64,000 nucleotides of DNA from Candidatus Ruthturnera sp. Tsphm01 (GTDB lineage Bacteria; Pseudomonadota; Gammaproteobacteria; PS1; Pseudothioglobaceae): the NCBI GenBank assembly GCA_030142985.1, contig CP125320.1, forward strand, positions 439,639-503,638, read 5' to 3'. The notes beneath the pieces were generated by a model. That model did no database searches. It was not told the DNA's origin and saw only the letters and a list, made by a program, of their open reading frames with translations. The translations under genes were made by a program, and so were the position numbers. This document shows positions 1-64,000 of the stretch, in pieces; within the stretch, counting starts at the first letter, position 1, and each line of letters opens with the position of its first letter.

Positions 1-1200
1 CTCAAACAATGAGTTGACTATTGATAGTACAACCTCAAACGCTCCAACCATTGACTCAGTCTCAGATGATGACCTTATCAATGCAGCTGAGAACGCAGCA
101 GGTTTTAATCTAACTGGTACAGGTGAAGTTGGTAGTACTATTATTGTTTCAGGATTTGAAACTGGTGTGGCTGACAAAACAACAACCGTTGCTGCAGATG
201 GCACTTGGTTAATTGCAATTGTTGATACAGATTTAGCTGATAATGGCTCAAATACTTTAAAAGCAACACAAACAGACTCAGTAGGCAACACAAGCCCTGC
301 TGCAACTAAAACAATCACCACAGATTTAATTGCACCAACAACCCCAAGCGTTGATAGTCTAACAACTAATGATTTAACCCCAACTATAACAGGTAGAGCT
401 ACACTGACTGATGGTGAAACCTTAAGCGTAAGTGTTAATGGTGCAATCTATGACAATGTAGAGGTGATAGGCAATGCTTGGTTAATTGACACAGAAACAG
501 CAACACCTTCATCAGGAGTATTGGAAGCATTTGTAGATGGACAAAGTTATGACATTATTGCAATTGCAACAGACGCAGCTGGTAATAGTGCAAGCGATGA
601 CTCAAACAATGAGTTGACTATTGATAGTACAGCCTCAAACGCTCCAACCATTAACTCAGTCTCAGATGATGACCTTATCAATGCAGCTGAGAACGCAGCA
701 GGTTTTAATCTAACTGGTACAGGTGAAGTTGGTAGTACTATTACTGTTTCAGGATTTGAAACTGGTGTGGGTGACAAAACAACAAGCGTTGCTGTAGATG
801 GCACTTGGTCAATTGCAATTGTTGATACAGATTTAGCTGATAATGGCTCAAATACTTTAAAAGCAACACAAACAGACTCAGTAGGCAACACAAGCCCTGC
901 TGCAACTAAAACAATCACCACAGATTTAATTGCACCAACAACCCCAAGCGTTGATAGTCTAACAACTAATGATTTAACCCCAACTATAACAGGTACAGCC
1001 ACACTGACTGATGGTGAAACCTTAAGCGTAATTGTTAATGGTGCAATCTATGACAATGTGCAGGTGATAAGCCATACTTGGTTAATTAACACAGAAACAG
1101 CAATACCTTCATCAGGAATGTTGGGTTTTTTTGTAGAAGGACAAAGCTATGATGTTGTTGCAACTGTAACAGACGCAGCTGGTAATAGCATAAGCGATAA
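1..1200 (+). repeat. Two tandem copies of a 600-bp repeat inside the adhesin gene
   Basis: Positions 1-600 and 601-1200 align without gaps and differ at only a few percent of bases. Both begin CTCAAACAATGAGTTGACTA. The unit encodes two Ig-like modules (200 residues), so copy number can change without breaking the frame. The first copy starts at the window edge, so more copies may lie upstream. Confidence 0.95.
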
Positions 1201-1651
1201 CTCAAGAAATGAGTTGGGTATTGATAATAGAATAGTAAAAGGCACACCTGAAAGTGACACCTTGCACGGCACCAGTAGAAACGATTCTATTACAGGGTTT
1301 GAAGGTGATGATATTCTTACAGGGAATGGTGGTGCTGATACTTTCTTTTACTATTCAGTAGATGATGGTAATGATATTATTACTGACTTTGTGATTGGTG
1401 GTGGTGATGGTGATAAGCTTGATATACATTTTGTACTTCAGGATGCGACGAGTGACACTTTGGCTAACTTTATTGAAGTCATAGATAGTAATGGCGCTGA
1501 TGATGGCGGTGATATTCTTATTAATATTGATGCTGATGGCGGTAGTAATTTTGCAGATCCAGATGTTATTATCACTTTAACAGATGCAGGTATTGCTGGT
1601 GCTGAAACAACACTAGCGGCTATGATAGCAGCTGATAGTATTGTGATTTAA
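2..1651 (+). CDS. Type I-secreted Ig-like repeat adhesin / RTX-type protein, 3' end only
   Basis: The reading frame is open at the left edge, so only the C-terminal ~549 residues are here. Two ~200-residue repeats (about residues 1-400) each hold two Ig-like modules with recurring [13 protein letters not shown] and DAAGNS motifs. They are followed at about residues 410-445 by hemolysin-type Ca-binding sequence ([19 protein letters not shown], then [17 protein letters not shown]). The tail, ending [11 protein letters not shown], resembles the C-terminal target domain of type I-secreted (RTX) proteins. By family knowledge this is an extracellular or surface-anchored adhesin or toxin-like protein exported by an ABC/MFP/TolC system; no transporter gene is in view. 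Residues are Thr/Asp/Asn-rich with no Cys. The stop is clear, and an IS3 relic begins a few bases later. Ligand or host target cannot be inferred. Confidence 0.85.
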
Positions 1652-1659
1652 GTTGTTAA

Positions 1660-1925
1660 TGAGATTAAATCTCTCAATATAGGTATTCTGAGTTGGTTTT
1701 CCTGGCTGGATATATTTAAGCTCAATGTTACTTACTTGCGCCCAATCTTGTAATGCTTGGCCGATATACTCAGAGCCATTATCACTTGATTGAATTAGGT
1801 TTGCATCGCCATTCAACTAAATGCTCTAGTGATTGAATAACTCGTCTTGCTGGCAGTGATAAATCAGCATCGATATTTAACCCTTCTCAGTTGTAATCAT
1901 CCACCACATTAAAGGATATGAATAT
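1660..1925 (-). pseudogene. IS3-family orfB (integrase-core) relic
   Basis: The minus strand reads [17 protein letters not shown] then [16 protein letters not shown], matching the second catalytic Asp and the catalytic Glu regions of the intact group B transposase at 11305-12099. Upstream, VDDYN, a stop, then EGLNIDADLSLPARRVIQSLE continues the similarity in another frame. Both ends of the element are missing and the frame is broken, so it is inactive. It abuts the end of the adhesin gene. Confidence 0.85.
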
Positions 1926-1958
1926 TACGTAGAGGTAACACCTAAGACAAATAAAATT

Positions 1959-2183
1959 ATGAGTATTGTTGCCACTCGAAAAATAAAAAGTCCTGAAAGT
2001 TGCATAAAGTCAAAAGAAGCAACGTCACAAGTCATGTTGCAAATTTATGCTCAAGTAGGGAAACTATCTAATGTATTTGGATCAATGGATAGGTTTGTTA
2101 TAGTAGACTGTAATAAAAGTGTCCTAGATTTAATGTATATCGACAAAGCGACAGCACTATTATGGAAAAGAGAAATTATTTAA
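1959..2183 (+). CDS. Small ORF of unknown function (74 aa)
   Basis: An uninterrupted 74-codon ORF beginning MSIVATRKIKSPESC. I recognise no family, signal peptide or membrane segment. The start has no convincing ribosome binding site, and the ORF lies between IS relics. It may be a fragment of a larger lost gene or not a gene at all. Confidence 0.25.
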   Translation: MSIVATRKIKSPESCIKSKEATSQVMLQIYAQVGKLSNVFGSMDRFVIVDCNKSVLDLMYIDKATALLWKREII

Positions 2184-2247
2184 TGGTTCCATCAACAAAA
2201 CTTAACAAAAAGATAATAAAATAAAAAACTTAACAAGAGCAATATTA

Positions 2248-2649
2248 GTGTCAGCAGTAGCATTTATGACAACTAACGTAATGGCATACGAAAAAATAAC
2301 AGGTGCATTCGGCATCAAATTTGGACAAACATTTGACATACTTAGCCCTAGACTAGAGTATGACTCTTTGCTAGGGTCTACTAATAACCATGGTAAAACA
2401 AATCATTGGTTTAATCCAAAAAATAAATATCAGGGGTTAGGTGATAGGAGTTACTTTTTTAATATAACTCCGAAAACTCACAAAGTTTTTAGTATTAGGG
2501 CCGCTAAAGGCAATCTTAATGAATTATCTTGTAAAAGAAAACAAGATATGATTATGTCAATCCTTGGGAAAAAGTACGGAAAGGTGAAAGTGAAACCAAT
2601 TTACCAAGGTAGTTTTCAAACCATTAACCAGCCACATGCTCAGATATAG
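2248..2649 (+). CDS. Putative exported protein of unknown function (133 aa)
   Basis: The frame encodes a plausible Sec signal peptide (hydrophobic run ILVSAVAFMTTNVMA) followed by a mature part beginning YEKITGAFGIKFGQTFD. The frame extends upstream of the GTG at 2248 as IKNLTRAILVSAV, which looks like a normal lipophilic N-terminus (K-N-L-T-R then the hydrophobic core). The expected ATG is ATA at 2221, so the original start may have been lost. The C-terminus is Pro/Gln-rich and may be truncated. No family is recognised; periplasmic location is inferred from the leader only. Confidence 0.4.
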   Translation: MSAVAFMTTNVMAYEKITGAFGIKFGQTFDILSPRLEYDSLLGSTNNHGKTNHWFNPKNKYQGLGDRSYFFNITPKTHKVFSIRAAKGNLNELSCKRKQDMIMSILGKKYGKVKVKPIYQGSFQTINQPHAQI

Positions 2650-2898
2650 AGTATTTGTGAGGGAGTTGATAATGCAATATTCATTCTAAGATACAACCAT
2701 CTTAAACTGAGTTTGATATCGGTATAAGAGAAACTTGAATTGGAAACTGCAAGAATTAATAAAAGTGGTTTACAACCTATAAATAGATAACAATAAAATA
2801 TAAAAGGATTTGAATTCACATCATAAGTGCAACACTCGTTAGTCGATCAAAAGGCATATTAGTTACTCTTTTAATCCGACAAGAAAAAGAAGTGAAAC

Positions 2899-3298
2899 AT
2901 GAAAAAATATACACAATTGAGCTGCGAACAAAGATACTATATTTACCAACAAAACCACACAGGCTGCAAATGATGCGATTATGAAACTACTAACGCCGAT
3001 CAAGCACTTGGCTGAAGTCCTAACATTTGACAATGGTCGTAAGCTTAGTTGGTATGATAAACTGGCTGAAACACTGGCTTGTGATACTTATTTTGCTAAA
3101 CCATATCACTCTTGGGAATATGGATTAAACGAGAACCATAACAGACTGTTAATGCAATTATTCCCTAAACAAATGGCATTAGATAATGTGAATGAAAAAA
3201 GAGGCTTTCAGGGCTACGGATTTAATGAATAATAAACCTAGAAAAAGACCCTGTTTGAGGTCTTTGCTGAATTAACTGGTAAAGACTATTTTTTAAAT
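2899..3298 (+). pseudogene. IS30-family transposase relic
   Basis: This is the coding part of the 2812-3326 element. The helix-turn-helix start (MKKYTQLSCEQRYYIYQ) is joined after a deletion to the DDE-core C-terminus (NDAIMKLLTPIKHLAEVLTF). Stop codons interrupt it after the GYGFNE segment. It cannot give an active transposase. Confidence 0.8.
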
Positions 3299-3326
3299 GG
3301 AAGTGTTGTGCTTATGGGTTGAATTC
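3241..3326 (+). repeat. Left arm of ~85-bp inverted repeat around the oxidoreductase gene
   Basis: The 3' end of the IS30 relic, from GACCCTGTTTGAGG through CTATTTTTTAAATGG to the terminal GAATTC. The same stretch occurs inverted at 4586-4671 with scattered mismatches. Confidence 0.9.
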
Positions 3327-3446
3327 TCCTAAACTTTAACAAGCTGCTTGAAGTAAGAGGGCGGTTGGTTACAAATAAGGATATATTTTTGTAGTATTGC
3401 CAATATATAGAAATAAGTACAACTTAAATATTGGAGACTTTTAAGG

Positions 3447-4577
3447 ATGAAAAGAATTATTATTATTGGGTCAGGCTTTGCAGGATTAACAGCCATTAGA
3501 ACCTTTAGAAGAAACGACAAACACGTACAAATTACTTTAATATCACCTAGAGCAGAGTTAGTTTATATACCAAGTTTGATTTGGGTTCCATCAGGTATAG
3601 CCAGCAAAAAAGACATTGTTATTCCACTTGATGGTTTTTTTAGGCGTATGAATGTTCGTCATATTGCTAGTGAAGTTACAGGCTTGGCAAATCATGCTAG
3701 GACTGTGATTACCTTAACAGGTGAGTATGAAAATGATGCGCTCATTATTGCATCAGGTGGGCAGTTTCTTAAGAGGCTGCCTGGTATTGAGTACGCTATT
3801 ACGCCATGTGAGGGGTTGAGTGCTGTTGAGCAGATACGTGATAGAATTCAGCTCATGAATAGTGGTAATATTGCCATTGGCTTTGCGAGCAATCCTAAGG
3901 AGTCAAGTGCTATGCGTGGCGGTCCGATGTTTGAGTTTTTATTTGGTTTGGATACACAATTACGACAAGAAGGTCGGCGCGATAAATTTAATCTAACTTT
4001 TTTTACCCCTGCAAAAAAACCAGGGGCTCGCTTGGGCAAAAAAGCAGTTAAGAGCTTGTTGAATGAGATGAAAAAGCGCAATATTAAGATGTATCTTGGG
4101 CATAAAATAAAAGCTTTTGAGGCTAATAAAGTCATTACCGAGGGCGGCGAGTTTGCCACAGATTTGATTTTGTTTATGCCAGGAATGACGGGTAATCAGT
4201 GGTTTGACAACACTGAACTTGAACGTAGTGAAGGTGGTCTACTTAAAGCAGATAAGTTTTGTCAAGTTCAAGGCGCTGAAAGGGTGTTTGTGGCAGGTGA
4301 TTCAGGTTCTTTTTCAGGACCAGAGTGGATGCCAAAGCAAGCGCACATGGCAGATTTACAAGCCACCGCTGCTGCAAAAAATGTACTAGACATGTTGAAT
4401 AATAAGTCTGTCAGTCATACCTTTAAGGTTGAATTGATGTGTATTATTGATTCAAACAATAAAGGTATGTATATATCACGCACACTCAAAGGCGAACTAA
4501 TGTTACCAAATTGTCGTTTGATGCATTATGCCAAGCAGGTTTTTGGTTGGTGGTATTTGCGCCAATATAGAAACTAG
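3447..4577 (+). CDS. FAD-dependent pyridine nucleotide-disulfide-type oxidoreductase (SQR/NDH-2-like)
   Basis: The 376-aa protein starts MKRIIIIGSGFAGL, a dinucleotide-binding GxGxxG at residues 8-13. It has the second FAD-contact motif VFVAGDSGSFSG near the C-terminus and the AMRGGPMFEFLFGL block at residues 155-168. The fold family includes sulfide:quinone oxidoreductase, flavocytochrome c sulfide dehydrogenase and type II NADH dehydrogenase. The active-site Cys expected in the middle of bona fide SQR is not seen in the RGGPMFEF region. Cys occurs only near residue 121 and in the C-terminal third, so sulfide oxidation is not assured. The C-terminus (VFGWWYLRQYRN) is amphipathic and could dock on the membrane. 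An AAGG ribosome binding site precedes the ATG. Inverted IS30 ends flank the gene, suggesting it was carried or moved by IS activity. Confidence 0.75.
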   Translation: MKRIIIIGSGFAGLTAIRTFRRNDKHVQITLISPRAELVYIPSLIWVPSGIASKKDIVIPLDGFFRRMNVRHIASEVTGLANHARTVITLTGEYENDALIIASGGQFLKRLPGIEYAITPCEGLSAVEQIRDRIQLMNSGNIAIGFASNPKESSAMRGGPMFEFLFGLDTQLRQEGRRDKFNLTFFTPAKKPGARLGKKAVKSLLNEMKKRNIKMYLGHKIKAFEANKVITEGGEFATDLILFMPGMTGNQWFDNTELERSEGGLLKADKFCQVQGAERVFVAGDSGSFSGPEWMPKQAHMADLQATAAAKNVLDMLNNKSVSHTFKVELMCIIDSNNKGMYISRTLKGELMLPNCRLMHYAKQVFGWWYLRQYRN

Positions 4578-4585
4578 ACTATGGC

Positions 4586-4725
4586 GAATTCAACCCATAA
4601 GTACAACACTACCGTTTAAAAAATAGCCTTTGCCAAGTCATCTTGGTAAAAACCTCAAATAGGGTTTTTTGTACCCCAAACATTTATCAGGTCTCTCATT
4701 AAATTCGTTGCCTTAAACATCTATT
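4586..4725 (-). pseudogene. Second IS30-family relic: 3' end of transposase and terminal repeat
   Basis: The terminal repeat GAATTCAACCCATAAGTACA begins at 4586. Reading the minus strand inward gives NEFNERPDKCLGYKKPY, the conserved C-terminus of IS30 transposases, followed by a frameshift. Only this end of the element is recognisable. Its orientation is opposite to the relic at 2812-3326, giving the inverted pair around the oxidoreductase gene. Confidence 0.75.
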
Positions 4726-5174
4726 TTTTTTACGCACATAAGGTTATTTGCTTGTGGAGTGATCGCCATAACAACAAGTTGTTATGGTTCTCATTTAAGC
4801 CTGTTTACCATGAATGGCATGGTTTACAGAGGAATATGGGTGGGCGATTCTTAACATCATTTTTTCTCATTTTTTGGTCTACTTATCGCATTTATTGTTG
4901 ATAATAAACCATATTTTTTTGCTATTTTTACTGCCTATTAGCACTATTTTTTTTGATTCTGTTTTTAACAAAAATAGAAAGAACTCATAATCATCCTCAT
5001 CAAAAACTTACATACGCATGTTTACATCTATTGATAATATGATAAATTCCGCCTTGAGTCTCTCCTTTTAGGGCGCGTGGCATTTTGGTTTTTTTTTTGA
5101 TAAGAAAAGCGGTTTGTACATTTGCTGAATAAGGATAAAATAGAATATATCTTTGACTTTTTATGGCGTAATTT
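4726..5174. other. Gene-poor stretch with palindromes and an IS200-like scrap
   Basis: No full gene is seen. There is a 22-bp palindrome, CCATAACAAC-AA-GTTGTTATGG, at about 4766-4787, and a second small dyad (ACCATG...CATGGT) at about 4808-4824. At 5000-5083 on the minus strand is a 27-codon transposase scrap (separate entry). AT-rich runs before 5175 presumably hold the promoter of the HIT-family gene. Confidence 0.5.
5000..5083 (-). pseudogene. REP-associated/IS200-like (Y1) transposase N-terminal scrap
   Basis: The minus strand reads MPRALKGETQGGIYHIINRC, resembling the conserved start of RAYT/Y1 transposases (MPRxxR...GxYHVxxR). It stops after 27 codons without the HUH motif or catalytic Tyr. 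The identification rests on this short stretch only. Palindromes nearby (4766-4824) could be its former REP-like partners. Confidence 0.45.
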
Positions 5175-5513
5175 ATGACTGATTGTTTGTTTTGTAAAAT
5201 TATTAATGGTGACATTTCAGTCAATAAAATCTATGAAGATGAAGATATTCTTGCTTTTCATGATATTAATCCACAAGCACCCCATCATTTTTTAGTGATT
5301 CCAAAAATACACATTAGCACTTTAAATAATACTGATAATGCGCAGTTGTTAGGCAAACTAACACTAACAGCAAGCAGTATTGCTAAAGAGTTAGGTTTTG
5401 CTGATGAGGGTTATCGTGTGGTGATGAATTGTAATGAACAAGGTGGACAAGCAGTTTACCATGTTCATCTTCATTGTCTAGGCGGGCGAGCACTAACTTG
5501 GCCACCAGGGTGA
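5175..5513 (+). CDS. hinT: HIT-family purine nucleoside phosphoramidase
   Basis: The 112-aa protein is the normal HinT length. The histidine triad HVHLH lies at residues 96-100 (H96, H98, H100), preceded by GGQAVYHVHLH. The N-terminal CLFCKII has the paired Cys common in bacterial HinT. By family knowledge it hydrolyses AMP-N phosphoramidates, including aminoacyl-adenylates, in the cytoplasm. The C-terminus ends ALTWPPG, the usual HinT tail. It is followed on the same strand by gcvP after 110 bp. A second, different HIT protein is at 51646-52038. Confidence 0.93.
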   Translation: MTDCLFCKIINGDISVNKIYEDEDILAFHDINPQAPHHFLVIPKIHISTLNNTDNAQLLGKLTLTASSIAKELGFADEGYRVVMNCNEQGGQAVYHVHLHCLGGRALTWPPG

Positions 5514-5623
5514 TAAATACCTCTTTGAATAGGGTGGGTATAAAAGCCTTATTTTTTACAAGGAAAGCAAATCTTTAATCAGATAAAATATAACTCTTAA
5601 ATTTATTGAATATTTTACCCATC

Positions 5624-8434
5624 ATGAGTAATGAATTTTTAGCCAGACACCTTGGTCCAAGTACAAATGATATTGAGACTATGCTAAGTAGCATTGGCTG
5701 TTCATCTGTTGATGAGGTGATATCAAAAACAGTGCCTAAAAATATTTTATTTGGTAATAGAATGGCGCTTGATGAAGGTATGACTGAGCGGGATACTTTG
5801 GCGTTAGCCTCAAGTCTTGCTGCTAAAAATATCTTAGCAACTAATTTTATTGGCCAGGGTTATTATGGCACGTTAATGCCAGCCGTTATTCAAAGAAATA
5901 TTTTAGAAAACCCAGGTTGGTACACGGCTTATACACCTTACCAGGCTGAGATTTCTCAAGGTCGTTTGGAAATGTTACTTAATTTTCAGCAAATGATTGT
6001 TGATTTAACAGGCATGGATATTTCCAACGCTTCATTATTAGACGAGCCAACCGCCTGTGCTGAGGCAATGATGATGGCCAAGCGCGCTAATAAGAAGAAT
6101 AAATCCAATTGTTTTTTGATTGATATTAACACCCATCCACAAATTATTACTATTTTACAAACTCGTGCCAAGCCATTAGGTATTAAGCTGATTATTAAAG
6201 ACACTCGACATTATGATTTTAGTGATTGTTTTGCTTGTTTGATGCAATATCCAGGCACAAATGGTAAAGTTCGAGATTTATCCAATGATATTGCTAGGGC
6301 TAAAAATAATAATGTGTTAACCGTTGTTGCTTGCGATCTTCTAGCATTAACACTGATTAAAACCCCTGCAGAAATGGGGGCCGATATTGCAGTGGGTAGC
6401 TCGCAACGCTTTGGTGTGCCCATGGGTTTTGGTGGGCCTCATGCGGCATTTTTAAGTGCGCGTGATACGTTTAAACGCATGATACCGGGTCGGCTTATTG
6501 GCATGTCTCAAGATGTTTTAGGAAATCCAGCAATGCGTATGTCACTACAAACTCGTGAACAACACATTCGCCGAGATAAAGCCACTAGTAATATTTGCAC
6601 CGCCCAAGTTTTATTAGCAGTGCTTGCCGTCGCTTATGGCATTTATCATGGCGCTAAAGGTTTGAAAAAAATTGCATTAAGTGTACATGCTAAAGCCAAT
6701 AATCTTGCTAAAAGCTTGCTTAACACAGGTTTTGAGTTGGTCACAGAGCAATTTTTTGACACAATTACTATTAATACGACCGATGCTATTAGTTTATTTA
6801 ATTCAGCGCAATCAAACAATATTAACTTACGTTTGATTAGTGATAACCAATTAAGTATTGCACTCGATGAAACCACAACAGTTGATGAATTATCACGCCT
6901 TGTGTCGGTCTTATCAGCAGGTAAAGCCACTTACCAGCAGTCAGAAAATTTGCTTTTGAGTTTTATTAAAGATAATTTACGTACTTCAAGTTATTTAAGC
7001 CATCCTGTATTTAACAACCATCACTGCGAGACTGAAATGATGCGCTATTTGAAACGTTTAGAAAATAAAGACATTGCTCTTAATCATTCAATGATTGCAT
7101 TAGGCTCTTGCACCATGAAGCTTAATGCTGCTACGCAAATGTATCCAATTACACTGTCAGGTTTTTCTGAGTTGCATCCGTATGCACCAAAAAATCAAGC
7201 CAAGGGTTATCAGCAATTGTTTAAAGATTTAGAGCGAGCATTAGTGGAAATCACAGGCTACGACGCAGTTTCCCTACAACCCAATGCAGGCTCTCAAGGT
7301 GAGTTTGCAGGTCTTTTAGCAATTAAGTCGTACCATCAATCTAGAGGTGAGAGTGGGCGTAATATTTGCCTAATCCCTCAATCAGCACATGGCACTAACC
7401 CTGCCAGTGCAGTCATGGCAGGTATGAAAGTAGTGAGTGTCAAATGTGATAAATATGGCAATATTGACATCCAAGATTTAACAACAAAAGCTGAGAAATA
7501 TGCAGATAAACTATCAGCCATTATGGTTACTTACCCTTCTACCCACGGCGTATTTGAGGTTGAGATTACACAAATATGTGAGATTATTCACACCCACGGT
7601 GCTCAAGTATATCTAGACGGTGCAAATCTAAATGCCATGGTCGGTATTACTCGTATGGGTGAATTTGGTGCAGATGTGTCACATATTAATTTACACAAAA
7701 CATTTGCCATTCCGCATGGTGGCGGTGGTCCAGGTATGGGGCCGATTGGCGTTAAAGCGCATTTGAAAGAATTTTTACCAGGCGATCCACTGACTAAAGA
7801 TTCTAATGCTGTGTCTGCAGCTATGTATGGTAGCGCTTCAATTTTGCCAATTTCTTGGTCTTATATTAAGTTATTAGGTAAATATGGCATGCAAAGATCC
7901 ACCGAAGTTGCAATTGTGAGTGCTAACTATATTGCCAGTGAACTAAAAGATTATTTTCCAATCTTGTATCAAGGTGAGCACAATATGGTTGCACATGAGT
8001 GTATTATTGATATTCGCCCTTTAAAAAGGCAAAGTGGCATTTCCGAGGAAGACATCGCCAAACGTTTGATGGACTATGGTTTTCACTCACCAACCATGTC
8101 ATTTCCTGTGGCAGGAACACTCATGATTGAACCTACAGAAAGTGAATCACTGCGTGAAATTAATCGCTTTATTAAGGCGATGATTAGTATTTATACCGAG
8201 ATTCAGAAAGTCATTAAAGGCGAGTGGGATAATAACAATCCCCTTAAAAATGCCCCACATACAGCAATTGAGATGGCTGGACAGTGGCAATACCCTTACT
8301 CACGAGAGGAAGCGTTATATCCACTAGATTCGCTAAAACAAAATAAATATTTTCCACCTATTAAGCGCATTGATAATGTATATGGCGATCGAAATTTATT
8401 CTGCTCATGTCCAGATATTAAGGATTTTGAGTAA
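5624..8434 (+). CDS. gcvP: Glycine dehydrogenase (decarboxylating), P-protein
   Basis: The 936-aa single-chain P-protein is near the usual 950-960 aa. It decarboxylates glycine with pyridoxal phosphate and passes the aminomethyl group to the lipoyl arm of H-protein (GcvH). The PLP lysine is K692 in HINLHKTFAIPHGGGGPGMG. N-terminal and C-terminal halves both have the fold expected of a pseudo-dimer. The start at 5624 (MSNEFLARHLGPS) matches family N-termini; the frame is open further upstream through a TTG at 5606, without support. gcvT and gcvH are not in this window. No glycine riboswitch was seen in the 110-bp leader. Confidence 0.95.
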   Translation: MSNEFLARHLGPSTNDIETMLSSIGCSSVDEVISKTVPKNILFGNRMALDEGMTERDTLALASSLAAKNILATNFIGQGYYGTLMPAVIQRNILENPGWYTAYTPYQAEISQGRLEMLLNFQQMIVDLTGMDISNASLLDEPTACAEAMMMAKRANKKNKSNCFLIDINTHPQIITILQTRAKPLGIKLIIKDTRHYDFSDCFACLMQYPGTNGKVRDLSNDIARAKNNNVLTVVACDLLALTLIKTPAEMGADIAVGSSQRFGVPMGFGGPHAAFLSARDTFKRMIPGRLIGMSQDVLGNPAMRMSLQTREQHIRRDKATSNICTAQVLLAVLAVAYGIYHGAKGLKKIALSVHAKANNLAKSLLNTGFELVTEQFFDTITINTTDAISLFNSAQSNNINLRLISDNQLSIALDETTTVDELSRLVSVLSAGKATYQQSENLLLSFIKDNLRTSSYLSHPVFNNHHCETEMMRYLKRLENKDIALNHSMIALGSCTMKLNAATQMYPITLSGFSELHPYAPKNQAKGYQQLFKDLERALVEITGYDAVSLQPNAGSQGEFAGLLAIKSYHQSRGESGRNICLIPQSAHGTNPASAVMAGMKVVSVKCDKYGNIDIQDLTTKAEKYADKLSAIMVTYPSTHGVFEVEITQICEIIHTHGAQVYLDGANLNAMVGITRMGEFGADVSHINLHKTFAIPHGGGGPGMGPIGVKAHLKEFLPGDPLTKDSNAVSAAMYGSASILPISWSYIKLLGKYGMQRSTEVAIVSANYIASELKDYFPILYQGEHNMVAHECIIDIRPLKRQSGISEEDIAKRLMDYGFHSPTMSFPVAGTLMIEPTESESLREINRFIKAMISIYTEIQKVIKGEWDNNNPLKNAPHTAIEMAGQWQYPYSREEALYPLDSLKQNKYFPPIKRIDNVYGDRNLFCSCPDIKDFE

Positions 8435-8446
8435 ATAGTTTTTATA

Positions 8447-8690
8447 GAGACCTTTGCATAAATAACTCTATAAACTTATCGAATGACCTATGTTAATTTT
8501 GGTAGATAAGCCAAAGTTAATCAAATAGTTGGTTTTGCACTTATAGGTTAAATTCGCCAAGTTTATTCTGTTTAAATACGATATAGTATTCCTTGTTTTT
8601 TATAAGGAAACTGCTTATAATTAGCGCGCTCAATCATAAATAAATTGTTTACAATTAACTACTAAATTATCAAAATAAATTGGAAAAAAC
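8447..8690. other. Non-coding gap with a group C (IS5-type) end
   Basis: At 8447 the sequence GAGACCTTTGCATAAAT matches the terminal repeat of the IS5-family elements at 39.2 and 42.4 kb. No transposase sequence follows. The rest is AT-rich and probably contains the promoter of the 8691/8832 gene pair. No other gene was seen. Confidence 0.6.
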
Positions 8691-8828
8691 ATGAAAACCA
8701 ATAACGCACAAACACCTACACAGTTAAAAGCATTACAAACCAAGGCGCAAGCTCTTTCTCAAACTTTAAACAAAGAAGTTATTATTGTCACTAAAGGTGA
8801 ACAACACGTTAAAGAGTGTAAAAAATAA
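8691..8828 (+). CDS. Small hydrophilic protein (45 aa), unknown
   Basis: The ORF starts ATGAAAACCAATAACGCACA and encodes MKTNNAQTPTQLKALQTKAQ, ending KEVIIVTKGEQHVKECKK. It is Gln/Lys/Thr-rich, probably helical, with a single Cys near the end and no signal peptide. GGAAAA precedes the ATG. The stop lies 3 bp before the ATG of the exported rhodanese, so the two are probably co-transcribed and translationally coupled. No family is recognised. Confidence 0.5.
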   Translation: MKTNNAQTPTQLKALQTKAQALSQTLNKEVIIVTKGEQHVKECKK

Positions 8829-8831
8829 GCC

Positions 8832-9266
8832 ATGAGAATACTGACTTTAATATGTTTGTTATCATTAGAAGTTTTTGCTGATTTTACGACACTTTCAACT
8901 AAGCAGGTGCAAGAAAAAATAGCTAGAGGGGTGGTTATTATTGATGTTCGTAGACAAGATGAAGTTGATAAATATGGCATGATACCTAGTGCACATAAGC
9001 TAACATTTTTTGACAACAAGGGTAATTACAATGTGCAAAAATGGCTAAACAATTTGTCTGGTCTTATTAAAACCAAAGATACACCATTTATTTTAGTTTG
9101 TGCTTACGCCAACCGCACTAAAATTATTGGTAGGTTTTTAAACGCTAAGACAGATTATCGACATATTTTTGAATTGGGTAGTGGTATTAATAATGGCTGG
9201 ATTGATAAAGGATTAAGCACTACTAAAGCGCTGGCAGGGTTAAAAGAACCTTGGTGGAAATTTTGA
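8832..9266 (+). CDS. Exported single-domain rhodanese-like protein
   Basis: This 144-aa protein begins with a short Sec signal peptide (MRILTLICLLSLEVFA). A rhodanese domain follows, with IIDVRRQDEVDKYGMIPSA and the active-site loop CAYANRT (Cys90). Rhodaneses carry sulfane sulfur as a Cys persulfide; a periplasmic one in a sulfur oxidiser could move sulfur between sulfide-oxidising enzymes. The substrate is not known. It overlaps no neighbour, is probably in an operon with the 45-aa ORF, and is followed by decayed genes. Confidence 0.85.
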   Translation: MRILTLICLLSLEVFADFTTLSTKQVQEKIARGVVIIDVRRQDEVDKYGMIPSAHKLTFFDNKGNYNVQKWLNNLSGLIKTKDTPFILVCAYANRTKIIGRFLNAKTDYRHIFELGSGINNGWIDKGLSTTKALAGLKEPWWKF

Positions 9267-9297
9267 TAATAGCACCCAGTAGTGTTGGCATAGAATT

Positions 9298-9571
9298 AAG
9301 GCACCAATACTTGGAAAAATTTGTTATTATTTAAATGTCATTAATGGTGAGCGTATAGCCAAGATTCATCTAGTAGGGCATACGATAAATACTTATGAGA
9401 AAGGCGATATTTATATTGATGACCACGGCTCTAAAGTGAGTGAGCAGGTGTGTGACTTGTGCCAAAAAAACTATTCAAAAATTTGGTCAAAAATCCACCT
9501 TAATTGAGTAAGATTATAACATTCCAGATTTATCAGTTTTATTGAGTGAAGCACAAAAAATACTCAATACT
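9298..9571 (+). pseudogene. DUF692 (multinuclear non-heme iron oxidase, BufB/MbnB-like) C-terminal relic
   Basis: The frame reads AKIHLVGHTINTYEKGDIYI, DDHGSKVSEQV, then after a frameshift at the A-run near 9466 continues QKFGQKSTLIE, a stop, DYNIPDLSVLLSEAQKIL. This matches the C-terminal third of DUF692 proteins (HLAGH..., HG..V...V..LY, T.IEWD..IP....LL.EA). The family oxidatively modifies Cys residues in small RiPP precursors such as bufferins and methanobactin. The N-terminal two thirds are gone and two lesions disrupt the rest. The DUF2063 relic follows directly, the usual family gene order. Confidence 0.7.
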
Positions 9572-9779
9572 TAAAACCATCCAAACCACTTTCTCTAGTG
9601 ATATTGTTAATCATCAAGCGCAAGGTGATTATTTTTCACAAGATGATTTCAGTGTTGCTAAGTTAATTCATATTTATCGCAATCATTACACGCTGAGTTT
9701 AATTGATGCACTTAAGTCAAGTTATAGTTGCGCGCTGTGTTTAGTAGGCATTTTCTCAAGTTATTTTCTTAATTTTTAA
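9546..9779 (+). pseudogene. DUF2063 (BufC/HvfC-like) N-terminal relic
   Basis: The ORF reads KTIQTTFSSDIV, GDYFSQDDFSVAKLIHIYRN and HYTLSLIDALKSSYSCAL. It matches the N-terminal DNA-binding-like domain of DUF2063 proteins (IYRNNY..SL.DAL...YP...LVG). It then goes out of frame and ends 30 bp before an IS3-family element. DUF2063 proteins are partner proteins of DUF692 enzymes in RiPP maturation. It overlaps the DUF692 relic by 26 bp, as in intact operons. Confidence 0.7.
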
Positions 9780-9859
9780 AAAGGCTTTGAGTTTTGTAGA
9801 CCTTGTCCATATGTAATCCTCCCATTTTTAACCACTGCTAAAAATAGAATTTCCGTTGT

Positions 9860-10657
9860 TTAAATAGCCTCAAGTAGCTTTCTTGGTGGAATACTACCAA
9901 TCGAACTATAAGGTCGTTCGTTATTATATACCCACATCCATTGTGTTGCTAACGATTGAGCGTGCTCAATCGAATCAAAAATATGCATATTCAACCATTC
10001 GTTTCTTGCTGTTCTGTTAAATCTTTCTATATAGGCATTTTGGGTTGGTTTGCCTGGTTGTATATACATAAGCTCAATATCCATTGCTTGTGCCCATTCT
10101 CTGAGTATATGAGATATATATTCTGGACCATTATCACATCTGATGGCTTTGGGTTTGCTACGCCATTGAATAAGTTGCTCTAATGATTGAATCACTCGTT
10201 GTGCTGGTAATGAGTGGTCTATTTCAATGCTTAGACACTCTCTGTTGTAATCATCAATCACATTAAAGGTTCTAATTTTTCTACCTGTATTTAAAGAGTC
10301 TGACATAAAATCCATTGACCAAATTTGATTGATTGTCATTGGTACGCTTAAAGCTTGTGGCTTATCGCGTTTGATTCTTCTTCTAGGCTTAATCCTAAGA
10401 TTGAGTTCTAGTTGCCTGTAAATACGATACACACGCTTGTGATTCCACCTAAAACCTTTTATGTTACGTAAATACATAAAGCACAATCCAAATCCCCATT
10501 GCTTGTGTGTTGTGGTTAATCGCAATAACCAATCAGCAATTAGCTCATTCTCGGATGATAACTTTGGCTCGTACCGATAACATGTCTCGCTGATCTTAAA
10601 AGCCTGGCAAGCTAATCGTGCTGTTACTCTGTGTTTATTGATACTCTGCTTGACCAT
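9860..10657 (-). CDS. IS3-family transposase OrfB (group A, copy 1)
   Basis: 265 aa, retroviral-integrase-fold DDE transposase. Catalytic residues are D116 (SMDFM), D175 (RCDNGPEY) and E211 (NAYIERFNR). It differs from copies 2 and 3 only near the C-terminus (RPYSSIGSIPP instead of RPHSSIGGIPP). It is probably made as an OrfAB fusion by -1 frameshifting at AAAAAAG (minus strand, 10690-10684), followed by a stem-loop made by GACCATCTT and its complement just before the orfB ATG. The upstream promoter side is separated by the nested group B element, so expression of this copy is doubtful. Confidence 0.9.
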   Translation of the reverse strand: MVKQSINKHRVTARLACQAFKISETCYRYEPKLSSENELIADWLLRLTTTHKQWGFGLCFMYLRNIKGFRWNHKRVYRIYRQLELNLRIKPRRRIKRDKPQALSVPMTINQIWSMDFMSDSLNTGRKIRTFNVIDDYNRECLSIEIDHSLPAQRVIQSLEQLIQWRSKPKAIRCDNGPEYISHILREWAQAMDIELMYIQPGKPTQNAYIERFNRTARNEWLNMHIFDSIEHAQSLATQWMWVYNNERPYSSIGSIPPRKLLEAI

Positions 10658-10677
10658 CTTCTTACGTAAAGATGGTC

Positions 10678-10944
10678 TTAAAACTTTTTTGTTAATGCCT
10701 CTTGTACAATCATTGCCTTTAAGCGCTCATCGGCGTACATCTTCTTAAGCCTTGTATTCTCTGCTTCAAGTTCTTTAAGTCTAGTTATCATTGATGTATC
10801 CATGCCGCCATATTTAGCACGCCATTTATAAAAAGTGGCACTGCTCATACTGTGCTCTCTGCATAGTTCAGATACTGGCGTACCTGCTTGTGCTTGATTA
10901 AGAATTTGCATGATTTGTGAATCTGATTTACGTGTTGTTTTCAT
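10678..10944 (-). CDS. IS3-family transposase OrfA (group A, copy 1)
   Basis: 88 aa. Helix-turn-helix (SDSQIMQILNQAQAGTPVSE, then LCREHSMSSATFYKWRAKYG) followed by a leucine-zipper-like stretch LKELEAENTRLKKMYADERL, as in IS407-type OrfA. The ATG at 10944 was chosen because copy 3 has the same start; the frame is artificially open into the group B insertion. The nested element lies 3 bp upstream of this ATG and cuts off its native ribosome binding site. Confidence 0.9.
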   Translation of the reverse strand: MKTTRKSDSQIMQILNQAQAGTPVSELCREHSMSSATFYKWRAKYGGMDTSMITRLKELEAENTRLKKMYADERLKAMIVQEALTKKF

Positions 10945-11017
10945 TTTGTAATACCCCCAAAAAACCACACCATTCTAAAGTAGAAAATTCTATAATAAAA
11001 AACAAGGAGTTTTCACA

Positions 11018-11284
11018 ATGAAAAAATCAAGATACACAGACACACAAATAGTCAATATACTTAAACAAAACCAAGCAGGAGAATCTGTTGCCAACCTATG
11101 CCGTGAATACGGCATGAGCCAGGCTACATTCTACAAGTGGCGCTCCAAATATGGTGATGCAGATGTTAATATTGTTAAAAGACTTAAAGAGCTAGAAGCA
11201 GAGAATTCAAGACTCAAAAAGATGTACGCAGATGAACGCTTAATGTCTCAAATCAGATTAGAGGCACTTGAGGGAAAGCTCTAA
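11018..11284 (+). CDS. IS3-family transposase OrfA (group B)
   Basis: 88 aa, beginning MKKSRYTDTQIVNILKQNQA. A helix-turn-helix (SVANLCREYGMSQATFYKW) is followed by the coiled-coil region RLKELEAENSRLKKMYADER. An AAGGAG ribosome binding site is 7-8 bp upstream of the ATG. It ends EALEGKL at the TAA beside the frameshift signal. It binds the IS ends and provides the N-terminus of the OrfAB transposase. Confidence 0.92.
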   Translation: MKKSRYTDTQIVNILKQNQAGESVANLCREYGMSQATFYKWRSKYGDADVNIVKRLKELEAENSRLKKMYADERLMSQIRLEALEGKL

Positions 11285-11311
11285 CGCCATCTTCTCGTAA
11301 GAAGATGGCGA
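11272..11311 (+). promoter_or_regulatory. Predicted -1 frameshift signal between orfA and orfB (group B)
   Basis: GGGAAAG at 11272-11278 is in the correct phase (G GGA AAG). Four bases after the orfA stop begins a 10-bp stem-loop, CGCCATCTTC-TCGTAA-GAAGATGGCG (from 11285). Slipping back one base leads through ALTPSSRKK directly into orfB. The same hairpin covers the orfB ATG, so it could also repress independent orfB initiation. Confidence 0.75.
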
Positions 11312-12099
11312 ATAATCTCAAAAATAAGCGTCAAGTCTCAGTTGGTTTTGCTTGCACTTGTTTTAATATCAGTAAAAGTACTTATTACTATCAGCCAAAA
11401 TTAAGTGATGACAATATCCTAATTTCGGATTATTTACTACGTTTAACCGCAACGCATAAGCGTTGGGGCTTCAAGCTGTGTTATTTGTATCTGCGTAATG
11501 TCAAAGGCTACAAATTTAACCATAAGCGAGTCTATCGCATCTATCGTGAACTAGAACTAAATCTAAGAATCAAACCAAGGAGAAGAATTAAAAGAGACAA
11601 GCCCGAAGCGCTCAGTGTAGCAACAGGCATTAACCAAACCTGGTCAATGGACTTCATGACAGATTCACTAACAGATGGCAGAAGCATTAGAACCTTTAAT
11701 GTAGTAGACGACTACAATCGAGAAGGGTTAAATATTGATGTCGATCTATCACTGCCAGCAAGACGGGTTATTCAATCGCTAGAGCGTTTAATCCAATGGC
11801 GTGGCAAGCCTAAAACCATCAGATGTGATAATGGTCCAGAATACATTAGCCAAGCTTTGCGAGATTGGGCACAAGGGCGCGATATTAAGCTAAGATACAT
11901 CCAACCAGGTAAACCAACTCAAAATGCCTATGTTGAGAGATTTAATCGCACAGTAAGGCAAGAGTGCTTGGATCTTCATTTATTTGACTCAGTTGAGTCA
12001 GCACAAGATGCAACCACACAATGGCTTTGGGTTTATAACAACGAGCGACCACATTTTGCACTAGGTGGCATTCCACCTAGGCAAAAGTTGGCTTCGTAA
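11305..12099 (+). CDS. IS3-family transposase OrfB (group B)
   Basis: 264 aa DDE transposase with D116 (SMDFM), D175 (RCDNGPEY) and E211 (NAYVERFNR). It is clearly homologous to group A OrfB but diverged along its length. The ATG lies inside the conserved hairpin. The copy appears intact and, with perfect ends and target duplication, may be recently active. Relics of the same group are at 1660-1925 and 12436-12615. Confidence 0.93.
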   Translation: MANNLKNKRQVSVGFACTCFNISKSTYYYQPKLSDDNILISDYLLRLTATHKRWGFKLCYLYLRNVKGYKFNHKRVYRIYRELELNLRIKPRRRIKRDKPEALSVATGINQTWSMDFMTDSLTDGRSIRTFNVVDDYNREGLNIDVDLSLPARRVIQSLERLIQWRGKPKTIRCDNGPEYISQALRDWAQGRDIKLRYIQPGKPTQNAYVERFNRTVRQECLDLHLFDSVESAQDATTQWLWVYNNERPHFALGGIPPRQKLAS

Positions 12100-12150
12100 G
12101 GATAGTAAAATAATGATTGGCTCTACGAAATTTAACAAACCCAATATCAA

Positions 12151-12185
12151 CTGTCAAGGGACGCTAACGCTCAAGCCCTTGACAG
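12151..12185 (+). other. Hairpin in the group B tail
   Basis: CTGTCAAGGG (12151-12160) and CCCTTGACAG (12176-12185) form a perfect 10-bp stem with a 15-nt loop. It lies between the orfB stop and the right end of the element. It is not followed by a T-run, so it is not a classical terminator. Confidence 0.7.
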
Positions 12186-12364
12186 CTGACACTGGATTTG
12201 TTGGTATAATGGATCAGCCAATCAGGGCTAAAAATGACTGTAAACAGTCGAGATTCTACTTAAAAGTTGTGTGGGGAATGGGGGTATTACAATTTGAATC
12301 TCCTTATGTTTTGATTATAAGAAAATTCTACTTTTATTGGGTGTTAATTTTTGGGAGGATTACA

Positions 12365-12434
12365 CTATAGGGAAACGATCAACCTCTATGATAGCTCCTG
12401 AGTCAATATTGTCGTCAATATGATGACAAGCAAA
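12365..12434 (-). pseudogene. Formyltransferase-like scrap
   Basis: The minus strand encodes CHHIDDNIDSGAIIEVDRFP, resembling the H-x-(V/I)-D-x-x-I-D-x-G-x-I-I stretch of formyltransferases (methionyl-tRNA or nucleotide-sugar type). It is about 24 codons between two IS sequences. The preceding GFA may come from either the IS or the formyltransferase. Nothing else of this gene is in the window. Confidence 0.4.
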
Positions 12435-12435
12435 A

Positions 12436-12615
12436 CCAACTGAGACTTGACACTTATTTTTGAGCTTACTCGCCATCTTCTTACGAGAAGATGGCGTTAA
12501 AACTTTCCCTCAAGTGCTTCCAATCTGATTTGAGACATTAAGCGCTCATTTGCGTACATTTTTTTAAGCCTTGAATTCTCTGCTTCTAGCTCTTTAAGTC
12601 TTAACATCTGCATCC
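12436..12615 (-). pseudogene. IS3 group B relic (orfA 3' end, hairpin, orfB 5' end)
   Basis: The minus strand reads RLKELEAENSRLKKMYANER, LMSQIRLEALEGKF, the CGCCATCTTCTCGTAAGAAG hairpin, then ASKLKNKCQVSVGFA. This corresponds to the orfA/orfB junction of the intact group B element. Both ends of the element are missing. Confidence 0.85.
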
Positions 12616-12616
12616 C

Positions 12617-12698
12617 TTTTGATATTTTTAAAGTTGTTTTTAGATGGGTGTTATTTTACTAGATTGTTGGGTTTTTAGTTGATTTATGCAAAGGTCTC
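12617..12698 (-). mobile_element. IS5-family (group C) left-end relic
   Basis: The inverse of GAGACCTTTGCATAAATCAA, followed by the ~80-bp leader region of the element at 42352, near-identical. The transposase is absent. It lies directly beside the group B relic. Confidence 0.85.
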
Positions 12699-12782
12699 AT
12701 TTAAATAATCTAAAAGAAACTTGCAATCAAAAATAGTGATGGTATAACGGTAATTCTTGACTATTTAAACAGGAGATTTAGT

Positions 12783-13010
12783 GTGAGGAAATTAGCGATA
12801 TTGTTCGGATTTTTTTTAAGTTTTAACGCTTCTGCTGATGCAAAAGACGGAGTTAAGCCACTAAATGCTAATCCCACAGAAGCACAAATACAAGTCATTC
12901 GTGATGCCGCAAAAGACTCTTGCGATAACAAAGAAGATGATGAGCGTGAAGAGTGTGTCATGGATTATTTTGCAAATCACAATTTGGAGGAAGAGCCTAG
13001 TTGCGATTAA
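12783..13010 (+). CDS. Small exported acidic Cys-containing protein (75 aa)
   Basis: GTG start preceded by AGGAG at about 8 bp. A clear signal peptide (MRKLAILFGFFLSFNASA, cleavage after ASA) precedes a ~57-aa mature chain rich in Asp/Glu (NKEDDEREECVMDYF, ending EEEPSCD) with three Cys. It was not recognised as a known family. Probable periplasmic location. It is followed by a second exported rhodanese; a role in sulfur or redox handling would be only a guess from that position. Confidence 0.65.
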   Translation: MRKLAILFGFFLSFNASADAKDGVKPLNANPTEAQIQVIRDAAKDSCDNKEDDEREECVMDYFANHNLEEEPSCD

Positions 13011-13106
13011 TCATAAGAATTTTTAGTTTTCGCCCATTTGGAATGGGGTTGCAAATAAAAAAACTCAATAAAGAATTATTTTTTTTATAATAAAGAGGAT
13101 AGAGGT

Positions 13107-13733
13107 ATGAAGCTTAAAACATTAGTAATTAGCGCTGCATCAGTGGCATTTTTAGCATCAACAGTAGTCAGTGCCAAACCAGTTGGCATTGTAAAAGGCG
13201 TGATGGAAATTGCAGGTATTTCACGTAATCAAAATAATAAGGCAACCATTGACCCTGCGTTTACAAAAACGTCTCGTCCTTGTCCGCCATTTTGCATTCA
13301 GCCAACGCATCCATTTGCGCCTGCTACTGTTGAAACAGTGACAGAGTTAGATGTTATCCATGCAGCACTTGATGTTGCTAATGGCTATAAGAGTGTATTA
13401 ATAGTTGATGCACGTACACCAGGCTGGGTTAAAAAAGGCACCATCCCACATTCAATTAACGTTCCATTTACTAAATTGAACTCTAAAGCATTGGCAAAAG
13501 ATCCTATTGCTGTTGTTGAGTTAATGGTCGATACTTTTGGTGTTAAGGATATGGATGGCGTATTGAACTACGATAATGCTAAGACTTTATACTTGTTCTG
13601 TAATGGCTCATGGTGTGGACAATCTCCAGCATCAATTAAGGCATTACTAACAATGGGTTACCCTGAGAGCAAGATTAAGTACTACCGTGGTGGTATGAAT
13701 GCTTGGAAGTCTTTAGGCTTAACAACTAAATAA
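13107..13733 (+). CDS. Exported rhodanese-like sulfurtransferase
   Basis: 208 aa. Signal peptide to about residue 23 (SAASVAFLASTVVSA). A ~55-residue linker follows with a CPPFC pair (59-63), then a rhodanese domain from about residue 75 with VLIVDARTPGWVKKGTIPHS and the active-site loop CNGSWCGQS (Cys165, Cys170). This two-Cys loop departs from the classical CxxGxR form. GAGGATAGAGG precedes the ATG. It is probably periplasmic and may transfer sulfane sulfur. Downstream sel1 and DUF3530 genes follow closely, but a strong terminator sits between. Confidence 0.85.
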   Translation: MKLKTLVISAASVAFLASTVVSAKPVGIVKGVMEIAGISRNQNNKATIDPAFTKTSRPCPPFCIQPTHPFAPATVETVTELDVIHAALDVANGYKSVLIVDARTPGWVKKGTIPHSINVPFTKLNSKALAKDPIAVVELMVDTFGVKDMDGVLNYDNAKTLYLFCNGSWCGQSPASIKALLTMGYPESKIKYYRGGMNAWKSLGLTTK

Positions 13734-13751
13734 TTGATTGTCATTCGTTTC

Positions 13752-13786
13752 AAAAAAAGGAGTGTTAATGGCACTCCTTTTTTTTA
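13752..13786 (+). terminator. Intrinsic terminator overlapping the next gene's start
   Basis: AAAAAAAGGAGTG, a 7-nt loop TTAATGG, then CACTCCTTTTTTTT: a 13-bp stem with a T-run on the right. The left arm contains the GGAG ribosome binding site and the loop contains the ATG (13768) of the Sel1 gene. It can both end the rhodanese transcript and occlude translation of the next gene. Confidence 0.8.
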
Positions 13787-14280
13787 TCCTAGGTTTGTCT
13801 TTTGCTGGGGTTCAAACTGCACCTAATCGCTGGTATCAAATTGGCTATAACTATTCGCTTCAAGGTCGCAATGAAGATGCTTTTAATTGGATGTTACGTG
13901 CTGCCCAAATAAATCATGCTACCGCCCAAAACAATATTGGATTGAGTTATTTGCATGGACTTGGTGTTGAAAAAGACAACGTCAAAGCATTTATTTGGTT
14001 TAAGCGATCCGCGGAACAAGGTTTGTCTTATGCTCAAAGTGAGCTTGCTATGCTTTATTATCAAGGCAAGGGTGTTAAGGAAAATATACAAAAGGCGTAT
14101 GATTGGTGGTTAATTGCAGCCAAACAAGAAAACGAGTATGCACAATTTAACCTTGCCTCATTATTGTTAGAAAAAAACAAAGTTAAACAAGCGTATTATT
14201 GGTTTAATCAAGCAGTTAAGAATAGCCATCCTGACGCTCAAGGGGCGTTGAAAAAATTAGGAGAGACATATGTTGAGTAA
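13768..14280 (+). CDS. Exported Sel1-repeat protein
   Basis: 170 aa from ATG 13768 (GGAG 6-8 bp upstream); a TTG at 13738 in frame lacks support. An N-terminal hydrophobic leader (MALLFFILGLSFAGVQTA) precedes about four Sel1-type TPR-like repeats of 36 residues, such as ATAQNNIGLSYLHGLGVEKD, NVKAFIWFKRSAEQG and AQSELAMLYYQGKGVKEN. Sel1 proteins act as scaffolds for protein contacts; the partner is unknown. Its start lies inside a terminator hairpin. Its stop overlaps the DUF3530 gene by 11 bp, so the two are coupled. Confidence 0.85.
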   Translation: MALLFFILGLSFAGVQTAPNRWYQIGYNYSLQGRNEDAFNWMLRAAQINHATAQNNIGLSYLHGLGVEKDNVKAFIWFKRSAEQGLSYAQSELAMLYYQGKGVKENIQKAYDWWLIAAKQENEYAQFNLASLLLEKNKVKQAYYWFNQAVKNSHPDAQGALKKLGETYVE

Positions 14281-15145
14281 ACATTTATTGGTTTTAATTG
14301 TGTTATTTTCTCAGATGAGCATTGCGTTCATTCCAAATATACCGCAATTACCAGAATTACCGATGTTTGGTGGTTTTAACCCAAATCAACTCAGAAGAGA
14401 TTTTAATAAATTTGTGGGTGTAAAACCTGATTATGTGCGTGAAAATCGCATTATTGCCGAAATTGAAGATGCTGTCTTAGATGGAGATGTTGAATATTTA
14501 ACCTTGAATAATAAACGACAAGTTTTTAGTATTTATATGCAAAGTGAGCTAGATAAATCTAAGGGCGGAATTATTATTTTGCATAATCGTGGGCAGCACG
14601 CTAATTGGAACGATACAATTAAACCACTTAGAGTTGGATTAGCAGAAAAAGGTTGGGACACTTTATCACTACAAATGCCAGTGTTAGGCAAACAAGCAAA
14701 ATATTATGATTATGTTCCTATTTTTCCATATGCACATGAGCGCATAGAGGTAGCGATTAATTTTTATAAACAGCGTGGTATTGATAATATTATTTTAATA
14801 GGGCATGGCTGCGGTTCGCATATGTCAATGAGTTATATTGATAGGTTTGGTGATGCTAAATTTTCAGCTTATGTTGGTATTGGCATGGGCGCTACAGATT
14901 ATAAGCAAAAAATGGTTAGACCATTCCCGTTGGATAAAATGCATATTCCAGTATTAGATGTATTTGCTGAAAATGATTTTGCTGGTGTCATTCGTCTTGC
15001 AAGATTTAGAAAGGCTTTAATGGAGGCTGCTGGTAATACGCACAGTACACAATTAGTTATTGAAAATGCAGGCCATTATTATCAAACACCAAGCGCAGTT
15101 AAAAATCTAACCAATCAAGTGGGTATTTGGCTTGATAAGCTGTAA
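14270..15145 (+). CDS. DUF3530-family alpha/beta-hydrolase-like exported protein
   Basis: 291 aa with an N-terminal signal sequence (MLSKHLLVLIVLFSQMSIAF). The motif GIIILHNRGQHANWNDTIKP resembles the DUF3530 pattern (LLPxxGxHPdWPxxIxPLRxxL). The nucleophile elbow reads GHGCGS, with Cys where serine hydrolases have Ser. Asp in FAENDF and His in ENAGHYY could complete a triad. Family activity is not established. It overlaps the Sel1 gene by 11 bp. Confidence 0.75.
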   Translation: MLSKHLLVLIVLFSQMSIAFIPNIPQLPELPMFGGFNPNQLRRDFNKFVGVKPDYVRENRIIAEIEDAVLDGDVEYLTLNNKRQVFSIYMQSELDKSKGGIIILHNRGQHANWNDTIKPLRVGLAEKGWDTLSLQMPVLGKQAKYYDYVPIFPYAHERIEVAINFYKQRGIDNIILIGHGCGSHMSMSYIDRFGDAKFSAYVGIGMGATDYKQKMVRPFPLDKMHIPVLDVFAENDFAGVIRLARFRKALMEAAGNTHSTQLVIENAGHYYQTPSAVKNLTNQVGIWLDKL

Positions 15146-15211
15146 TTTTTTTTACCTAAAAGTTTTACAACAAACAAACCAAACTTCATTTTAAAATAAG
15201 ATGAGGTTTGT

Positions 15212-15997
15212 TTAGGATTGTAAATAATCTAATTCTTGCTGAGAAAAGTTAGCAAGCTTTCTAGCTTCAATATTAAAAGGCCCTCTAAGTTGATTGCCAA
15301 TGTGTTTTTTAACTAATTGGTCAAAGGTTTGTATTGGATCTAAAAAGCGCTGCTGGCAGAGAATGTGAAACCAATAATTGCCAATTTTTACATGATTAAT
15401 CTCATCAGCAAAAATAGTGTCTAAAATTTTTACCATGGTTTTGAAGTTTGAGTGTTTGAATTTTTTTTTAATATTAGGCGTAACATCCAATCCCCTAGCC
15501 CCAAGCGCTCTAGGCACTAATGCCATTCTTGCTAATACGTCATAGTCGGTATCTGTTGTCATTTTCCACAAGCCATTGTGTGTCTGAAAGTCACCATACT
15601 GATAACCAATTTTAATTAAATAATGATTAATCAGGTTAAAGTGTTGAGATTCTTCAAGCGCGACTTGTATCCAGTCTTGATAGAATTTATCTGGCATATT
15701 TTGGAATCGATAAACCGCATCAAGTGCTAAATTAATAGCATTAAATTCAATATGGCAAATGGCGTGAATGGTTTTAATAAGCCCCATGTCTGATTTATCT
15801 CGTTTAGGTACAGACTGAAATCTAACTAAAATGGGCTTTTCTGGCTTGCCAGGCGTGGATATGGATTGCTGATGAAAGTTTGATTGATAATTCAGAGTTT
15901 GGTTGTTTTTAAACTCACTTAACTCATTTACCAAATTTATTTTTTCATCAATTTCTGTGCTCATTAATGCTTGATAAGCCAGTTCAAAGACGTTCAT
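15212..15997 (-). CDS. DUF455 family ferritin-like protein
   Basis: 261 aa from the ATG at 15997 (MNVFELAYQALMS), preceded by GGGGG. The frame is open further but only as rluE overlap. Glu/His motifs typical of a ferritin-like di-metal fold are seen: HAICHIEFNAINLALDAVYR, ALEESQHFNLINHYL and DEINHVKIGNYWF. Family members resemble tRNA hydroxylase MiaE in fold, but the function of DUF455 is unsettled. Its start overlaps the end of rluE by 14 bp, so it is co-transcribed with rluE and ratA. Confidence 0.85.
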   Translation of the reverse strand: MNVFELAYQALMSTEIDEKINLVNELSEFKNNQTLNYQSNFHQQSISTPGKPEKPILVRFQSVPKRDKSDMGLIKTIHAICHIEFNAINLALDAVYRFQNMPDKFYQDWIQVALEESQHFNLINHYLIKIGYQYGDFQTHNGLWKMTTDTDYDVLARMALVPRALGARGLDVTPNIKKKFKHSNFKTMVKILDTIFADEINHVKIGNYWFHILCQQRFLDPIQTFDQLVKKHIGNQLRGPFNIEARKLANFSQQELDYLQS

Positions 15998-16514
15998 AAG
16001 CCCCCAGTTTTGTATTGCCCAATTGCCAACCTCCAATTTGAGACCTAATTAACCGTAAAGTTGGAAAACCAACATGTGCTGTCATGCGCCTAATTTGACG
16101 ATTCTTGCCTTCGGTGATGGTTAGCTCAATCCAAGAGGTGGGGATATTTTTGCGTGTACGTATGGGCGGTGTGCGGCTCCATAGCCAATCTGGTTGACTG
16201 ATAGTTTTGACTTTTGCGGGTTTGGTTTTACCGTCTTTTAACACGATGCCAAGTGTCAAGCTATTAATAGCAGTATTAGTGATATTGCCATCAACTTGCA
16301 CAATATAGGTTTTTTCCTTGTCAAATTTTGGATTGGAAATTTTATGTTGTAGTTTACCGTCATTGGTCAATATAACCAAACCTTCTGAATCCTTATCTAG
16401 TCGTCCAGCAGGGTAAATATCTTTTATAGTAATATAATCAGACAAGGTATTGCCTTTGCCACTAAATTGGCATAAAACGCCAAATGGCTTGTTAAATAAA
16501 TAGATTTTAGCCAT
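15984..16514 (-). CDS. rluE: 23S rRNA pseudouridine synthase, RluE type
   Basis: 176 aa, a compact RsuA/RluB/E/F family enzyme without an S4 domain. Catalytic Asp lies in YPAGRLDKDSEGLVILTNDG. The conserved EGKNRQIRRMTAHVG and LRLIRSQIGGW follow. The start [17 protein letters not shown] is typical. RluE modifies 23S rRNA U2457 (E. coli numbering). The start overlaps the ratA stop by 8 bp. Confidence 0.9.
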   Translation of the reverse strand: MAKIYLFNKPFGVLCQFSGKGNTLSDYITIKDIYPAGRLDKDSEGLVILTNDGKLQHKISNPKFDKEKTYIVQVDGNITNTAINSLTLGIVLKDGKTKPAKVKTISQPDWLWSRTPPIRTRKNIPTSWIELTITEGKNRQIRRMTAHVGFPTLRLIRSQIGGWQLGNTKLGAYERL

Positions 16515-16938
16515 AGACTTGCTTTGCTCTTGCTATAAACGCATCCAGTTGAGAATTGGTAATTGAGGTAAAAATAGGTGAAATGGCAATGTCCACCAAC
16601 TTTGATGAAAAACTAAACTCTAAGTTGAGTTCAATTTTGCAGGCATTACTACTTAGTTTTGTGAATACCCAAGCACCACTTAGATGTTTAAATAAACCCT
16701 CTTTAAGTTGCATGTCAATTCTTTGATAAGGGGTCAAGGTGTTGATTGTTGTGAAAGTTTGATTAAAAACCCCTTTATTAATCTTAACCGAGGCTATGAT
16801 TTGATTATTAGATTGCTTTAAAATAGAAGCATCTGAGCACCAATTAAGAAATTGAGAATATTGATTAACTTGATTAACCAATTGGTACATTTGTTCACAA
16901 GAATAGGCAACAATGGCATTTTTGGAAATATGATGCAT
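16507..16938 (-). CDS. ratA: RatA / Coq10-like START-domain protein
   Basis: 143 aa. It begins [20 protein letters not shown] and has the family pattern [20 protein letters not shown]. Coq10/RatA proteins bind hydrophobic ligands such as ubiquinone; in E. coli RatA is reported to inhibit 70S assembly. It is divergent to smpB with only 14 bp between the starts, the common gammaproteobacterial arrangement. Confidence 0.88.
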
Positions 16939-16952
16939 GGCTAAAAAAAATA

Positions 16953-17447
16953 ATGGTTAAAAAAAATAAAAAAATAAAAACAAGTTCAAACATCGTTGCA
17001 CTTAATAAAAAGGCAAGACATGACTATTTTATCGAACAAACCTTAGAAGCTGGTTTAAGTTTAAAGGGTTGGGAGGTAAAAAGTTTGCGAGACTCTAAAG
17101 TCCAAATCAAAGAAAGTTACGTTATTTTAAAAAATAACGAACTGTTTTTGTTTGGTGCGCACATTTCACCACTTAAGAGTGCATCAACACATGTCAATGC
17201 TGACCCTACTCGCACTCGCAAATTATTACTCAATCGTTTAGAAATTAATCGTATTAGGGATAAGATTAACCAAAAAGGCGCTACTGTTGTGCCGCTTAAG
17301 CTTTATTGGGTTAGGGGTAGGGTGAAGTTAGAAATTGGCGTGGCTAAAGGTAAAAAATCTTATGATAAGCGCCAAGACATCAAGTCAAGAGATTGGCAAA
17401 GAGATAAACAAAGAGCATTAAAAGAGATAAACAAACAAAAACTTTAG
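16953..17447 (+). CDS. smpB: SsrA-binding protein
   Basis: 164 aa. It carries the smpB core: [40 protein letters not shown] and the Lys/Arg-rich tail [20 protein letters not shown]. It delivers tmRNA to stalled ribosomes for trans-translation. The N-terminus [20 protein letters not shown] is normal. The tmRNA gene itself (ssrA) was not seen in this window. Confidence 0.95.
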
Positions 17448-17634
17448 TTTTTGATTGGTGATTATTTATTTTTTAAATTTTTAATTTACTAAGAGAAAAA
17501 TCTTTATAATCTAAGGGCTGAATGTTAAAGGTTGGTAATGGATGGTTTCTTATTTGCTTTTCATTTTCTACCTTTTTAATGGTTAACCTTTAGCGTTTAA
17601 TTACTTTTATAAATAATTTTTCTAGGAGAAAAAA

Positions 17635-17910
17635 ATGAACAAATCAGAACTAATAGATGCAATTGCATCAGCAACAAATTTATCTAAAGCAGATGCCTCT
17701 CGTGCATTAAATGCAACAACAGACGCTATTACTGGTGCTATGGTTAGCGGTGATGGTGTGCAACTTACTGGATTTGGTAGTTTTGTTGTTAGAGACCGTG
17801 CAGCACGTACAGGTCGTAATCCACAAACAGGTGCAACGATTCAAATCAAAGCATCAAAAGTAGCTGCTTTCAAAGCAGGCAAAGCATTAAAGGAGGCGGT
17901 TAATAAGTAG
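17635..17910 (+). CDS. hupB: HU-type DNA-binding protein
   Basis: 91 aa, standard HU length. Begins [20 protein letters not shown]. The DNA-binding beta arm [20 protein letters not shown] and the C-terminal [18 protein letters not shown] are both present. It bends and compacts DNA in the nucleoid. TAGGAGAAAAAA ribosome binding site. Symbol assigned by similarity to HU-beta rather than IHF. It is followed by a clear terminator. Confidence 0.93.
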
Positions 17911-17928
17911 ACTTATTAAAACCGGTCT

Positions 17929-17957
17929 AAAAAAAGCACCTTTAGGTGCTTTTTTTA
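17929..17957 (+). terminator. Intrinsic terminator after the HU gene
   Basis: AAAAAAGCACC-TTTA-GGTGCTTTTTTT: A/T-flanked 5-bp GC core stem with a T-run, 19 bp after the hupB stop. Confidence 0.9.
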
Positions 17958-18009
17958 TGTCTGAAATTTGGTAAAATACTCGCTTTATTTACGATTAGTG
18001 GAGGTTTTT

Positions 18010-18435
18010 ATGGAACGTACTTTATCAATTATCAAGCCAGATGCAGTTGCAAAAAATGTAATCGGTCAAATCTATTCTCGTTTTGAAGAGGCTGGCTTTA
18101 AAATTGTTGCCAGCAAAATGATTCATCTTGATAATGATTTAGCAGGTGGTTTTTATGCGGTACATAAAAACCGCATATTTTATGGTGAACTGGTTGAGTT
18201 TATGACTTCTGGGCCTGTAATGGTTCAAGTTTTAGAGGGTGAAAACGTTGTTGCTAAGCATCGTGAAATTATGGGAGCTACCAATCCTAAAGAGGCTAAT
18301 ATTGGTACTATTCGTGCTGATTTTGCAAAGTCTTTAGATGAAAATGCAGTGCATGGCTCTGATTCTTTAGAAAATGCTGTGATTGAAATAGAGTATTTCT
18401 TTGGCAAAGATGGTGTGTGCCCAAGAACTCGTTAG
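18010..18435 (+). CDS. ndk: Nucleoside diphosphate kinase
   Basis: 141 aa. Starts [20 protein letters not shown]; the ATG at 18010 has GGAGG 7 bp upstream, whereas the longer frame does not. The phosphorylated His is H115 in ENAVHGSDS, and the C-terminal [12 protein letters not shown] is typical. It transfers gamma-phosphate from ATP to NDPs. The rlmN gene follows, the common gammaproteobacterial order ndk-rlmN. Confidence 0.96.
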
Positions 18436-18484
18436 CGTTAATACATCTTCATTACATTAAGCAAAAATTGATGCAAAAAAATGC

Positions 18485-19555
18485 ATGAATAAACAAAATC
18501 TTCTAAGCCTTAATCAGAATGCACTGCATGATTTTTTTGTGGGTTTGGGGGAAAGACCTTATCGTACCAAACAAATCATGCAGTGGATTTACAAAGTTCA
18601 TGAGTTTGATTTTGACAAAATGTTTAATTTTAGCAAACCCTTAAGAGTGGAATTAAATAGGGTGGCTTGCATTGAATTACCCAAAGTTGTTAAACAAAGT
18701 TTTGCTCTAGACGGGGTGATTAAATGGGTATTAGCATTGGGCGAAGACAACCATATTGAAATGGTTTATATCCCTGAGAAAGATCGTGGCACGCTTTGCA
18801 TCTCTTCCCAAGTAGGTTGTGCTTTGGCTTGTACTTTTTGTTCAACTGGCATGCAAGGGTTTAACAAAAATCTAACAACAGCTGAGATTATTGCCCAAGT
18901 ATTGATTGCCAGTCGATATCTTAATCTCAAAATTAAACGCATTTCTAATGTTGTGTTTATGGGTATGGGCGAACCTTTGTTAAATGAGCATGCAGTGTAT
19001 AACGCTTGTGATTTATTACTTGATGATTTGGCATTTGGCTTATCCAGGCGCAAGGTAACCATTTCTACCTCTGGCGTGGTTCCAGCCATGCTACGTATGA
19101 GCAAACGAACCTCTGTGAGCTTGGCTGTTTCCTTGCATGCGCCTGATGATCGCCTGCGAGATGAACTGGTGCCTATTAATCAAAAATATTCAATTGAAAA
19201 ATTACTAAAAGCTTGTAAGGTATATTTGCATGCCGGCACTCAGGAGCGCCATATTTTGTTTGAATATGTTATGCTTAAAGGTGTGAATGATTCTACTGAA
19301 TATGCTAATAAATTAGCAAAATTATTAAAAGGTATCTCAGCTAAAATAAACCTAATTCCTTTTAACTCATTTAAAGAAACTCAATATCAAACATCAAGTG
19401 CACAGACCATTGAGAAGTTTCAAGATGTTTTATATCAACAGGGTATTCGTACTATGATACGTCGCATCCGTGGTGAAGATATTGATGGCGCTTGTGGGCA
19501 ATTGGCTGGAAAGGTACTAGATAAAACCAAAAAAACTCATGCTAGAAGGCATTAA
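18485..19555 (+). CDS. rlmN: 23S rRNA (A2503-C2) / tRNA methyltransferase RlmN
   Basis: 356 aa radical-SAM enzyme. The cluster motif is CALACTFCS (Cys112, Cys116, Cys119), and the methyl-carrying Cys is likely C337 in DGACGQLAG. MGMGEPLLN and ISTSGVVPAMLRM are conserved. It forms C2-methyladenosine in 23S rRNA and in certain tRNAs. The 3' end overlaps the following TM-protein gene by 17 bp. Confidence 0.96.
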   Translation: MNKQNLLSLNQNALHDFFVGLGERPYRTKQIMQWIYKVHEFDFDKMFNFSKPLRVELNRVACIELPKVVKQSFALDGVIKWVLALGEDNHIEMVYIPEKDRGTLCISSQVGCALACTFCSTGMQGFNKNLTTAEIIAQVLIASRYLNLKIKRISNVVFMGMGEPLLNEHAVYNACDLLLDDLAFGLSRRKVTISTSGVVPAMLRMSKRTSVSLAVSLHAPDDRLRDELVPINQKYSIEKLLKACKVYLHAGTQERHILFEYVMLKGVNDSTEYANKLAKLLKGISAKINLIPFNSFKETQYQTSSAQTIEKFQDVLYQQGIRTMIRRIRGEDIDGACGQLAGKVLDKTKKTHARRH

Positions 19556-19844
19556 TTACTACCCTAAAAAAAGCAAAAATAAACTTAAATTAAAATGGTG
19601 GGTGTTACTTCTTTTGTTTTTTATTTCGGGTATTTTTTGGTATTTAAACCATAAAGATAATATTAAAAAAGTAAAAGAAGCGCCTATTTTAATTGTTATT
19701 AGCGAGGGTAAAAAAGAACAAGAAGAGTTTGTGAGTGCCGTTATAGCTGATAATCATCCATTGTTTGATTCTGATTCTAATCAAAACATTATTAATCCAG
19801 AAGCACTAGATGAGGCAATTCATAACTACACCAATAAACACTAA
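19539..19844 (+). CDS. Single-pass membrane protein of unknown function
   Basis: 101 aa. A Lys-rich N-terminus ([13 protein letters not shown]) precedes one transmembrane helix ([16 protein letters not shown], about residues 21-36). An acidic soluble tail ends [16 protein letters not shown]. The positive-inside rule puts the N-terminus in the cytoplasm. In many relatives pilF or rodZ sits between rlmN and ispG; I see no TPR or helix-turn-helix here. It overlaps both neighbours (17 bp and 1 bp), so it is co-translated with rlmN and ispG. Confidence 0.65.
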
Positions 19845-20920
19845 TGAAACCAATACATACAATCCAAAGAAGAAAATCTAGGCAAATATTTGTCGGTGAT
19901 GTTGCAATCGGTGGTGATGCGCCTATTTCAGTACAAAGTATGACCAATACTGAGACGACTAATGTTAAGGCAACGGTTGTGCAAATACAAGCCATTCAAA
20001 ATGCAGGTGCCGACTTGGTGCGTATCTCTGTGCCGACGATGGATGCGGCAGAAGCTTTTAAAGACATAAAGAAGCAGGTAAATATTCCACTGATTGCCGA
20101 CATCCATTTTGATTATAAAATTGCACTCAAGGTGGCAGAATATGGTGCTGATTGCCTACGTATCAACCCAGGCAATATTGGGCGAGGAGATAAAATAAGA
20201 AAGGTAGTGGCATCAGCCATAGACCATAATATTCCTATTCGTATCGGCGTTAATGCAGGCTCATTAGAAAAAGATTTGCAAAAGAAATACACAGAACCAA
20301 CACCAGAGGCAATGGTTGAATCTGCCTTTAGGCATATTGACATTTTAAATAAGTTAAATTTTAATAATTTTAAAATTTCACTCAAGGCTAGTGAAATTTT
20401 TATGACTGTATTTGCTTATCAACAACTAGCCTCTCAAATTAACAACCCAATGCATTTGGGCATTACCGAGGCGGGGTCGTTACGTTCTGGCACAGTTAAG
20501 TCTTCGATTGGCTTGGGTTTGTTGTTATCAAAAGGCATTGGCGATACAATTAGAGTTTCTTTAGCCTCTGATCCAGTTGATGAAGTTCGTGTTGGTTTCG
20601 ACATTTTAAAATCTTTGAATTTACGCCAAAAAGGGGTTAATTTAATTGCTTGCCCATCCTGCTCTAGGCAGAAGTTTGATGTGATTAAGGTAGTTAATGA
20701 GTTGGAATCTCGTCTTGAAGACATCACCATGCCAATTGATGTAGCAGTGATTGGCTGTGTGGTCAATGGACCTGGTGAAGCAAAAGCAGTGTCAGTCGGC
20801 TTGACAGGTGGTGAGCCCAACCTTTTGTATCTTGATGGTAAGCCCCATTCTAAAATAACCAATAAAAATTTGGTAAATGAACTTGAATCCCAGGTTAGGA
20901 ATAGTCTTAAAAGCCTTTAA
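19844..20920 (+). CDS. ispG: 4-hydroxy-3-methylbut-2-en-1-yl diphosphate synthase
   Basis: 358 aa, the short bacterial IspG form. The [4Fe-4S] ligands are C270 and C273 ([11 protein letters not shown]) and C305 ([10 protein letters not shown]), the same positions as in E. coli. It converts MEcPP to HMBPP in the methylerythritol phosphate isoprenoid pathway. The ATG overlaps the previous stop (TAATG). The end overlaps, tail to tail, the DUF2062 gene by 14 bp. dxs of the same pathway lies just beyond on the opposite strand. Confidence 0.96.
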
Positions 20921-21401
20921 CCCTTTTGTAAACCTTATAGCGATAAATAAATTGTATTAACAAGTAGCCAAGTACTGAGCTGGTGATAGAAACAATCAAG
21001 CATCCAAGCAAGAAAGGCTGCCAAATAATATCAAATACTTGCCAAACATATTCAAGTGACATAACAAAGCCATCCTTGATACTAACATCCAAAATCCAAG
21101 CGCCAAGTTTATAACAACCATAAAAAATAACTGGCATGGTAATAGGGTTGGTAACCCAAACCAGTGCAATAGATAGTGGTAAGTTTGCACTAGATATAAC
21201 CGCAATTGGTGCAGCTAATAGCATTTGGAAAGGTATGGGAATAAATGCACAAAACAGTCCAATTGCAAATGCTTTAGAGATAGAATTTCTATTAAAGTTC
21301 CATAAACTTGGGTGGTGTAAATGCTTACCAAGCCAGTCTAAGCGCTTGTGATTTCTTAACTCATCTGGGTTAGGGCTGTAGCGTTTTAATAGTTTTTTCA
21401 T
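20907..21401 (-). CDS. DUF2062 membrane protein
   Basis: 164 aa. The DUF2062 signature [39 protein letters not shown] and [19 protein letters not shown] is clear. About three membrane helices are predicted by eye. The function of the family is not established. ATGA overlap (4 bp) with the end of dxs means it is translated with it. Confidence 0.85.
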
Positions 21402-23203
21402 GAATGCGTGGCATTTATAATGCCCATTTCATTCAACCCATACAAATCATATAATTCTTGTTGCTCACCTTGCTCGCTGAACTTGTCTGGCAAGCCTAAA
21501 ATACTTAAAGATGTGTTGATATTTTTTTGATGTAAGAGTTCACTGATTGCACTACCTGCACCACCTGTGATGGCATTATCTTCAATGGAGATAAGTTTGG
21601 CGTGTGAACTGGCTAATTTAATAATTAGCGCTTCATCAAGTGGCTTAACAAAGCGCATATCAACTACAGTTGCACTTAGTTTTTTACCTGCAGCAAGTGC
21701 GCTTTTAACCATAATGCCAAAAGCAAAAATTGCTATATTAGAGCCTTTAAGTATAATTTCTGCTTTACTCAGTGGAATTTTCTCATCAGTGATGTAATTT
21801 TTAATATCCGATGCGCCTCTAGGGTAGCGTATACAAATAGTGCCATTGGTTTCAAATGCAGTATTAAACATTTGATACATTTGCATTGCATTGCTTGGTG
21901 CCATAATAATTAAGTTGGGAATGCACCTTAAAAAACTCAAATCAAAACTACCTGCATGGGTTGCACCATCGCTACCCACCAATCCAGCGCGGTCAATTGC
22001 AAAAATAACACTTAGATTTTGCAGTGCAATATCATGAATGAGCTGGTCATAACCACGTTGCAAAAAAGTAGAATAAATAGCCACTATCGGTTTTAAACCT
22101 TGGGTGGCAAGTCCACCTGCAAAAGTGATGGCATGCTGCTCTGCAATACCAACATCAAAATACTGCTTAGGATAATTTCTTTCAAATTCGCTCATGCCAG
22201 ACCCAGTGCACATGGCAGGTGTAATGGCAATTAGGTTTTTATGATTAAGTGCGGTGTTATTTAGCCAAGCACCAAATACAGCGCTGTAACTAGGAAGATT
22301 GGAAGAATTTAATGAGGCGGGTGCCACGCCATGAAATTTGCATGGGTCGTTTTCTGCTATTTCAAGCCCGTAACCTTTTTTGGTAATAATGTGTAAGAGC
22401 TTTGGTTTTGTTTGCTGTTTTAAATTTTGTAGCGTTTGTATTAAGGTGGGTAAATCATGTCCATCAATAGGTCCGAAATAATTAAGCCCCAGTTCCTCAA
22501 ACAAAGTACTAGGTAGAACCATACCCTTGAGATGTTCTTCTGAGCGTTTGGCAAATTCATGGATTTTGGGCATTTTTTCTAAAAACTCTAATGACTTTAA
22601 TTTCATGGTTGAATAAATCTTGCCAGAAATAAGCTTGGTAAGGTATTTATTCATAGCACCCACATTTTTTGATATTGACATATCATTGTCATTTAGAATA
22701 ATGAGCAAGTCTGCGTCACTATCACCTGCATGGTTGAGTGCTTCAAATGACATACCACCCGTGAGTGCGCCATCGCCAATCACAGCAATAGATTTAGCAT
22801 CGCTATTATTAATGCCATTACCAATAGCAATGCCTAAAGCAGCACTAATTGAGGTTGATGAATGTCCAGCGCCAAAGCTATCGTGCTCGCTTTCGCTACG
22901 CTTTGTAAAACCAGACAACCCACCTCTTTGACGCAATGTGTGCATTTTATCAAAACGACCTGTGAGGATTTTATGGGTATAAGCCTGATGCCCAACATCA
23001 AAGACAAAGCTATCATAAGGTGTGTCAAACACATAATGCATGGCAATGGTCATCTCAATTGTGCCAAGGTTGGGCGCTAAGTGACCACCTGTTTTTTGAA
23101 TGTTTTCAATTAAAAATGTACGCACTTCTTCAGCTAAAGACTGCAATTGTGCAATGTCAAGTTGTTTAATATCTGCAGGGGACGTTATTGAATTTAACAC
23201 CAA
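21398..23203 (-). CDS. dxs: 1-deoxy-D-xylulose-5-phosphate synthase
   Basis: 601 aa. Thiamine-diphosphate motif GDGALTGGMSFEALNHAG...NDND, transketolase pyrimidine-binding region AITFAGGLATQGLKPIVAIY, and DRAGLVGSDGATHAGSFDL. It condenses pyruvate and glyceraldehyde-3-phosphate as the first step of the MEP pathway. Start MVLNSITSPADIKQLDIAQL agrees with family N-termini (SP.dlk.l...qL..La.EiR). It is followed by the overlapping DUF2062 gene. Confidence 0.95.
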   Translation of the reverse strand: MVLNSITSPADIKQLDIAQLQSLAEEVRTFLIENIQKTGGHLAPNLGTIEMTIAMHYVFDTPYDSFVFDVGHQAYTHKILTGRFDKMHTLRQRGGLSGFTKRSESEHDSFGAGHSSTSISAALGIAIGNGINNSDAKSIAVIGDGALTGGMSFEALNHAGDSDADLLIILNDNDMSISKNVGAMNKYLTKLISGKIYSTMKLKSLEFLEKMPKIHEFAKRSEEHLKGMVLPSTLFEELGLNYFGPIDGHDLPTLIQTLQNLKQQTKPKLLHIITKKGYGLEIAENDPCKFHGVAPASLNSSNLPSYSAVFGAWLNNTALNHKNLIAITPAMCTGSGMSEFERNYPKQYFDVGIAEQHAITFAGGLATQGLKPIVAIYSTFLQRGYDQLIHDIALQNLSVIFAIDRAGLVGSDGATHAGSFDLSFLRCIPNLIIMAPSNAMQMYQMFNTAFETNGTICIRYPRGASDIKNYITDEKIPLSKAEIILKGSNIAIFAFGIMVKSALAAGKKLSATVVDMRFVKPLDEALIIKLASSHAKLISIEDNAITGGAGSAISELLHQKNINTSLSILGLPDKFSEQGEQQELYDLYGLNEMGIINATHS

Positions 23204-23262
23204 ATAAAGACTTAACTTAAAAAAGACATTATTATACTGGTAATAGCAAGGCTATTTTAAAA

Positions 23263-24615
23263 CTACCAAGAAGGGCGGCGAATTTTTAGTGAAGGGTCTT
23301 TTTGAATATTTTTGTTTTTAATTTTAATTTTTTCATCAAAATTTCTAGCGATAAAGCCAAGCTCTGGTTTGATTTCTCGCATCGGAATCCATACTCTATA
23401 GCCACTACCCTTAGCAACCTCTAATATTTCGTTATGTTCAGTTAATATAGATTCAACAGTGGTATTAAAACAACCACCAGGCAAGATAACTTCAATAGAA
23501 TCACCCACACTAAATTTATTTTTGACTTCGATAAAAGCTTTGCCATCTTTATAATCTATAATTTCCCCTGCCACTTGTTGTTTGTTTGAGCGTGAATAAT
23601 TATCAAAATAAGTTTGCAATTCTTCTGGCTGGTGCCTTTGATAAAAGCCATCGGTATACCCTCTATTGGCAAGGTTTTCTAGAACACCAAAGGCGTCTTT
23701 ATCAAACTCACGACCATCAACAGCATCATCAATGGCTTGTCGATATACTTGTGCTGTGCGTGCAGCGTAGTAATGTGATTTGGTTCTGCCCTCAATTTTG
23801 AGTGAATCAATTCCCATGGTTGTGAGTGTGTGTACATGCTCAACGGCGCGCAAGTCTTTGGAATTCATGATATAGGTACCATGCTCATCTTCAAAAACTG
23901 GCATCAATTCACCAAGGCGACCTTGCTCTTCAAGCAACACAACTTTATTTTCTGGGGTGTTTTCAACTGCTTTAATATCACCTTCAAGGGTCTCTTCGGC
24001 CTCCTTAACATCATACTTCCAACGACAAGAATTGGTGCATGATCCTTGGTTTGGGTCACGGTGATTAAAATAACCTGACAATAGGCAACGACCAGAATAG
24101 GCAATACACAGTGCACCATGCACAAATACTTCTAACTCAATATCTGGGCATTCTTGGCGGATTTCTTTAACTTCATCTAATGACAACTCACGCGAAAGAA
24201 TAATACGACTAATACCTACATTTTTCCAAAATTTTACCGTTGCGTAGTTAATCGCATTTGCTTGAACTGATAAATGAATCACTTGATTGGGGAATTTTTC
24301 TTTCACCATCATAATTAAGCCAGGGTCTGCCATAATCAAGGCATCAGGATTAAGATTAACGATAGGCTTAATATCCTTCATGTAGGTTTTAATTTTGCTA
24401 TTGTGTGGAATGATATTTGAGGCAACAAAGAATTTTTTATTATTTGCATGCGCCTCAAGTATGCCTTGTTCTAAGGTCTTAGTGTCAAATGAGTTATTAC
24501 GCACTCTAAGGCTGTATCTTGGTTGTCCTGCATAGACAGCATCTGCACCATAAGCATAAGCATAGCGCATATGTTTAAGGCTACCGGCAGGGGAGAGTAG
24601 TTCTGGTTTGTTCAT
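23263..24615 (-). CDS. trhP: Peptidase U32 family tRNA hydroxylation protein
   Basis: 450 aa from the ATG at 24615 (MNKPELLSPAGSLKHMRYAY), matching TrhP/YegQ length; the longer frame adds 20 unlikely residues. U32 signature ELEVFVHGALCIAYSGRCLL, then SGYFNHRDPNQGSCTNSCRW with four Cys for an Fe-S cluster. TrhP is needed for prephenate-dependent 5-hydroxyuridine formation at tRNA position 34. The C-terminal extension with VWIPMREI is normal for the YegQ group. Confidence 0.9.
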   Translation of the reverse strand: MNKPELLSPAGSLKHMRYAYAYGADAVYAGQPRYSLRVRNNSFDTKTLEQGILEAHANNKKFFVASNIIPHNSKIKTYMKDIKPIVNLNPDALIMADPGLIMMVKEKFPNQVIHLSVQANAINYATVKFWKNVGISRIILSRELSLDEVKEIRQECPDIELEVFVHGALCIAYSGRCLLSGYFNHRDPNQGSCTNSCRWKYDVKEAEETLEGDIKAVENTPENKVVLLEEQGRLGELMPVFEDEHGTYIMNSKDLRAVEHVHTLTTMGIDSLKIEGRTKSHYYAARTAQVYRQAIDDAVDGREFDKDAFGVLENLANRGYTDGFYQRHQPEELQTYFDNYSRSNKQQVAGEIIDYKDGKAFIEVKNKFSVGDSIEVILPGGCFNTTVESILTEHNEILEVAKGSGYRVWIPMREIKPELGFIARNFDEKIKIKNKNIQKDPSLKIRRPSW

Positions 24616-24939
24616 ATTTGTGTATTTTATCATCAGTAGTTTATTAAATACTCTTATGAGGCTGTTGTAAAACAAAAAAAAATTAACCTAGTCCTCAATC
24701 AAGTAAACTTTTGATAAAAAATCAACAATTTTTTGCTAATTAAACTTAGTTGTGCACTAATGATGCGAATGCACCACAAACAATCAGTCTGATCTTTGGA
24801 TTTTTTAAAAGGACATAGGAGATTTTGAAAAACTGCAGGAATTGAGGTTATGATAGAAAATTATGGATTATGCAAAGATCTCTCTATAATAAATTTTAAA
24901 AAGTTGTCAAAGGCTTCGTGGTAGTGTAAATGTAAATGG
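24616..24939. other. Intergenic stretch with a degenerate IS5 group C end
   Basis: At about 24820-24886 the sequence resembles the right end of the 42352-43617 element (TTTTGAAAAACTG, GGTTATGATAG, ending TATGCAAAGATCTCT) with many differences. At 24659 GAGGCTGTTGTAAAACAAAA looks like another IS terminal sequence. No coding sequence is apparent. Confidence 0.4.
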
Positions 24940-24972
24940 TTGGGGTATTTTGCAACGGTCTGCTTATGTATA

Positions 24973-25572
24973 ATGATGTGCGATATGTTTACAAGAAAAG
25001 ACATTCCAAGACTAAAGCAAGATCTAACCATTCAAACAAACCTACTTGGGGTTAATTTAACCCTAAAAACGCGTTGGGGTGTATTTAGCCCTCGTTCTAT
25101 TGATGATGGCACTGAATTATTCATGAAGTATTTAAAAATTGACAATGATGACAAATGCCTTGATTTGGGCTGTGGTTATGGTCCTATTGGTTTAGCAGTT
25201 GCTAAGTCTTGCCCACAAGCAGAAGTACAAATGGTGGATAAAGATTTTGTTGCCGTTGAGTTGTCAAACATTAACGCCAAACTTAACCATATTGATAATG
25301 CACAGGCTTATTTATCAGACGCGTTTTTAGGTGTTAACAAAACAAATTATTTTGACCAAATATTATCAAACATACCTGCAAAGGTAGGCAGAGAGCAGCT
25401 CAGCATTATTTTGCATGATGCTTATGATGCGTTAAAGCCAGGCGGTAAAATAACCTTTGTAACTATTAACGGCTTAAGACATTTTATTAAAGACAATTTT
25501 AAATCCGTATTTGGTAATTATAAAAAGCTCAAACAAGGGCAAAAATATACAATTTCTCAGGCAATTAAATAG
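24973..25572 (+). CDS. Class I SAM-dependent methyltransferase (RsmC C-terminal-like)
   Basis: About 199 aa from ATG 24973; the ATGs at 24976 and 24985 are equally possible, with no strong ribosome binding site for any. SAM-binding motif I is LDLGCGYGPIGLAVA. VFSPRSIDDGTELFMKYL resembles the 'GvFS...lD.Gt..Ll' start of the MTS domain found in 16S rRNA m2G1207 methyltransferase RsmC. The catalytic NPP(F/Y) motif reads SNIPAKVG here, a variant also seen in small MTS-domain proteins. The substrate is probably RNA but unproven. Confidence 0.75.
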   Translation: MMCDMFTRKDIPRLKQDLTIQTNLLGVNLTLKTRWGVFSPRSIDDGTELFMKYLKIDNDDKCLDLGCGYGPIGLAVAKSCPQAEVQMVDKDFVAVELSNINAKLNHIDNAQAYLSDAFLGVNKTNYFDQILSNIPAKVGREQLSIILHDAYDALKPGGKITFVTINGLRHFIKDNFKSVFGNYKKLKQGQKYTISQAIK

Positions 25573-25575
25573 AAA

Positions 25576-25676
25576 GAGACCTTTGTATAAATATGAATAA
25601 TCATCAAAACACCATCTTTCACCAATTTGGTAAAATGTGTTATTTTTCTAATCACCTCTATTTATGTAAAAGCCTC
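25576..25676. repeat. ~100-bp MITE-like repeat with IS-type ends
   Basis: Left end GAGACCTTTGTATAAAT (25576) and right end, inverted, GAGGCTTTTACATAAAT (ending 25676), match at 13 of 17 positions. Inside, ATGAATAATCATCAAAACAC also occurs at 51456 and, diverged, at 50118. It is too short for a transposase. Confidence 0.55.
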
Positions 25677-25704
25677 ATAAAATATTTGTAAAGAAATAAT
25701 ATAT

Positions 25705-25717
25705 GAGTAAAATACTC
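25705..25717 (+). promoter_or_regulatory. Dyad upstream of grxD (possible Rrf2/IscR-like operator)
   Basis: GAGTAAAATACTC is a 4-bp-arm dyad with an A/T-rich centre, 29-41 bp before the grxD ATG. The spacing matches the IscR type 1 core (GACTRWWWYAGTC), but each arm has one changed base. The assignment is a guess. Confidence 0.25.
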
Positions 25718-25745
25718 AGTAATTAAACGTTAAAGGAGTAATGCA

Positions 25746-26075
25746 ATGGACGTAATGGACAGGATTCAACAACAAGTAGACAGTGCAGCAGTTGTGCTTT
25801 ATATGAAAGGTACGCCACAATTTCCACAATGTGGTTTTTCTGCCAAAGCAGCACAAACACTCGCTTCAACAGGTATTGAATTTGCCTATATTAATATTTT
25901 TGAAGACCAAGAAGTCTTTCAGAGTTTGCCTGCATTTGCAGATTGGCCAACATTCCCTCAAATTTATTTCAACTCAGAGTTAGTGGGTGGTGGCGATATT
26001 ATTGTTGAAATGGCTGAGACGGGCACTTTAAAAAGTGAAATGGAAAAGGCCACTGAAAAATTCAGCAACAAGTAG
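25746..26075 (+). CDS. grxD: Monothiol glutaredoxin Grx4 type
   Basis: 109 aa. Active site CGFS at residues 29-32, with KGTPQFPQCGFS and WPTFPQIYFNSELVGGGDI. Monothiol CGFS glutaredoxins bind a glutathione-ligated [2Fe-2S] cluster and deliver Fe-S clusters or sense iron, rather than act as general disulfide reductants. AAAGGAG ribosome binding site 7-8 bp before the ATG. Confidence 0.95.
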   Translation: MDVMDRIQQQVDSAAVVLYMKGTPQFPQCGFSAKAAQTLASTGIEFAYINIFEDQEVFQSLPAFADWPTFPQIYFNSELVGGGDIIVEMAETGTLKSEMEKATEKFSNK

Positions 26076-26310
26076 TGTTTTGGTTTAATAAAGTATGACA
26101 TAGGTGGAAATAACAGAATTTTTAAGAGAAAATAAGTTTTTAGAGAGATAGGTGTTGTTTTCAATTACACATTCAACTCCAAAATGTATCACTCAAGTAA
26201 AAAATAAAGCATAGTAAAGTTCGTTAGTTAAAAGCACGTAAATATTTTAACTAAGCAACTTTGCAAGGAAAATATTAAGGTGCTTGGTTGAAAATAAGAT
26301 TGTATTTGTT

Positions 26311-26970
26311 TTACAATATTCTTAATTGATGACCTTGTTCTTTGAGCCAATTCTTGGCTTGATGATAGTTAGGCAAAATATATTCAACCAACTGCCAAAA
26401 CTCACTTTGATGGTGTTTGTGTTTGATATGGGCAAGCTCATGCACAATGACATAATCAATCACACTCATTGGTGCCATGATGAGTAGATAATTTAAGTTA
26501 ATATTGTTAACATGACTACAAGACCCCCATCGGGTTTTTTGCGCTTTAAGATACACCTTGTTGTAATTAAGTTGGTGTAAGTCGGCATAGTAATCAAGTC
26601 TAGGTAGAGCAATATTTCTGAATGCGTTTTTATACCACGCGTGAAAATGTGTTTCACCATCGCCACTTAAATGAAAACACCCCCCATCAAAATGTATTTG
26701 TGGTTTTTTCATGTGTATGAGTTTAAGTGGGTAGGTGCTACCTAAATACAAAAATACCTCGTCCTCATGATAATGCATTTTTCGTTTGGTGTTTTTAATT
26801 AGCGTTTGTTTTTTTTCAATCCAGTATTGCTTTTTATGGATAAAGTTTTCAATTTTTTTGACACTTAGCCTATTTGGTGCACGTACTAATAGTTCTGCAC
26901 TATCAGAAATTTGTAAACTTAGCGTTTTTCGCTTAGAACGAATGAGTTGATACTTCATGAGTTGAGCCAT
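26311..26970 (-). CDS. YgjP-type (DUF45) zinc metallopeptidase-like protein
   Basis: 219 aa. Zinc motif HELAHIKHKHHQSEFW, with KTRWGSCSHVNNINLNYLLI just before it, as in the YgjP/DUF45 family (a SprT-like, M48-related fold). Physiological substrate unknown. Start MAQLMKYQLIRSKRKTLSLQ; MKYQ is an alternative. It stands alone, divergent from the interrupted gene at 27078. Confidence 0.85.
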   Translation of the reverse strand: MAQLMKYQLIRSKRKTLSLQISDSAELLVRAPNRLSVKKIENFIHKKQYWIEKKQTLIKNTKRKMHYHEDEVFLYLGSTYPLKLIHMKKPQIHFDGGCFHLSGDGETHFHAWYKNAFRNIALPRLDYYADLHQLNYNKVYLKAQKTRWGSCSHVNNINLNYLLIMAPMSVIDYVIVHELAHIKHKHHQSEFWQLVEYILPNYHQAKNWLKEQGHQLRIL

Positions 26971-27217
26971 TTATTAATAGCGTTATTTTAATTTGTATAT
27001 GAGTGGGTAATGAGGTTTGATTTGACTTTAAAATAGAACACATAATTTTTTTTATCTAAAAGATAGTGGAGCAAACTATGGCAACAAATAATAAAAAGGC
27101 AGATAATGCTAATATACAAAATTATGAACCAATGAAACCAGAATATGGAGTATATGTTGATGGTGCAATTGTAATCCTCCCATTTTTAACCACTGCTAAA
27201 AATAGAATTTCCGTTGT

Positions 27218-28015
27218 TTAAATAGCCTCAAGTAGCTTTCTTGGTGGAATACCACCAATCGAACTATGAGGTCGTTCGTTATTATATACCCACATCCATT
27301 GTGTTGCTAACGATTGAGCGTGCTCAATCGAATCAAAAATATGCATATTCAACCATTCGTTTCTTGCTGTTCTGTTAAATCTTTCTATATAGGCATTTTG
27401 GGTTGGTTTGCCTGGTTGTATATACATAAGCTCAATATCCATTGCTTGTGCCCATTCTCTGAGTATATGAGATATATATTCTGGACCATTATCACATCTG
27501 ATGGCTTTGGGTTTGCTACGCCATTGAATAAGTTGCTCTAATGATTGAATCACTCGTTGTGCTGGTAATGAGTGGTCTATTTCAATGCTTAGACACTCTC
27601 TGTTGTAATCATCAATCACATTAAAGGTTCTAATTTTTCTACCTGTATTTAAAGAGTCTGACATAAAATCCATTGACCAAATTTGATTGATTGTCATTGG
27701 TACGCTTAAAGCTTGTGGCTTATCGCGTTTGATTCTTCTTCTAGGCTTAATCCTAAGATTGAGTTCTAGTTGCCTGTAAATACGATACACACGCTTGTGA
27801 TTCCACCTAAAACCTTTTATGTTACGTAAATACATAAAGCACAATCCAAATCCCCATTGCTTGTGTGTTGTGGTTAATCGCAATAACCAATCAGCAATTA
27901 GCTCATTCTCGGATGATAACTTTGGCTCGTACCGATAACATGTCTCGCTGATCTTAAAAGCCTGGCAAGCTAATCGTGCTGTTACTCTGTGTTTATTGAT
28001 ACTCTGCTTGACCAT
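27218..28015 (-). CDS. IS3-family transposase OrfB (group A, copy 2)
   Basis: 265 aa, identical in sequence to the copy 3 protein. DDE residues D116, D175 and E211. The A AAA AAG slip site is at 28048-28042 and the downstream stem-loop is conserved. Confidence 0.92.
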   Translation of the reverse strand: MVKQSINKHRVTARLACQAFKISETCYRYEPKLSSENELIADWLLRLTTTHKQWGFGLCFMYLRNIKGFRWNHKRVYRIYRQLELNLRIKPRRRIKRDKPQALSVPMTINQIWSMDFMSDSLNTGRKIRTFNVIDDYNRECLSIEIDHSLPAQRVIQSLEQLIQWRSKPKAIRCDNGPEYISHILREWAQAMDIELMYIQPGKPTQNAYIERFNRTARNEWLNMHIFDSIEHAQSLATQWMWVYNNERPHSSIGGIPPRKLLEAI

Positions 28016-28035
28016 CTTCTTACGTAAAGATGGTC

Positions 28036-28303
28036 TTAAAACTTTTTTGTTAATGCCTCTTGTACAATCATTGCCTTTAAGCGCTCATCGGCGTACATCT
28101 TCTTAAGCCTTGTATTCTCTGCTTCAAGTTCTTTAAGTCTAGTTATCATTGATGCATCCATGCCGCCATATTTAGCACGCCATTTATAAAAAGTGGCACT
28201 GCTCCATACTGTGCTCTCTGCATAGTTCAGATACTGGCGTACCTGCTTGTGCTTGATTAAGAATTTGCATGATTTGTGAATCTGATTTACGTGTTGTTTT
28301 CAT
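28036..28303 (-). pseudogene. IS3-family OrfA (group A, copy 2), frameshifted
   Basis: Same as copy 3 OrfA except for an extra C near 28203, which breaks the frame inside the helix-turn-helix (CREHSMSSATF region). The rest is near-identical, so the lesion is recent. Confidence 0.9.
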
Positions 28304-28630
28304 TTGAATCTCCTTATGTTTTGATTATAAGAAAATTCTACTTTTATTGGGTGTTAATTTTTGGGAGGATTACACAATGAGTATTAGTTTGCGTTCTGGC
28401 GTGGCTAAGATTGATTTTTATCAAGTATTTGGTATGATTGATAGTGAAGAAGGGCAGGAGCAAAAAGAGATGCGCAAAGTATATCAGCGCCTTGTAATAC
28501 CAGTTGCTGGTTTGTTTGAATTAAATGGCATTCTTGAAAAAGTACTTAAAGCAATTAAAGACAGCAATACAACTCAAAAACCAAGTGCCAACTAATCACA
28601 ATTTTTTTTAAATAATTGCCAGAGTTTGTA

Positions 28631-31600
28631 TTAACCAACCCAAGCTCTAGCGTTTTCAAACATTCTCATCCACGGGCTACGCTCATGCCAGTTTTTTGGA
28701 TGGTGTGAGTTTTGTACTGCTCTGAATACCCTTTCTGGATGTGGCATCATAATAGTGACTTGTCCAGATTTATTGGTAACACCTGCTGTGGCAAAATCTG
28801 AGCCATTTGGATTGTGTGGATAGTTTTGCGTTGGTTTACCATTATGGTCAACATATTGCATAATTGAATGGTTTTTATCTATTTGAGGTGCAAAGCTTGC
28901 ACGACCTTCGCCATGAGCAATAGCAATTGGCATGATTGAGTCTGCCATGTCTTTTAAGAAAATTGAGTTTGATTGTCCAATCTGAACTGAGGAAAAACGC
29001 GCTTCAAACTGCTCTGAAGTGTTACGATGAAAACTTGGCCAGTGTGATGAGCCAGGGATAATATCTGTTAAGTTAGACATCATTTGACAGCCATTACAAA
29101 CACCTAATGCAAAACTGTCTTTTCTGGCAAAAAAAGTTTCAAATTCATCCTTAGTGCGTTCGTTGTATAAAATAGAACTGGCCCAGCCACGCCCCGCACC
29201 AAGCACATCACCATAGGAAAAACCACCACAAGCCACCAAGCCTTTAAAATCAGCTAGGGAGATTTTGCCAGACAAAATATCATTCATGTGTACGTCAATG
29301 GCATCAAATTCAGCTTTGGTGAATGCAGCGCCCATTTCTATCTGCCCGTTAATGCCTTGTTCTCTTAGAATGGCAATTTTTGGTCTTGCTGAGCTTAGAA
29401 TGTAAGGTGCTGAAACTGATTCATTAATATCAAAACTAGGGTTAATCTTGATGCCTGAGGTGTTATAAGCTACGTTGTTAAATTCTTGCTCGGCGCAATT
29501 AGGATTATCTCTTAACTTGGCAATTTCAAATGAGGTGGTTGACCATAAGGATTGTAATTCAGCTCTTGGTTTGGCGTAAATAATTTTATTATTTGCAATT
29601 ATTTTAATTGTATCAGTGTGATTAATCGAGGCAATTTTGTGTGTGCAGTTTGACAATCCAGCGTGGTTTAAAGCATCAGCAACGGCTTGTTTATTTTGTT
29701 CTTTAACTTGAATAATACAACCTAACTCTTCATTAAATAAATCTTCAATGTCACCATTAGAAGTAATGTCTAAGCCACAATGTGAGGTAAATGCCATTTC
29801 CATTAAAGTGGTGATAACACCGCCATCACTCCTGTCATGATAAGCGCTAATTAGGCCATCTTTATTAAGTTGATTAATGACTGTAAAGAAGTTTTTAAAC
29901 ACAGAAGCGTTATCAAGATTGGGCGCATCTTTACCAACTTGGCTATAAACTTGAGCTAAACAAGAGCCACCCATTCTATTTTTTCCAAAGCCAAGATCAA
30001 TCAACAACAACTTGCTATCTTGGTTAGTTTCAAGTAGTGGTGTGAGTTGCAAGCGAACATCAGGGGTTTTAGAAAAAGCAGTAATGATGAGCGAAAGTGG
30101 GGCAGTGACTGATTTATTCTCGCTTTGTTCTTGCCATGAAGTTTTCATACTCATTGAGTCTTTACCTACAGGTACTGTCAAACCTAATTCTGGGCACAAA
30201 TCCATGCCCACAGCTTTAACAGCTGAGAATAATTTTGTGTCTTCATTTGTATGCCCACTGGCACTCATCCAGTTGGCACTTAAACTAATGTGGTGAATGT
30301 CTTCTATAAAGCCACCTAACATATTGGTCAACGCCTCACCAATCGTCATTCTGGCCGCAGATTCAGCATTACACAATGCTAAAGGTGTTTTTTCACCTAA
30401 AGACATAATTTCGCCTTGGTAGCCTGTGTAATCTGCTAATGATATGGCACAGTCAGCAACAGGCACTTGCCATGGCCCTACAAATTGGTCGCGTGCGACC
30501 AATCCAGTGACACTTCTATCACCAATAGTAATTAAGAAATTTTTACTGGCAATAGTTGGGAGTTGTAATAGTCTAGAAATAGCGTCATCAATAGTGATAT
30601 TACTAGTATCCAGTGCATTAAGATAATCACTTACTGAATGTGCATTAATACTGGTTTTTGGTGGATTGCCAAGCAGTATACTCATGGGCATATTAATGGG
30701 ATTGTTGTCAAATAACTCATCACTCAAGATAAGTACTTGCTCCTTGGTTGACTCGCCTAACACTGCAAAAGGCGCTCGCTCACGAGTACAAATATCTGTA
30801 AATATTTTAAGATTTTTTTCCTCAATCGCTAATACGTAGCGCTCTTGTGATTCATTGCACCAAATTTCAAGTGGTGACATTTTAAAATCATCATTGGGGA
30901 TAGCACGTAATTGGAATTGTCCGCCCATACCAGAATCATTCACTAATTCAGGTAGACCGTTAGATAAACCACCTGCACCAATATCGTGAATAGAAACAAT
31001 CGGGTTGTCTTTGCCCATATTGGCACAACTATCAATCACCTCTTGAGCGCGCCTTTGCATTTCAGGATTGGCACGTTGTACTGAAGCAAAATCTAAATCC
31101 TCACTTTGCTCGCCACTTTTAATGCTTGATGCTGCACTACCACCCAAGCCGATTAACATTGCTGGCCCACCTAAAACGATAATCTTACTGCTCACTGGAA
31201 TGTCACCTTTTTTAATGTGTTGTTCTTGAATGTGCCCCAAACCACCTGCCAACATAATCGGCTTGTGATAACCACGCACGTCGCCATTTGGCATTTTTTG
31301 CTCAAACGTTCTAAAGTATCCCAAGGTGTTTGGACGGCCAAATTCATTATTAAAACTAGCTGCCCCAATGGGTCCTTCAAGCATAATATCAAGTGCCGAT
31401 TTAATTTGATTAGGCTTGCCATAATCAACCTCCCAAGGTTGCTGGGCATTGTTAATATTTAAATTAGAAACACTAAATCCACACAAACCTACTTTAGGCT
31501 TAGATCCTTGACCTGTTGCACCCTCATCACGAATTTCCCCACCAGAGCCTGTAGCCGCCCCTGGGTGAGGCGCAATGGCAGTAGGGTGGTTGTGGGTTTC

Positions 31601-32464
31601 AACTTTCATTAAAATCGCTCGGTGCTCTTTTGAAGTGGTATATTTGCCCTTAGTGTCTGCATAAAAACGCTCACCCTGATAACCTTCCATCACCGCACAA
31701 TTGTCTGAATAAACACTCAATAGTCCTTCTGGATGCTGATGATAAGTATTGCGAATCATAGAAAATAGGCTTTTTGCTTGGCATTCACCATCAATCGTCC
31801 AATCAGCATTAAAGATTTTATGCCGACAATGTTCTGAGTTTGCTTGTGCAAACATCATCAATTCAATATCTGTAGGATTGCGCTTTAACTCGGTAAAACT
31901 ATCTACTAAATAGTCAATTTCCCCACTCGATAACGCCAAACCCAATTCTGTATTAGTACGTTCTAGCGCAGATTTTCCCTCAGTTAAAATATCAACATTT
32001 ACTAATGACTGAGGCTCAAAGTTGTCAAAAATTAAATGTGCATCATTAACTGATCCAAGTTCTGACTCAGTCATTTTGTCCATGATGCAAGATAGTGCCA
32101 GAGGTTTGTTAGTAATTTCACCATCAAAATGATAAACAATACCACGCTCAATTCGTTTAATTTTATCAATATCACACAAACATACAATATCAGTAGCTTT
32201 CGAAGACCATGGAGATATTGTTCCTAGCCTTGGTGTAACAATAACGGTTGATTTTGCATTATTGACAACTAGTTTGTTTGTATAAGATAATAATTTATTT
32301 AAATGATTAATTTGTTCATTATCAAGTGTATTGTGTAAATTTACAAAATGAATGAATTCAGCGCCCAAAAGTTTAAGGGTTGGTTGTATTTTAGATATCT
32401 TTAATTGTAAATCCTTAGTTTTAAAAACGCCAAGGGCGCTAATACCTCGATGAATATGAATCAT
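28631..32464 (-). CDS. purL: Phosphoribosylformylglycinamidine synthase, large single-chain form
   Basis: 1277 aa, near the E. coli length (1295). N-terminal linker domain, two AIR-synthase-like halves ([20 protein letters not shown] and [13 protein letters not shown] around residue 300), and a C-terminal glutamine amidotransferase with the Cys nucleophile in [15 protein letters not shown] and His in MPHPERVFR. It makes FGAM from FGAR, glutamine and ATP in de novo purine synthesis. The ATG overlaps the yebC stop by 4 bp, so it is co-transcribed with yebC. Confidence 0.97.
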
Positions 32465-33201
32465 AATTGCGCCATTACCTCATCAGAAATATCAGCATTA
32501 TGATACACCTCTTGAGTGTCATCTAAATATTCTAAGTGGTCAATCAGTTTCATGAATTTTTCTGCATCACCCAAATTAAGTTCAACGCGGTTGGCAGGCT
32601 CCATGGTTACTTCAGTGTGGCTTGGCTTAAGTTCTGCACTTGTGAATGCATCTTTAACTATGAAAAAATCCTCAGGTGTGGTGATCACATCAATAGAGCC
32701 ATCATCGTTGGTGATAATGTCTTGTGCGCCCGCATCAAGTGCGACCTCCATGATTTGGTCTTCATCACCAGTCTCAAAGCTAATAAAGCCTTGTTTGGTG
32801 AATAAATAAGACACTGAGCCATCTGTGCCTAAATTACCACCGTGTTTTGAAAAAGCGTGACGTACATCAGATACTGTGCGATTACGATTATCACTTAAAC
32901 AATCAACCATAATAGCAGTACCACCTAAGCCATAGCCTTCATAACGGATTTCTTCATAATTATCACCATCAAGATCGCCACTGCCACGTTTGACGGCATT
33001 TTCAATGGTGTCGCGCTTCATGTTTGCTGCCAAGGCTTTGTCAATTACCATCCTGAGAGAAGGGTTGTTTTCAATCACACTACCACCTGTTTTGGCAGCG
33101 ATGACAATTTCTTTAATCAACTTGGTGAATATTTTTCCACGCTTGGCATCTTGTGCACCTTTTCGGTGTTGAATATTGTGCCATTTGCTATGTCCTGCCA
33201 T
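32461..33201 (-). CDS. yebC: YebC/PmpR/TACO1 family protein
   Basis: 246 aa. Starts [20 protein letters not shown], the family signature. [20 protein letters not shown] and [19 protein letters not shown] are conserved. Members have been described as transcription regulators and, more recently, as ribosome-stalling-relief factors for proline-rich stretches. It is usually near ruvC; here it is first in a pair with purL. Confidence 0.94.
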
Positions 33202-33238
33202 AATGATGCTCCGTTAATATGGGTATAAATTTTACCTT

Positions 33239-34189
33239 TTATGCGGTAAAGTCAAGTAATTTTTGAATTGCATTTTTTGCTTTTTTGCGAATATCGGTAT
33301 TAATAAATATTTCGTTATTACCTGTTTGTAAAGTGCTTAAACAATTTTCCAGTGTGTTCATTGTCATCCACTCACAATGCGCACATGATTCACAATCTGC
33401 GCCTTCGCCCATGGTGGGGGCTTCTATTAGCTTTTTATTAGGTGCAACTTCATGCATTTTATGAAAAATACCATTATCGGTTGCTACGATAAAAGTAGTT
33501 TCAGGTCTGTTTTTAACTGCATCAATTAGTGCGGTGGTTGAGCCGATAACATCTGCTAAGTCTACGATAGATTGAGGGGATTCGGGATGAACTAAAACAG
33601 CAGCTTCAGGGCGTAATTTTTTCAAGGCTTTTAGCGCATCTACTTTAAAGCGTTCATGCACCACACAAGCACCTTGCCACAAGAGCATGTCAGCATTTGT
33701 TTGGGTTTGCACGTAGTGCCCTAAGTGCTTGTCAGGCGCCCACAAGATTCTTTTGCCGTTGTCTTTAAGGTACTTGACGACATTAAGCGCACTACCTGAG
33801 GTAACAACCCAATCAGCACGCGCTTTAACTTGTGCTGAGGTGTTTGCATAAACCACCACAGTTCTATCGGGATGTTGGTCACAAAATTCTGAAAATTGAT
33901 TAATGGGGCAATCTTCATCGAGCGAGCAAGTTGCATGGGTATCTAAGACTAATACTCTTTTTTCAGGCGAAAGGATTTTGGCAGTTTCTCCCATAAATTT
34001 AACCCCTGCAACAATAATAGTATCTACATCACAGTTTTGACCAAAGCGCGCCATTTCTAATGAGTCAGATACGATACCGCCTGTTGCTTCTGCTAAGGTT
34101 TGCAATTTAGCATCTACATAATAGTGTGCAACTAAAATGGCATTGTGAACTTTTAACGCTGTTTTAATTTGTTCTTGGGTTGACAGCAC
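33239..34189 (-). CDS. nadA: Quinolinate synthase A
   Basis: 316 aa. [4Fe-4S] ligand regions are seen: [21 protein letters not shown] and [13 protein letters not shown]. It condenses iminoaspartate with DHAP to quinolinate, the second step of de novo NAD synthesis. nadB and nadC are not in the window. NAD synthetase (61975-63855) is the last enzyme of the same route. It is 7 bp from aspS. Confidence 0.95.
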
Positions 34190-34195
34190 GAATGA

Positions 34196-35947
34196 TTAGT
34201 CTTTTTCTGTCAGGCTAACCTTGACACTTAACTTGCGCAATAACTTTCTTGGTACACTAGCAGGTGCGTCGGTTAAAAGACAAGCGGCGGTTTGAGTTTT
34301 GGGAAAGGCAATCACATCACGAATAGAATTTGCACCTGTCATAATCATTACCAAGCGGTCAAGACCAAACGCCATGCCACCATGAGGTGGACAGCCATAT
34401 TCTAACGCATTCAGCAGAAAGCCAAATTTATCTTGCGCCTCTTGGTCGGAAATATCCAGCAGTTTTAGGACGGTTCTTTGCATGTCAACTTGATGAATGC
34501 GAATAGAGCCACCACCCACCTCAGAGCCATTAATGACCAAGTCATAAGCTTTGGATAGGGCAGTTGTGGCAGTTTTTTCTAAGGTTTTGGCATCAACATT
34601 AGGGGCGGTAAATGGGTGATGAATGGCATTTAACGAGCCGTTGTCATTAGTTTCAAACATCGGAAAATCAACCACCCACACGGCTGCCCATTGTGTATCA
34701 AATAAATCTAAATCTTTGGCAAGTTGTTCGCGTAGATTGCCCAAAGCTTCATTAACAATTTTGCTTTTATCAGCGCCAAAGAAAATAATATCCCCTGTTT
34801 TTGCAGCTGTCATTTCAATCACTTTTTTGGTTATTTCGTCGCCTAAGAATTTTAAAATAGGAGAGGCTGGACCAGCCTTATTAAGTTTGATATAGGCCAA
34901 GCCTTTTGCACCATAAATGCTAACGTATTTTGTGTATTTATCAATATTTTTACGACTAATACTAGCGCCACCTGGTACTTTTAAAGCAGCAACACGAGAG
35001 TCGCCATCGTTAGCAGGACCTGAAAATACTTTAAAATCAACACCTTGCATTAGTTTGTCCATGTTGACTATTTGCATTGAAATACGCATATCTGGGCGGT
35101 CTAGCCCGTATTTTTCCATGGCATTTGCATAAGTAATGGTGGGAAAATTATCACCCAAGTCAACGTTAATGACTGATTTAAACAAGCCTCGGGTCATTTT
35201 TTCCATCATTGCCATGATTTCATTTTCACTCATAAATGAAGTTTCAACATCGAGTTGGGTAAATTCAGGCTGGCGATCAGCACGTAAGTCTTCATCTCTA
35301 AAACATTTAACAATTTGATAATAATGCTCAAATCCTGACATCATTAAAAGTTGTTTGAATAATTGTGGTGATTGTGGCAAGGCAAAGAACTCACCTGGAT
35401 GAGTGCGCGAAGGCACTAAATAATCACGCGCACCTTCTGGGGTGGCTTTGGTTAAAAACGGGGTCTCGATATCTAAAAAATCATGTTCATCCATAAATTC
35501 ACGCATGTAACGAGTAACGCGAGAACGTAAACGTAAACGATTTTGCATGGCATCACTACGCAAGTCTAGATATCTATATCTAAGTCGCACTTCTTCTGAG
35601 GTGTCAGTTGCATCAATTTGGAATGGGGTGGGTTTGGAAGTGTTAAGAATTTCAATATTTTGTGCTTTAATTTCAATCTCGCCAGTGCTTAGTTTTGGAT
35701 TGGTCAAACCCTCGCCTCTAGCAATAACTACACCTGTAATTTTTAATACAAATTCGTTACGAATGGTTTCAGCCAAAGAGAAATCTGCATTGTCAGGATT
35801 AATAACCACTTGAGCAATACCGCGCTTGTCACGCATATCTAAAAAGATAACACCGCCATGATCACGCCTACGATTAACCCAGCCACAAATTTCTACTGTT
35901 TGGTCTATATTGTCTTTATTTAGCTCGCCACAATAATGTGTTCTCAT
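34196..35947 (-). CDS. aspS: Aspartyl-tRNA synthetase
   Basis: 583 aa, bacterial type. N-terminal OB-fold anticodon domain ([20 protein letters not shown]), class II motif 2 ([20 protein letters not shown]), GAD insertion domain about 280-420, and motif 3 [20 protein letters not shown]. It charges tRNA-Asp. The bacterial-type residues leave discriminating or non-discriminating activity open. It follows the DUF502 gene by 4 bp. Confidence 0.96.
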
Positions 35948-35951
35948 AGTT

Positions 35952-36554
35952 TTATCCTTTTTGTGTTGGCGTTACCACGCCAGTAGAAATAATCAGTTTG
36001 AATGCTTCATCAACACTCATGTCAAGCTCAATCACATCCTCTTTTGCAAGCATAATAAAAAAACCAGAAGTGGGGTTGGGTGTGGTAGGTACGTAAATAT
36101 TAATAATTTCTTGTCCAATTTTTTTTGCCACTTCGCCATCATAGTTACCTGTTTGAAAGGCAATAGTCCACATGCCTTTACGCGGATATTCAACCAATAA
36201 TGCTTTTTTGAAACTTTCGCTAGAAGGGTTAAGTACAGTGTCTGAAAGCTGTTTTAGTGCGCTATAAATGCCTCTAAAGCCTGGAATTTTATTGAGTAGT
36301 TTTTCCCAAAGTTGGATTAACTTATGACCAATAAAATTATTAACCAAAGCGCCCGTTATCAACATGATTAAAATAACCCAAACAACGCCAGACCCAGGAA
36401 TAGTGTTGTCTAAATCAAATAAAGATTCTGGTAGGTATTGAGTGGGAACAATGTTATTAACCAATTCTAAAAAGAATTTAATAACAATAATACTCAGCCC
36501 TAAAGGTATCCAGAATAATAGACCAGAGATAAAATAATTTCGTAAGCGTTTCAA
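35952..36554 (-). CDS. DUF502 membrane protein
   Basis: 200 aa. N-terminus [20 protein letters not shown] with a helix, then a second helix [18 protein letters not shown]. Conserved DUF502 segments are [20 protein letters not shown] and [20 protein letters not shown]. Inner membrane protein of unknown function. It is commonly found next to aspS in proteobacteria, as here. Confidence 0.9.
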
Positions 36555-36609
36555 CAGTTTAAAATAATAACTATAAAAAGGCTATTTTAGCATAAGCATT
36601 GCACTATTT

Positions 36610-37386
36610 TTATACCGACTCTTCATCTCTGAGTGTTAAGATTTCACACCCATTTTGCGTGACTAAAATAGTGTGTTCCCATTGTGCAGAAAGCGTGTGG
36701 TCTTTTGTGGTTACTGTCCAGTTATCGACTTTGGAAGTGACAACTTCAAAACCGCCTAGATTAATCATAGGCTCAATTGTAAAAGTCATGCCTGCTTCAA
36801 GGATTGGGCTAATGTCTGATTTTCCATCATCATAATGAACCACTTGAGGTTCAGTGTGAAACTCAACTCCAATACCATGTCCACAATAATCACGCACCAC
36901 AGTGCAATTATTTTTATTCGCATGAGCACCAATTGCTTTGCCAATTTCACCCAAACGAACACCAGACTTTACCTGTTTAATGCCGATATATAAACATTCT
37001 TGTGCGATTTTACAAATGCGTTGCGCTTTGACACTAGATTTGCCAATGATGAACATTTTTGAAGTGTCGCCATGAAAACCATCTTTAATAATGGTGATAT
37101 CAATATTAACTATATCCCCTTTTTTAAGCTCTCTATCTCCAGGAATGCCGTGGCAAACCACATGGTTAATACTGGTGCAAATAGATTTTGGAAAACCATG
37201 ATAATTAAGCGGCGCAGCAATAGCACCTTGGTGATTAACAATGTAATCATGGCAAATTTTATCTAACTCGTCGGTACTAGTGCCAGCCTTAACACAAGTT
37301 GATATCATATCAATGACATCAGCTGCTAAGCGTCCAACCACGCGCATTTTTTCAATATCATCTTTTGATTTAATGGTTATTGACAT
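36610..37386 (-). CDS. map: Type I methionine aminopeptidase
   Basis: 258 aa. Metal ligands are recognisable: DIVNIDITIIKDGFHGDTS (two Asp), CGHGIGVEFHTEPQV (His), MTFTIEPMI (Glu) and QWEHTILVT (Glu). It removes N-terminal Met in the cytoplasm. The start overlaps the M48 peptidase stop by 1 bp. Confidence 0.96.
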   Translation of the reverse strand: MSITIKSKDDIEKMRVVGRLAADVIDMISTCVKAGTSTDELDKICHDYIVNHQGAIAAPLNYHGFPKSICTSINHVVCHGIPGDRELKKGDIVNIDITIIKDGFHGDTSKMFIIGKSSVKAQRICKIAQECLYIGIKQVKSGVRLGEIGKAIGAHANKNNCTVVRDYCGHGIGVEFHTEPQVVHYDDGKSDISPILEAGMTFTIEPMINLGGFEVVTSKVDNWTVTTKDHTLSAQWEHTILVTQNGCEILTLRDEESV

Positions 37387-38402
37387 TAGATTCTATTTTG
37401 AATTCTTTTAATACGCTTATCTAGTGGTGGGTGTGTTGCAAATAGCTCACCACCCATGCCAAATAGCATGGCATGAGCATATTCTTTGGCATTGGGATTC
37501 TCAAGTTTAGTTTTACCACCATTTTGCATAACCTCAAATGCCTCAACCAAGCCATTAGGATAACGAGTGAATTGAACAGCAGAGGCATCAGCTAAGTATT
37601 CGCGTTGGCGTGACATTGCTGCTTGTAAAATACGTCCAAACCAAACTGTCATCACCCCAATCAATGCAATGATAGCAGCGATTGCGAATAATACTAATTT
37701 TGCTCGACCATCCATACGGCGATTATAAGCAGCTTGGTAAAATATCATTCTGGCGACAAAAAACAGTGCAGTAAAGCCAAACACAAAGGCGCTGATTTGG
37801 ATATTAAGTTTAATATCATGGTTGACAATATGTCCAATTTCATGAGCAATGACGCCAGATAATTGAGTACGATTAAAATTTTCCATTGAACCCTGGGTAA
37901 TGGCAACAACCGCTTCTTGAGTGGTTTTTCCTGCAGCAAAGGCATTAATAGCATTGTCTGGAATGATGTATAAGGCAGGGAGAGGAATGTTAGCTGCCAA
38001 GGCTTGTTCAGCGATTATATTAAGCGCTTGCTTCTCCTCAATTGACAACTCGTCTTCATCACTAATTAGTTTTCCACCAAAGGCAAGTGCAACTTTATGC
38101 CCATTTGATTTTTGAAAAAAACCAAATGCGGTGGCACTTAGCATTGCTAATAATGCTACCAGTGAAAATCCTAAAAAACCAAGCAACTGCTCTTGATTTT
38201 GAAAGACGATTTGATTAGCGGCAATGAACTTTTCACCAAAGCTGTATTGTTGATATTCAGGCTGATAAAACTGTGCTAAATTGAGACCAACAAACAAAGT
38301 GTAACCAATTAATATAGACGAAATTAGTAATAAAATAAGGTATAAAAACCAAATGATTAGCGTATTTTTTTTGGCTTTGTCTTGATGCTCCCTAAAATCC
38401 AT
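37386..38402 (-). CDS. M48-family membrane metallopeptidase (HtpX-like)
   Basis: 338 aa. Zinc motif HEIGHIVNHD with a further Glu in REYLADASAVQFTRYPNGL. Four membrane segments: near residues 15-40, 78-100, 205-225 and 240-260. HtpX-like proteases degrade damaged inner-membrane proteins. Slightly longer than E. coli HtpX (293 aa), so I give no symbol. The upstream lemA gene is a common partner of this M48 type. The 150-bp gap to lemA has a GC hairpin (GGGGTGC...GCAGCCCC). Confidence 0.88.
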   Translation of the reverse strand: MDFREHQDKAKKNTLIIWFLYLILLLISSILIGYTLFVGLNLAQFYQPEYQQYSFGEKFIAANQIVFQNQEQLLGFLGFSLVALLAMLSATAFGFFQKSNGHKVALAFGGKLISDEDELSIEEKQALNIIAEQALAANIPLPALYIIPDNAINAFAAGKTTQEAVVAITQGSMENFNRTQLSGVIAHEIGHIVNHDIKLNIQISAFVFGFTALFFVARMIFYQAAYNRRMDGRAKLVLFAIAAIIALIGVMTVWFGRILQAAMSRQREYLADASAVQFTRYPNGLVEAFEVMQNGGKTKLENPNAKEYAHAMLFGMGGELFATHPPLDKRIKRIQNRI

Positions 38403-38552
38403 TGTTAAGGGTACCTCTAAAAAATTCCAGTGTGATTTAGGGGCTGCACTCCTTTTAGCACCCCTTTAAGGGATAAAAAAAATGCTGCTTTATGTGTTTC
38501 AGTGCGAGGTCTGCCATTGGTATAAGTCGTGTTAAGATTTCTAGAGATATCT

Positions 38553-39161
38553 TTAAGCAAACAAGTCTTTAGGTGCTTGGTTTAATTGTTCTATGCTTTC
38601 GCTAAATTCTAAATTTTGTGCATCTACACCAAAGCCAAATACACTAGCAAACAATACATTCGGAAACGATTTTTTGTACTCATTAAACTTTTGAACCAAG
38701 TCGTTATAACCTTGTCGAGCACTAGCAATACGATTTTCTGTGGTGGTCATTTCCTCACTTAGTTGCATCATATTTTCGCTTGCTTTTAGATCAGGATAGT
38801 CTTCCATTTTTAAGTTAAAACCACCCATTGCACTGTCCAATGCTACCTGAGAACTGGCTAAATTTGCCATGGCACTTACCTCACCTGGGTTTTTTTGCGC
38901 CACTTCGTTGGCTTGTGTCAGCCCTGCTCTAGCTTCAGTAACAGCAGTTAACGTTTCTCTTTCATGTTCCATATATTTCTTGGCGACGTCAACTAAATTG
39001 CCAATCAAATCTAAGCGTCGTTTAAGTTGCACTGAAATTTGCTCAAAGCCATTTTTATACTGGGTTTTGTAAGAAACCAAGTTGTTATAAATACTAACAA
39101 TCCAAACAAGTAAAATAACCACAATTGTAATCAGCAACCAGTTTTGCGTTAAAAATTCCAT
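38553..39161 (-). CDS. lemA: LemA family protein
   Basis: 202 aa. N-terminal membrane helix (LLITIVVILLVWIVSIYNNL) followed by a long coiled coil with the LemA signature KNGFEQISVQLKRRLDLIGN and YNDLVQKFNEYKKSFPNVLF. Periplasmic or extracellular helical bundle anchored in the inner membrane. Function is loosely linked to membrane protein quality control through its M48 partner, which follows here. Confidence 0.92.
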   Translation of the reverse strand: MEFLTQNWLLITIVVILLVWIVSIYNNLVSYKTQYKNGFEQISVQLKRRLDLIGNLVDVAKKYMEHERETLTAVTEARAGLTQANEVAQKNPGEVSAMANLASSQVALDSAMGGFNLKMEDYPDLKASENMMQLSEEMTTTENRIASARQGYNDLVQKFNEYKKSFPNVLFASVFGFGVDAQNLEFSESIEQLNQAPKDLFA

Positions 39162-39222
39162 CTTAAACCTCTTAAAAGTTAATCAATATCGATGTTAATT
39201 ATATAAGGACATTGCTATTTAA

Positions 39223-40421
39223 TTTCAAAATTTTCCCTATTTTTCTATAAAAACCTAAAAAACATCTTGCTTATCTGAGTTTTCATCGCCACATTTTTCT
39301 ATTTTTACCCTTTTGCCACTCATTGGACGCAACAATCCTGCAAGTCTCGCATCTGTTTAAAAATGTTCATTCCAGTTTTAAGGTTGTGACTCATGGCAAT
39401 TAGTTGCGCTCTGGTTTTGTTTCTTTCTAGTCCAAGGTATCTTGCCTTGGCTAATCCGTGATGAAGCTTAAGTAGTCCAAAAGTGCGCTCAACAATATAG
39501 CGAATGGATGAGCGTTGTTTATTCTCTTGTTTCTGTTGCTTGGTTAAAGGCTTGTTTCTGTAGGCACGGTGCAATATTTTATTATTTTCTTTGCCTAGTT
39601 TTTCATCATTGTTTTTATTGGCATAAGCGCTATCAGCATAGACTTGTCCACATGTTTTTATTTTACTGTTAGTGCGTTCTACCTCTAATAATTTATCAAA
39701 CTCTTGTGAGTCGTGTACATTACCTGGAGTGTAAGTCATTTTCTTAACAAAACCATCTTCATCGGTATTGGCGTGCATCTTAAAACCATAGGTGGTTTTA
39801 CGTTTGCCATCGGCTGCTATTTTGACATTGTATTTTGCCTCTTTATCTTGAGTGTTGTTGCCATCCTTGCCTTTACGCTTGCGTGATTGTTTGGCTTCTA
39901 TAACGGTGGCATCAATGATGTTGATTGAACCCAAGGAAACAATGATTGAATTTTGTTCAAGATGGGTATTGATTTGCTCTAGTAGAGGCGCTAGTAATTT
40001 CTCGGTGCTGAGTAGTTGCCTGAAACGCCAAATGCTAGAATGATCAGGCACATTTTCAGACAAAGACAAATCAATAAAACGTCTGAACATTAAATCTCTG
40101 GCAATTTGCTTTTCTAGCGCCTCATCATTTAGACCGTACCAAACTTGAAGGATTAGGATTTTAAACATCATCAGTGACGGATAACTAGGTACACCTAGTC
40201 TAGATGAATACAAGTTTGAAAGTGTTTGTTCTATCTCGTTCCAGTTGATGATGTTATGTACATCATCCAGTTCTAACAGAGACTTATGCTCAACAACAAG
40301 AGAATCTGCAAATGAGTTTTGGCTGTTTGTTTCTAGGACATTTTAGATGTTTTTATAGGTTGTTTAAGATGAATGTTATTTACCAGATTGGTGAGTTTTG
40401 GTTGATTTATGCAAAACTCTC
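39223..40421 (-). mobile_element. IS5-family element, group C copy 1 (truncated, mosaic)
   Basis: The body is near-identical to copy 2 (42352-43617). The 3' end stops at TTTTGAAA without the terminal repeat. The 5' end reads GAGAGTTTTGCATAAATCAA, a diverged form of the terminal repeat. Sequence upstream of about 40265 (minus-strand 5' part) is clearly more diverged than the rest, so the copy looks like a recombinant. Confidence 0.88.
39320..40342 (-). pseudogene. IS5-family transposase (group C, copy 1), broken 5' end
   Basis: The C-terminal 297 residues are intact (TTG at 40213). The homologous ATG at 40342 is followed by a TAG (ATG TCC TAG where copy 2 has ATG TCT TGG) and a one-base shift. 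Catalytic segments IIDATVIEAKQSRK, VYADSAYANK and IRYIVERTFGLLKLHHGL remain. An N-terminally short protein from TTG is possible but probably inactive. Confidence 0.85.
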
Positions 40422-40443
40422 TAAATACAATAGAATTTTAAGT

Positions 40444-40502
40444 CGTTCTAACGCCTGAAATCACCTGACGCGTAAGCAATCAGGTGAAATGATTTGTTAG
40501 TC
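40444..40502 (-). other. Integron attC-like site
   Basis: Minus strand: begins CTAACAAATC (R''), then CACCTGA, a loop TTGCTTACGCG, TCAGGTG, and ends CAGGCGTTAGAAC (R'). The outer arms CTAAC/GTTAG and the 8-bp inner arms TCACCTGA/TCAGGTGA with unpaired bases between them are the classical attC architecture. It lies 9 bp after the stop of the TSUP gene, where a cassette attC belongs. Length about 58 bp. Confidence 0.7.
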
Positions 40503-40511
40503 TTTTTTTGA

Positions 40512-41288
40512 TTAAAAGAAAAAATTATAAAACTCTTTTATTGCAATAGTAATTACAACAATTATGAAAATAGGTTTAATAATTTTAGCACCTTTATTTA
40601 TAACTAAATGAGAACCAATAAAAGCCCCTAAAATTTGTCCAACCCCCATTATTATCCCAATTGTTATATTAACTTTTCCTAAAAATAAAAATACCAACAA
40701 TGAAATAAAATTACCAATAAAATTTAAAGGTTTTGCGTTTATAGTGGCTTGTGATGCTGTTGTACCTAATAGTACAACAAATGCCAATATCCAAATTGAG
40801 CCAGTGCCAGGCCCAAAAAAACCATTGTAAAAACCAATCACTAAACCTGACAGCATTAAGAATTTTTGCACACTTAATAATTGATGAGATTCAACATCTT
40901 TTAGCACTTTATGCGAAAACAAACTGTAAACTGCTATTAGAAGTAACAATACAGGTAGAATAAATGCTAGAGTTTTTTCATTTATCGAGTAAGCTAGCAC
41001 TGTTCCTATGATTGCGCCTATGGTGGTAAAAATAATACCATTACGCAAAAAATTAAAGTTTAAAACTTTTTTGCGAATAAAGAATACAATAGCTGAAAAC
41101 TCCCCAATAGTTGCTTGCAATCTGTTTGTTCCAAGTGCTGTAACTGGCGGTATGTTAAAAAATAATAACATTGGCAATGTTATTAACCCACCACCACCTG
41201 CAATTGTGTCAACAATGCCTGCTATTATTGCAACAAAAAATAGGGCTAATATAACAAAATAACCAATGTTGTCTAATATTTCAATCAT
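40512..41288 (-). CDS. TSUP-family permease (TauE/SafE, sulfite-exporter-like)
   Basis: 258 aa with about eight hydrophobic helices. TSUP signatures: IVDTIAGGGGLITLPMLLFF near the N-terminus and GFYNGFFGPGTGSIWILAFV in the middle. The family exports sulfite, sulfoacetate or similar organosulfur anions; substrate unknown here. The stop is 9 bp before the attC-like site, and ATG overlaps the BFD-like gene by 4 bp. It is the last gene of a three-gene unit inside a pair of inverted IS5 copies. Confidence 0.88.
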   Translation of the reverse strand: MIEILDNIGYFVILALFFVAIIAGIVDTIAGGGGLITLPMLLFFNIPPVTALGTNRLQATIGEFSAIVFFIRKKVLNFNFLRNGIIFTTIGAIIGTVLAYSINEKTLAFILPVLLLLIAVYSLFSHKVLKDVESHQLLSVQKFLMLSGLVIGFYNGFFGPGTGSIWILAFVVLLGTTASQATINAKPLNFIGNFISLLVFLFLGKVNITIGIIMGVGQILGAFIGSHLVINKGAKIIKPIFIIVVITIAIKEFYNFFF

Positions 41289-41473
41289 GCAAATCTCAAA
41301 ATAATTTTTTCTATTTCAGGTTCACATCCACCACAAGATGTAGAGGCTTTGGTTGATATTTTTATTAGACTTAAATTGTTACTCCCGTTGAGTATGCTTT
41401 CCATAATAACCTTTTCAGTAATTTTATTGCATCTACAAACAAATAATTTTGATTTAATTTCTCTAGAGGTCAT
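41285..41473 (-). CDS. BFD-like [2Fe-2S]-binding protein
   Basis: 62 aa. Cysteine pattern VCRCNKITEKVI and STSCGGCEPEIEKII (CxC ... CxxC) matches BFD-like [2Fe-2S] domains (bacterioferritin-associated ferredoxin, NirB/NifU central domain). A free-standing small electron carrier or cluster holder. It sits between, and adjoins or overlaps, the TIM-barrel and TSUP genes, so the three probably work together. Confidence 0.8.
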   Translation of the reverse strand: MTSREIKSKLFVCRCNKITEKVIMESILNGSNNLSLIKISTKASTSCGGCEPEIEKIILRFA

Positions 41474-42247
41474 TTAAACTTGCTCAAAATATTTTTTATC
41501 TTCTAATATATTTTGACTTTTTGTCTCAAAAATAACAAGACCCTGCCAATTTCTTGGCAAATATTTTTTAATTTTTTTCCAATCAATGTTTCCAGCGCCC
41601 AAGCTCGCATGCATATCTCTAATAGAATCATTGTCAGAGAGCGATACTGCACAAATGTTATTTGAGAATTCTTCAAAAAAATATGAATGATTATTGTCGC
41701 TTAGATTAAAATGCCCAACATCAAAAATTATACTTACATTTTTGTCTATTTTTTTTAATCGTTTAAAGCACTCTATACTAGAAAGCATATTAGAAAATGG
41801 ATAGTGGTTTTCAAATGAAGCTAAGTTTTCAACCCATATAGGGGCTAATAATGTATTTGCATGTTTAACAATATCTTTATAGGAAAGAATAAATTCATTA
41901 AATGCTATATTTTTATGTTCATCCATGCTTCCTGTTGTATATACTTGCCCTGCATGAAGAATATATGGACAATTTAATTTTCCAGCTAAGTCAATTTCTG
42001 ATTTAACATATTCAACAGATGCCTTTCGAATAATATCAATAGGGTGAGAAATTGCATTAGTGCCATCACCATGAATAATCGGACTGATGCTTTTATTAAG
42101 ATGTTTTTCTATTCTGACATCATTCCACTCTGACAAGGTATTTTCTTTTACTGATATATCAATATAATAGTGAGTTGCTTTTAATTGTAATCCTGTTTGT
42201 AATGCTTTTTCTGCGTTTTTATGTTGTTGAAATGCTACTTTTTTCAT
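41474..42247 (-). CDS. Xylose isomerase-like TIM-barrel protein
   Basis: 257 aa. Motifs of the AP endonuclease 2 / sugar isomerase TIM-barrel superfamily: CPYILHAGQVY, APIWVENLASFENHYPFSN, SIIFDVGHFNLS and QGLVIFETKS, giving candidate Glu/Asp/His metal ligands. The substrate cannot be told. ATCAGGAG ribosome binding site in front of the ATG. First gene of the unit; 20 bp upstream begins the conserved leader 42268-42298. Codon use is more A/T-rich than in the housekeeping genes, with Ser- and Asn-rich sequence, suggesting transfer. Confidence 0.7.
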   Translation of the reverse strand: MKKVAFQQHKNAEKALQTGLQLKATHYYIDISVKENTLSEWNDVRIEKHLNKSISPIIHGDGTNAISHPIDIIRKASVEYVKSEIDLAGKLNCPYILHAGQVYTTGSMDEHKNIAFNEFILSYKDIVKHANTLLAPIWVENLASFENHYPFSNMLSSIECFKRLKKIDKNVSIIFDVGHFNLSDNNHSYFFEEFSNNICAVSLSDNDSIRDMHASLGAGNIDWKKIKKYLPRNWQGLVIFETKSQNILEDKKYFEQV

Positions 42248-42267
42248 TTTTACTCCTGATGTTAGGC

Positions 42268-42298
42268 TAACTATTAGTATAAGGACATATTTCCTTAT
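42268..42298 (-). promoter_or_regulatory. Conserved palindromic leader, copy a
   Basis: Plus strand TAACTATTAGTATAAGG then ACATATTTCCTTAT. Arms ATAAGGA/TCCTTAT. Directly upstream of the three-gene unit. Same sequence occurs at 46195 and 61764. To the right the similarity ends at an IS5 end (GAGACCTTTGCATAG, 42299). Confidence 0.75.
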
Positions 42299-42351
42299 GA
42301 GACCTTTGCATAGTTCTTGCCATTAATTTAAATTTTGATAACGTTTAAGTT

Positions 42352-43617
42352 GAGACCTTTGCATAAATCAACTAAAAACCCAACAATCTAGTAAAATAAC
42401 ACCCATCTAAAAACAACTTTAAAAATATCAAAAATGTCTTGGAAAAACACCCAACAAAACTCATTTGCAGATTCTCTTGTTGTAGATCACAAATCCCTAT
42501 CAGAACTTGATGATGTACATAACATCATCAACTGGAACGAGATAGAACAAACACTTTCAAACTTGTATTCATCTAGACTAGGTGTACCTAGTTATCCGTC
42601 ACTGATGATGTTTAAAATCCTAATCCTTCAAGTTTGGTACGGTCTAAATGATGAGGCGCTAGAAAAGCAAATTGCCAGAGATTTAATGTTCAGACGTTTT
42701 ATTGATTTGTCTTTGTCTGAAAATGTGCCTGATCATTCTAGCATTTGGCGTTTCAGGCAACTACTCAGCACCGAGAAATTACTAGCGCCTCTACTAGAGC
42801 AAATCAATACCCATCTTGAACAAAATTCAATCATTGTTTCCTTGGGTTCAATCAACATCATTGATGCCACCGTTATAGAAGCCAAACAATCACGCAAGCG
42901 TAAAGGCAAGGATGGCAACAACACTCAAGACAAAGAGGCAAAATACAATGTCAAAATAGCAGCCGATGGCAAACGTAAAACCACCTATGGTTTTAAGATG
43001 CACGCCAATACCGATGAAGATGGTTTTGTTAAGAAAATGACTTACACTCCAGGTAATGTACACGACTCACAAGAGTTTGATAAATTATTAAAGGTAGAAC
43101 GCACTAACAGTAAAATAAAAACATGTGGACAAGTCTATGCTGATAGCGCTTATGCCAATAAAAACAATGATGAAAAACTAGGCAAAGAAAATAATAAAAT
43201 ATTGCACCGTGCCTACAGAAACAAGCCTTTAACCAAGCAACAGAAACAAGAGAATAAACAACGCTCATCCATTCGCTATATTGTTGAGCACACTTTTGGA
43301 CTACTTAAGCTTCATCACGGATTAGCCAAGGCAAGATACCTTGGACTAGAAAGAAACAAAACCAGAGCGCAACTAATTGCCATGAGTCACAACCTTAAAA
43401 CTGGAATGAACATTTTTAAACAGATGCGAGACTTGCAGGATTGTTGCGTCCAATGAGTGGCAAAAGGGTAAAAATAGAAAAATGTGGCGATGAAAATTCA
43501 GATAAGCAAGATGTTTTTTAGGTTTTTATAGAAAAATAGGGAAAATTTTGAAAATATTTTTGAAAAATTGTAAAAGTTGAAATTAGGATGGGGAATTATG
43601 AATTATTCAAAGGTCTC
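42352..43617 (+). mobile_element. IS5-family element, group C copy 2, complete
   Basis: 1266 bp between GAGACCTTTGCATAA (42352) and its inverse (ending 43617, GAGACCTTTGAATAA). It carries one intact transposase. A second copy of the GAGACCTTTGCATA end is 53 bp to the left (42299), so an older element end lies beside it. It truncates a small ORF following the methyltransferase on the right. Confidence 0.92.
42434..43456 (+). CDS. IS5-family transposase (group C, copy 2)
   Basis: 340 aa. N-terminal DUF772-like region (SRLGVPSYPSLMMFKILILQ, VWYGLNDEALEKQIARDLMF, VPDHSSIWRFRQLL) and a DDE core with IIDATVIEA, YADSAYANKN and RYIVEHTFGLLKLHHGLAKA. Full length, so probably functional. It can act on the related ends scattered through the window. 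Confidence 0.93.
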   Translation: MSWKNTQQNSFADSLVVDHKSLSELDDVHNIINWNEIEQTLSNLYSSRLGVPSYPSLMMFKILILQVWYGLNDEALEKQIARDLMFRRFIDLSLSENVPDHSSIWRFRQLLSTEKLLAPLLEQINTHLEQNSIIVSLGSINIIDATVIEAKQSRKRKGKDGNNTQDKEAKYNVKIAADGKRKTTYGFKMHANTDEDGFVKKMTYTPGNVHDSQEFDKLLKVERTNSKIKTCGQVYADSAYANKNNDEKLGKENNKILHRAYRNKPLTKQQKQENKQRSSIRYIVEHTFGLLKLHHGLAKARYLGLERNKTRAQLIAMSHNLKTGMNIFKQMRDLQDCCVQ

Positions 43618-43681
43618 TACTAGTATTTCTTATCAAGTCTAAAATAGACAACTTTACAAAATTTTTAATATCATTATCCAT
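43618..43681 (-). pseudogene. 5' scrap of a gene following the methyltransferase
   Basis: ATG at 43681 overlaps the last codons of the methyltransferase gene (8 bp). It encodes MDNDIKNFVKLSILDLIRNT and runs into the IS5 end. By position it could have been a cognate restriction endonuclease, but nothing in 21 residues proves this. Confidence 0.45.
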
Positions 43682-44015
43682 GATTGCTTGCTCTATATTT
43701 AATTCTATATTTATCTATAAACTCTAGTTTATTATTATTTTCAAAACACCAAAACATCCAGCCATTACAACTTTCAGATTCTTTTATAATTGCCCCAATT
43801 TTATGAATTGAACCTGAACCAACCCCGTTTTTAATATTACCATCATCCAAAATAATAGCAGCATGTTTTTTGTTTTTTGTCCAAATTTTTTGCCCTACTT
43901 TAATGTAGTCTTTTTTTAATAATTCTTGCATACTAACTCTTGATAATCTATTTTTCTCAGGCTCAATTGTAATCCTCCCATTTTTAACCACTGCTAAAAA
44001 TAGAATTTCCGTTGT

Positions 44016-44813
44016 TTAAATAGCCTCAAGTAGCTTTCTTGGTGGAATACCACCAATCGAACTATGAGGTCGTTCGTTATTATATACCCACATCCATTGT
44101 GTTGCTAACGATTGAGCGTGCTCAATCGAATCAAAAATATGCATATTCAACCATTCGTTTCTTGCTGTTCTGTTAAATCTTTCTATATAGGCATTTTGGG
44201 TTGGTTTGCCTGGTTGTATATACATAAGCTCAATATCCATTGCTTGTGCCCATTCTCTGAGTATATGAGATATATATTCTGGACCATTATCACATCTGAT
44301 GGCTTTGGGTTTGCTACGCCATTGAATAAGTTGCTCTAATGATTGAATCACTCGTTGTGCTGGTAATGAGTGGTCTATTTCAATGCTTAGACACTCTCTG
44401 TTGTAATCATCAATCACATTAAAGGTTCTAATTTTTCTACCTGTATTTAAAGAGTCTGACATAAAATCCATTGACCAAATTTGATTGATTGTCATTGGTA
44501 CGCTTAAAGCTTGTGGCTTATCGCGTTTGATTCTTCTTCTAGGCTTAATCCTAAGATTGAGTTCTAGTTGCCTGTAAATACGATACACACGCTTGTGATT
44601 CCACCTAAAACCTTTTATGTTACGTAAATACATAAAGCACAATCCAAATCCCCATTGCTTGTGTGTTGTGGTTAATCGCAATAACCAATCAGCAATTAGC
44701 TCATTCTCGGATGATAACTTTGGCTCGTACCGATAACATGTCTCGCTGATCTTAAAAGCCTGGCAAGCTAATCGTGCTGTTACTCTGTGTTTATTGATAC
44801 TCTGCTTGACCAT
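44016..44813 (-). CDS. IS3-family transposase OrfB (group A, copy 3)
   Basis: 265 aa, same as copy 2. DDE residues D116, D175 and E211. Made as OrfAB by -1 slippage at A AAA AAG (44846-44840), which leads via VLRPSLRKK into this frame. Confidence 0.94.
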   Translation of the reverse strand: MVKQSINKHRVTARLACQAFKISETCYRYEPKLSSENELIADWLLRLTTTHKQWGFGLCFMYLRNIKGFRWNHKRVYRIYRQLELNLRIKPRRRIKRDKPQALSVPMTINQIWSMDFMSDSLNTGRKIRTFNVIDDYNRECLSIEIDHSLPAQRVIQSLEQLIQWRSKPKAIRCDNGPEYISHILREWAQAMDIELMYIQPGKPTQNAYIERFNRTARNEWLNMHIFDSIEHAQSLATQWMWVYNNERPHSSIGGIPPRKLLEAI

Positions 44814-44833
44814 CTTCTTACGTAAAGATGGTC

Positions 44834-45100
44834 TTAAAACTTTTTTGTTAATGCCTCTTGTACAATCATTGCCTTTAAGCGCTCATCGGCGTACATCTTC
44901 TTAAGCCTTGTATTCTCTGCTTCAAGTTCTTTAAGTCTAGTTATCATTGATGTATCCATGCCGCCATATTTAGCACGCCATTTATAAAAAGTGGCACTGC
45001 TCATACTGTGCTCTCTGCATAGTTCAGATACTGGCGTACCTGCTTGTGCTTGATTAAGAATTTGCATGATTTGTGAATCTGATTTACGTGTTGTTTTCAT
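44834..45100 (-). CDS. IS3-family transposase OrfA (group A, copy 3)
   Basis: 88 aa. Helix-turn-helix plus leucine zipper (LKELEAENTRLKKMYADERL). AAGGAG ribosome binding site about 6 bp upstream of the ATG (45100). The last codons ACA AAA AAG TTT TAA contain the slippery heptamer. Confidence 0.94.
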   Translation of the reverse strand: MKTTRKSDSQIMQILNQAQAGTPVSELCREHSMSSATFYKWRAKYGGMDTSMITRLKELEAENTRLKKMYADERLKAMIVQEALTKKF

Positions 45101-46033
45101 TTGAATCTCCTTATGTTTTGATTATAAGAAAATTCTACTTTTATTGGGTGTTAATTTTTGGGAGGATTACACAATAATTCTTAAATTTTTGAAATTATCT
45201 TGGTTAATATTTTCAAGTCTTTTTTTACTAATTTTTATATATTTTTCTTCTTTTTTCATGCCAGCACTTTTGCGATTTAATTTTTTTGCAACTGCACAGG
45301 TAGTGCCACTACCAGAAAAAGGGTCTAGCACCAAATCACCTTCACTACTACTTGACAAAATAACTCGCTTTAATAATTCTCCAAGTTTTTGTGTTGAGTG
45401 GGCTTTTTTACCCTGTTCGTTTTTAATTCTTTCATTTCCTGTGCAAAGTGGGATTTGCCAAACAGAGGTCATTTGTTTGCCACCATTTAATTGCTTCATT
45501 ACTTGATGATTAAAAGTATATTTTTTCTGATTTTCTGATTTTTTAGCCCAAATTAAAGTTTCAGTTGCATTAGTAAAACGAACGCCACGAAAATTTGGCA
45601 TAGGATTGGTTTTATACCATTGCACATCATTTAAAATCCAAAAACCTAAATCCATCATAATTTTTCCAACTCTAAAGATATTATGATATGAGCCAATAAC
45701 CCAAATTGTAGCATCATCTGCCATTACTTCACGACAAGCAGAAAGCCAATTTTTTGTGAATTTATCGTATTCTTCGTTAGTTGAGAATTTATTCCAAGCA
45801 TCATCAACTCCATCTACTTTAGTTTGATTTGGGCGATATAGTTCATTTTTGAGTTGTAGATTATAAGGCGGGTCAGCAAAAATGAGGTTTGCTGATTTTT
45901 TTGGTAGTTTTTTTAAAATGTCAATACAGTCACCGTTATAAATTCTATAACCAGAAGCAATGACATCATTATCTGAGAATTTTAATTTTTTATCTATTTA
46001 ATAATTTTATCATATTGTATTGTTGACGATAGC

Positions 46034-46198
46034 CGTATAACGGGTGGCGATAACTTGCGTAGCAAGATTTGTTTAGAGTTTACTTTACTTCAAATCTGAT
46101 AGGCAGGTTGATTGGCTTGTTAGACGCCAAAGGCGGTCTAACAAGCCAATCTGTTATTGCCACCCGTTAGATGCGACCGCTCTGCGGTCGCATCTAAC
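46034..46198 (-). other. Long attC-like inverted-repeat array
   Basis: Three nested or adjacent inverted repeats: outer arms ATAACGGGTGGCGATAAC (46037) and GTTATTGCCACCCGTTAG (46153); inner arms ATTGGCTTGTTAGACGCC (46111) and GGCGGTCTAACAAGCCAAT (46132, one bulged G); and a perfect 15-bp-stem hairpin GTTAGATGCGACCGC / GCGGTCGCATCTAAC (46166-46198). The GTTAGAY / RTCTAAC boxes match attC core consensus (GTTRRRY / RYYYAAC), and the size suits long VCR-type attC. A homologous stretch is at 60905-60998. It lies between leader b and the methyltransferase, like the attC of a gene-less cassette. Confidence 0.55.
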
Positions 46199-46256
46199 TA
46201 TTAATATAAGGACATATTTCCTTATATTACTATATTAAAGAAAAATTATGTAAAAA
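46195..46256 (-). promoter_or_regulatory. Conserved palindromic leader, copy b
   Basis: TAACTATTAATATAAGG, ACATATTTCCTTATATTAC, then TATATTAAAG...TTATGTAAAAA. About 60 bp match copy c at 61764-61825. Arms ATAAGGA/TCCTTAT. On the minus strand it ends in AATAGTTAGATG, i.e. at a GTTRRRY box. Confidence 0.75.
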
Positions 46257-46382
46257 CAGAGTGTTTCCCGTCTCTTTAAAAATTAATATAAATTACCTAC
46301 CTAATATAAGATATTAAGATGATAAATATTCATTATATAATTCTTCTTTTAGGTTAAAAAAAAGCCATGTTAGCATAAAAAA
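46257..46382. other. AT-rich spacer after metH
   Basis: No gene seen. AGCCATGTTAGCAT followed (minus strand) by a T-run at about 46355-46375 may end the metH transcript, but the stem is weak. Confidence 0.35.
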
Positions 46383-49300
46383 CTATTCCAAGTTAGGTGA
46401 GAGTAGTTTTTCTGCTTGTTCTAACGAAACGCCTTTGCGTTTGGCGTAGTTTTCTAGCTGTGCTTGGTTGATTTTTGCCACACCAAAGTATTTAGCATCG
46501 GAGTTGGCAAAATACCAGCCACTAACGCTAGCAGTGGGTAGCATGGCGAATGAGCTAGTAAGGGTCATGCCAGTGTTTTTTTCAACATCAAGTAACGCCC
46601 AGAGTTTTTCTTTTTCGCTATGCTCGGGGCAGGATGGGTAGCCAGGGGCAGGGCGGATGCCATCAAATTTTTCTTGGATGAGTTGGTTATTATTAAACGC
46701 CTCAGAGCTATAACCCCAAAGTACAGTGCGTAGTTTAAAGTGCATAAGTTCAGTGAAAGCTTCGGCTAGGCGATCAGCTACGGCTTTAATCATGATTGAA
46801 TTATAATCATCATGGTCGGCTTCAAATGCGTTGATAAGTGGTTCGATATTAATGCCAGTGGTCACGGCAAAAGCGCCCATATAATCTTGGATATCGCTGT
46901 CTTTTGGGGCGATAAAGTCGCTTAAACAGAAATTTGGGGTGTTGCCTTTTTTATCCAACTGTTGGCGTAGGTGGTTAAGGATCATTAGCACTTCGCCGTT
47001 TTCATCATACAGCTCAATATCTTCATTGATGCTATTGGCTGGGAAAATGCCGATAACGGCATTGGCAGTGAGTAATTTTTCCTCAATCACTTTTTTAAAT
47101 AAAGCTTTGGCATCATTAAACAGCGCACTAGCGGATTCACCCACAACCTCATCCGTTAAGATATCGGGGAATTTACCGGCTAATTCCCAAGTGCGGAAAA
47201 ACGGTACCCAATCAATAAATTTGAAAATTTCGACTAAGTCGTAGTCTTTTAGAACATGAATGCCTAATTTTTTAGGTTTAACAATGGCATTAAAAGAGAT
47301 GTTGGGCTTGTTGGCTCTGGCTTTTTCCAAAGAGATAAGTTTGCTTTTGCTTTTGTTGGCACGGCGCTGCCTGACGATTTCGTATTCTTTCTGGGTGTCG
47401 GCTAGTAGTTTTGGTTTTAATCTTTCAGATAATAGACTTGAGGCTACACCAACAGACTTAGAAGCGTCTTGTACGTAAAATACGCCATGATTGTATTCTG
47501 GCTCAATTTTCACGGCTGTGTGTGCTTTAGAGGTGGTGGCACCGCCAATCATTAGGGGTAACTTAAAACCTTGGCGAGTCATTTCCTTGGCGACAAACAC
47601 CATCTCATCTAGTGAGGGTGTGATGAGTCCAGATAGGCCGATAATATCCACGTTTTCTTTTCTGGCAGTCTCTAAAATGGTTTCGGTGGGCACCATAACG
47701 CCTAAATCTATAATCTCATAATTATTACAAGAAAGCACCACACCAACAATATTTTTGCCAATATCGTGCACATCGCCTTTAACCGTTGCCATTAAGATTT
47801 TTCCTCGTGAAGTGGAGGCGCAATCTTCTTTTTCGGATTCTAAGAATGGGTCTAGGTAGGCGACGGATTTTTTCATCACACGGGCGGATTTCACCACTTG
47901 TGGCAAGAACATTTTGCCTGCACCAAACAAATCACCAACGATGTTCATACCACTCATTAGCGGACCTTCAATGACAAGAATAGGGCGACCTAATTTATCA
48001 AAGGCTTCTTGAGTATCCTCATTAATATATTTAGTAATGCCTTTAACTAGAGCATGTTCTAGGCGTTTTTCTACTGCCCATGTGCGCCATTCTAAGTCCT
48101 TTCTATTGTCTTTTTTCTCAAGCGTGCCAGAGAATTGGGCGGCAATATCTACCAAGCGCTCACCAGCTTTATTATCAGCATTAAGCACTACATCTTCAAC
48201 GGCTTTTTTAAGTTTTGGGTTGATATCATCATAAGCCACTAATTGCCTTGCATTGACGATGCCCATCGTCATGCCGGCTTTGATAGCGTGGTATAAAAAT
48301 ACCGAATGAATTGCCTCACGCAAGGCGTTGTTGCCTCTAAATGAAAACGAAATGTTAGACACGCCACCAGATATTTTGGCGTAAGGTAGATTTTTATTAA
48401 TAATGCGTGTGGCTTCAATAAAATCTACCCCATAATTGTCATGCGCCTCAATGCCTGTTGCTACGGCAAAGATATTGGGGTCAAAAATAATGTCCTCTGG
48501 CGGGAAATTAACTTCATTAACTAGAATATGGTAGGCTTGTGTGCAAATTTCAATTTTGCGTGCTTGTGTGTCTGCTTGTCCGACTTCGTCAAATGCCATA
48601 ACGATAATCGCCGCACCATAACGTTTGCACAAATGAGCATATTTTATAAAGTTTGTCTTGCCTTCTTTGAGTGAGATGGAATTGACAATGGGTTTACCTT
48701 GTGTACATTTAAGCCCAGCTTCGATAATACTCCATTTAGAAGAGTCCACCATCAGTGGCACTTTGGCAATGTCAGGCTCTGAAGCGATTAAATTCATAAA
48801 ACGAACCATAGCGACTTTGCCATCAAGCATGCCTTCGTCCATATTAATATCAACCACTTGTGCGCCTTCTTCAACTTGCGTACGGCAAATATCTAGTGCT
48901 TCTTCATATTCTTCGTTAAGAATAAGGCGTTTAAATTTGGCTGAGCCTGTAATATTAGCGCGCTCGCCAATATTTACAAACAGTGAATTGTCGCCAATAT
49001 TAAAGACCTCAAGCCCTGACAAGCGACATTCTGGCTTAATGGCTGGGATTTTTCTTGGTGGCATGTCCTTAATAGCATCGGCAATGGCTTCAATATGCTC
49101 AGGCGTTGAACCGCAGCAGCCACCTAAGATATTCACCAAGCCTGAACTTGCCCATTCGCTGACTTGCTCGCTCATGGTTATGGCATCTAAGTCATATTCG
49201 CCAAATTCATTGGGCAAACCAGCATTTGGATGGGCTGATACGTAAGTGTCTGCCACGCGTGACATTTCAGCTACATATTGGCGCAACAAATCAGGACCTA

Positions 49301-50045
49301 ATGCACAATTAAGCCCAATAGAAATTGGTTTAGCGTGGCGCAATGAGTTATAAAAAGCTTCGGTCATTTGTCCAGATAGGGTACGACCAGAAGCATCAGT
49401 AATTGTGCCAGAAATCATAATTGGTAATTCAATACTATCGTCTTCAAAGACTTGTTCAACTGCAAAAATGGCAGCTTTAGCATTGAGTGTGTCAAAAATA
49501 GTTTCAATTAGAATAATGTCTGCACCACCTTTAATCAAGCCACGAGTAGATTCCATATAAACATCAACCAACTCATCAAAGGTGACGCTTCTAAATCCAG
49601 GGTCGTTTACATTTGGTGAGAGTGAACAAGTGCGTGAAGTTGGGCCGATAACGCCAGCAACAAATCTTGGTTTTTCAGCACTTGAAAATTCATCTGTTGC
49701 TTGACGTGCAATTTTGGCACTTTCAACGTTAATTTCATAGGCCAACTCTTCCATTTTATAATCAGACATGGAGGTGCGTGTTGCATTAAAGGTATTGGTT
49801 TCAATGATATCAACACCTACTCTTAAGTAGTCTTTGTGAATGTCTTTAATAATTTGAGGCTGAGTCAGTGAGAGTAAATCGTTGTTACCTTGAACCAAAA
49901 CATGCCAATCTTTAAAACGCTCGCCACGATAGTCTTGCTCGGTTAATTTGTGCTTTTGAATCATGGTACCCATAGCACCATCAAGTACTAAAATTCGTTG
50001 CTCTAAAAGGGTTTGTAATATCTGCCTTGTATTCATGATTGGCAT
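46383..50045 (-). CDS. metH: Cobalamin-dependent methionine synthase
   Basis: 1220 aa, near the E. coli length (1227). Four modules: homocysteine domain with [12 protein letters not shown] and the zinc cysteines in [14 protein letters not shown]; methyl-THF domain ([20 protein letters not shown]); B12 domain with the lower-ligand His760 in [18 protein letters not shown]; and C-terminal AdoMet activation domain ([19 protein letters not shown]). It transfers methyl from 5-methyl-THF to homocysteine and requires B12. No cobalamin biosynthesis genes or cobalamin riboswitch were seen. ATG at 50036 (MNTRQILQ) is an equally good start. Confidence 0.97.
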
Positions 50046-50370
50046 TATACAAGTATATAATAAGCTCTAAATTGTAATAAAGGGTGGGGATGCAGTGAGA
50101 GACCTTTGTATAATTATACAAAATCACCAAAATATCATCTTTCATCAACTTGGGGCAACCTTTCCAGTGATGCCAAACAGTCAGACACTTAACTCTATTA
50201 ATCATACACCAGTCATGAACAACTTTGGGTCGCCAGAGTCTTATTTTGACTATCTATATTCACGCAGTGTGCACTCTTTTTAAATATCAATCTCGCTTAA
50301 AAACCAGTTTGCATAAACATATTATTATGTTATAATATAAATTGAATTAATTATATGGAGATATATAACA
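50046..50370. other. Intergenic stretch with an IS-type repeat relic
   Basis: At 50099 GAGACCTTTGTATAA begins, followed by CAAAATCACCAAAATATCAT and CTTTCATCAACTTGG, similar to the repeats at 25576 and 51456. Translation gives NHQNIIFHQLGATF, which may be the start of a decayed transposase. The promoter of the 50371 gene is at 50309-50336. Confidence 0.5.
50309..50336 (+). promoter_or_regulatory. Probable sigma70 promoter of the 50371 gene
   Basis: TTGCAT (50309-50314), 16-bp spacer, TATAAT (50331-50336). The ATG is 35 bp further on, with TGGAG as ribosome binding site. Confidence 0.6.
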
Positions 50371-50745
50371 ATGAAAAAGATTTTTGCAATAGTGTTATTG
50401 ACATTCACCCTAAGTGCAAATGCATTTTGGAATAGCAACAACAGCCCTTGGGGTAATGGATATAACAACTATAACAGTTATGGCTACCAAAAAGATAATG
50501 GCATATTTGGCTATAACCCATACAATTTTTGGAATCCTCGTTGGTATGCAGAAGAAATGAGTAATGTGTTTGATGAGTTTGATAACAATGGCTGGAGCAA
50601 CAACGGTAATGGCTATGGTCGTAATGGCTATGGTCGTAATGGCTATGGTCGTAATGGCTATGGTCGTAATGGCTATGTAAATACCCCGTGGGGAACTAGC
50701 GTTGCACCTAAAATAACCATACCAGTAACATCAACAGCAAAATAG
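50371..50745 (+). CDS. Secreted Asn/Gly/Tyr-rich repeat protein (sulfur-globule-protein-like)
   Basis: 124 aa. Signal peptide MKKIFAIVLLTFTLSANA. The mature chain is dominated by Asn, Gly, Tyr and Trp (SNNSPWGNGYNNYNSYGY) with four perfect NGYGR repeats and no Cys. Such low-complexity Gly/Tyr/Asn-rich exported proteins are typical of the envelope proteins of periplasmic sulfur globules in purple and other sulfur oxidisers. The assignment is by composition and context, not by domain. Own promoter upstream and terminator downstream. The second protein of the same style is at 50849. Confidence 0.6.
   Translation: MKKIFAIVLLTFTLSANAFWNSNNSPWGNGYNNYNSYGYQKDNGIFGYNPYNFWNPRWYAEEMSNVFDEFDNNGWSNNGNGYGRNGYGRNGYGRNGYGRNGYVNTPWGTSVAPKITIPVTSTAK
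50611..50677 (+). repeat. 15-bp tandem repeat, 4.4 copies
   Basis: GGCTATGGTCGTAAT at 50611, 50626, 50641 and 50656, then GGCTATG. All four copies are identical, encoding GYGRN. In-frame slippage would change protein length. Confidence 0.97.
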
Positions 50746-50761
50746 TATAAAAACTATGATT

Positions 50762-50792
50762 AAAAAAACCAGCATTAGTTGCTGGTTTTTTT
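50762..50792 (+). terminator. Intrinsic terminator
   Basis: AAAAAAACCAGC-ATTAGTT-GCTGGTTTTTTT, a 12-bp stem with a T-run, after the 50371 gene. It separates the two secreted-protein genes. Confidence 0.92.
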
Positions 50793-50848
50793 CGCTAAAA
50801 ATAAGACATTAGGCTTGCTAATAACAATTAATGAATGAAAAAAAAAGT

Positions 50849-51325
50849 ATGAAAAAAATAACAACAGCTTCCTTGCTAATATTGGCACTTAATGCTACTG
50901 CAAATTGGGGTAATAATTGGCATAGTGACAATCCTATGAATTTTGGTAATAACACACCTTGGAACAATGGCAACTTTAACCACACCCCATGGGGTGGCAA
51001 TACTTGGGGTAATCCACCTTGGAATGGTAATAGTTTTAACAATTCTCCTTGGGGTAATGGCAATAATTGGGGAAACTCTCCTTGGAGTAATAGTAATTAT
51101 TTTACGCCATTTAGAGTTAATAATAACTTCAACCCTTTTAACGGTAGCAATAGACAGCCACTTAGTTTTGGCACTAACACCACCCCTTGGGGGGTTAATA
51201 CCAACTCTAATTCATTTGGAGTAATGAATAACAGCCCTTGGGATTATGGCTATAACCAAGAAATTCCAGTAACGGCTGAAACAGAAAATAATGAGTATTC
51301 AGCACCAACCGAAGACGTTAAATAA
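50849..51325 (+). CDS. Secreted Asn/Trp/Gly-rich repeat protein (sulfur-globule-protein-like)
   Basis: 158 aa from ATG 50849 (MKKITTASLLILALNATA signal peptide); an ATG six codons upstream (50831) is possible. The mature chain repeats a short (N)xSPWGN motif: NTPWNNGNFN, HTPWGGNTWG, NPPWNGNSFN, NSPWGNGNNW, NSPWSNSNYF. It shares the SPWGN motif with the 50371 protein, so the two are related by style or duplication. No Cys. Probably periplasmic structural protein; sulfur-globule envelope is a hypothesis. Confidence 0.6.
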   Translation: MKKITTASLLILALNATANWGNNWHSDNPMNFGNNTPWNNGNFNHTPWGGNTWGNPPWNGNSFNNSPWGNGNNWGNSPWSNSNYFTPFRVNNNFNPFNGSNRQPLSFGTNTTPWGVNTNSNSFGVMNNSPWDYGYNQEIPVTAETENNEYSAPTEDVK

Positions 51326-51341
51326 ATTATAAGTTGCGTAG

Positions 51342-51370
51342 CAAAAATCAGCTTTATGCTGGTTTTTTTA
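51342..51370 (+). terminator. Intrinsic terminator
   Basis: AAAAATCAGC-TTTAT-GCTGGTTTTTTT after the 50849 gene; stem with T-run, similar in sequence to the one at 50762. Confidence 0.88.
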
Positions 51371-51645
51371 TTGCCTTTAATGTCAAAGCATTATGCTTAT
51401 TAATGTTAGTTTGGATTAAAATACTCGCCCAAAATAATCATTAAAATCCAGGAAAACATGAATAATCATCAAAACACCATCTTTCATCAACTTGGTGGCT
51501 TTTCCAGCGATGTCAAGCGGTTTTCTGGTAGGATAAAAATACCCTTAAGCCCTGCTAGGAGTGAATTTAAATAATTCCAAATTTAATAAAACCTATCATT
51601 TTTCTCATCATTCATAATGATGTAACAAACTCTTAGGAATAAAAA
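51371..51645. other. Intergenic repeat relic
   Basis: At 51456-51572 a 38-codon ORF reads MNNHQNTIFHQLGGFSSDVK and so on. The first 14 codons also occur at 25590 (MNNHQNTIFHQFG) and 50118. These look like copies of the 5' end of one decayed transposase gene. No other gene. Confidence 0.45.
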
Positions 51646-52038
51646 ATGAATAAAGATTGCTTATTTTGTCAATTGCGTGAAGAAAGAATTATTGGACAGT
51701 GTGATTTAACCATTACGTTTTTAGATTCTTATCCTGCCTCTCCTGGGCATGCGTTAATTATCCCTAAAAGGCACGTCGCTACTTATTTTGACATTACCGA
51801 ACAAGAGCAAAATGCGATTGCTAAAGCCATCCAAAAAGCCAAATTGATGCTTGATGAGGAGTTTTCTCCAGATGGTTATAACATTGGTGTAAATAATGGC
51901 AGGGCAGCAGGACAGAGTGTTATGCACTTACATGTGCATTTGATTCCTAGATATAAAGGCGATGTTGAGAATCCCAAGGGTGGTGTGCGATGGGTGATTT
52001 CAAATAAGGCTGATTATTGGAGCAATCAAGATAAATAA
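51646..52038 (+). CDS. HIT-family hydrolase
   Basis: 130 aa. Histidine triad HLHVHLIPRYKGD (H94, H96, H98). N-terminal CLFCQL Cys pair. GHALIIPKRHVATYFDITEQ places it with Ap4A-hydrolase-like (FHIT/Hit1) proteins rather than HinT. It probably cleaves dinucleoside polyphosphates or nucleotidyl adducts. TAGGAAT ribosome binding site. Convergent with ssb, with a shared terminator between. Confidence 0.9.
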   Translation: MNKDCLFCQLREERIIGQCDLTITFLDSYPASPGHALIIPKRHVATYFDITEQEQNAIAKAIQKAKLMLDEEFSPDGYNIGVNNGRAAGQSVMHLHVHLIPRYKGDVENPKGGVRWVISNKADYWSNQDK

Positions 52039-52053
52039 TACGTTTGAGCGCGC

Positions 52054-52086
52054 AATAATAAACCCATAAAAATGGGTTTATTATTA
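52054..52086. terminator. Bidirectional terminator between HIT gene and ssb
   Basis: AATAATAAACCCA-TAAAAA-TGGGTTTATTATT, 13-bp stem, A/T-rich on both sides. Confidence 0.8.
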
Positions 52087-52103
52087 TTGTGTATTCCCCG
52101 CTT

Positions 52104-52592
52104 TTAAAAAGGAATGTCATCATCAAACCCAGAATTATCAACAGGTGTGATAGGGTCTGAGACTGGCGTCGCTGTGGCTTGTTGTGGTGCAGATGCAGAA
52201 GGGGCTGATTGTTGAGGTTGAGGCGCACCACCCATGTCAGCATTGTCACGACGATCTAACATTTGTAATGTGCCATTAAAACCAGACACAACTATTTCAG
52301 TTGTGTAACGGTCAGCACCAGTTTTGTCTTGCCATTTACGTGTTCTTAGGCTACCTTCAACGTAAACTTTAGAACCTTTGTGCAAATATTGACCAGCAAT
52401 TTCAGCCAACTTTCCAAATAAACTAACGCGATGCCACTCAGTTTTATCAACCTTTTGTCCTGTGTTTTTATCTGTCCAACTTTCACTGGTTGCAACGGAT
52501 AAAGTGGTTACTGCTCTACCATCAGAGGTGTATTTTAATTCTACATCTTGACCTAAATTGCCTACTAAAATTACTTTGTTGATTCCTGCCAT
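52104..52592 (-). CDS. ssb: Single-stranded DNA-binding protein
   Basis: 162 aa from ATG 52592 ([20 protein letters not shown]); the frame extends upstream into the MFS gene but GGAGC lies just before this ATG. OB-fold ([33 protein letters not shown]), Gln/Pro/Ala-rich linker and the C-terminal tip DDDIPF that binds replication and repair partners. Binds ssDNA as a tetramer. Located just after an MFS gene, as often in gammaproteobacteria. Confidence 0.96.
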
Positions 52593-52606
52593 TTTTTTTG
52601 CTCCGA

Positions 52607-53782
52607 TTAATTTTCTGTCGCCCGTTTGATGGGTATTTTTTGCTTTGTTATTAGGATAGTTATCCACCAAATAATTGCAATAAATGTGGTGAATAAGAAT
52701 ACACTATTTAGATTAGATATGTTGTAAATCCACCCACCAACAATTCCGCCAACGAACGCACCTAAAAACTGTGATGTGGCGTATAAACTCATTGCCAAGC
52801 CACGTTTATCAGCGCTTGCGTTTGAGGCTATGAGTGAAGGTAGAATAGCTTCTAATGCATTAAAAGCAATAAAGAATAAAGTTAGGAGAATGAAAAATGA
52901 GGCATAAGTAAGCTGTATTTTATAAAACAAAAATTGACTAATCATTAGCAGTGCAATGGCGCTTAAAAATACAGGTTTAATTTTTTGATATTTGGAAGCT
53001 AAAATAACCATTGGCAACATACCAACAAAGGACAAGATAATAATGGGCAAATACATTTGCCAACTGTCTTTAATGTCAACAATGTTGTTTTCTTTTAAAA
53101 AAATTGGCATGGCAATAAAAGCACAAGTTAGAATTAAATGTAGTGCAAAGATGCTAAAATCCAGCCGTAGTAAATCAATATTGATTACTTTTTTAATGTT
53201 TGCAATTGACAAGGCGTATTGCTCTTTAGGTTTGGCGTTGGGTAGGGTGCTAACAACAATCAGTGCAACAACAGCAAGTAAAGCAATCACCCAAAACAAG
53301 CCAGATATGCCTAAATTAACACTAATGATAGGACCTAGTAGTAAAGCCAACATAAAGGCCATGCCTATTTGCACACCCACAAAAGCATTGGCTTTAGGGC
53401 GTTGATTTTCGCTAACGAAATCTGCTAAAAATGCCATCAATACCGCTGAAATAGCACCTGCACCCTGCAAGGCTCTACCAATAACAATACCTATAATGTC
53501 TGTTGAGTTAGCAGCCACAACACTGCCAATAAAAAAGACAACAAGACCAATAATTAGCATGGGTTTGCGACCATATTTGTCTGATAAATAACCAAAAGGA
53601 ATTTGTAATAACGCTTGAGTTAAGCCGTAAATACCAATAGCTAAGCCTATTAAGTAAGGCGTGGTGCTGGTGTATTCACTGGCATAAACTGAAAATATAG
53701 GAAAAATCATAAATAAGCCCAGCATACGCGTAGCCATGATTAAAGAAATCTTAAGCGCGAAAGATCTTTCTTGTTGGTTCAT
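52607..53782 (-). CDS. MFS transporter (YajR/drug-efflux-like)
   Basis: 391 aa, about 12 membrane helices. MFS signature [20 protein letters not shown] between helices 2 and 3, and [20 protein letters not shown]. No long C-terminal domain, unlike E. coli YajR. Substrate not inferable. It lies between bamD and ssb on the same strand. Confidence 0.88.
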
Positions 53783-53801
53783 TGGAGTGGGTTAAAAAGT
53801 C

Positions 53802-54569
53802 TTAGTTCTCTAAAGAGTAGTGTGGCGTATATAAAGGATAACTATTCTTTAGTACGCGACGTGCATCTTTTGCTAGTATGTTTGCACTAATAGTGTCGTA
53901 ATTACGCGCCATTAAATGTAGCGCTGCAGGTATTGAAGGTGTGTTTGGATATTTTTCAATGATAAATTTAGTGCGATTGATGGCAGCAATATTAGCCCCT
54001 ATTTTGGTATAGTAAATAGCCACAAATAACTCATGTCTTGATAAAATATTTCTAAGTGTAATTAGACGAGTTTTGGCCTTTTCAGCATATTTAGTTTGGG
54101 GGAATTTATCAATCAATGCTAGGTAGTAGTTAAAGGCGTCACGTACTGAATTAATATCACGCTGGGCGTTGTCAGTGAGGTAGTCATCTAAAAACGAGTG
54201 AGATTTATCTTGTGAAGCAATACCACGTAAATAATAGGCATAAGGAGTTGAAAGGTGCTCTGGATAAAGCTTAATGTAGCTATTTAAGCGATCAATTGCT
54301 TGGTCATAGTCTTTGCTCTTGTATAATGTATAAGCGATTTCTAATTTGGACTGCAGTGCATATTTTGAGCTAGGGTAGGCTGCTTGTAGTCGTTCAAAAA
54401 GTTTAATAGCTTTATCTGTTGAACCTAACGAGGCTTGTTCTTTAGCTTGAGCAAAGAATGTCTTCGGTGACCAACCTTTAGTAATAGATTCTCTTTTAAC
54501 CTCTTCTTGCCAAAAGCAACTGTTGAGTAATAATGTTAAAAAAGGTAGGATGATGAATAATTTTTTCAT
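53802..54569 (-). CDS. bamD: Outer membrane assembly lipoprotein BamD
   Basis: 255 aa. Lipobox LLNSC with Cys18. Five TPR-like repeats, e.g. DKAIKLFERLQAAYPSSKYA, LQSKLEIAYTLYKSKDYDQA and FNYYLALIDKFPQTKYAEKA. Essential partner of BamA in inserting outer membrane beta-barrels. Monocistronic or first gene before the MFS/ssb genes; divergent from spoT. Confidence 0.93.
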   Translation of the reverse strand: MKKLFIILPFLTLLLNSCFWQEEVKRESITKGWSPKTFFAQAKEQASLGSTDKAIKLFERLQAAYPSSKYALQSKLEIAYTLYKSKDYDQAIDRLNSYIKLYPEHLSTPYAYYLRGIASQDKSHSFLDDYLTDNAQRDINSVRDAFNYYLALIDKFPQTKYAEKAKTRLITLRNILSRHELFVAIYYTKIGANIAAINRTKFIIEKYPNTPSIPAALHLMARNYDTISANILAKDARRVLKNSYPLYTPHYSLEN

Positions 54570-54666
54570 AACTCAATGCATTGTTTATTACAGATATGTA
54601 AGGTCATTATACTGGTGTGGTTGTATTATAATGGCAGAGATTTACCCTTAAATTTAACTATATTGA

Positions 54667-56769
54667 ATGAATTTGCCTGATAAAAGAATCCTAATTAGCG
54701 AGTTGTGCAACACACTAGAAAACTATATGTCTAAAGAGCAGGTTGAGAGTGTTTACCAGGCCTATATTGTTGCAGCAACAGCGCATGACGGGCAATATCG
54801 ACAATCAGGCGGGGCTTATGTATTTCACCCAATATCAGTTGCTATGATTTTGGCAGAGTTAAAATTAGACTACTATTGCATTGTGGCAGCAATATTGCAC
54901 GATTGTATTGAGGATACTTCAGTCACTTATGAGCAAATTAAACGTGATTTTGGTGATGAAATTGCACACATTGTAGAGGGTGTATCCAAACTAACTGGGT
55001 TAGAATTTCACTCAAACACAGATAAACAAGCACAGAATTTTAGAAAGTTGTTTTTAGCCATGAGTGATGATATGCGTGTTATGATAATCAAGTTGGCAGA
55101 TCGCTTGCACAACATGCGAACACTTGGCTCTATGCGCCGAGATAAGCAACTTAGAATTGCCAAAGAAACGATAGAAATACACGCACCTATTGCACGCCGT
55201 TTAGGTCTTAATAGTATTAGAGTTGAACTTGATAATTTGTGTTTTGCCATTACTTACCCGTTTCGTAACAAGGTTTTACTAAGTCAAATTAAAAAACAAT
55301 GCGGCAATCGAAAGAGAATTATCAGCCACATCCAAACTGAAATAAAAAACCGATTAAATCAAGAAGGTTTGCCCAATACTGACATTAATGGTCGTAGAAA
55401 GCAACCTTGTAGCATTTATAGAAAAATGAAAATCAAACATTTGAAATTTTCTCAGGTGTTGGACATGTATGCGCTTAGGGTTATTGTGGCTGATGTGGCA
55501 CAATGTTATCAGGCTTTAGGTATTATTCATAATTTATATAAACCGCTACCAGGCAAGTTTAAAGACTATATAGCGTTACCAAAATCAAACGGCTATCAGT
55601 CATTACATACGGTGCTATTTGGTCCTAACAAGATTTTTATTGAAGTTCAAATTCGCTCATCTGACATGCACTTTATTTCAGAATATGGGATTGCTGCACA
55701 TTGGCACTATAAGAGCAGTTCTAGCCATAAATCAGAATTGGCTAATAATTGGTTAGGATCATTGCTAGATATTCAACAAAATTCAGGTACTTCTATTGAA
55801 TTTTTGGAAGAAACTAAGGCAGATTTATTTCCTTCTGAAGTGTTTGTTTTTACCCCTGAAGGGGATATTATTCAGCTGCCTTATAAATCGACTGTGCTTG
55901 ATTTCGCCTATATGGTGCATACTAGCATTGGCAATCACACTCTTAAGGCCAAGGTTGACCAAGTTAACACACTTATTTCTGCTGAATTAAAATCAGGACA
56001 AACCATTGAAATTATTACCGATAACAAGGCCAATCCTAGGTCTTCTTGGTTGCAAATTGCTGTTACTGTAAAAGCTAGAAACTCAATCAAAGCGTATCTT
56101 AAGAACGAATCTACTGCTGAGTTAATCCAATTAGGAGAGTATTTATTAACCAATGCGCTGGACTATCAAAATATAGACACAGATGGCATTGATGAAGCCC
56201 AGTGGTTAGCATGTCTTAAAGCGTTAAATTGCGATTCTAAAGAAGACATGTACATGAAAATTGGACTCTCTGAGATTTTAGTATCAGTCGCACTAAACAA
56301 ACTGCAAGACGATAACGCCAAGCATACAGTTCAGAAGATTAGCATTTATAAAACCCAAGGCAAGGCCATTAGTTTTGCACATTGTTGCCATCCCATTCCT
56401 GGTGATAAAGTGACAGGCATTTTAACCACTTCTAAAGGAATGGTGATTCACAGAGTGATTTGCGCTAATTTAGCTCGTGCTAAGAGCAAAAATGCACAGT
56501 GGCTTAATATTGATTGGCAGGCGGATAAGAACGAGGAATTTAAAGCAATGATTGATATTAATGTTGCCAATCAAAGAGGTACGCTTGCTTCTATTGCCAG
56601 TGTTATTTCAAAAATGAATATTAATATTGAGCATTTAGAGATTCAAGAAAAAGACAATTCCATCAAATCACTCAATATGGTAATTAGTGTTGCAAATATT
56701 ACTCAATTAAATAAGGCGTTCGTGCAGTTAAAGACACTAGAGTTTGTTCGAGATGTAAATAGAGTATGA
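54667..56769 (+). CDS. spoT: Bifunctional (p)ppGpp synthetase/hydrolase
   Basis: 700 aa, same length as E. coli SpoT. HD hydrolase domain with H54 and H78-D79 (AAILHDCIEDTSVTYEQ). Synthetase domain with LPKSNGYQSLHTVLFGP. TGS domain (VFVFTPEGDIIQLPYKSTVL), conserved-Cys/ZFD region (HCCHPIPGDKVTGILT) and C-terminal ACT domain. HD residues look intact, so it can degrade as well as make the alarmone. No rpoZ is next to it, which is usual in enterics. Start ATG at 54667 (MNLPDKRILISELC). Confidence 0.95.
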   Translation: MNLPDKRILISELCNTLENYMSKEQVESVYQAYIVAATAHDGQYRQSGGAYVFHPISVAMILAELKLDYYCIVAAILHDCIEDTSVTYEQIKRDFGDEIAHIVEGVSKLTGLEFHSNTDKQAQNFRKLFLAMSDDMRVMIIKLADRLHNMRTLGSMRRDKQLRIAKETIEIHAPIARRLGLNSIRVELDNLCFAITYPFRNKVLLSQIKKQCGNRKRIISHIQTEIKNRLNQEGLPNTDINGRRKQPCSIYRKMKIKHLKFSQVLDMYALRVIVADVAQCYQALGIIHNLYKPLPGKFKDYIALPKSNGYQSLHTVLFGPNKIFIEVQIRSSDMHFISEYGIAAHWHYKSSSSHKSELANNWLGSLLDIQQNSGTSIEFLEETKADLFPSEVFVFTPEGDIIQLPYKSTVLDFAYMVHTSIGNHTLKAKVDQVNTLISAELKSGQTIEIITDNKANPRSSWLQIAVTVKARNSIKAYLKNESTAELIQLGEYLLTNALDYQNIDTDGIDEAQWLACLKALNCDSKEDMYMKIGLSEILVSVALNKLQDDNAKHTVQKISIYKTQGKAISFAHCCHPIPGDKVTGILTTSKGMVIHRVICANLARAKSKNAQWLNIDWQADKNEEFKAMIDINVANQRGTLASIASVISKMNINIEHLEIQEKDNSIKSLNMVISVANITQLNKAFVQLKTLEFVRDVNRV

Positions 56770-56845
56770 TTAGTAAAATTCGCTAAATTCACCCATGGCA
56801 GTCTTAGTTTGGTTAAAATCAATATTTAACTTAAGGTATTTTTTT

Positions 56846-57040
56846 ATGCATTGGACAGACTCCCTAGATATAGCAATAACTTTAGACGAAGCTTATCCAG
56901 AGGTTAACCCCAGTATTGTTAATTTTGTCGACCTTAGACAAATGGTAATAACGCTGGATGGGTTTGATGATGATGTAAATAAATCAGGCGAAAAAATTCT
57001 TGAAGCCATACAAATGAACTGGATAGAAGAAAAAGAATGA
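56846..57040 (+). CDS. iscX: IscX (YfhJ) iron-sulfur assembly accessory protein
   Basis: 64 aa from ATG 56846 (MHWTDSLDIAITLDEAYPEV). NPSIVNFVDLRQMVITLDGF and ILEAIQMNWIEEKE are the IscX signature; the longer frame adds 17 unrelated residues. A small acidic protein that binds IscS and iron. It is normally at the end of an isc operon; here it lies between spoT and tolB, overlapping tolB by 4 bp (ATGA). Confidence 0.9.
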   Translation: MHWTDSLDIAITLDEAYPEVNPSIVNFVDLRQMVITLDGFDDDVNKSGEKILEAIQMNWIEEKE

Positions 57041-58314
57041 AGCAACTGTTTGTTTTTGTTTTATCACTTTATACAAGCCTAACTTGGGCGGTATTAGAAG
57101 TTACCATTCTCAAACAAGATGAGGATGCTTTTCCCATTGTTATTTCTGATTTTTCTATTATAGGTGATGCAAGCCAAGGTAAAGAGATTGCACATATTAT
57201 GCGTGATAATTTTAATCGATCGGGCGAATTTAACGCCTCTAGTGCAAATTATGTGATTAGCAATGAGCCCAATTTTGATAAATGGAAGGCAAAAAAAATT
57301 GAAGCCATTGTGATTGGCAAGCTAGAAAAAATCAGCAAAAAAGTCTTTAATGTCGAGATTGAACTGCTGGATGTTTATTCTAAGAAAACACTCTATAAAG
57401 ATAAATTTGCCGTGCATAATAGTGGCATCAGAAGAATTGCACATTACTTGTCTGATCAAATTTATCATGCCTTATTGGGTGAAAAAGGCTCTTTTGATAC
57501 ACGCTTAGCCTATATTACTGTTACTAATAATGATAAAGGTGAGCGTGAGTATAGTTTAGAAATATCAGATTCTGACGCGCAAAATCCACAAACCATTTTA
57601 AAATCTAAGGAACCCGTTTTATCACCCGCTTGGTCGCCCGACCAAAATAGAATTGCCTATGTGTCTTTTAGAAATGCTCGTTCAGAAGTGTTTATCCAAT
57701 ACCCATTTGTACGTCGAAAAACACAAAAACTACCTTATTTTGATGGCATTGCCTCAGCACCATCTTGGCATCCAAATGGCAAAAGCCTTTTACTCACGCT
57801 ATCCAAAAACGGCAACAAAGATATTTATTCTTACCAATTAACCTCTAAAAAACTAACAAGATTAACCACAGATGTAGGAATTGATACTGAGGCAAGTTAC
57901 TCTCCAGAGGGTGATAAAATTGTATTCACCTCCAATCGTTCTGGACAGGTGCAAGTTTATATTAAAGATTTAAAAACTAATAAAATTAACAAAGCAACCT
58001 TTAAAGGTAGATATAATGCCAAAGCCGTTTTTTCACCTGATGGCAAAAGTTTGGCTATGGTACATAGAGAGGGTAAAGATTATCGTATTGCTTTACTAGA
58101 TATTGCCACTAAAGATTTGATTATTATGACGAATAATCAATTAGACGAATCGCCGTTTTTTTCACCAAATGGCGGTATGATTATCTTTGCTACTAATAAA
58201 GGTGGCTCTGGTGTACTTTCTGTGGTTTCAATATTAGGTCGTCAAACCTTTGAGTTAGTTAGTAAAGTAGGCGAGGTTAGAGAACCAAATTGGTCACATT
58301 ATTTAAAAAAATAG
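57037..58314 (+). CDS. tolB: Tol-Pal system beta-propeller protein TolB
   Basis: 425 aa. Signal peptide MKQLFVFVLSLYTSLTWA. N-terminal alpha/beta domain, then WD-like propeller repeats (SPAWSPDQNRIAYVSFRN, APSWHPNGKSLLLTLSKNG, ASYSPEGDKIVFTSNRSG). Periplasmic; links Pal to TolA and helps outer membrane constriction during division. Followed by pal after 10 bp. tolQ, tolR and tolA are not in this window. Confidence 0.95.
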   Translation: MKQLFVFVLSLYTSLTWAVLEVTILKQDEDAFPIVISDFSIIGDASQGKEIAHIMRDNFNRSGEFNASSANYVISNEPNFDKWKAKKIEAIVIGKLEKISKKVFNVEIELLDVYSKKTLYKDKFAVHNSGIRRIAHYLSDQIYHALLGEKGSFDTRLAYITVTNNDKGEREYSLEISDSDAQNPQTILKSKEPVLSPAWSPDQNRIAYVSFRNARSEVFIQYPFVRRKTQKLPYFDGIASAPSWHPNGKSLLLTLSKNGNKDIYSYQLTSKKLTRLTTDVGIDTEASYSPEGDKIVFTSNRSGQVQVYIKDLKTNKINKATFKGRYNAKAVFSPDGKSLAMVHREGKDYRIALLDIATKDLIIMTNNQLDESPFFSPNGGMIIFATNKGGSGVLSVVSILGRQTFELVSKVGEVREPNWSHYLKK

Positions 58315-58324
58315 GAGGCGTTAA

Positions 58325-58894
58325 ATGTTAAAGATAATATCCCTAACAACAATAGTATTGTTGTCATCATGTTCGTCCATGGATAGTTTGTATAAAAAAG
58401 TACTGCCTAAGCCAAGCGTAGTTATCATTGAAGACAGAATAGAGAACACACAAGAAAATGTTATTGAGGCGGATCAATCTAGTTTTCAATCTCAAAGACT
58501 TTCTAAAAATGATGTGAACACACCAAACATTGCCAAGTTAGTTGTTGTAGAAGATTTTAGAAACACAGGCGTTAGTTTTGTTTTATATTTTCCCTATGAT
58601 GGCACTGAGATTGATGAAACTTCAACCAAACAAATCATCAAACACGCTAACTTTATGCGCAACAATACAACACTAAACTTACGCCTAGAAGGGCATGCAG
58701 ATGAGCGTGGCACACGTGAATACAACCTAGCATTGGGTGAAAATCGCGCTTTAAGTGTTAAAGAAATATTAGGACTGTACGACCTTTCTTCAAGGGTTGA
58801 GGTTATTAGCTTTGGCGAGGAAAAGCCCACGTTGCAAAAGCATGATGAGGATGCATGGCAGAAAAATAGACGTGTTGAGTTTGTTTATCAATAA
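58325..58894 (+). CDS. pal: Peptidoglycan-associated lipoprotein
   Basis: 189 aa. Lipobox LLSSC, Cys16. C-terminal OmpA-like domain with LRLEGHADERGTREYNLALG and NRRVEFVYQ. Anchors the outer membrane to peptidoglycan and TolB. AGGAGG ribosome binding site. The linker (20-80) is Ser/Asn-rich. Confidence 0.94.
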   Translation: MLKIISLTTIVLLSSCSSMDSLYKKVLPKPSVVIIEDRIENTQENVIEADQSSFQSQRLSKNDVNTPNIAKLVVVEDFRNTGVSFVLYFPYDGTEIDETSTKQIIKHANFMRNNTTLNLRLEGHADERGTREYNLALGENRALSVKEILGLYDLSSRVEVISFGEEKPTLQKHDEDAWQKNRRVEFVYQ

Positions 58895-58900
58895 AAATTA

Positions 58901-59596
58901 ATGCGCCATCTTGGTTTAATCACTTTTTTAAGTATCTTTGCCTGTTATCCTGTCAGTGCAGGTATTGATACAGATAAAGCGGTGATGAAACATAATCAAA
59001 AAATTAAACACTTAGTGCGTAAAAATAAAACTCTGCTGGGGAAGATTGAACTTTTAGAACAACAACAAAAATTAAACGTTGGAAAAATCAAAGAGTTGTT
59101 TGACTTAATCACCTATCAAAAATCTAGCATCGTGATGGAAAAGACCATACTCAGAGCCAGAGAGCATGACAAAAAAGCCAAACGTATTTATATACAAGCA
59201 CGTAGCCTACTAGTAACAGATCAATATGATCAAGCCATTAACTTGTTTAAACAATATTTAGCAACTTATCCGAATAATAATCACACCTCAGATGTGCGCT
59301 ATTGGTTAGCTAAATCTTATTTAGCTAAAGAGGATTTTTACAATGCTAGAGATGTTTTTATCACCTTTCAACAGCAAAATTCATTACATCATAAATTTTC
59401 TAATTCTTTATTTGAACTGTCCAAAGTTTATATAGAGCTTAACCAACAAGACAAGGCGCGCGATTTGCTAAACACAATGCTACTTAAGTTCCCCTCGCAC
59501 AATGCAATTAACAAAGCTAAACAGTTACTTGGAAAAATCACCTTCTCCCACCCAAAGATAAACGCACCAAGCAGTCACCAAACTAACCTAAAGTGA
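58901..59596 (+). CDS. cpoB: Cell division coordinator CpoB (YbgF)
   Basis: 231 aa. Signal peptide (MRHLGLITFLSIFACYPVSA), a coiled coil (KIKHLVRKNKTLLGKIELLE, then EQQQKLNVGKIKEL), then TPR-type repeats (YDQAINLFKQYLATYPNNNH, VRYWLAKSYLAKEDFYNAR). Coordinates Tol with peptidoglycan synthesis. In the standard tolB-pal-cpoB order. Its stop overlaps pabB by 4 bp (GTGA). Confidence 0.9.
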   Translation: MRHLGLITFLSIFACYPVSAGIDTDKAVMKHNQKIKHLVRKNKTLLGKIELLEQQQKLNVGKIKELFDLITYQKSSIVMEKTILRAREHDKKAKRIYIQARSLLVTDQYDQAINLFKQYLATYPNNNHTSDVRYWLAKSYLAKEDFYNARDVFITFQQQNSLHHKFSNSLFELSKVYIELNQQDKARDLLNTMLLKFPSHNAINKAKQLLGKITFSHPKINAPSSHQTNLK

Positions 59597-60882
59597 AGGT
59601 TTTGCCTATTCCTAATATTACTTTGACAGCATTATGTTATGCCAATCCTATACGTTATCCATTTTTACTAGAAAGCGTTAATCACAATGCTAACAATCGT
59701 TTTTCGATACTATTTGCACATCCTGGTAAAAAAATTATACTAAATCACTTAGAAGAGTTTGACTTTTTAGATAAATTAACCACCAATATCGATACACCAT
59801 TCATTTGTAGTGATTTACCTTTTACTGGCGGTTGGTTTGTATATCTCTCTTATGAATTAATTGGGCAAATAGAGCCTATTTTAAAGCAAACAATGCACGC
59901 AAGCGACCAACCTATTGCCATTGCTGTGCAAATCCCCACAGCCATTATTATTGACCATACCAATCATCAAACCTACTTATTAGACCAATTTGACAACCAA
60001 CACAGAATAGACCAAGTATTGGCAGATATTAAGCAATTAAAAGTTGTGCCTGAGCGTAAATTAGCAGGCGTTTTATCCTCTGAAGACGAGGCTAAATTTT
60101 TATCAGACGTGACAAAAAGTCGTGAGTACATCAAAGCAGGAGATGTTTTTCAAGTAAACCTTTCAAGACAGTGGCAATATCACTTAACCAATGACATAAC
60201 CCCAGCCCAAATTTACCAAGCACTAAAAAAAACCAACCCCGCCCCATTTTCCGCACTGGTGCAATTCCAAGAATTTAGCATTATTTCATCCTCTCCCGAG
60301 CGTTTATTTAGCGTAGACGGCAACACCATACAAACCAGACCCATTGCAGGTACCCATCCACGTGGCATAGGCAGTGAAGACAAGCGTCTTAAACAACAAC
60401 TCATCAACCACCCTAAAGAACAAGCAGAGCATATTATGCTACTTGATTTAGAACGCAATGATTTGGGCAGAGTATGTGAATACGGCAGTATTAAAGTTGA
60501 TGAAATCATGGGGTTAGAGAGTTATCCCTTTGTACATCATATCGTTTCAAATATCAAAGGCAAAATAAAACCAAACACCACCATTAAACACCTAATCAGC
60601 GCACTATTTCCAGGTGGCACCATTACTGGTTGCCCTAAAATTCGTTGTATGCAAATTATTAAAGAACTTGAACAAATGCCACGCCAAGCCTATACAGGCT
60701 CACTAGGCTATATCAGTAGCAATGGGAAAATGGATTTTAACATCCTTATTCGCACTATTAGCAAGCAAGGCAATTTACTAATTTTAAGAGCAGGGGCGGG
60801 CATTGTATTTGATTCTATCGCCAAACAAGAATTGCAAGAAACCAAACATAAAGCCAAAGGCATGCTTCAGATTTTTGCATAG
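59593..60882 (+). CDS. pabB: Aminodeoxychorismate synthase component I
   Basis: 429 aa, near PabB size and shorter than TrpE. Chorismate-binding domain with SREYIKAGDVFQVNLSRQW, ISSSPERLFSVDGNTIQTRP, IAGTHPRG, LLDLERNDLGRVCEYGSIKV and GGTITGCPKIRCMQIIKELE. It makes ADC from chorismate for folate synthesis, with PabA supplying ammonia. The family also includes anthranilate synthase; length and the GCPKIRCM variant favour PabB. GTG start overlaps cpoB. Confidence 0.85.
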   Translation: MKVLPIPNITLTALCYANPIRYPFLLESVNHNANNRFSILFAHPGKKIILNHLEEFDFLDKLTTNIDTPFICSDLPFTGGWFVYLSYELIGQIEPILKQTMHASDQPIAIAVQIPTAIIIDHTNHQTYLLDQFDNQHRIDQVLADIKQLKVVPERKLAGVLSSEDEAKFLSDVTKSREYIKAGDVFQVNLSRQWQYHLTNDITPAQIYQALKKTNPAPFSALVQFQEFSIISSSPERLFSVDGNTIQTRPIAGTHPRGIGSEDKRLKQQLINHPKEQAEHIMLLDLERNDLGRVCEYGSIKVDEIMGLESYPFVHHIVSNIKGKIKPNTTIKHLISALFPGGTITGCPKIRCMQIIKELEQMPRQAYTGSLGYISSNGKMDFNILIRTISKQGNLLILRAGAGIVFDSIAKQELQETKHKAKGMLQIFA

Positions 60883-60904
60883 CGCTTATCCTGTCTAGTA
60901 AATT

Positions 60905-60998
60905 TATTCAGAGTTTGCTCTATTTTAAATCTGCTAGGTCAGGTGGTTGATTGGCTTGTTAGACGTTACAGACGGCCTAGCAAGATAATCTATTATTG
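60905..60998 (-). other. attC-like element following the DUF4145 cassette
   Basis: Plus strand AGAGTTTGCTCTATTTTAAA...GGTTGATTGGCTTGTTAGAC, then ...CTATTATTGGCTTTGTTATGCC. It aligns with 46073-46160 (AGAGTTTACTTTACTTCAAA, GGTTGATTGGCTTGTTAGAC, CTGTTATTGCC). It contains GTTAGAC and GTTATGCC boxes. The inner inverted repeat is more decayed than at 46111. It lies directly after the stop of the DUF4145 gene (minus strand), the position of an attC in a cassette. Confidence 0.5.
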
Positions 60999-61004
60999 GC
61001 TTTG

Positions 61005-61749
61005 TTATGCCTTTTTATCTACACCTTTTGCATCATTTATTCGTGCAACTAATGGTGTAATTGACGCTTTCTTTTCAGGATATAATTCAACGAGTATGTG
61101 CTTGAAAATTCTATAGCCATTAAGAACATCTATTCTACTGACCTTAGAACCGTGGTGTGCCCCGTCATTACCAAGCCATTTAATTGCCTTTGCGTGCTCT
61201 AAAATTTTTGCATTGTTTCCAGATAATGAATTAATTCGTTTATCTAGAGATATAAAATCACCGTTTTTAGTTACTGACGCAACCTTTATTTCCTCAAGCA
61301 GAGTCTCAAGCGCTATACGCAAAGTGCTAAGGCTTGCACTTGGTGAGATAAAGAATATTGAAAATGAAGTTTCAAGTGCCTTACTAACCAAATCAGGTGT
61401 ATCCTTTGGAGGTATAAACATACGAAGTGGAGGTTCAAAGAACTTAACTTTAAAATTATCAACCCAATCCCAGTCACTTGAACCATTTTCAAGACATATC
61501 TCCAGTACCTGCGCATACAACTTGACAGCCACACGAATGACTAGTACATTTTAGGCTCATGCTGAATACGTACTCAGTCAATTCAGGTCCAGGATTTGGA
61601 TGATTGGTATCGAGTGGTATTTTGTATTTTTTTTTAAACTGATCATCCTTGGAAAGTGATAACGAACCAACTTCGCAAACTGGGCAAGGCCAAGCAGGAA
61701 TGCTCTTATGAATAAAGTCTGCAGTAAAAGTAAGTAAATTATCATCCAT
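61005..61749 (-). pseudogene. DUF4145-domain protein gene, frameshifted
   Basis: Two overlapping frames. The 5' part (61749-61489) has a zinc-like N-terminus WPCPVCEVGSLSL and CTSHSCGC. The 3' part (61532-61005) has VAVKLYAQVLEIC, FFEPPLRMFIPPKDTPDLVS, LRIALETLLEEIKVASVTK and IKWLGNDGAHHGS, typical of DUF4145. They join at about 61520 if one base is removed (HSCG to VAVKLY). DUF4145 proteins often accompany defence or restriction genes, with no known activity. Two separate small proteins cannot be excluded. Confidence 0.75.
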
Positions 61750-61763
61750 TCTCTATGTTTCCA

Positions 61764-61825
61764 TAACTATTAATATAAGGACGTATCTCCTTATATTGCG
61801 ATATTGAAATAAATTTATGTAAAAA
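61764..61825 (-). promoter_or_regulatory. Conserved palindromic leader, copy c
   Basis: TAACTATTAATATAAGG, ACGTATCTCCTTATATTGC, then ATATTGAAATAAATTTATGT. Arms ATAAGGA(G)/(C)TCCTTAT keep pairing despite two changes (ACAT to ACGT and TTTC to CTCC, one base each). It matches copy b for about 60 bp. It lies 14 bp upstream of the DUF4145 start. Confidence 0.75.
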
Positions 61826-61974
61826 ATATCTATCTTTTCTGAAAAATAAATATCTACTTGATATGGGCTAGTAGTAACAAAAAATAACCAACTCAATCCA
61901 CGATTTCAATTTAGCAAATATAATAACAGAATAATTGAAATTTTTAATTAATATTCCTTTATATTTTAATAGTA
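61826..61974. other. AT-rich spacer
   Basis: No gene, repeat or clear terminator seen between leader c and the nadE stop. Confidence 0.4.
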
Positions 61975-63855
61975 TTAAGGTTGAAATTTTGATGTCATGG
62001 GGTAGCGACGTTCTTTGCCAAAGGCATTTTGGCTAATTTTAGGACCGGGTGCGCTTTGCCTGCGTTTGTATTCGTTGTTAAGCACCATTTGGGTGACGTG
62101 TTTAACGGTTTGTTTGTTAAAGCCTTGTTTGATGATGTATTCAGCGGACTGTTTTTGCTCGATAAATAATGCTAGAATTGCATCCAGTTCGTCATAAGGG
62201 GGTAGGGAGTCTTGGTCAATTTGGTTGGGGGCAAGTTCGGCAGATGGCGCTCTATCGATAACGCGCCCTGGAATGATGGTTGATAGGGTGTTCCTATATT
62301 TAGCCAGTTGGTAAACTAAGGTTTTACTAACATCTTTAAGAGGCGCGAAGCCGCCTGACATATCGCCATATAGAGTGGCGTAGCCTACTGCCATTTCAGA
62401 TTTGTTACCTGTGGTGAGTACGATTTTGCCTAGTTTGTTAGAGATTGCCATTAGTAGCGTGCCACGCACACGAGCTTGTAGGTTTTCCTCGGTGGTATCG
62501 GTCGCCATGCCGTTAAATAGTGTATTAAGTTGCGTGTTAAAGCTGTCCACCATGGTGTGAATGCTGATTTCATGATAATCAATATTCATTGCTGTGGCTT
62601 GCATTTTGGCATCTTCAAGGCTCATATTTGAGGTGTATTTATAAGGCATCATAATGGCTTTAATATTCTCAGTACCAATAGCATCAGCAGCAATGGCAAG
62701 AGTAAGTGCAGAATCGATACCGCCAGATAAGCCGATTACTACGCCATTAAAAACGGCGTTTTTCTCAATATAGTCTTTGGTAGCAAGCACTAAGGCATTG
62801 TAAATGGTTTTTTCAATCGGGTCAGTGTCAGGTAGTGCAGTAGGGAGGGTAAAACTAACGCTTTGAACTATTTCCTTAAATAAGGGCAATTGCAGAGTGA
62901 TATCAGCATTTGAGTTCATGGCAAAAGATGCACCATCAAATACCAACTCATCTTGTGCGCCAACCATATTAACGTAAATAAAATCAGTTTTAATTGCTAA
63001 TACACGTTGTTTGATTTGTTCAATTCGTTGTGAGTGTTTGCCAATTTGGAATGGAGAGGCATTAATACTGATGATAATTTGCGCACCCTGATTGGCCGTA
63101 ATAGAGATAACCTCTGGCGTCCAAGCATCTTCACAGATAACCAAGCCAATTCTTTTGCCTTGGCATTCAAAAATAAAAGTCTCATGACCGGATTTAAAAT
63201 AACGTTTTTCATCAAATACACCATAGTTTGGTAGATTTTGCTTGTGATAAACACGAAGTTGCGAGTTTTGAACAAGGTAAGCACCATTGTATAAAACACC
63301 ATCTTGTTTTGAGGGTGCGCCAAATATAATAGCAATGGCGTCAGGAATAGTTTGATTGATTAGGGTTATTTTATCTTGAACTTGTTGAATAAACCCTTCA
63401 CGTAATAGTAAATCTTCAGGAGGGTAGCCAATGAGTGACAATTCGGGAAAAATTAACAAATCACAACCTCGAATATGCGCTTCTTTAGTCAGTTTAATGA
63501 TTTTTTGAGTATTTCCATCTAAATCGCCAACAATGGGGTTAATTTGCGCAATGTCTATTTTGATGACCTTAGAGTTGTTTGCAAGTTTTTCTAGTTGCTC
63601 TTGCCAAAATATGGCCTTTGATTTACTACCAGTAATTTTTGCATGTTCCAATTTAGTATGGGCAACAACTTCTGCAGGATTGATATCCAAAATATTTGCA
63701 AACAACCAGGCGTGGGTTTCAGAAAGGGCAGCTTTTCCTGATTTATATTTGCTTAAATTGGACTGATTAATTGCATATTTTTGTGATATTTTATAGTCTG
63801 AAAAGCCAGTCTTTTTGCGTACTTTAGCCAGATAATCCTTGGTTTTATTTGCCAT
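61975..63855 (-). CDS. nadE: Glutamine-dependent NAD+ synthetase with N-terminal HTH (DUF3693-like) domain
   Basis: 626 aa, about 90 longer than usual. Residues 1-85 form a Cro/XRE-type helix-turn-helix plus tail (YLAKVRKKTGFSDYKISQKY, NQSNLSKYKSGKAALSE, HTKLEHAKITGSKSKAIFW) like DUF3693 phage proteins. From residue 98 (VIKIDIAQINPIVGDLDGN) it is a normal glutaminase domain with E138, K205 and C241 (GLVICEDAW), then the synthetase domain with SGGIDS (377-382). It amidates deamido-NAD with glutamine and ATP, the last step of NAD synthesis. No stop or second start separates the parts; AAAGG precedes the first ATG. The fusion suggests the enzyme binds its own promoter. Confidence 0.9.
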   Translation of the reverse strand: MANKTKDYLAKVRKKTGFSDYKISQKYAINQSNLSKYKSGKAALSETHAWLFANILDINPAEVVAHTKLEHAKITGSKSKAIFWQEQLEKLANNSKVIKIDIAQINPIVGDLDGNTQKIIKLTKEAHIRGCDLLIFPELSLIGYPPEDLLLREGFIQQVQDKITLINQTIPDAIAIIFGAPSKQDGVLYNGAYLVQNSQLRVYHKQNLPNYGVFDEKRYFKSGHETFIFECQGKRIGLVICEDAWTPEVISITANQGAQIIISINASPFQIGKHSQRIEQIKQRVLAIKTDFIYVNMVGAQDELVFDGASFAMNSNADITLQLPLFKEIVQSVSFTLPTALPDTDPIEKTIYNALVLATKDYIEKNAVFNGVVIGLSGGIDSALTLAIAADAIGTENIKAIMMPYKYTSNMSLEDAKMQATAMNIDYHEISIHTMVDSFNTQLNTLFNGMATDTTEENLQARVRGTLLMAISNKLGKIVLTTGNKSEMAVGYATLYGDMSGGFAPLKDVSKTLVYQLAKYRNTLSTIIPGRVIDRAPSAELAPNQIDQDSLPPYDELDAILALFIEQKQSAEYIIKQGFNKQTVKHVTQMVLNNEYKRRQSAPGPKISQNAFGKERRYPMTSKFQP

Positions 63856-63877
63856 TATTAATACCTTTAGTTGAATG

Positions 63878-63954
63878 TAATTTTTACCTATTATAGTTAA
63901 TTTTTACCATCTGTGTTTAGCCATTAAATTAGTTAAAAAATACCAGTCATGGTA
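63878..63954 (-). promoter_or_regulatory. nadE promoter with repeat operators
   Basis: On the minus strand TATAAT (63895-63890) lies between two direct repeats GGTAAAAATTA (63908-63898 and 63888-63878), 20 bp apart, i.e. about two helical turns. A dyad TACCA-GTCA-TGGTA at 63941-63954 contains another GGTA half-site. The -35 box is poor. The ATG is 35 bp downstream of TATAAT. Confidence 0.6.
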
Positions 63955-64000
63955 AAAACACCATAAATACTACATAAGTTATTGATTTATAATAAAAATA

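Follow-up and report, generated by a model that had tools for sequence, protein, structure and literature searches.

The window analysed here is a stretch of 64,000 nucleotides from the genome of a clam-symbiont relative (G000; one contig of 1,523,273 bp). Its minus strand carries an integrated cassette of 1,819 bp (40452..42270), the borders of which are the computed G^TT crossover positions of an attI and an attC site. The cassette holds three genes, encoding a xylose-isomerase-like TIM barrel (AP_endonuc_2) of 257 aa (41474..42247; Pfam PF01261, 5.1e-21), a BFD-like [2Fe-2S] protein of 62 aa (41285..41473; PF04324, 1.1e-12) and a TauE/SafE (TSUP) permease of 258 aa (40512..41288; PF01925, 7.7e-48). 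It begins at the crossover (between 42271 and 42270) of a 31-nt attI remnant on the same strand (42268..42298), which has two mismatches to the attI linked to the integrase gene intI, and it is closed by a 57-nt attC (40446-40502). The locus is bordered by two copies of the same insertion sequence (IS) in opposite orientation, with nearly identical transposase ORFs, one on the attC side (39320..40213, minus strand) and the other adjoining the attI remnant (42434..43456, plus strand). The end of the latter IS has removed the upstream part of the attI, leaving 27 bp upstream of the crossover, and for this reason the window attI may be dead.

Within the bacterial family a full-length homologue of the TSUP permease, with 83% identity, was found only in G052, and the gene is absent from all 11 congeners. 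In G052 (L220, 2277-2330) a decayed stretch resembling attC comes after the homologous gene and adjoins an IS-like end. On the other side of the window attC, the approximately 30 nt directly past the crossover (40422-40451; TTAGAACGACTTAAAATTCTATTGTATTTA) are the same as those past another attC 31 kb away. This second copy (L020:7577-7606, at 511.5 kb of G000) is the only other one in the genus, and it may reflect a duplication or a shared start of the next cassette.

The attC site and the boundaries of its cassette

The minus strand of the attC reads GACTAAC-AAATCATT-TCACCTGA-T-TGC-TTAC-GCG-TCAGGTGA-TTTCAGGC-GTTAGAA (in full, GACTAACAAATCATTTCACCTGATTGCTTACGCGTCAGGTGATTTCAGGCGTTAGAA). R'' (40502-40496) starts 9 bp past the TSUP stop codon and R' lies at 40452-40446, an assignment supported by the covariance model described below, by the folds and by a near-identical attC located beside intI. 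The sequence is as described in an earlier note on this DNA, which had pointed to outer and inner arms, spacers and an attC-type end 9 bp after a stop codon. The R''/R' and L''/L' inverted arms, the GTT(A) crossover and the single-strand fold are all present, and the element contains a perfect 8-bp stem. Depending on the comparison, its fold was matched or beaten by 0, 1 or 2 of 200 shuffled sequences, on either strand, the bottom strand folding slightly better than the other (−9.9 vs −8.5 kcal/mol). One unpaired extra base is clear, on the L'' side at plus-strand coordinate 40479; it is an A on the folded strand, against G in the family consensus. With respect to the extrahelical bases that the note had proposed to look for, a one-base asymmetry of the kind needed by IntI appears in the fold, whereas the usual number and identity of such bases are not exactly matched.

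Scans with attC regular expressions yielded many weak chance hairpins, and a covariance model (R1) was used instead. It was built from nine aligned attCs of plasmid-borne resistance integrons, none from the symbiont lineage under study, with the R and L helices specified. In the 64 kb window the model gave a single and strong match, the minus-strand segment 40446-40502 (36.6 bits, E 3.5e-9), while an Rfam scan of the same 64 kb returned no match. This lone hit to a model of clinical sites, together with the finding that at most 2 of 200 shuffles fold as well, argues against a chance hairpin. The description of the element as a textbook attC is supported, neither of the two outcomes that the note had named as refuting it having occurred. 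Clinical attCs match the element in both sequence and spacing over its whole length, and it represents an established type of site in ordinary form.

A hairpin 9 bp past a stop codon, with a perfect 8-bp stem, might also be a transcription terminator or some other stem-loop. Against this stand the match to clinical attCs from end to end, the lack of a T run behind the stem when read as TSUP is transcribed, and the complementarity of R'' to the start of the cassette throughout the family, which would not be expected of a terminator. On these three grounds (no T run, the covariance-model match and the start/R'' complementarity) a stem-loop other than attC was rejected, and we regard it as hardly conceivable.

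The last of these grounds follows from the way in which cassettes integrate. The start of a cassette supplies the missing part of its own R' half-site, the two being joined in the circular form. At the intI locus R'' (GTATAAC) and the cassette start (GTTATAC) are exactly complementary, and 12 of 20 attI-attC pairs in the family match at all seven positions. The window cassette is not among them, its start GTTAGCC agreeing with the reverse complement of R'' (GACTAAC) at six of seven. Over the 20 pairs 46 of the 60 free positions match, whereas 100,000 shuffles gave 24.4 on average and never more than 40. This complementarity is evidence independent of hairpin shape. Judged from the sequence, the hairpin is an authentic attC at the end of an integron cassette of three genes; that the site, its cassette and the integron system to which both belong are real is almost certain.

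One intact integrase and many scattered attI sites

An intact intI gene is located at 1146394-1147347, 0.66 Mb from the window attC. Its product scores 426 bits against TIGR02249 (cut-off 265), retains the catalytic motifs and has as its closest solved structure the Vibrio IntI (2A3V), to which it aligns over the full length, the IntI-specific insert included. The dN/dS of intI against relatives is 0.06-0.16, with divergent pairs near synonymous saturation, and the gene is therefore subject to purifying selection. Next to intI are an attI, a methyltransferase-like cassette gene and the attC that is almost identical to that of the window. As intI is this distant, and none occurs within 1.3 kb upstream beside the attI of the window cassette, the window locus is the cassette locus of an integron and not a complete integron in cis.

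A covariance search of the whole genome returned six clear attCs, at 1290533, 1147988, 480084 (the window site), 1303960, 661437 and 511525, and a seventh, weaker one of 99 nt at 661811. At 612417 there is a truncated site with a covariance-model score at noise level, the right half of which matches the family sequence. The integrase gene occurs in eight genomes of the family, all within the same three genera as the attI motif. Matches to the attC model were also seen in two genomes (G002 and G080) from genera (g3 and g10) that lack any match to intI or the attI motif. The view in the earlier note that integron cassettes are unfamiliar in symbionts of this type is only partly right, as IntegronFinder results are tabulated for mussel symbionts, with CALIN and In0 elements in the Bathymodiolus septemdierum symbiont and CALIN in the B. 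thermophilus symbiont (PMC10295459, Table 1). No mention of integrons was found in a full-text search of the accessible literature on vesicomyid, Ruthia or Ruthturnera. The intact integrase, the complete cassette with its upstream attI and two further attI-cassette loci within the window go beyond what the note had described.

The attI motif is present in six copies in the genome, three of them within the window (42268, 46195 and 61764), and only one adjoins intI; the reversed pattern, used as a control, had no match in this genome. In the family the motif was detected in 18 of 83 genomes from three genera, the highest copy number per genome being seven; these counts include a few weak false matches in coding sequence. 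Two such protein-coding matches (L067 and L095) were excluded from testing. The scattered pattern recurs in related symbionts of clams and mussels. Past the crossover most copies adjoin differing sequence.

The second attI of the window (46195..46225, minus strand) lies downstream of metH, shares approximately 148 bp with the intI-attI spacer and is found after metH in G039 as well. It is occupied by a gene-less cassette of 157 bp (46041..46197, minus strand) whose start, GTTAGAT, is the reverse complement of R'' (ATCTAAC) at all seven positions and whose 138-nt attC (46035-46172) folds with z scores of −9.1 and −12.4, obtained for a range shifted by 1 nt. Gene-less cassettes in which a long attC is combined with the perfect hairpin GTTAGATGCGACCGC/GCGGTCGCATCTAAC, or with one closely similar to it, occur at several attI sites and in several genomes (window 46041-46197, L071, L077, L097 and L192); a second type starts with GTTCACACGGCGC (L023 and L027). 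The third attI (61764..61794, minus strand) lies downstream of nadE and is orthologous to the attI between nadE and pabB in G036 and G042. Its cassette (60877..61767, minus strand) contains an interrupted DUF4145 gene (open part 61005-61532; PF13643, 5.6e-15) and terminates in a decayed, long attC-like end on the same strand (about 60877-61010), in which R'' (GCATAAC) agrees with the cassette start (GTTATGG) at six of seven positions and R' is degenerate. The interruption of the gene (61005-61749) appears to be a frameshift. There is no trace of intI beside the nadE or the metH attI in this genome, 1.3 kb upstream having been inspected at nadE.

The attI copies have about 100-150 bp of the intI-attI spacer in common, and several solitary ones are flanked by 5' remnants of intI. 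In G051 (L082:495-615) an attC crossover is directly adjoined by an attI fragment (TTATATTTACATAG...), as though a cassette had carried the attI along at its start. Scattered copies with a common length of this order might represent a MITE-like mobile repeat that spreads by itself and is merely used by IntI as a target. The fragment behind the attC in L082 suggests that attI can travel, and cassettes of the delta-attI type are known from class 1 and class 2 integrons (PMC12901181). Homology between the copies, however, runs out around the start codon of intI, and coding remnants of intI persist in some, which gives the copies the appearance of fragments of the intI-attI platform; moreover, constant ends or target duplications were not identified. 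An autonomous repeat is therefore an improbable origin for the attI copies.

Different cassettes at orthologous attI sites and the proposed use of the integrase

At nadE-pabB the flank and the attI are common to G000, G036 and G042, and similarity stops right at the crossover. The attI is followed by the interrupted DUF4145 cassette in G000 and by a gene-less cassette in the other two, while in G040 there is other DNA behind a diverged attI. In G044 restriction-modification-like genes are followed by an attC that adjoins pabB. The genes between attI and attC in this genome (L245:2128-3988) are a DNA-methylase-like gene and an upstream partner, which may encode a restriction enzyme. The attI copy of G041 was not counted as orthologous, as nadE is not beside it in the stretch read. 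The metH attI likewise holds a gene-less cassette in G000 and a different gene in G039. Exact junctions at orthologous attI sites are what an integron integrase makes. The differences could nevertheless date from an era in which intI was adjacent, or could have arisen as parts of an older array were differentially lost.

Taken together, the data are best explained by an integron attC and cassette inserted by integrase at attI, with scattered attI sites that derive from the intI-attI platform, a reading to which we assign a probability of about 0.9. The integrase would bind the folded bottom strand of attC and cut it between G and TT, and a circular TIM-barrel/BFD/TSUP cassette would thus have been inserted at the window attI, before the IS took away the upstream part of that site. 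The attI copies would be copied intI-attI spacers, several with the 5' remnants of intI mentioned above, left behind after decay of intI or excision by an IS. As most copies lack an intact adjoining intI, we infer that a single integrase serves many scattered docking sites in trans, a step that has about even odds.

It is this step alone that is opposed by an alternative in which the dispersed attI sites are fossils of several complete integrons, each once with its own intI, of which all but one have decayed, and in which nothing acts in trans now; the attC and the cassette stand either way. The intI remnants beside solitary attI copies and the truncation of the window attI by an IS fit such a history, and multiple or pseudogene copies of intI are common in integron lineages (PMC2426708). 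It accounts less readily for the nadE attI, which in G000 has no trace of intI in the 1.3 kb upstream and yet is filled by different cassettes in congeners at the same crossover, or for the persistence of an intact IntI under purifying selection. A purely fossil origin has, in our judgement, somewhat less than an even chance. The fullest form of the in-trans reading is a distributed integron, in which one conserved integrase would act on many orphan attI sites, each with about one exchangeable cassette beside housekeeping genes; such a system, kept across the symbionts of vesicomyid clams and Bathymodiolus and possibly moving genes between them, is a proposition that could fall either way.

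Comparison with known integrons

An integron is commonly pictured as a single platform with a single array. Where docking sites are scattered and multiplied, every captured cassette can adjoin a platform instead of disappearing into a long array. The setting is one of lineages with reduced, partly vertically inherited genomes, which are believed to gain genes only rarely, and how such symbionts come by defence and metabolic genes can be addressed directly at these loci. Most of the scattered loci would be missed by standard integron software, which has no attI model beyond class 1 and by default discards lone attCs. In IntegronFinder 2.0 the attI search is confined to class 1, and two attCs are the default for CALIN (PMC9024848). 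The dispersed layout, in which attI is mostly orphan, is a new form of integron, and in the part of the literature covered by our search no report of many scattered attI sites was found.

The window attC resembles the aadA- and catB-type attCs (59-be) of class 1 integrons in its length (57-60 nt), the TAACAAnTCATT spacer, the L''/L' arms, the TTCAGGCGTTA end and the one-base asymmetry, but it differs in the sequence of the L arms and in its 4-nt loop with a 3-bp tip stem. Sedentary chromosomal integrons have in common with the symbiont system the IntI subfamily, an attI beside a divergent intI and homogeneous cassette attCs. In contrast to these integrons, the symbionts have one or few cassettes at each dispersed attI, mostly without intI, and no single array. 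The loci are like CALIN and SALIN elements in having attC without an adjoining intI, although each symbiont locus has its own attI. A parallel to this feature is the Shewanella prophage M16-3, which carries a complete integron and a CALIN with its own attI (PMC9892861), so that there too one genome contains an additional attI that lacks intI. Whereas the prophage combines two loci in a single element, the symbiont system extends to six or seven loci over the chromosome and across a bacterial family.
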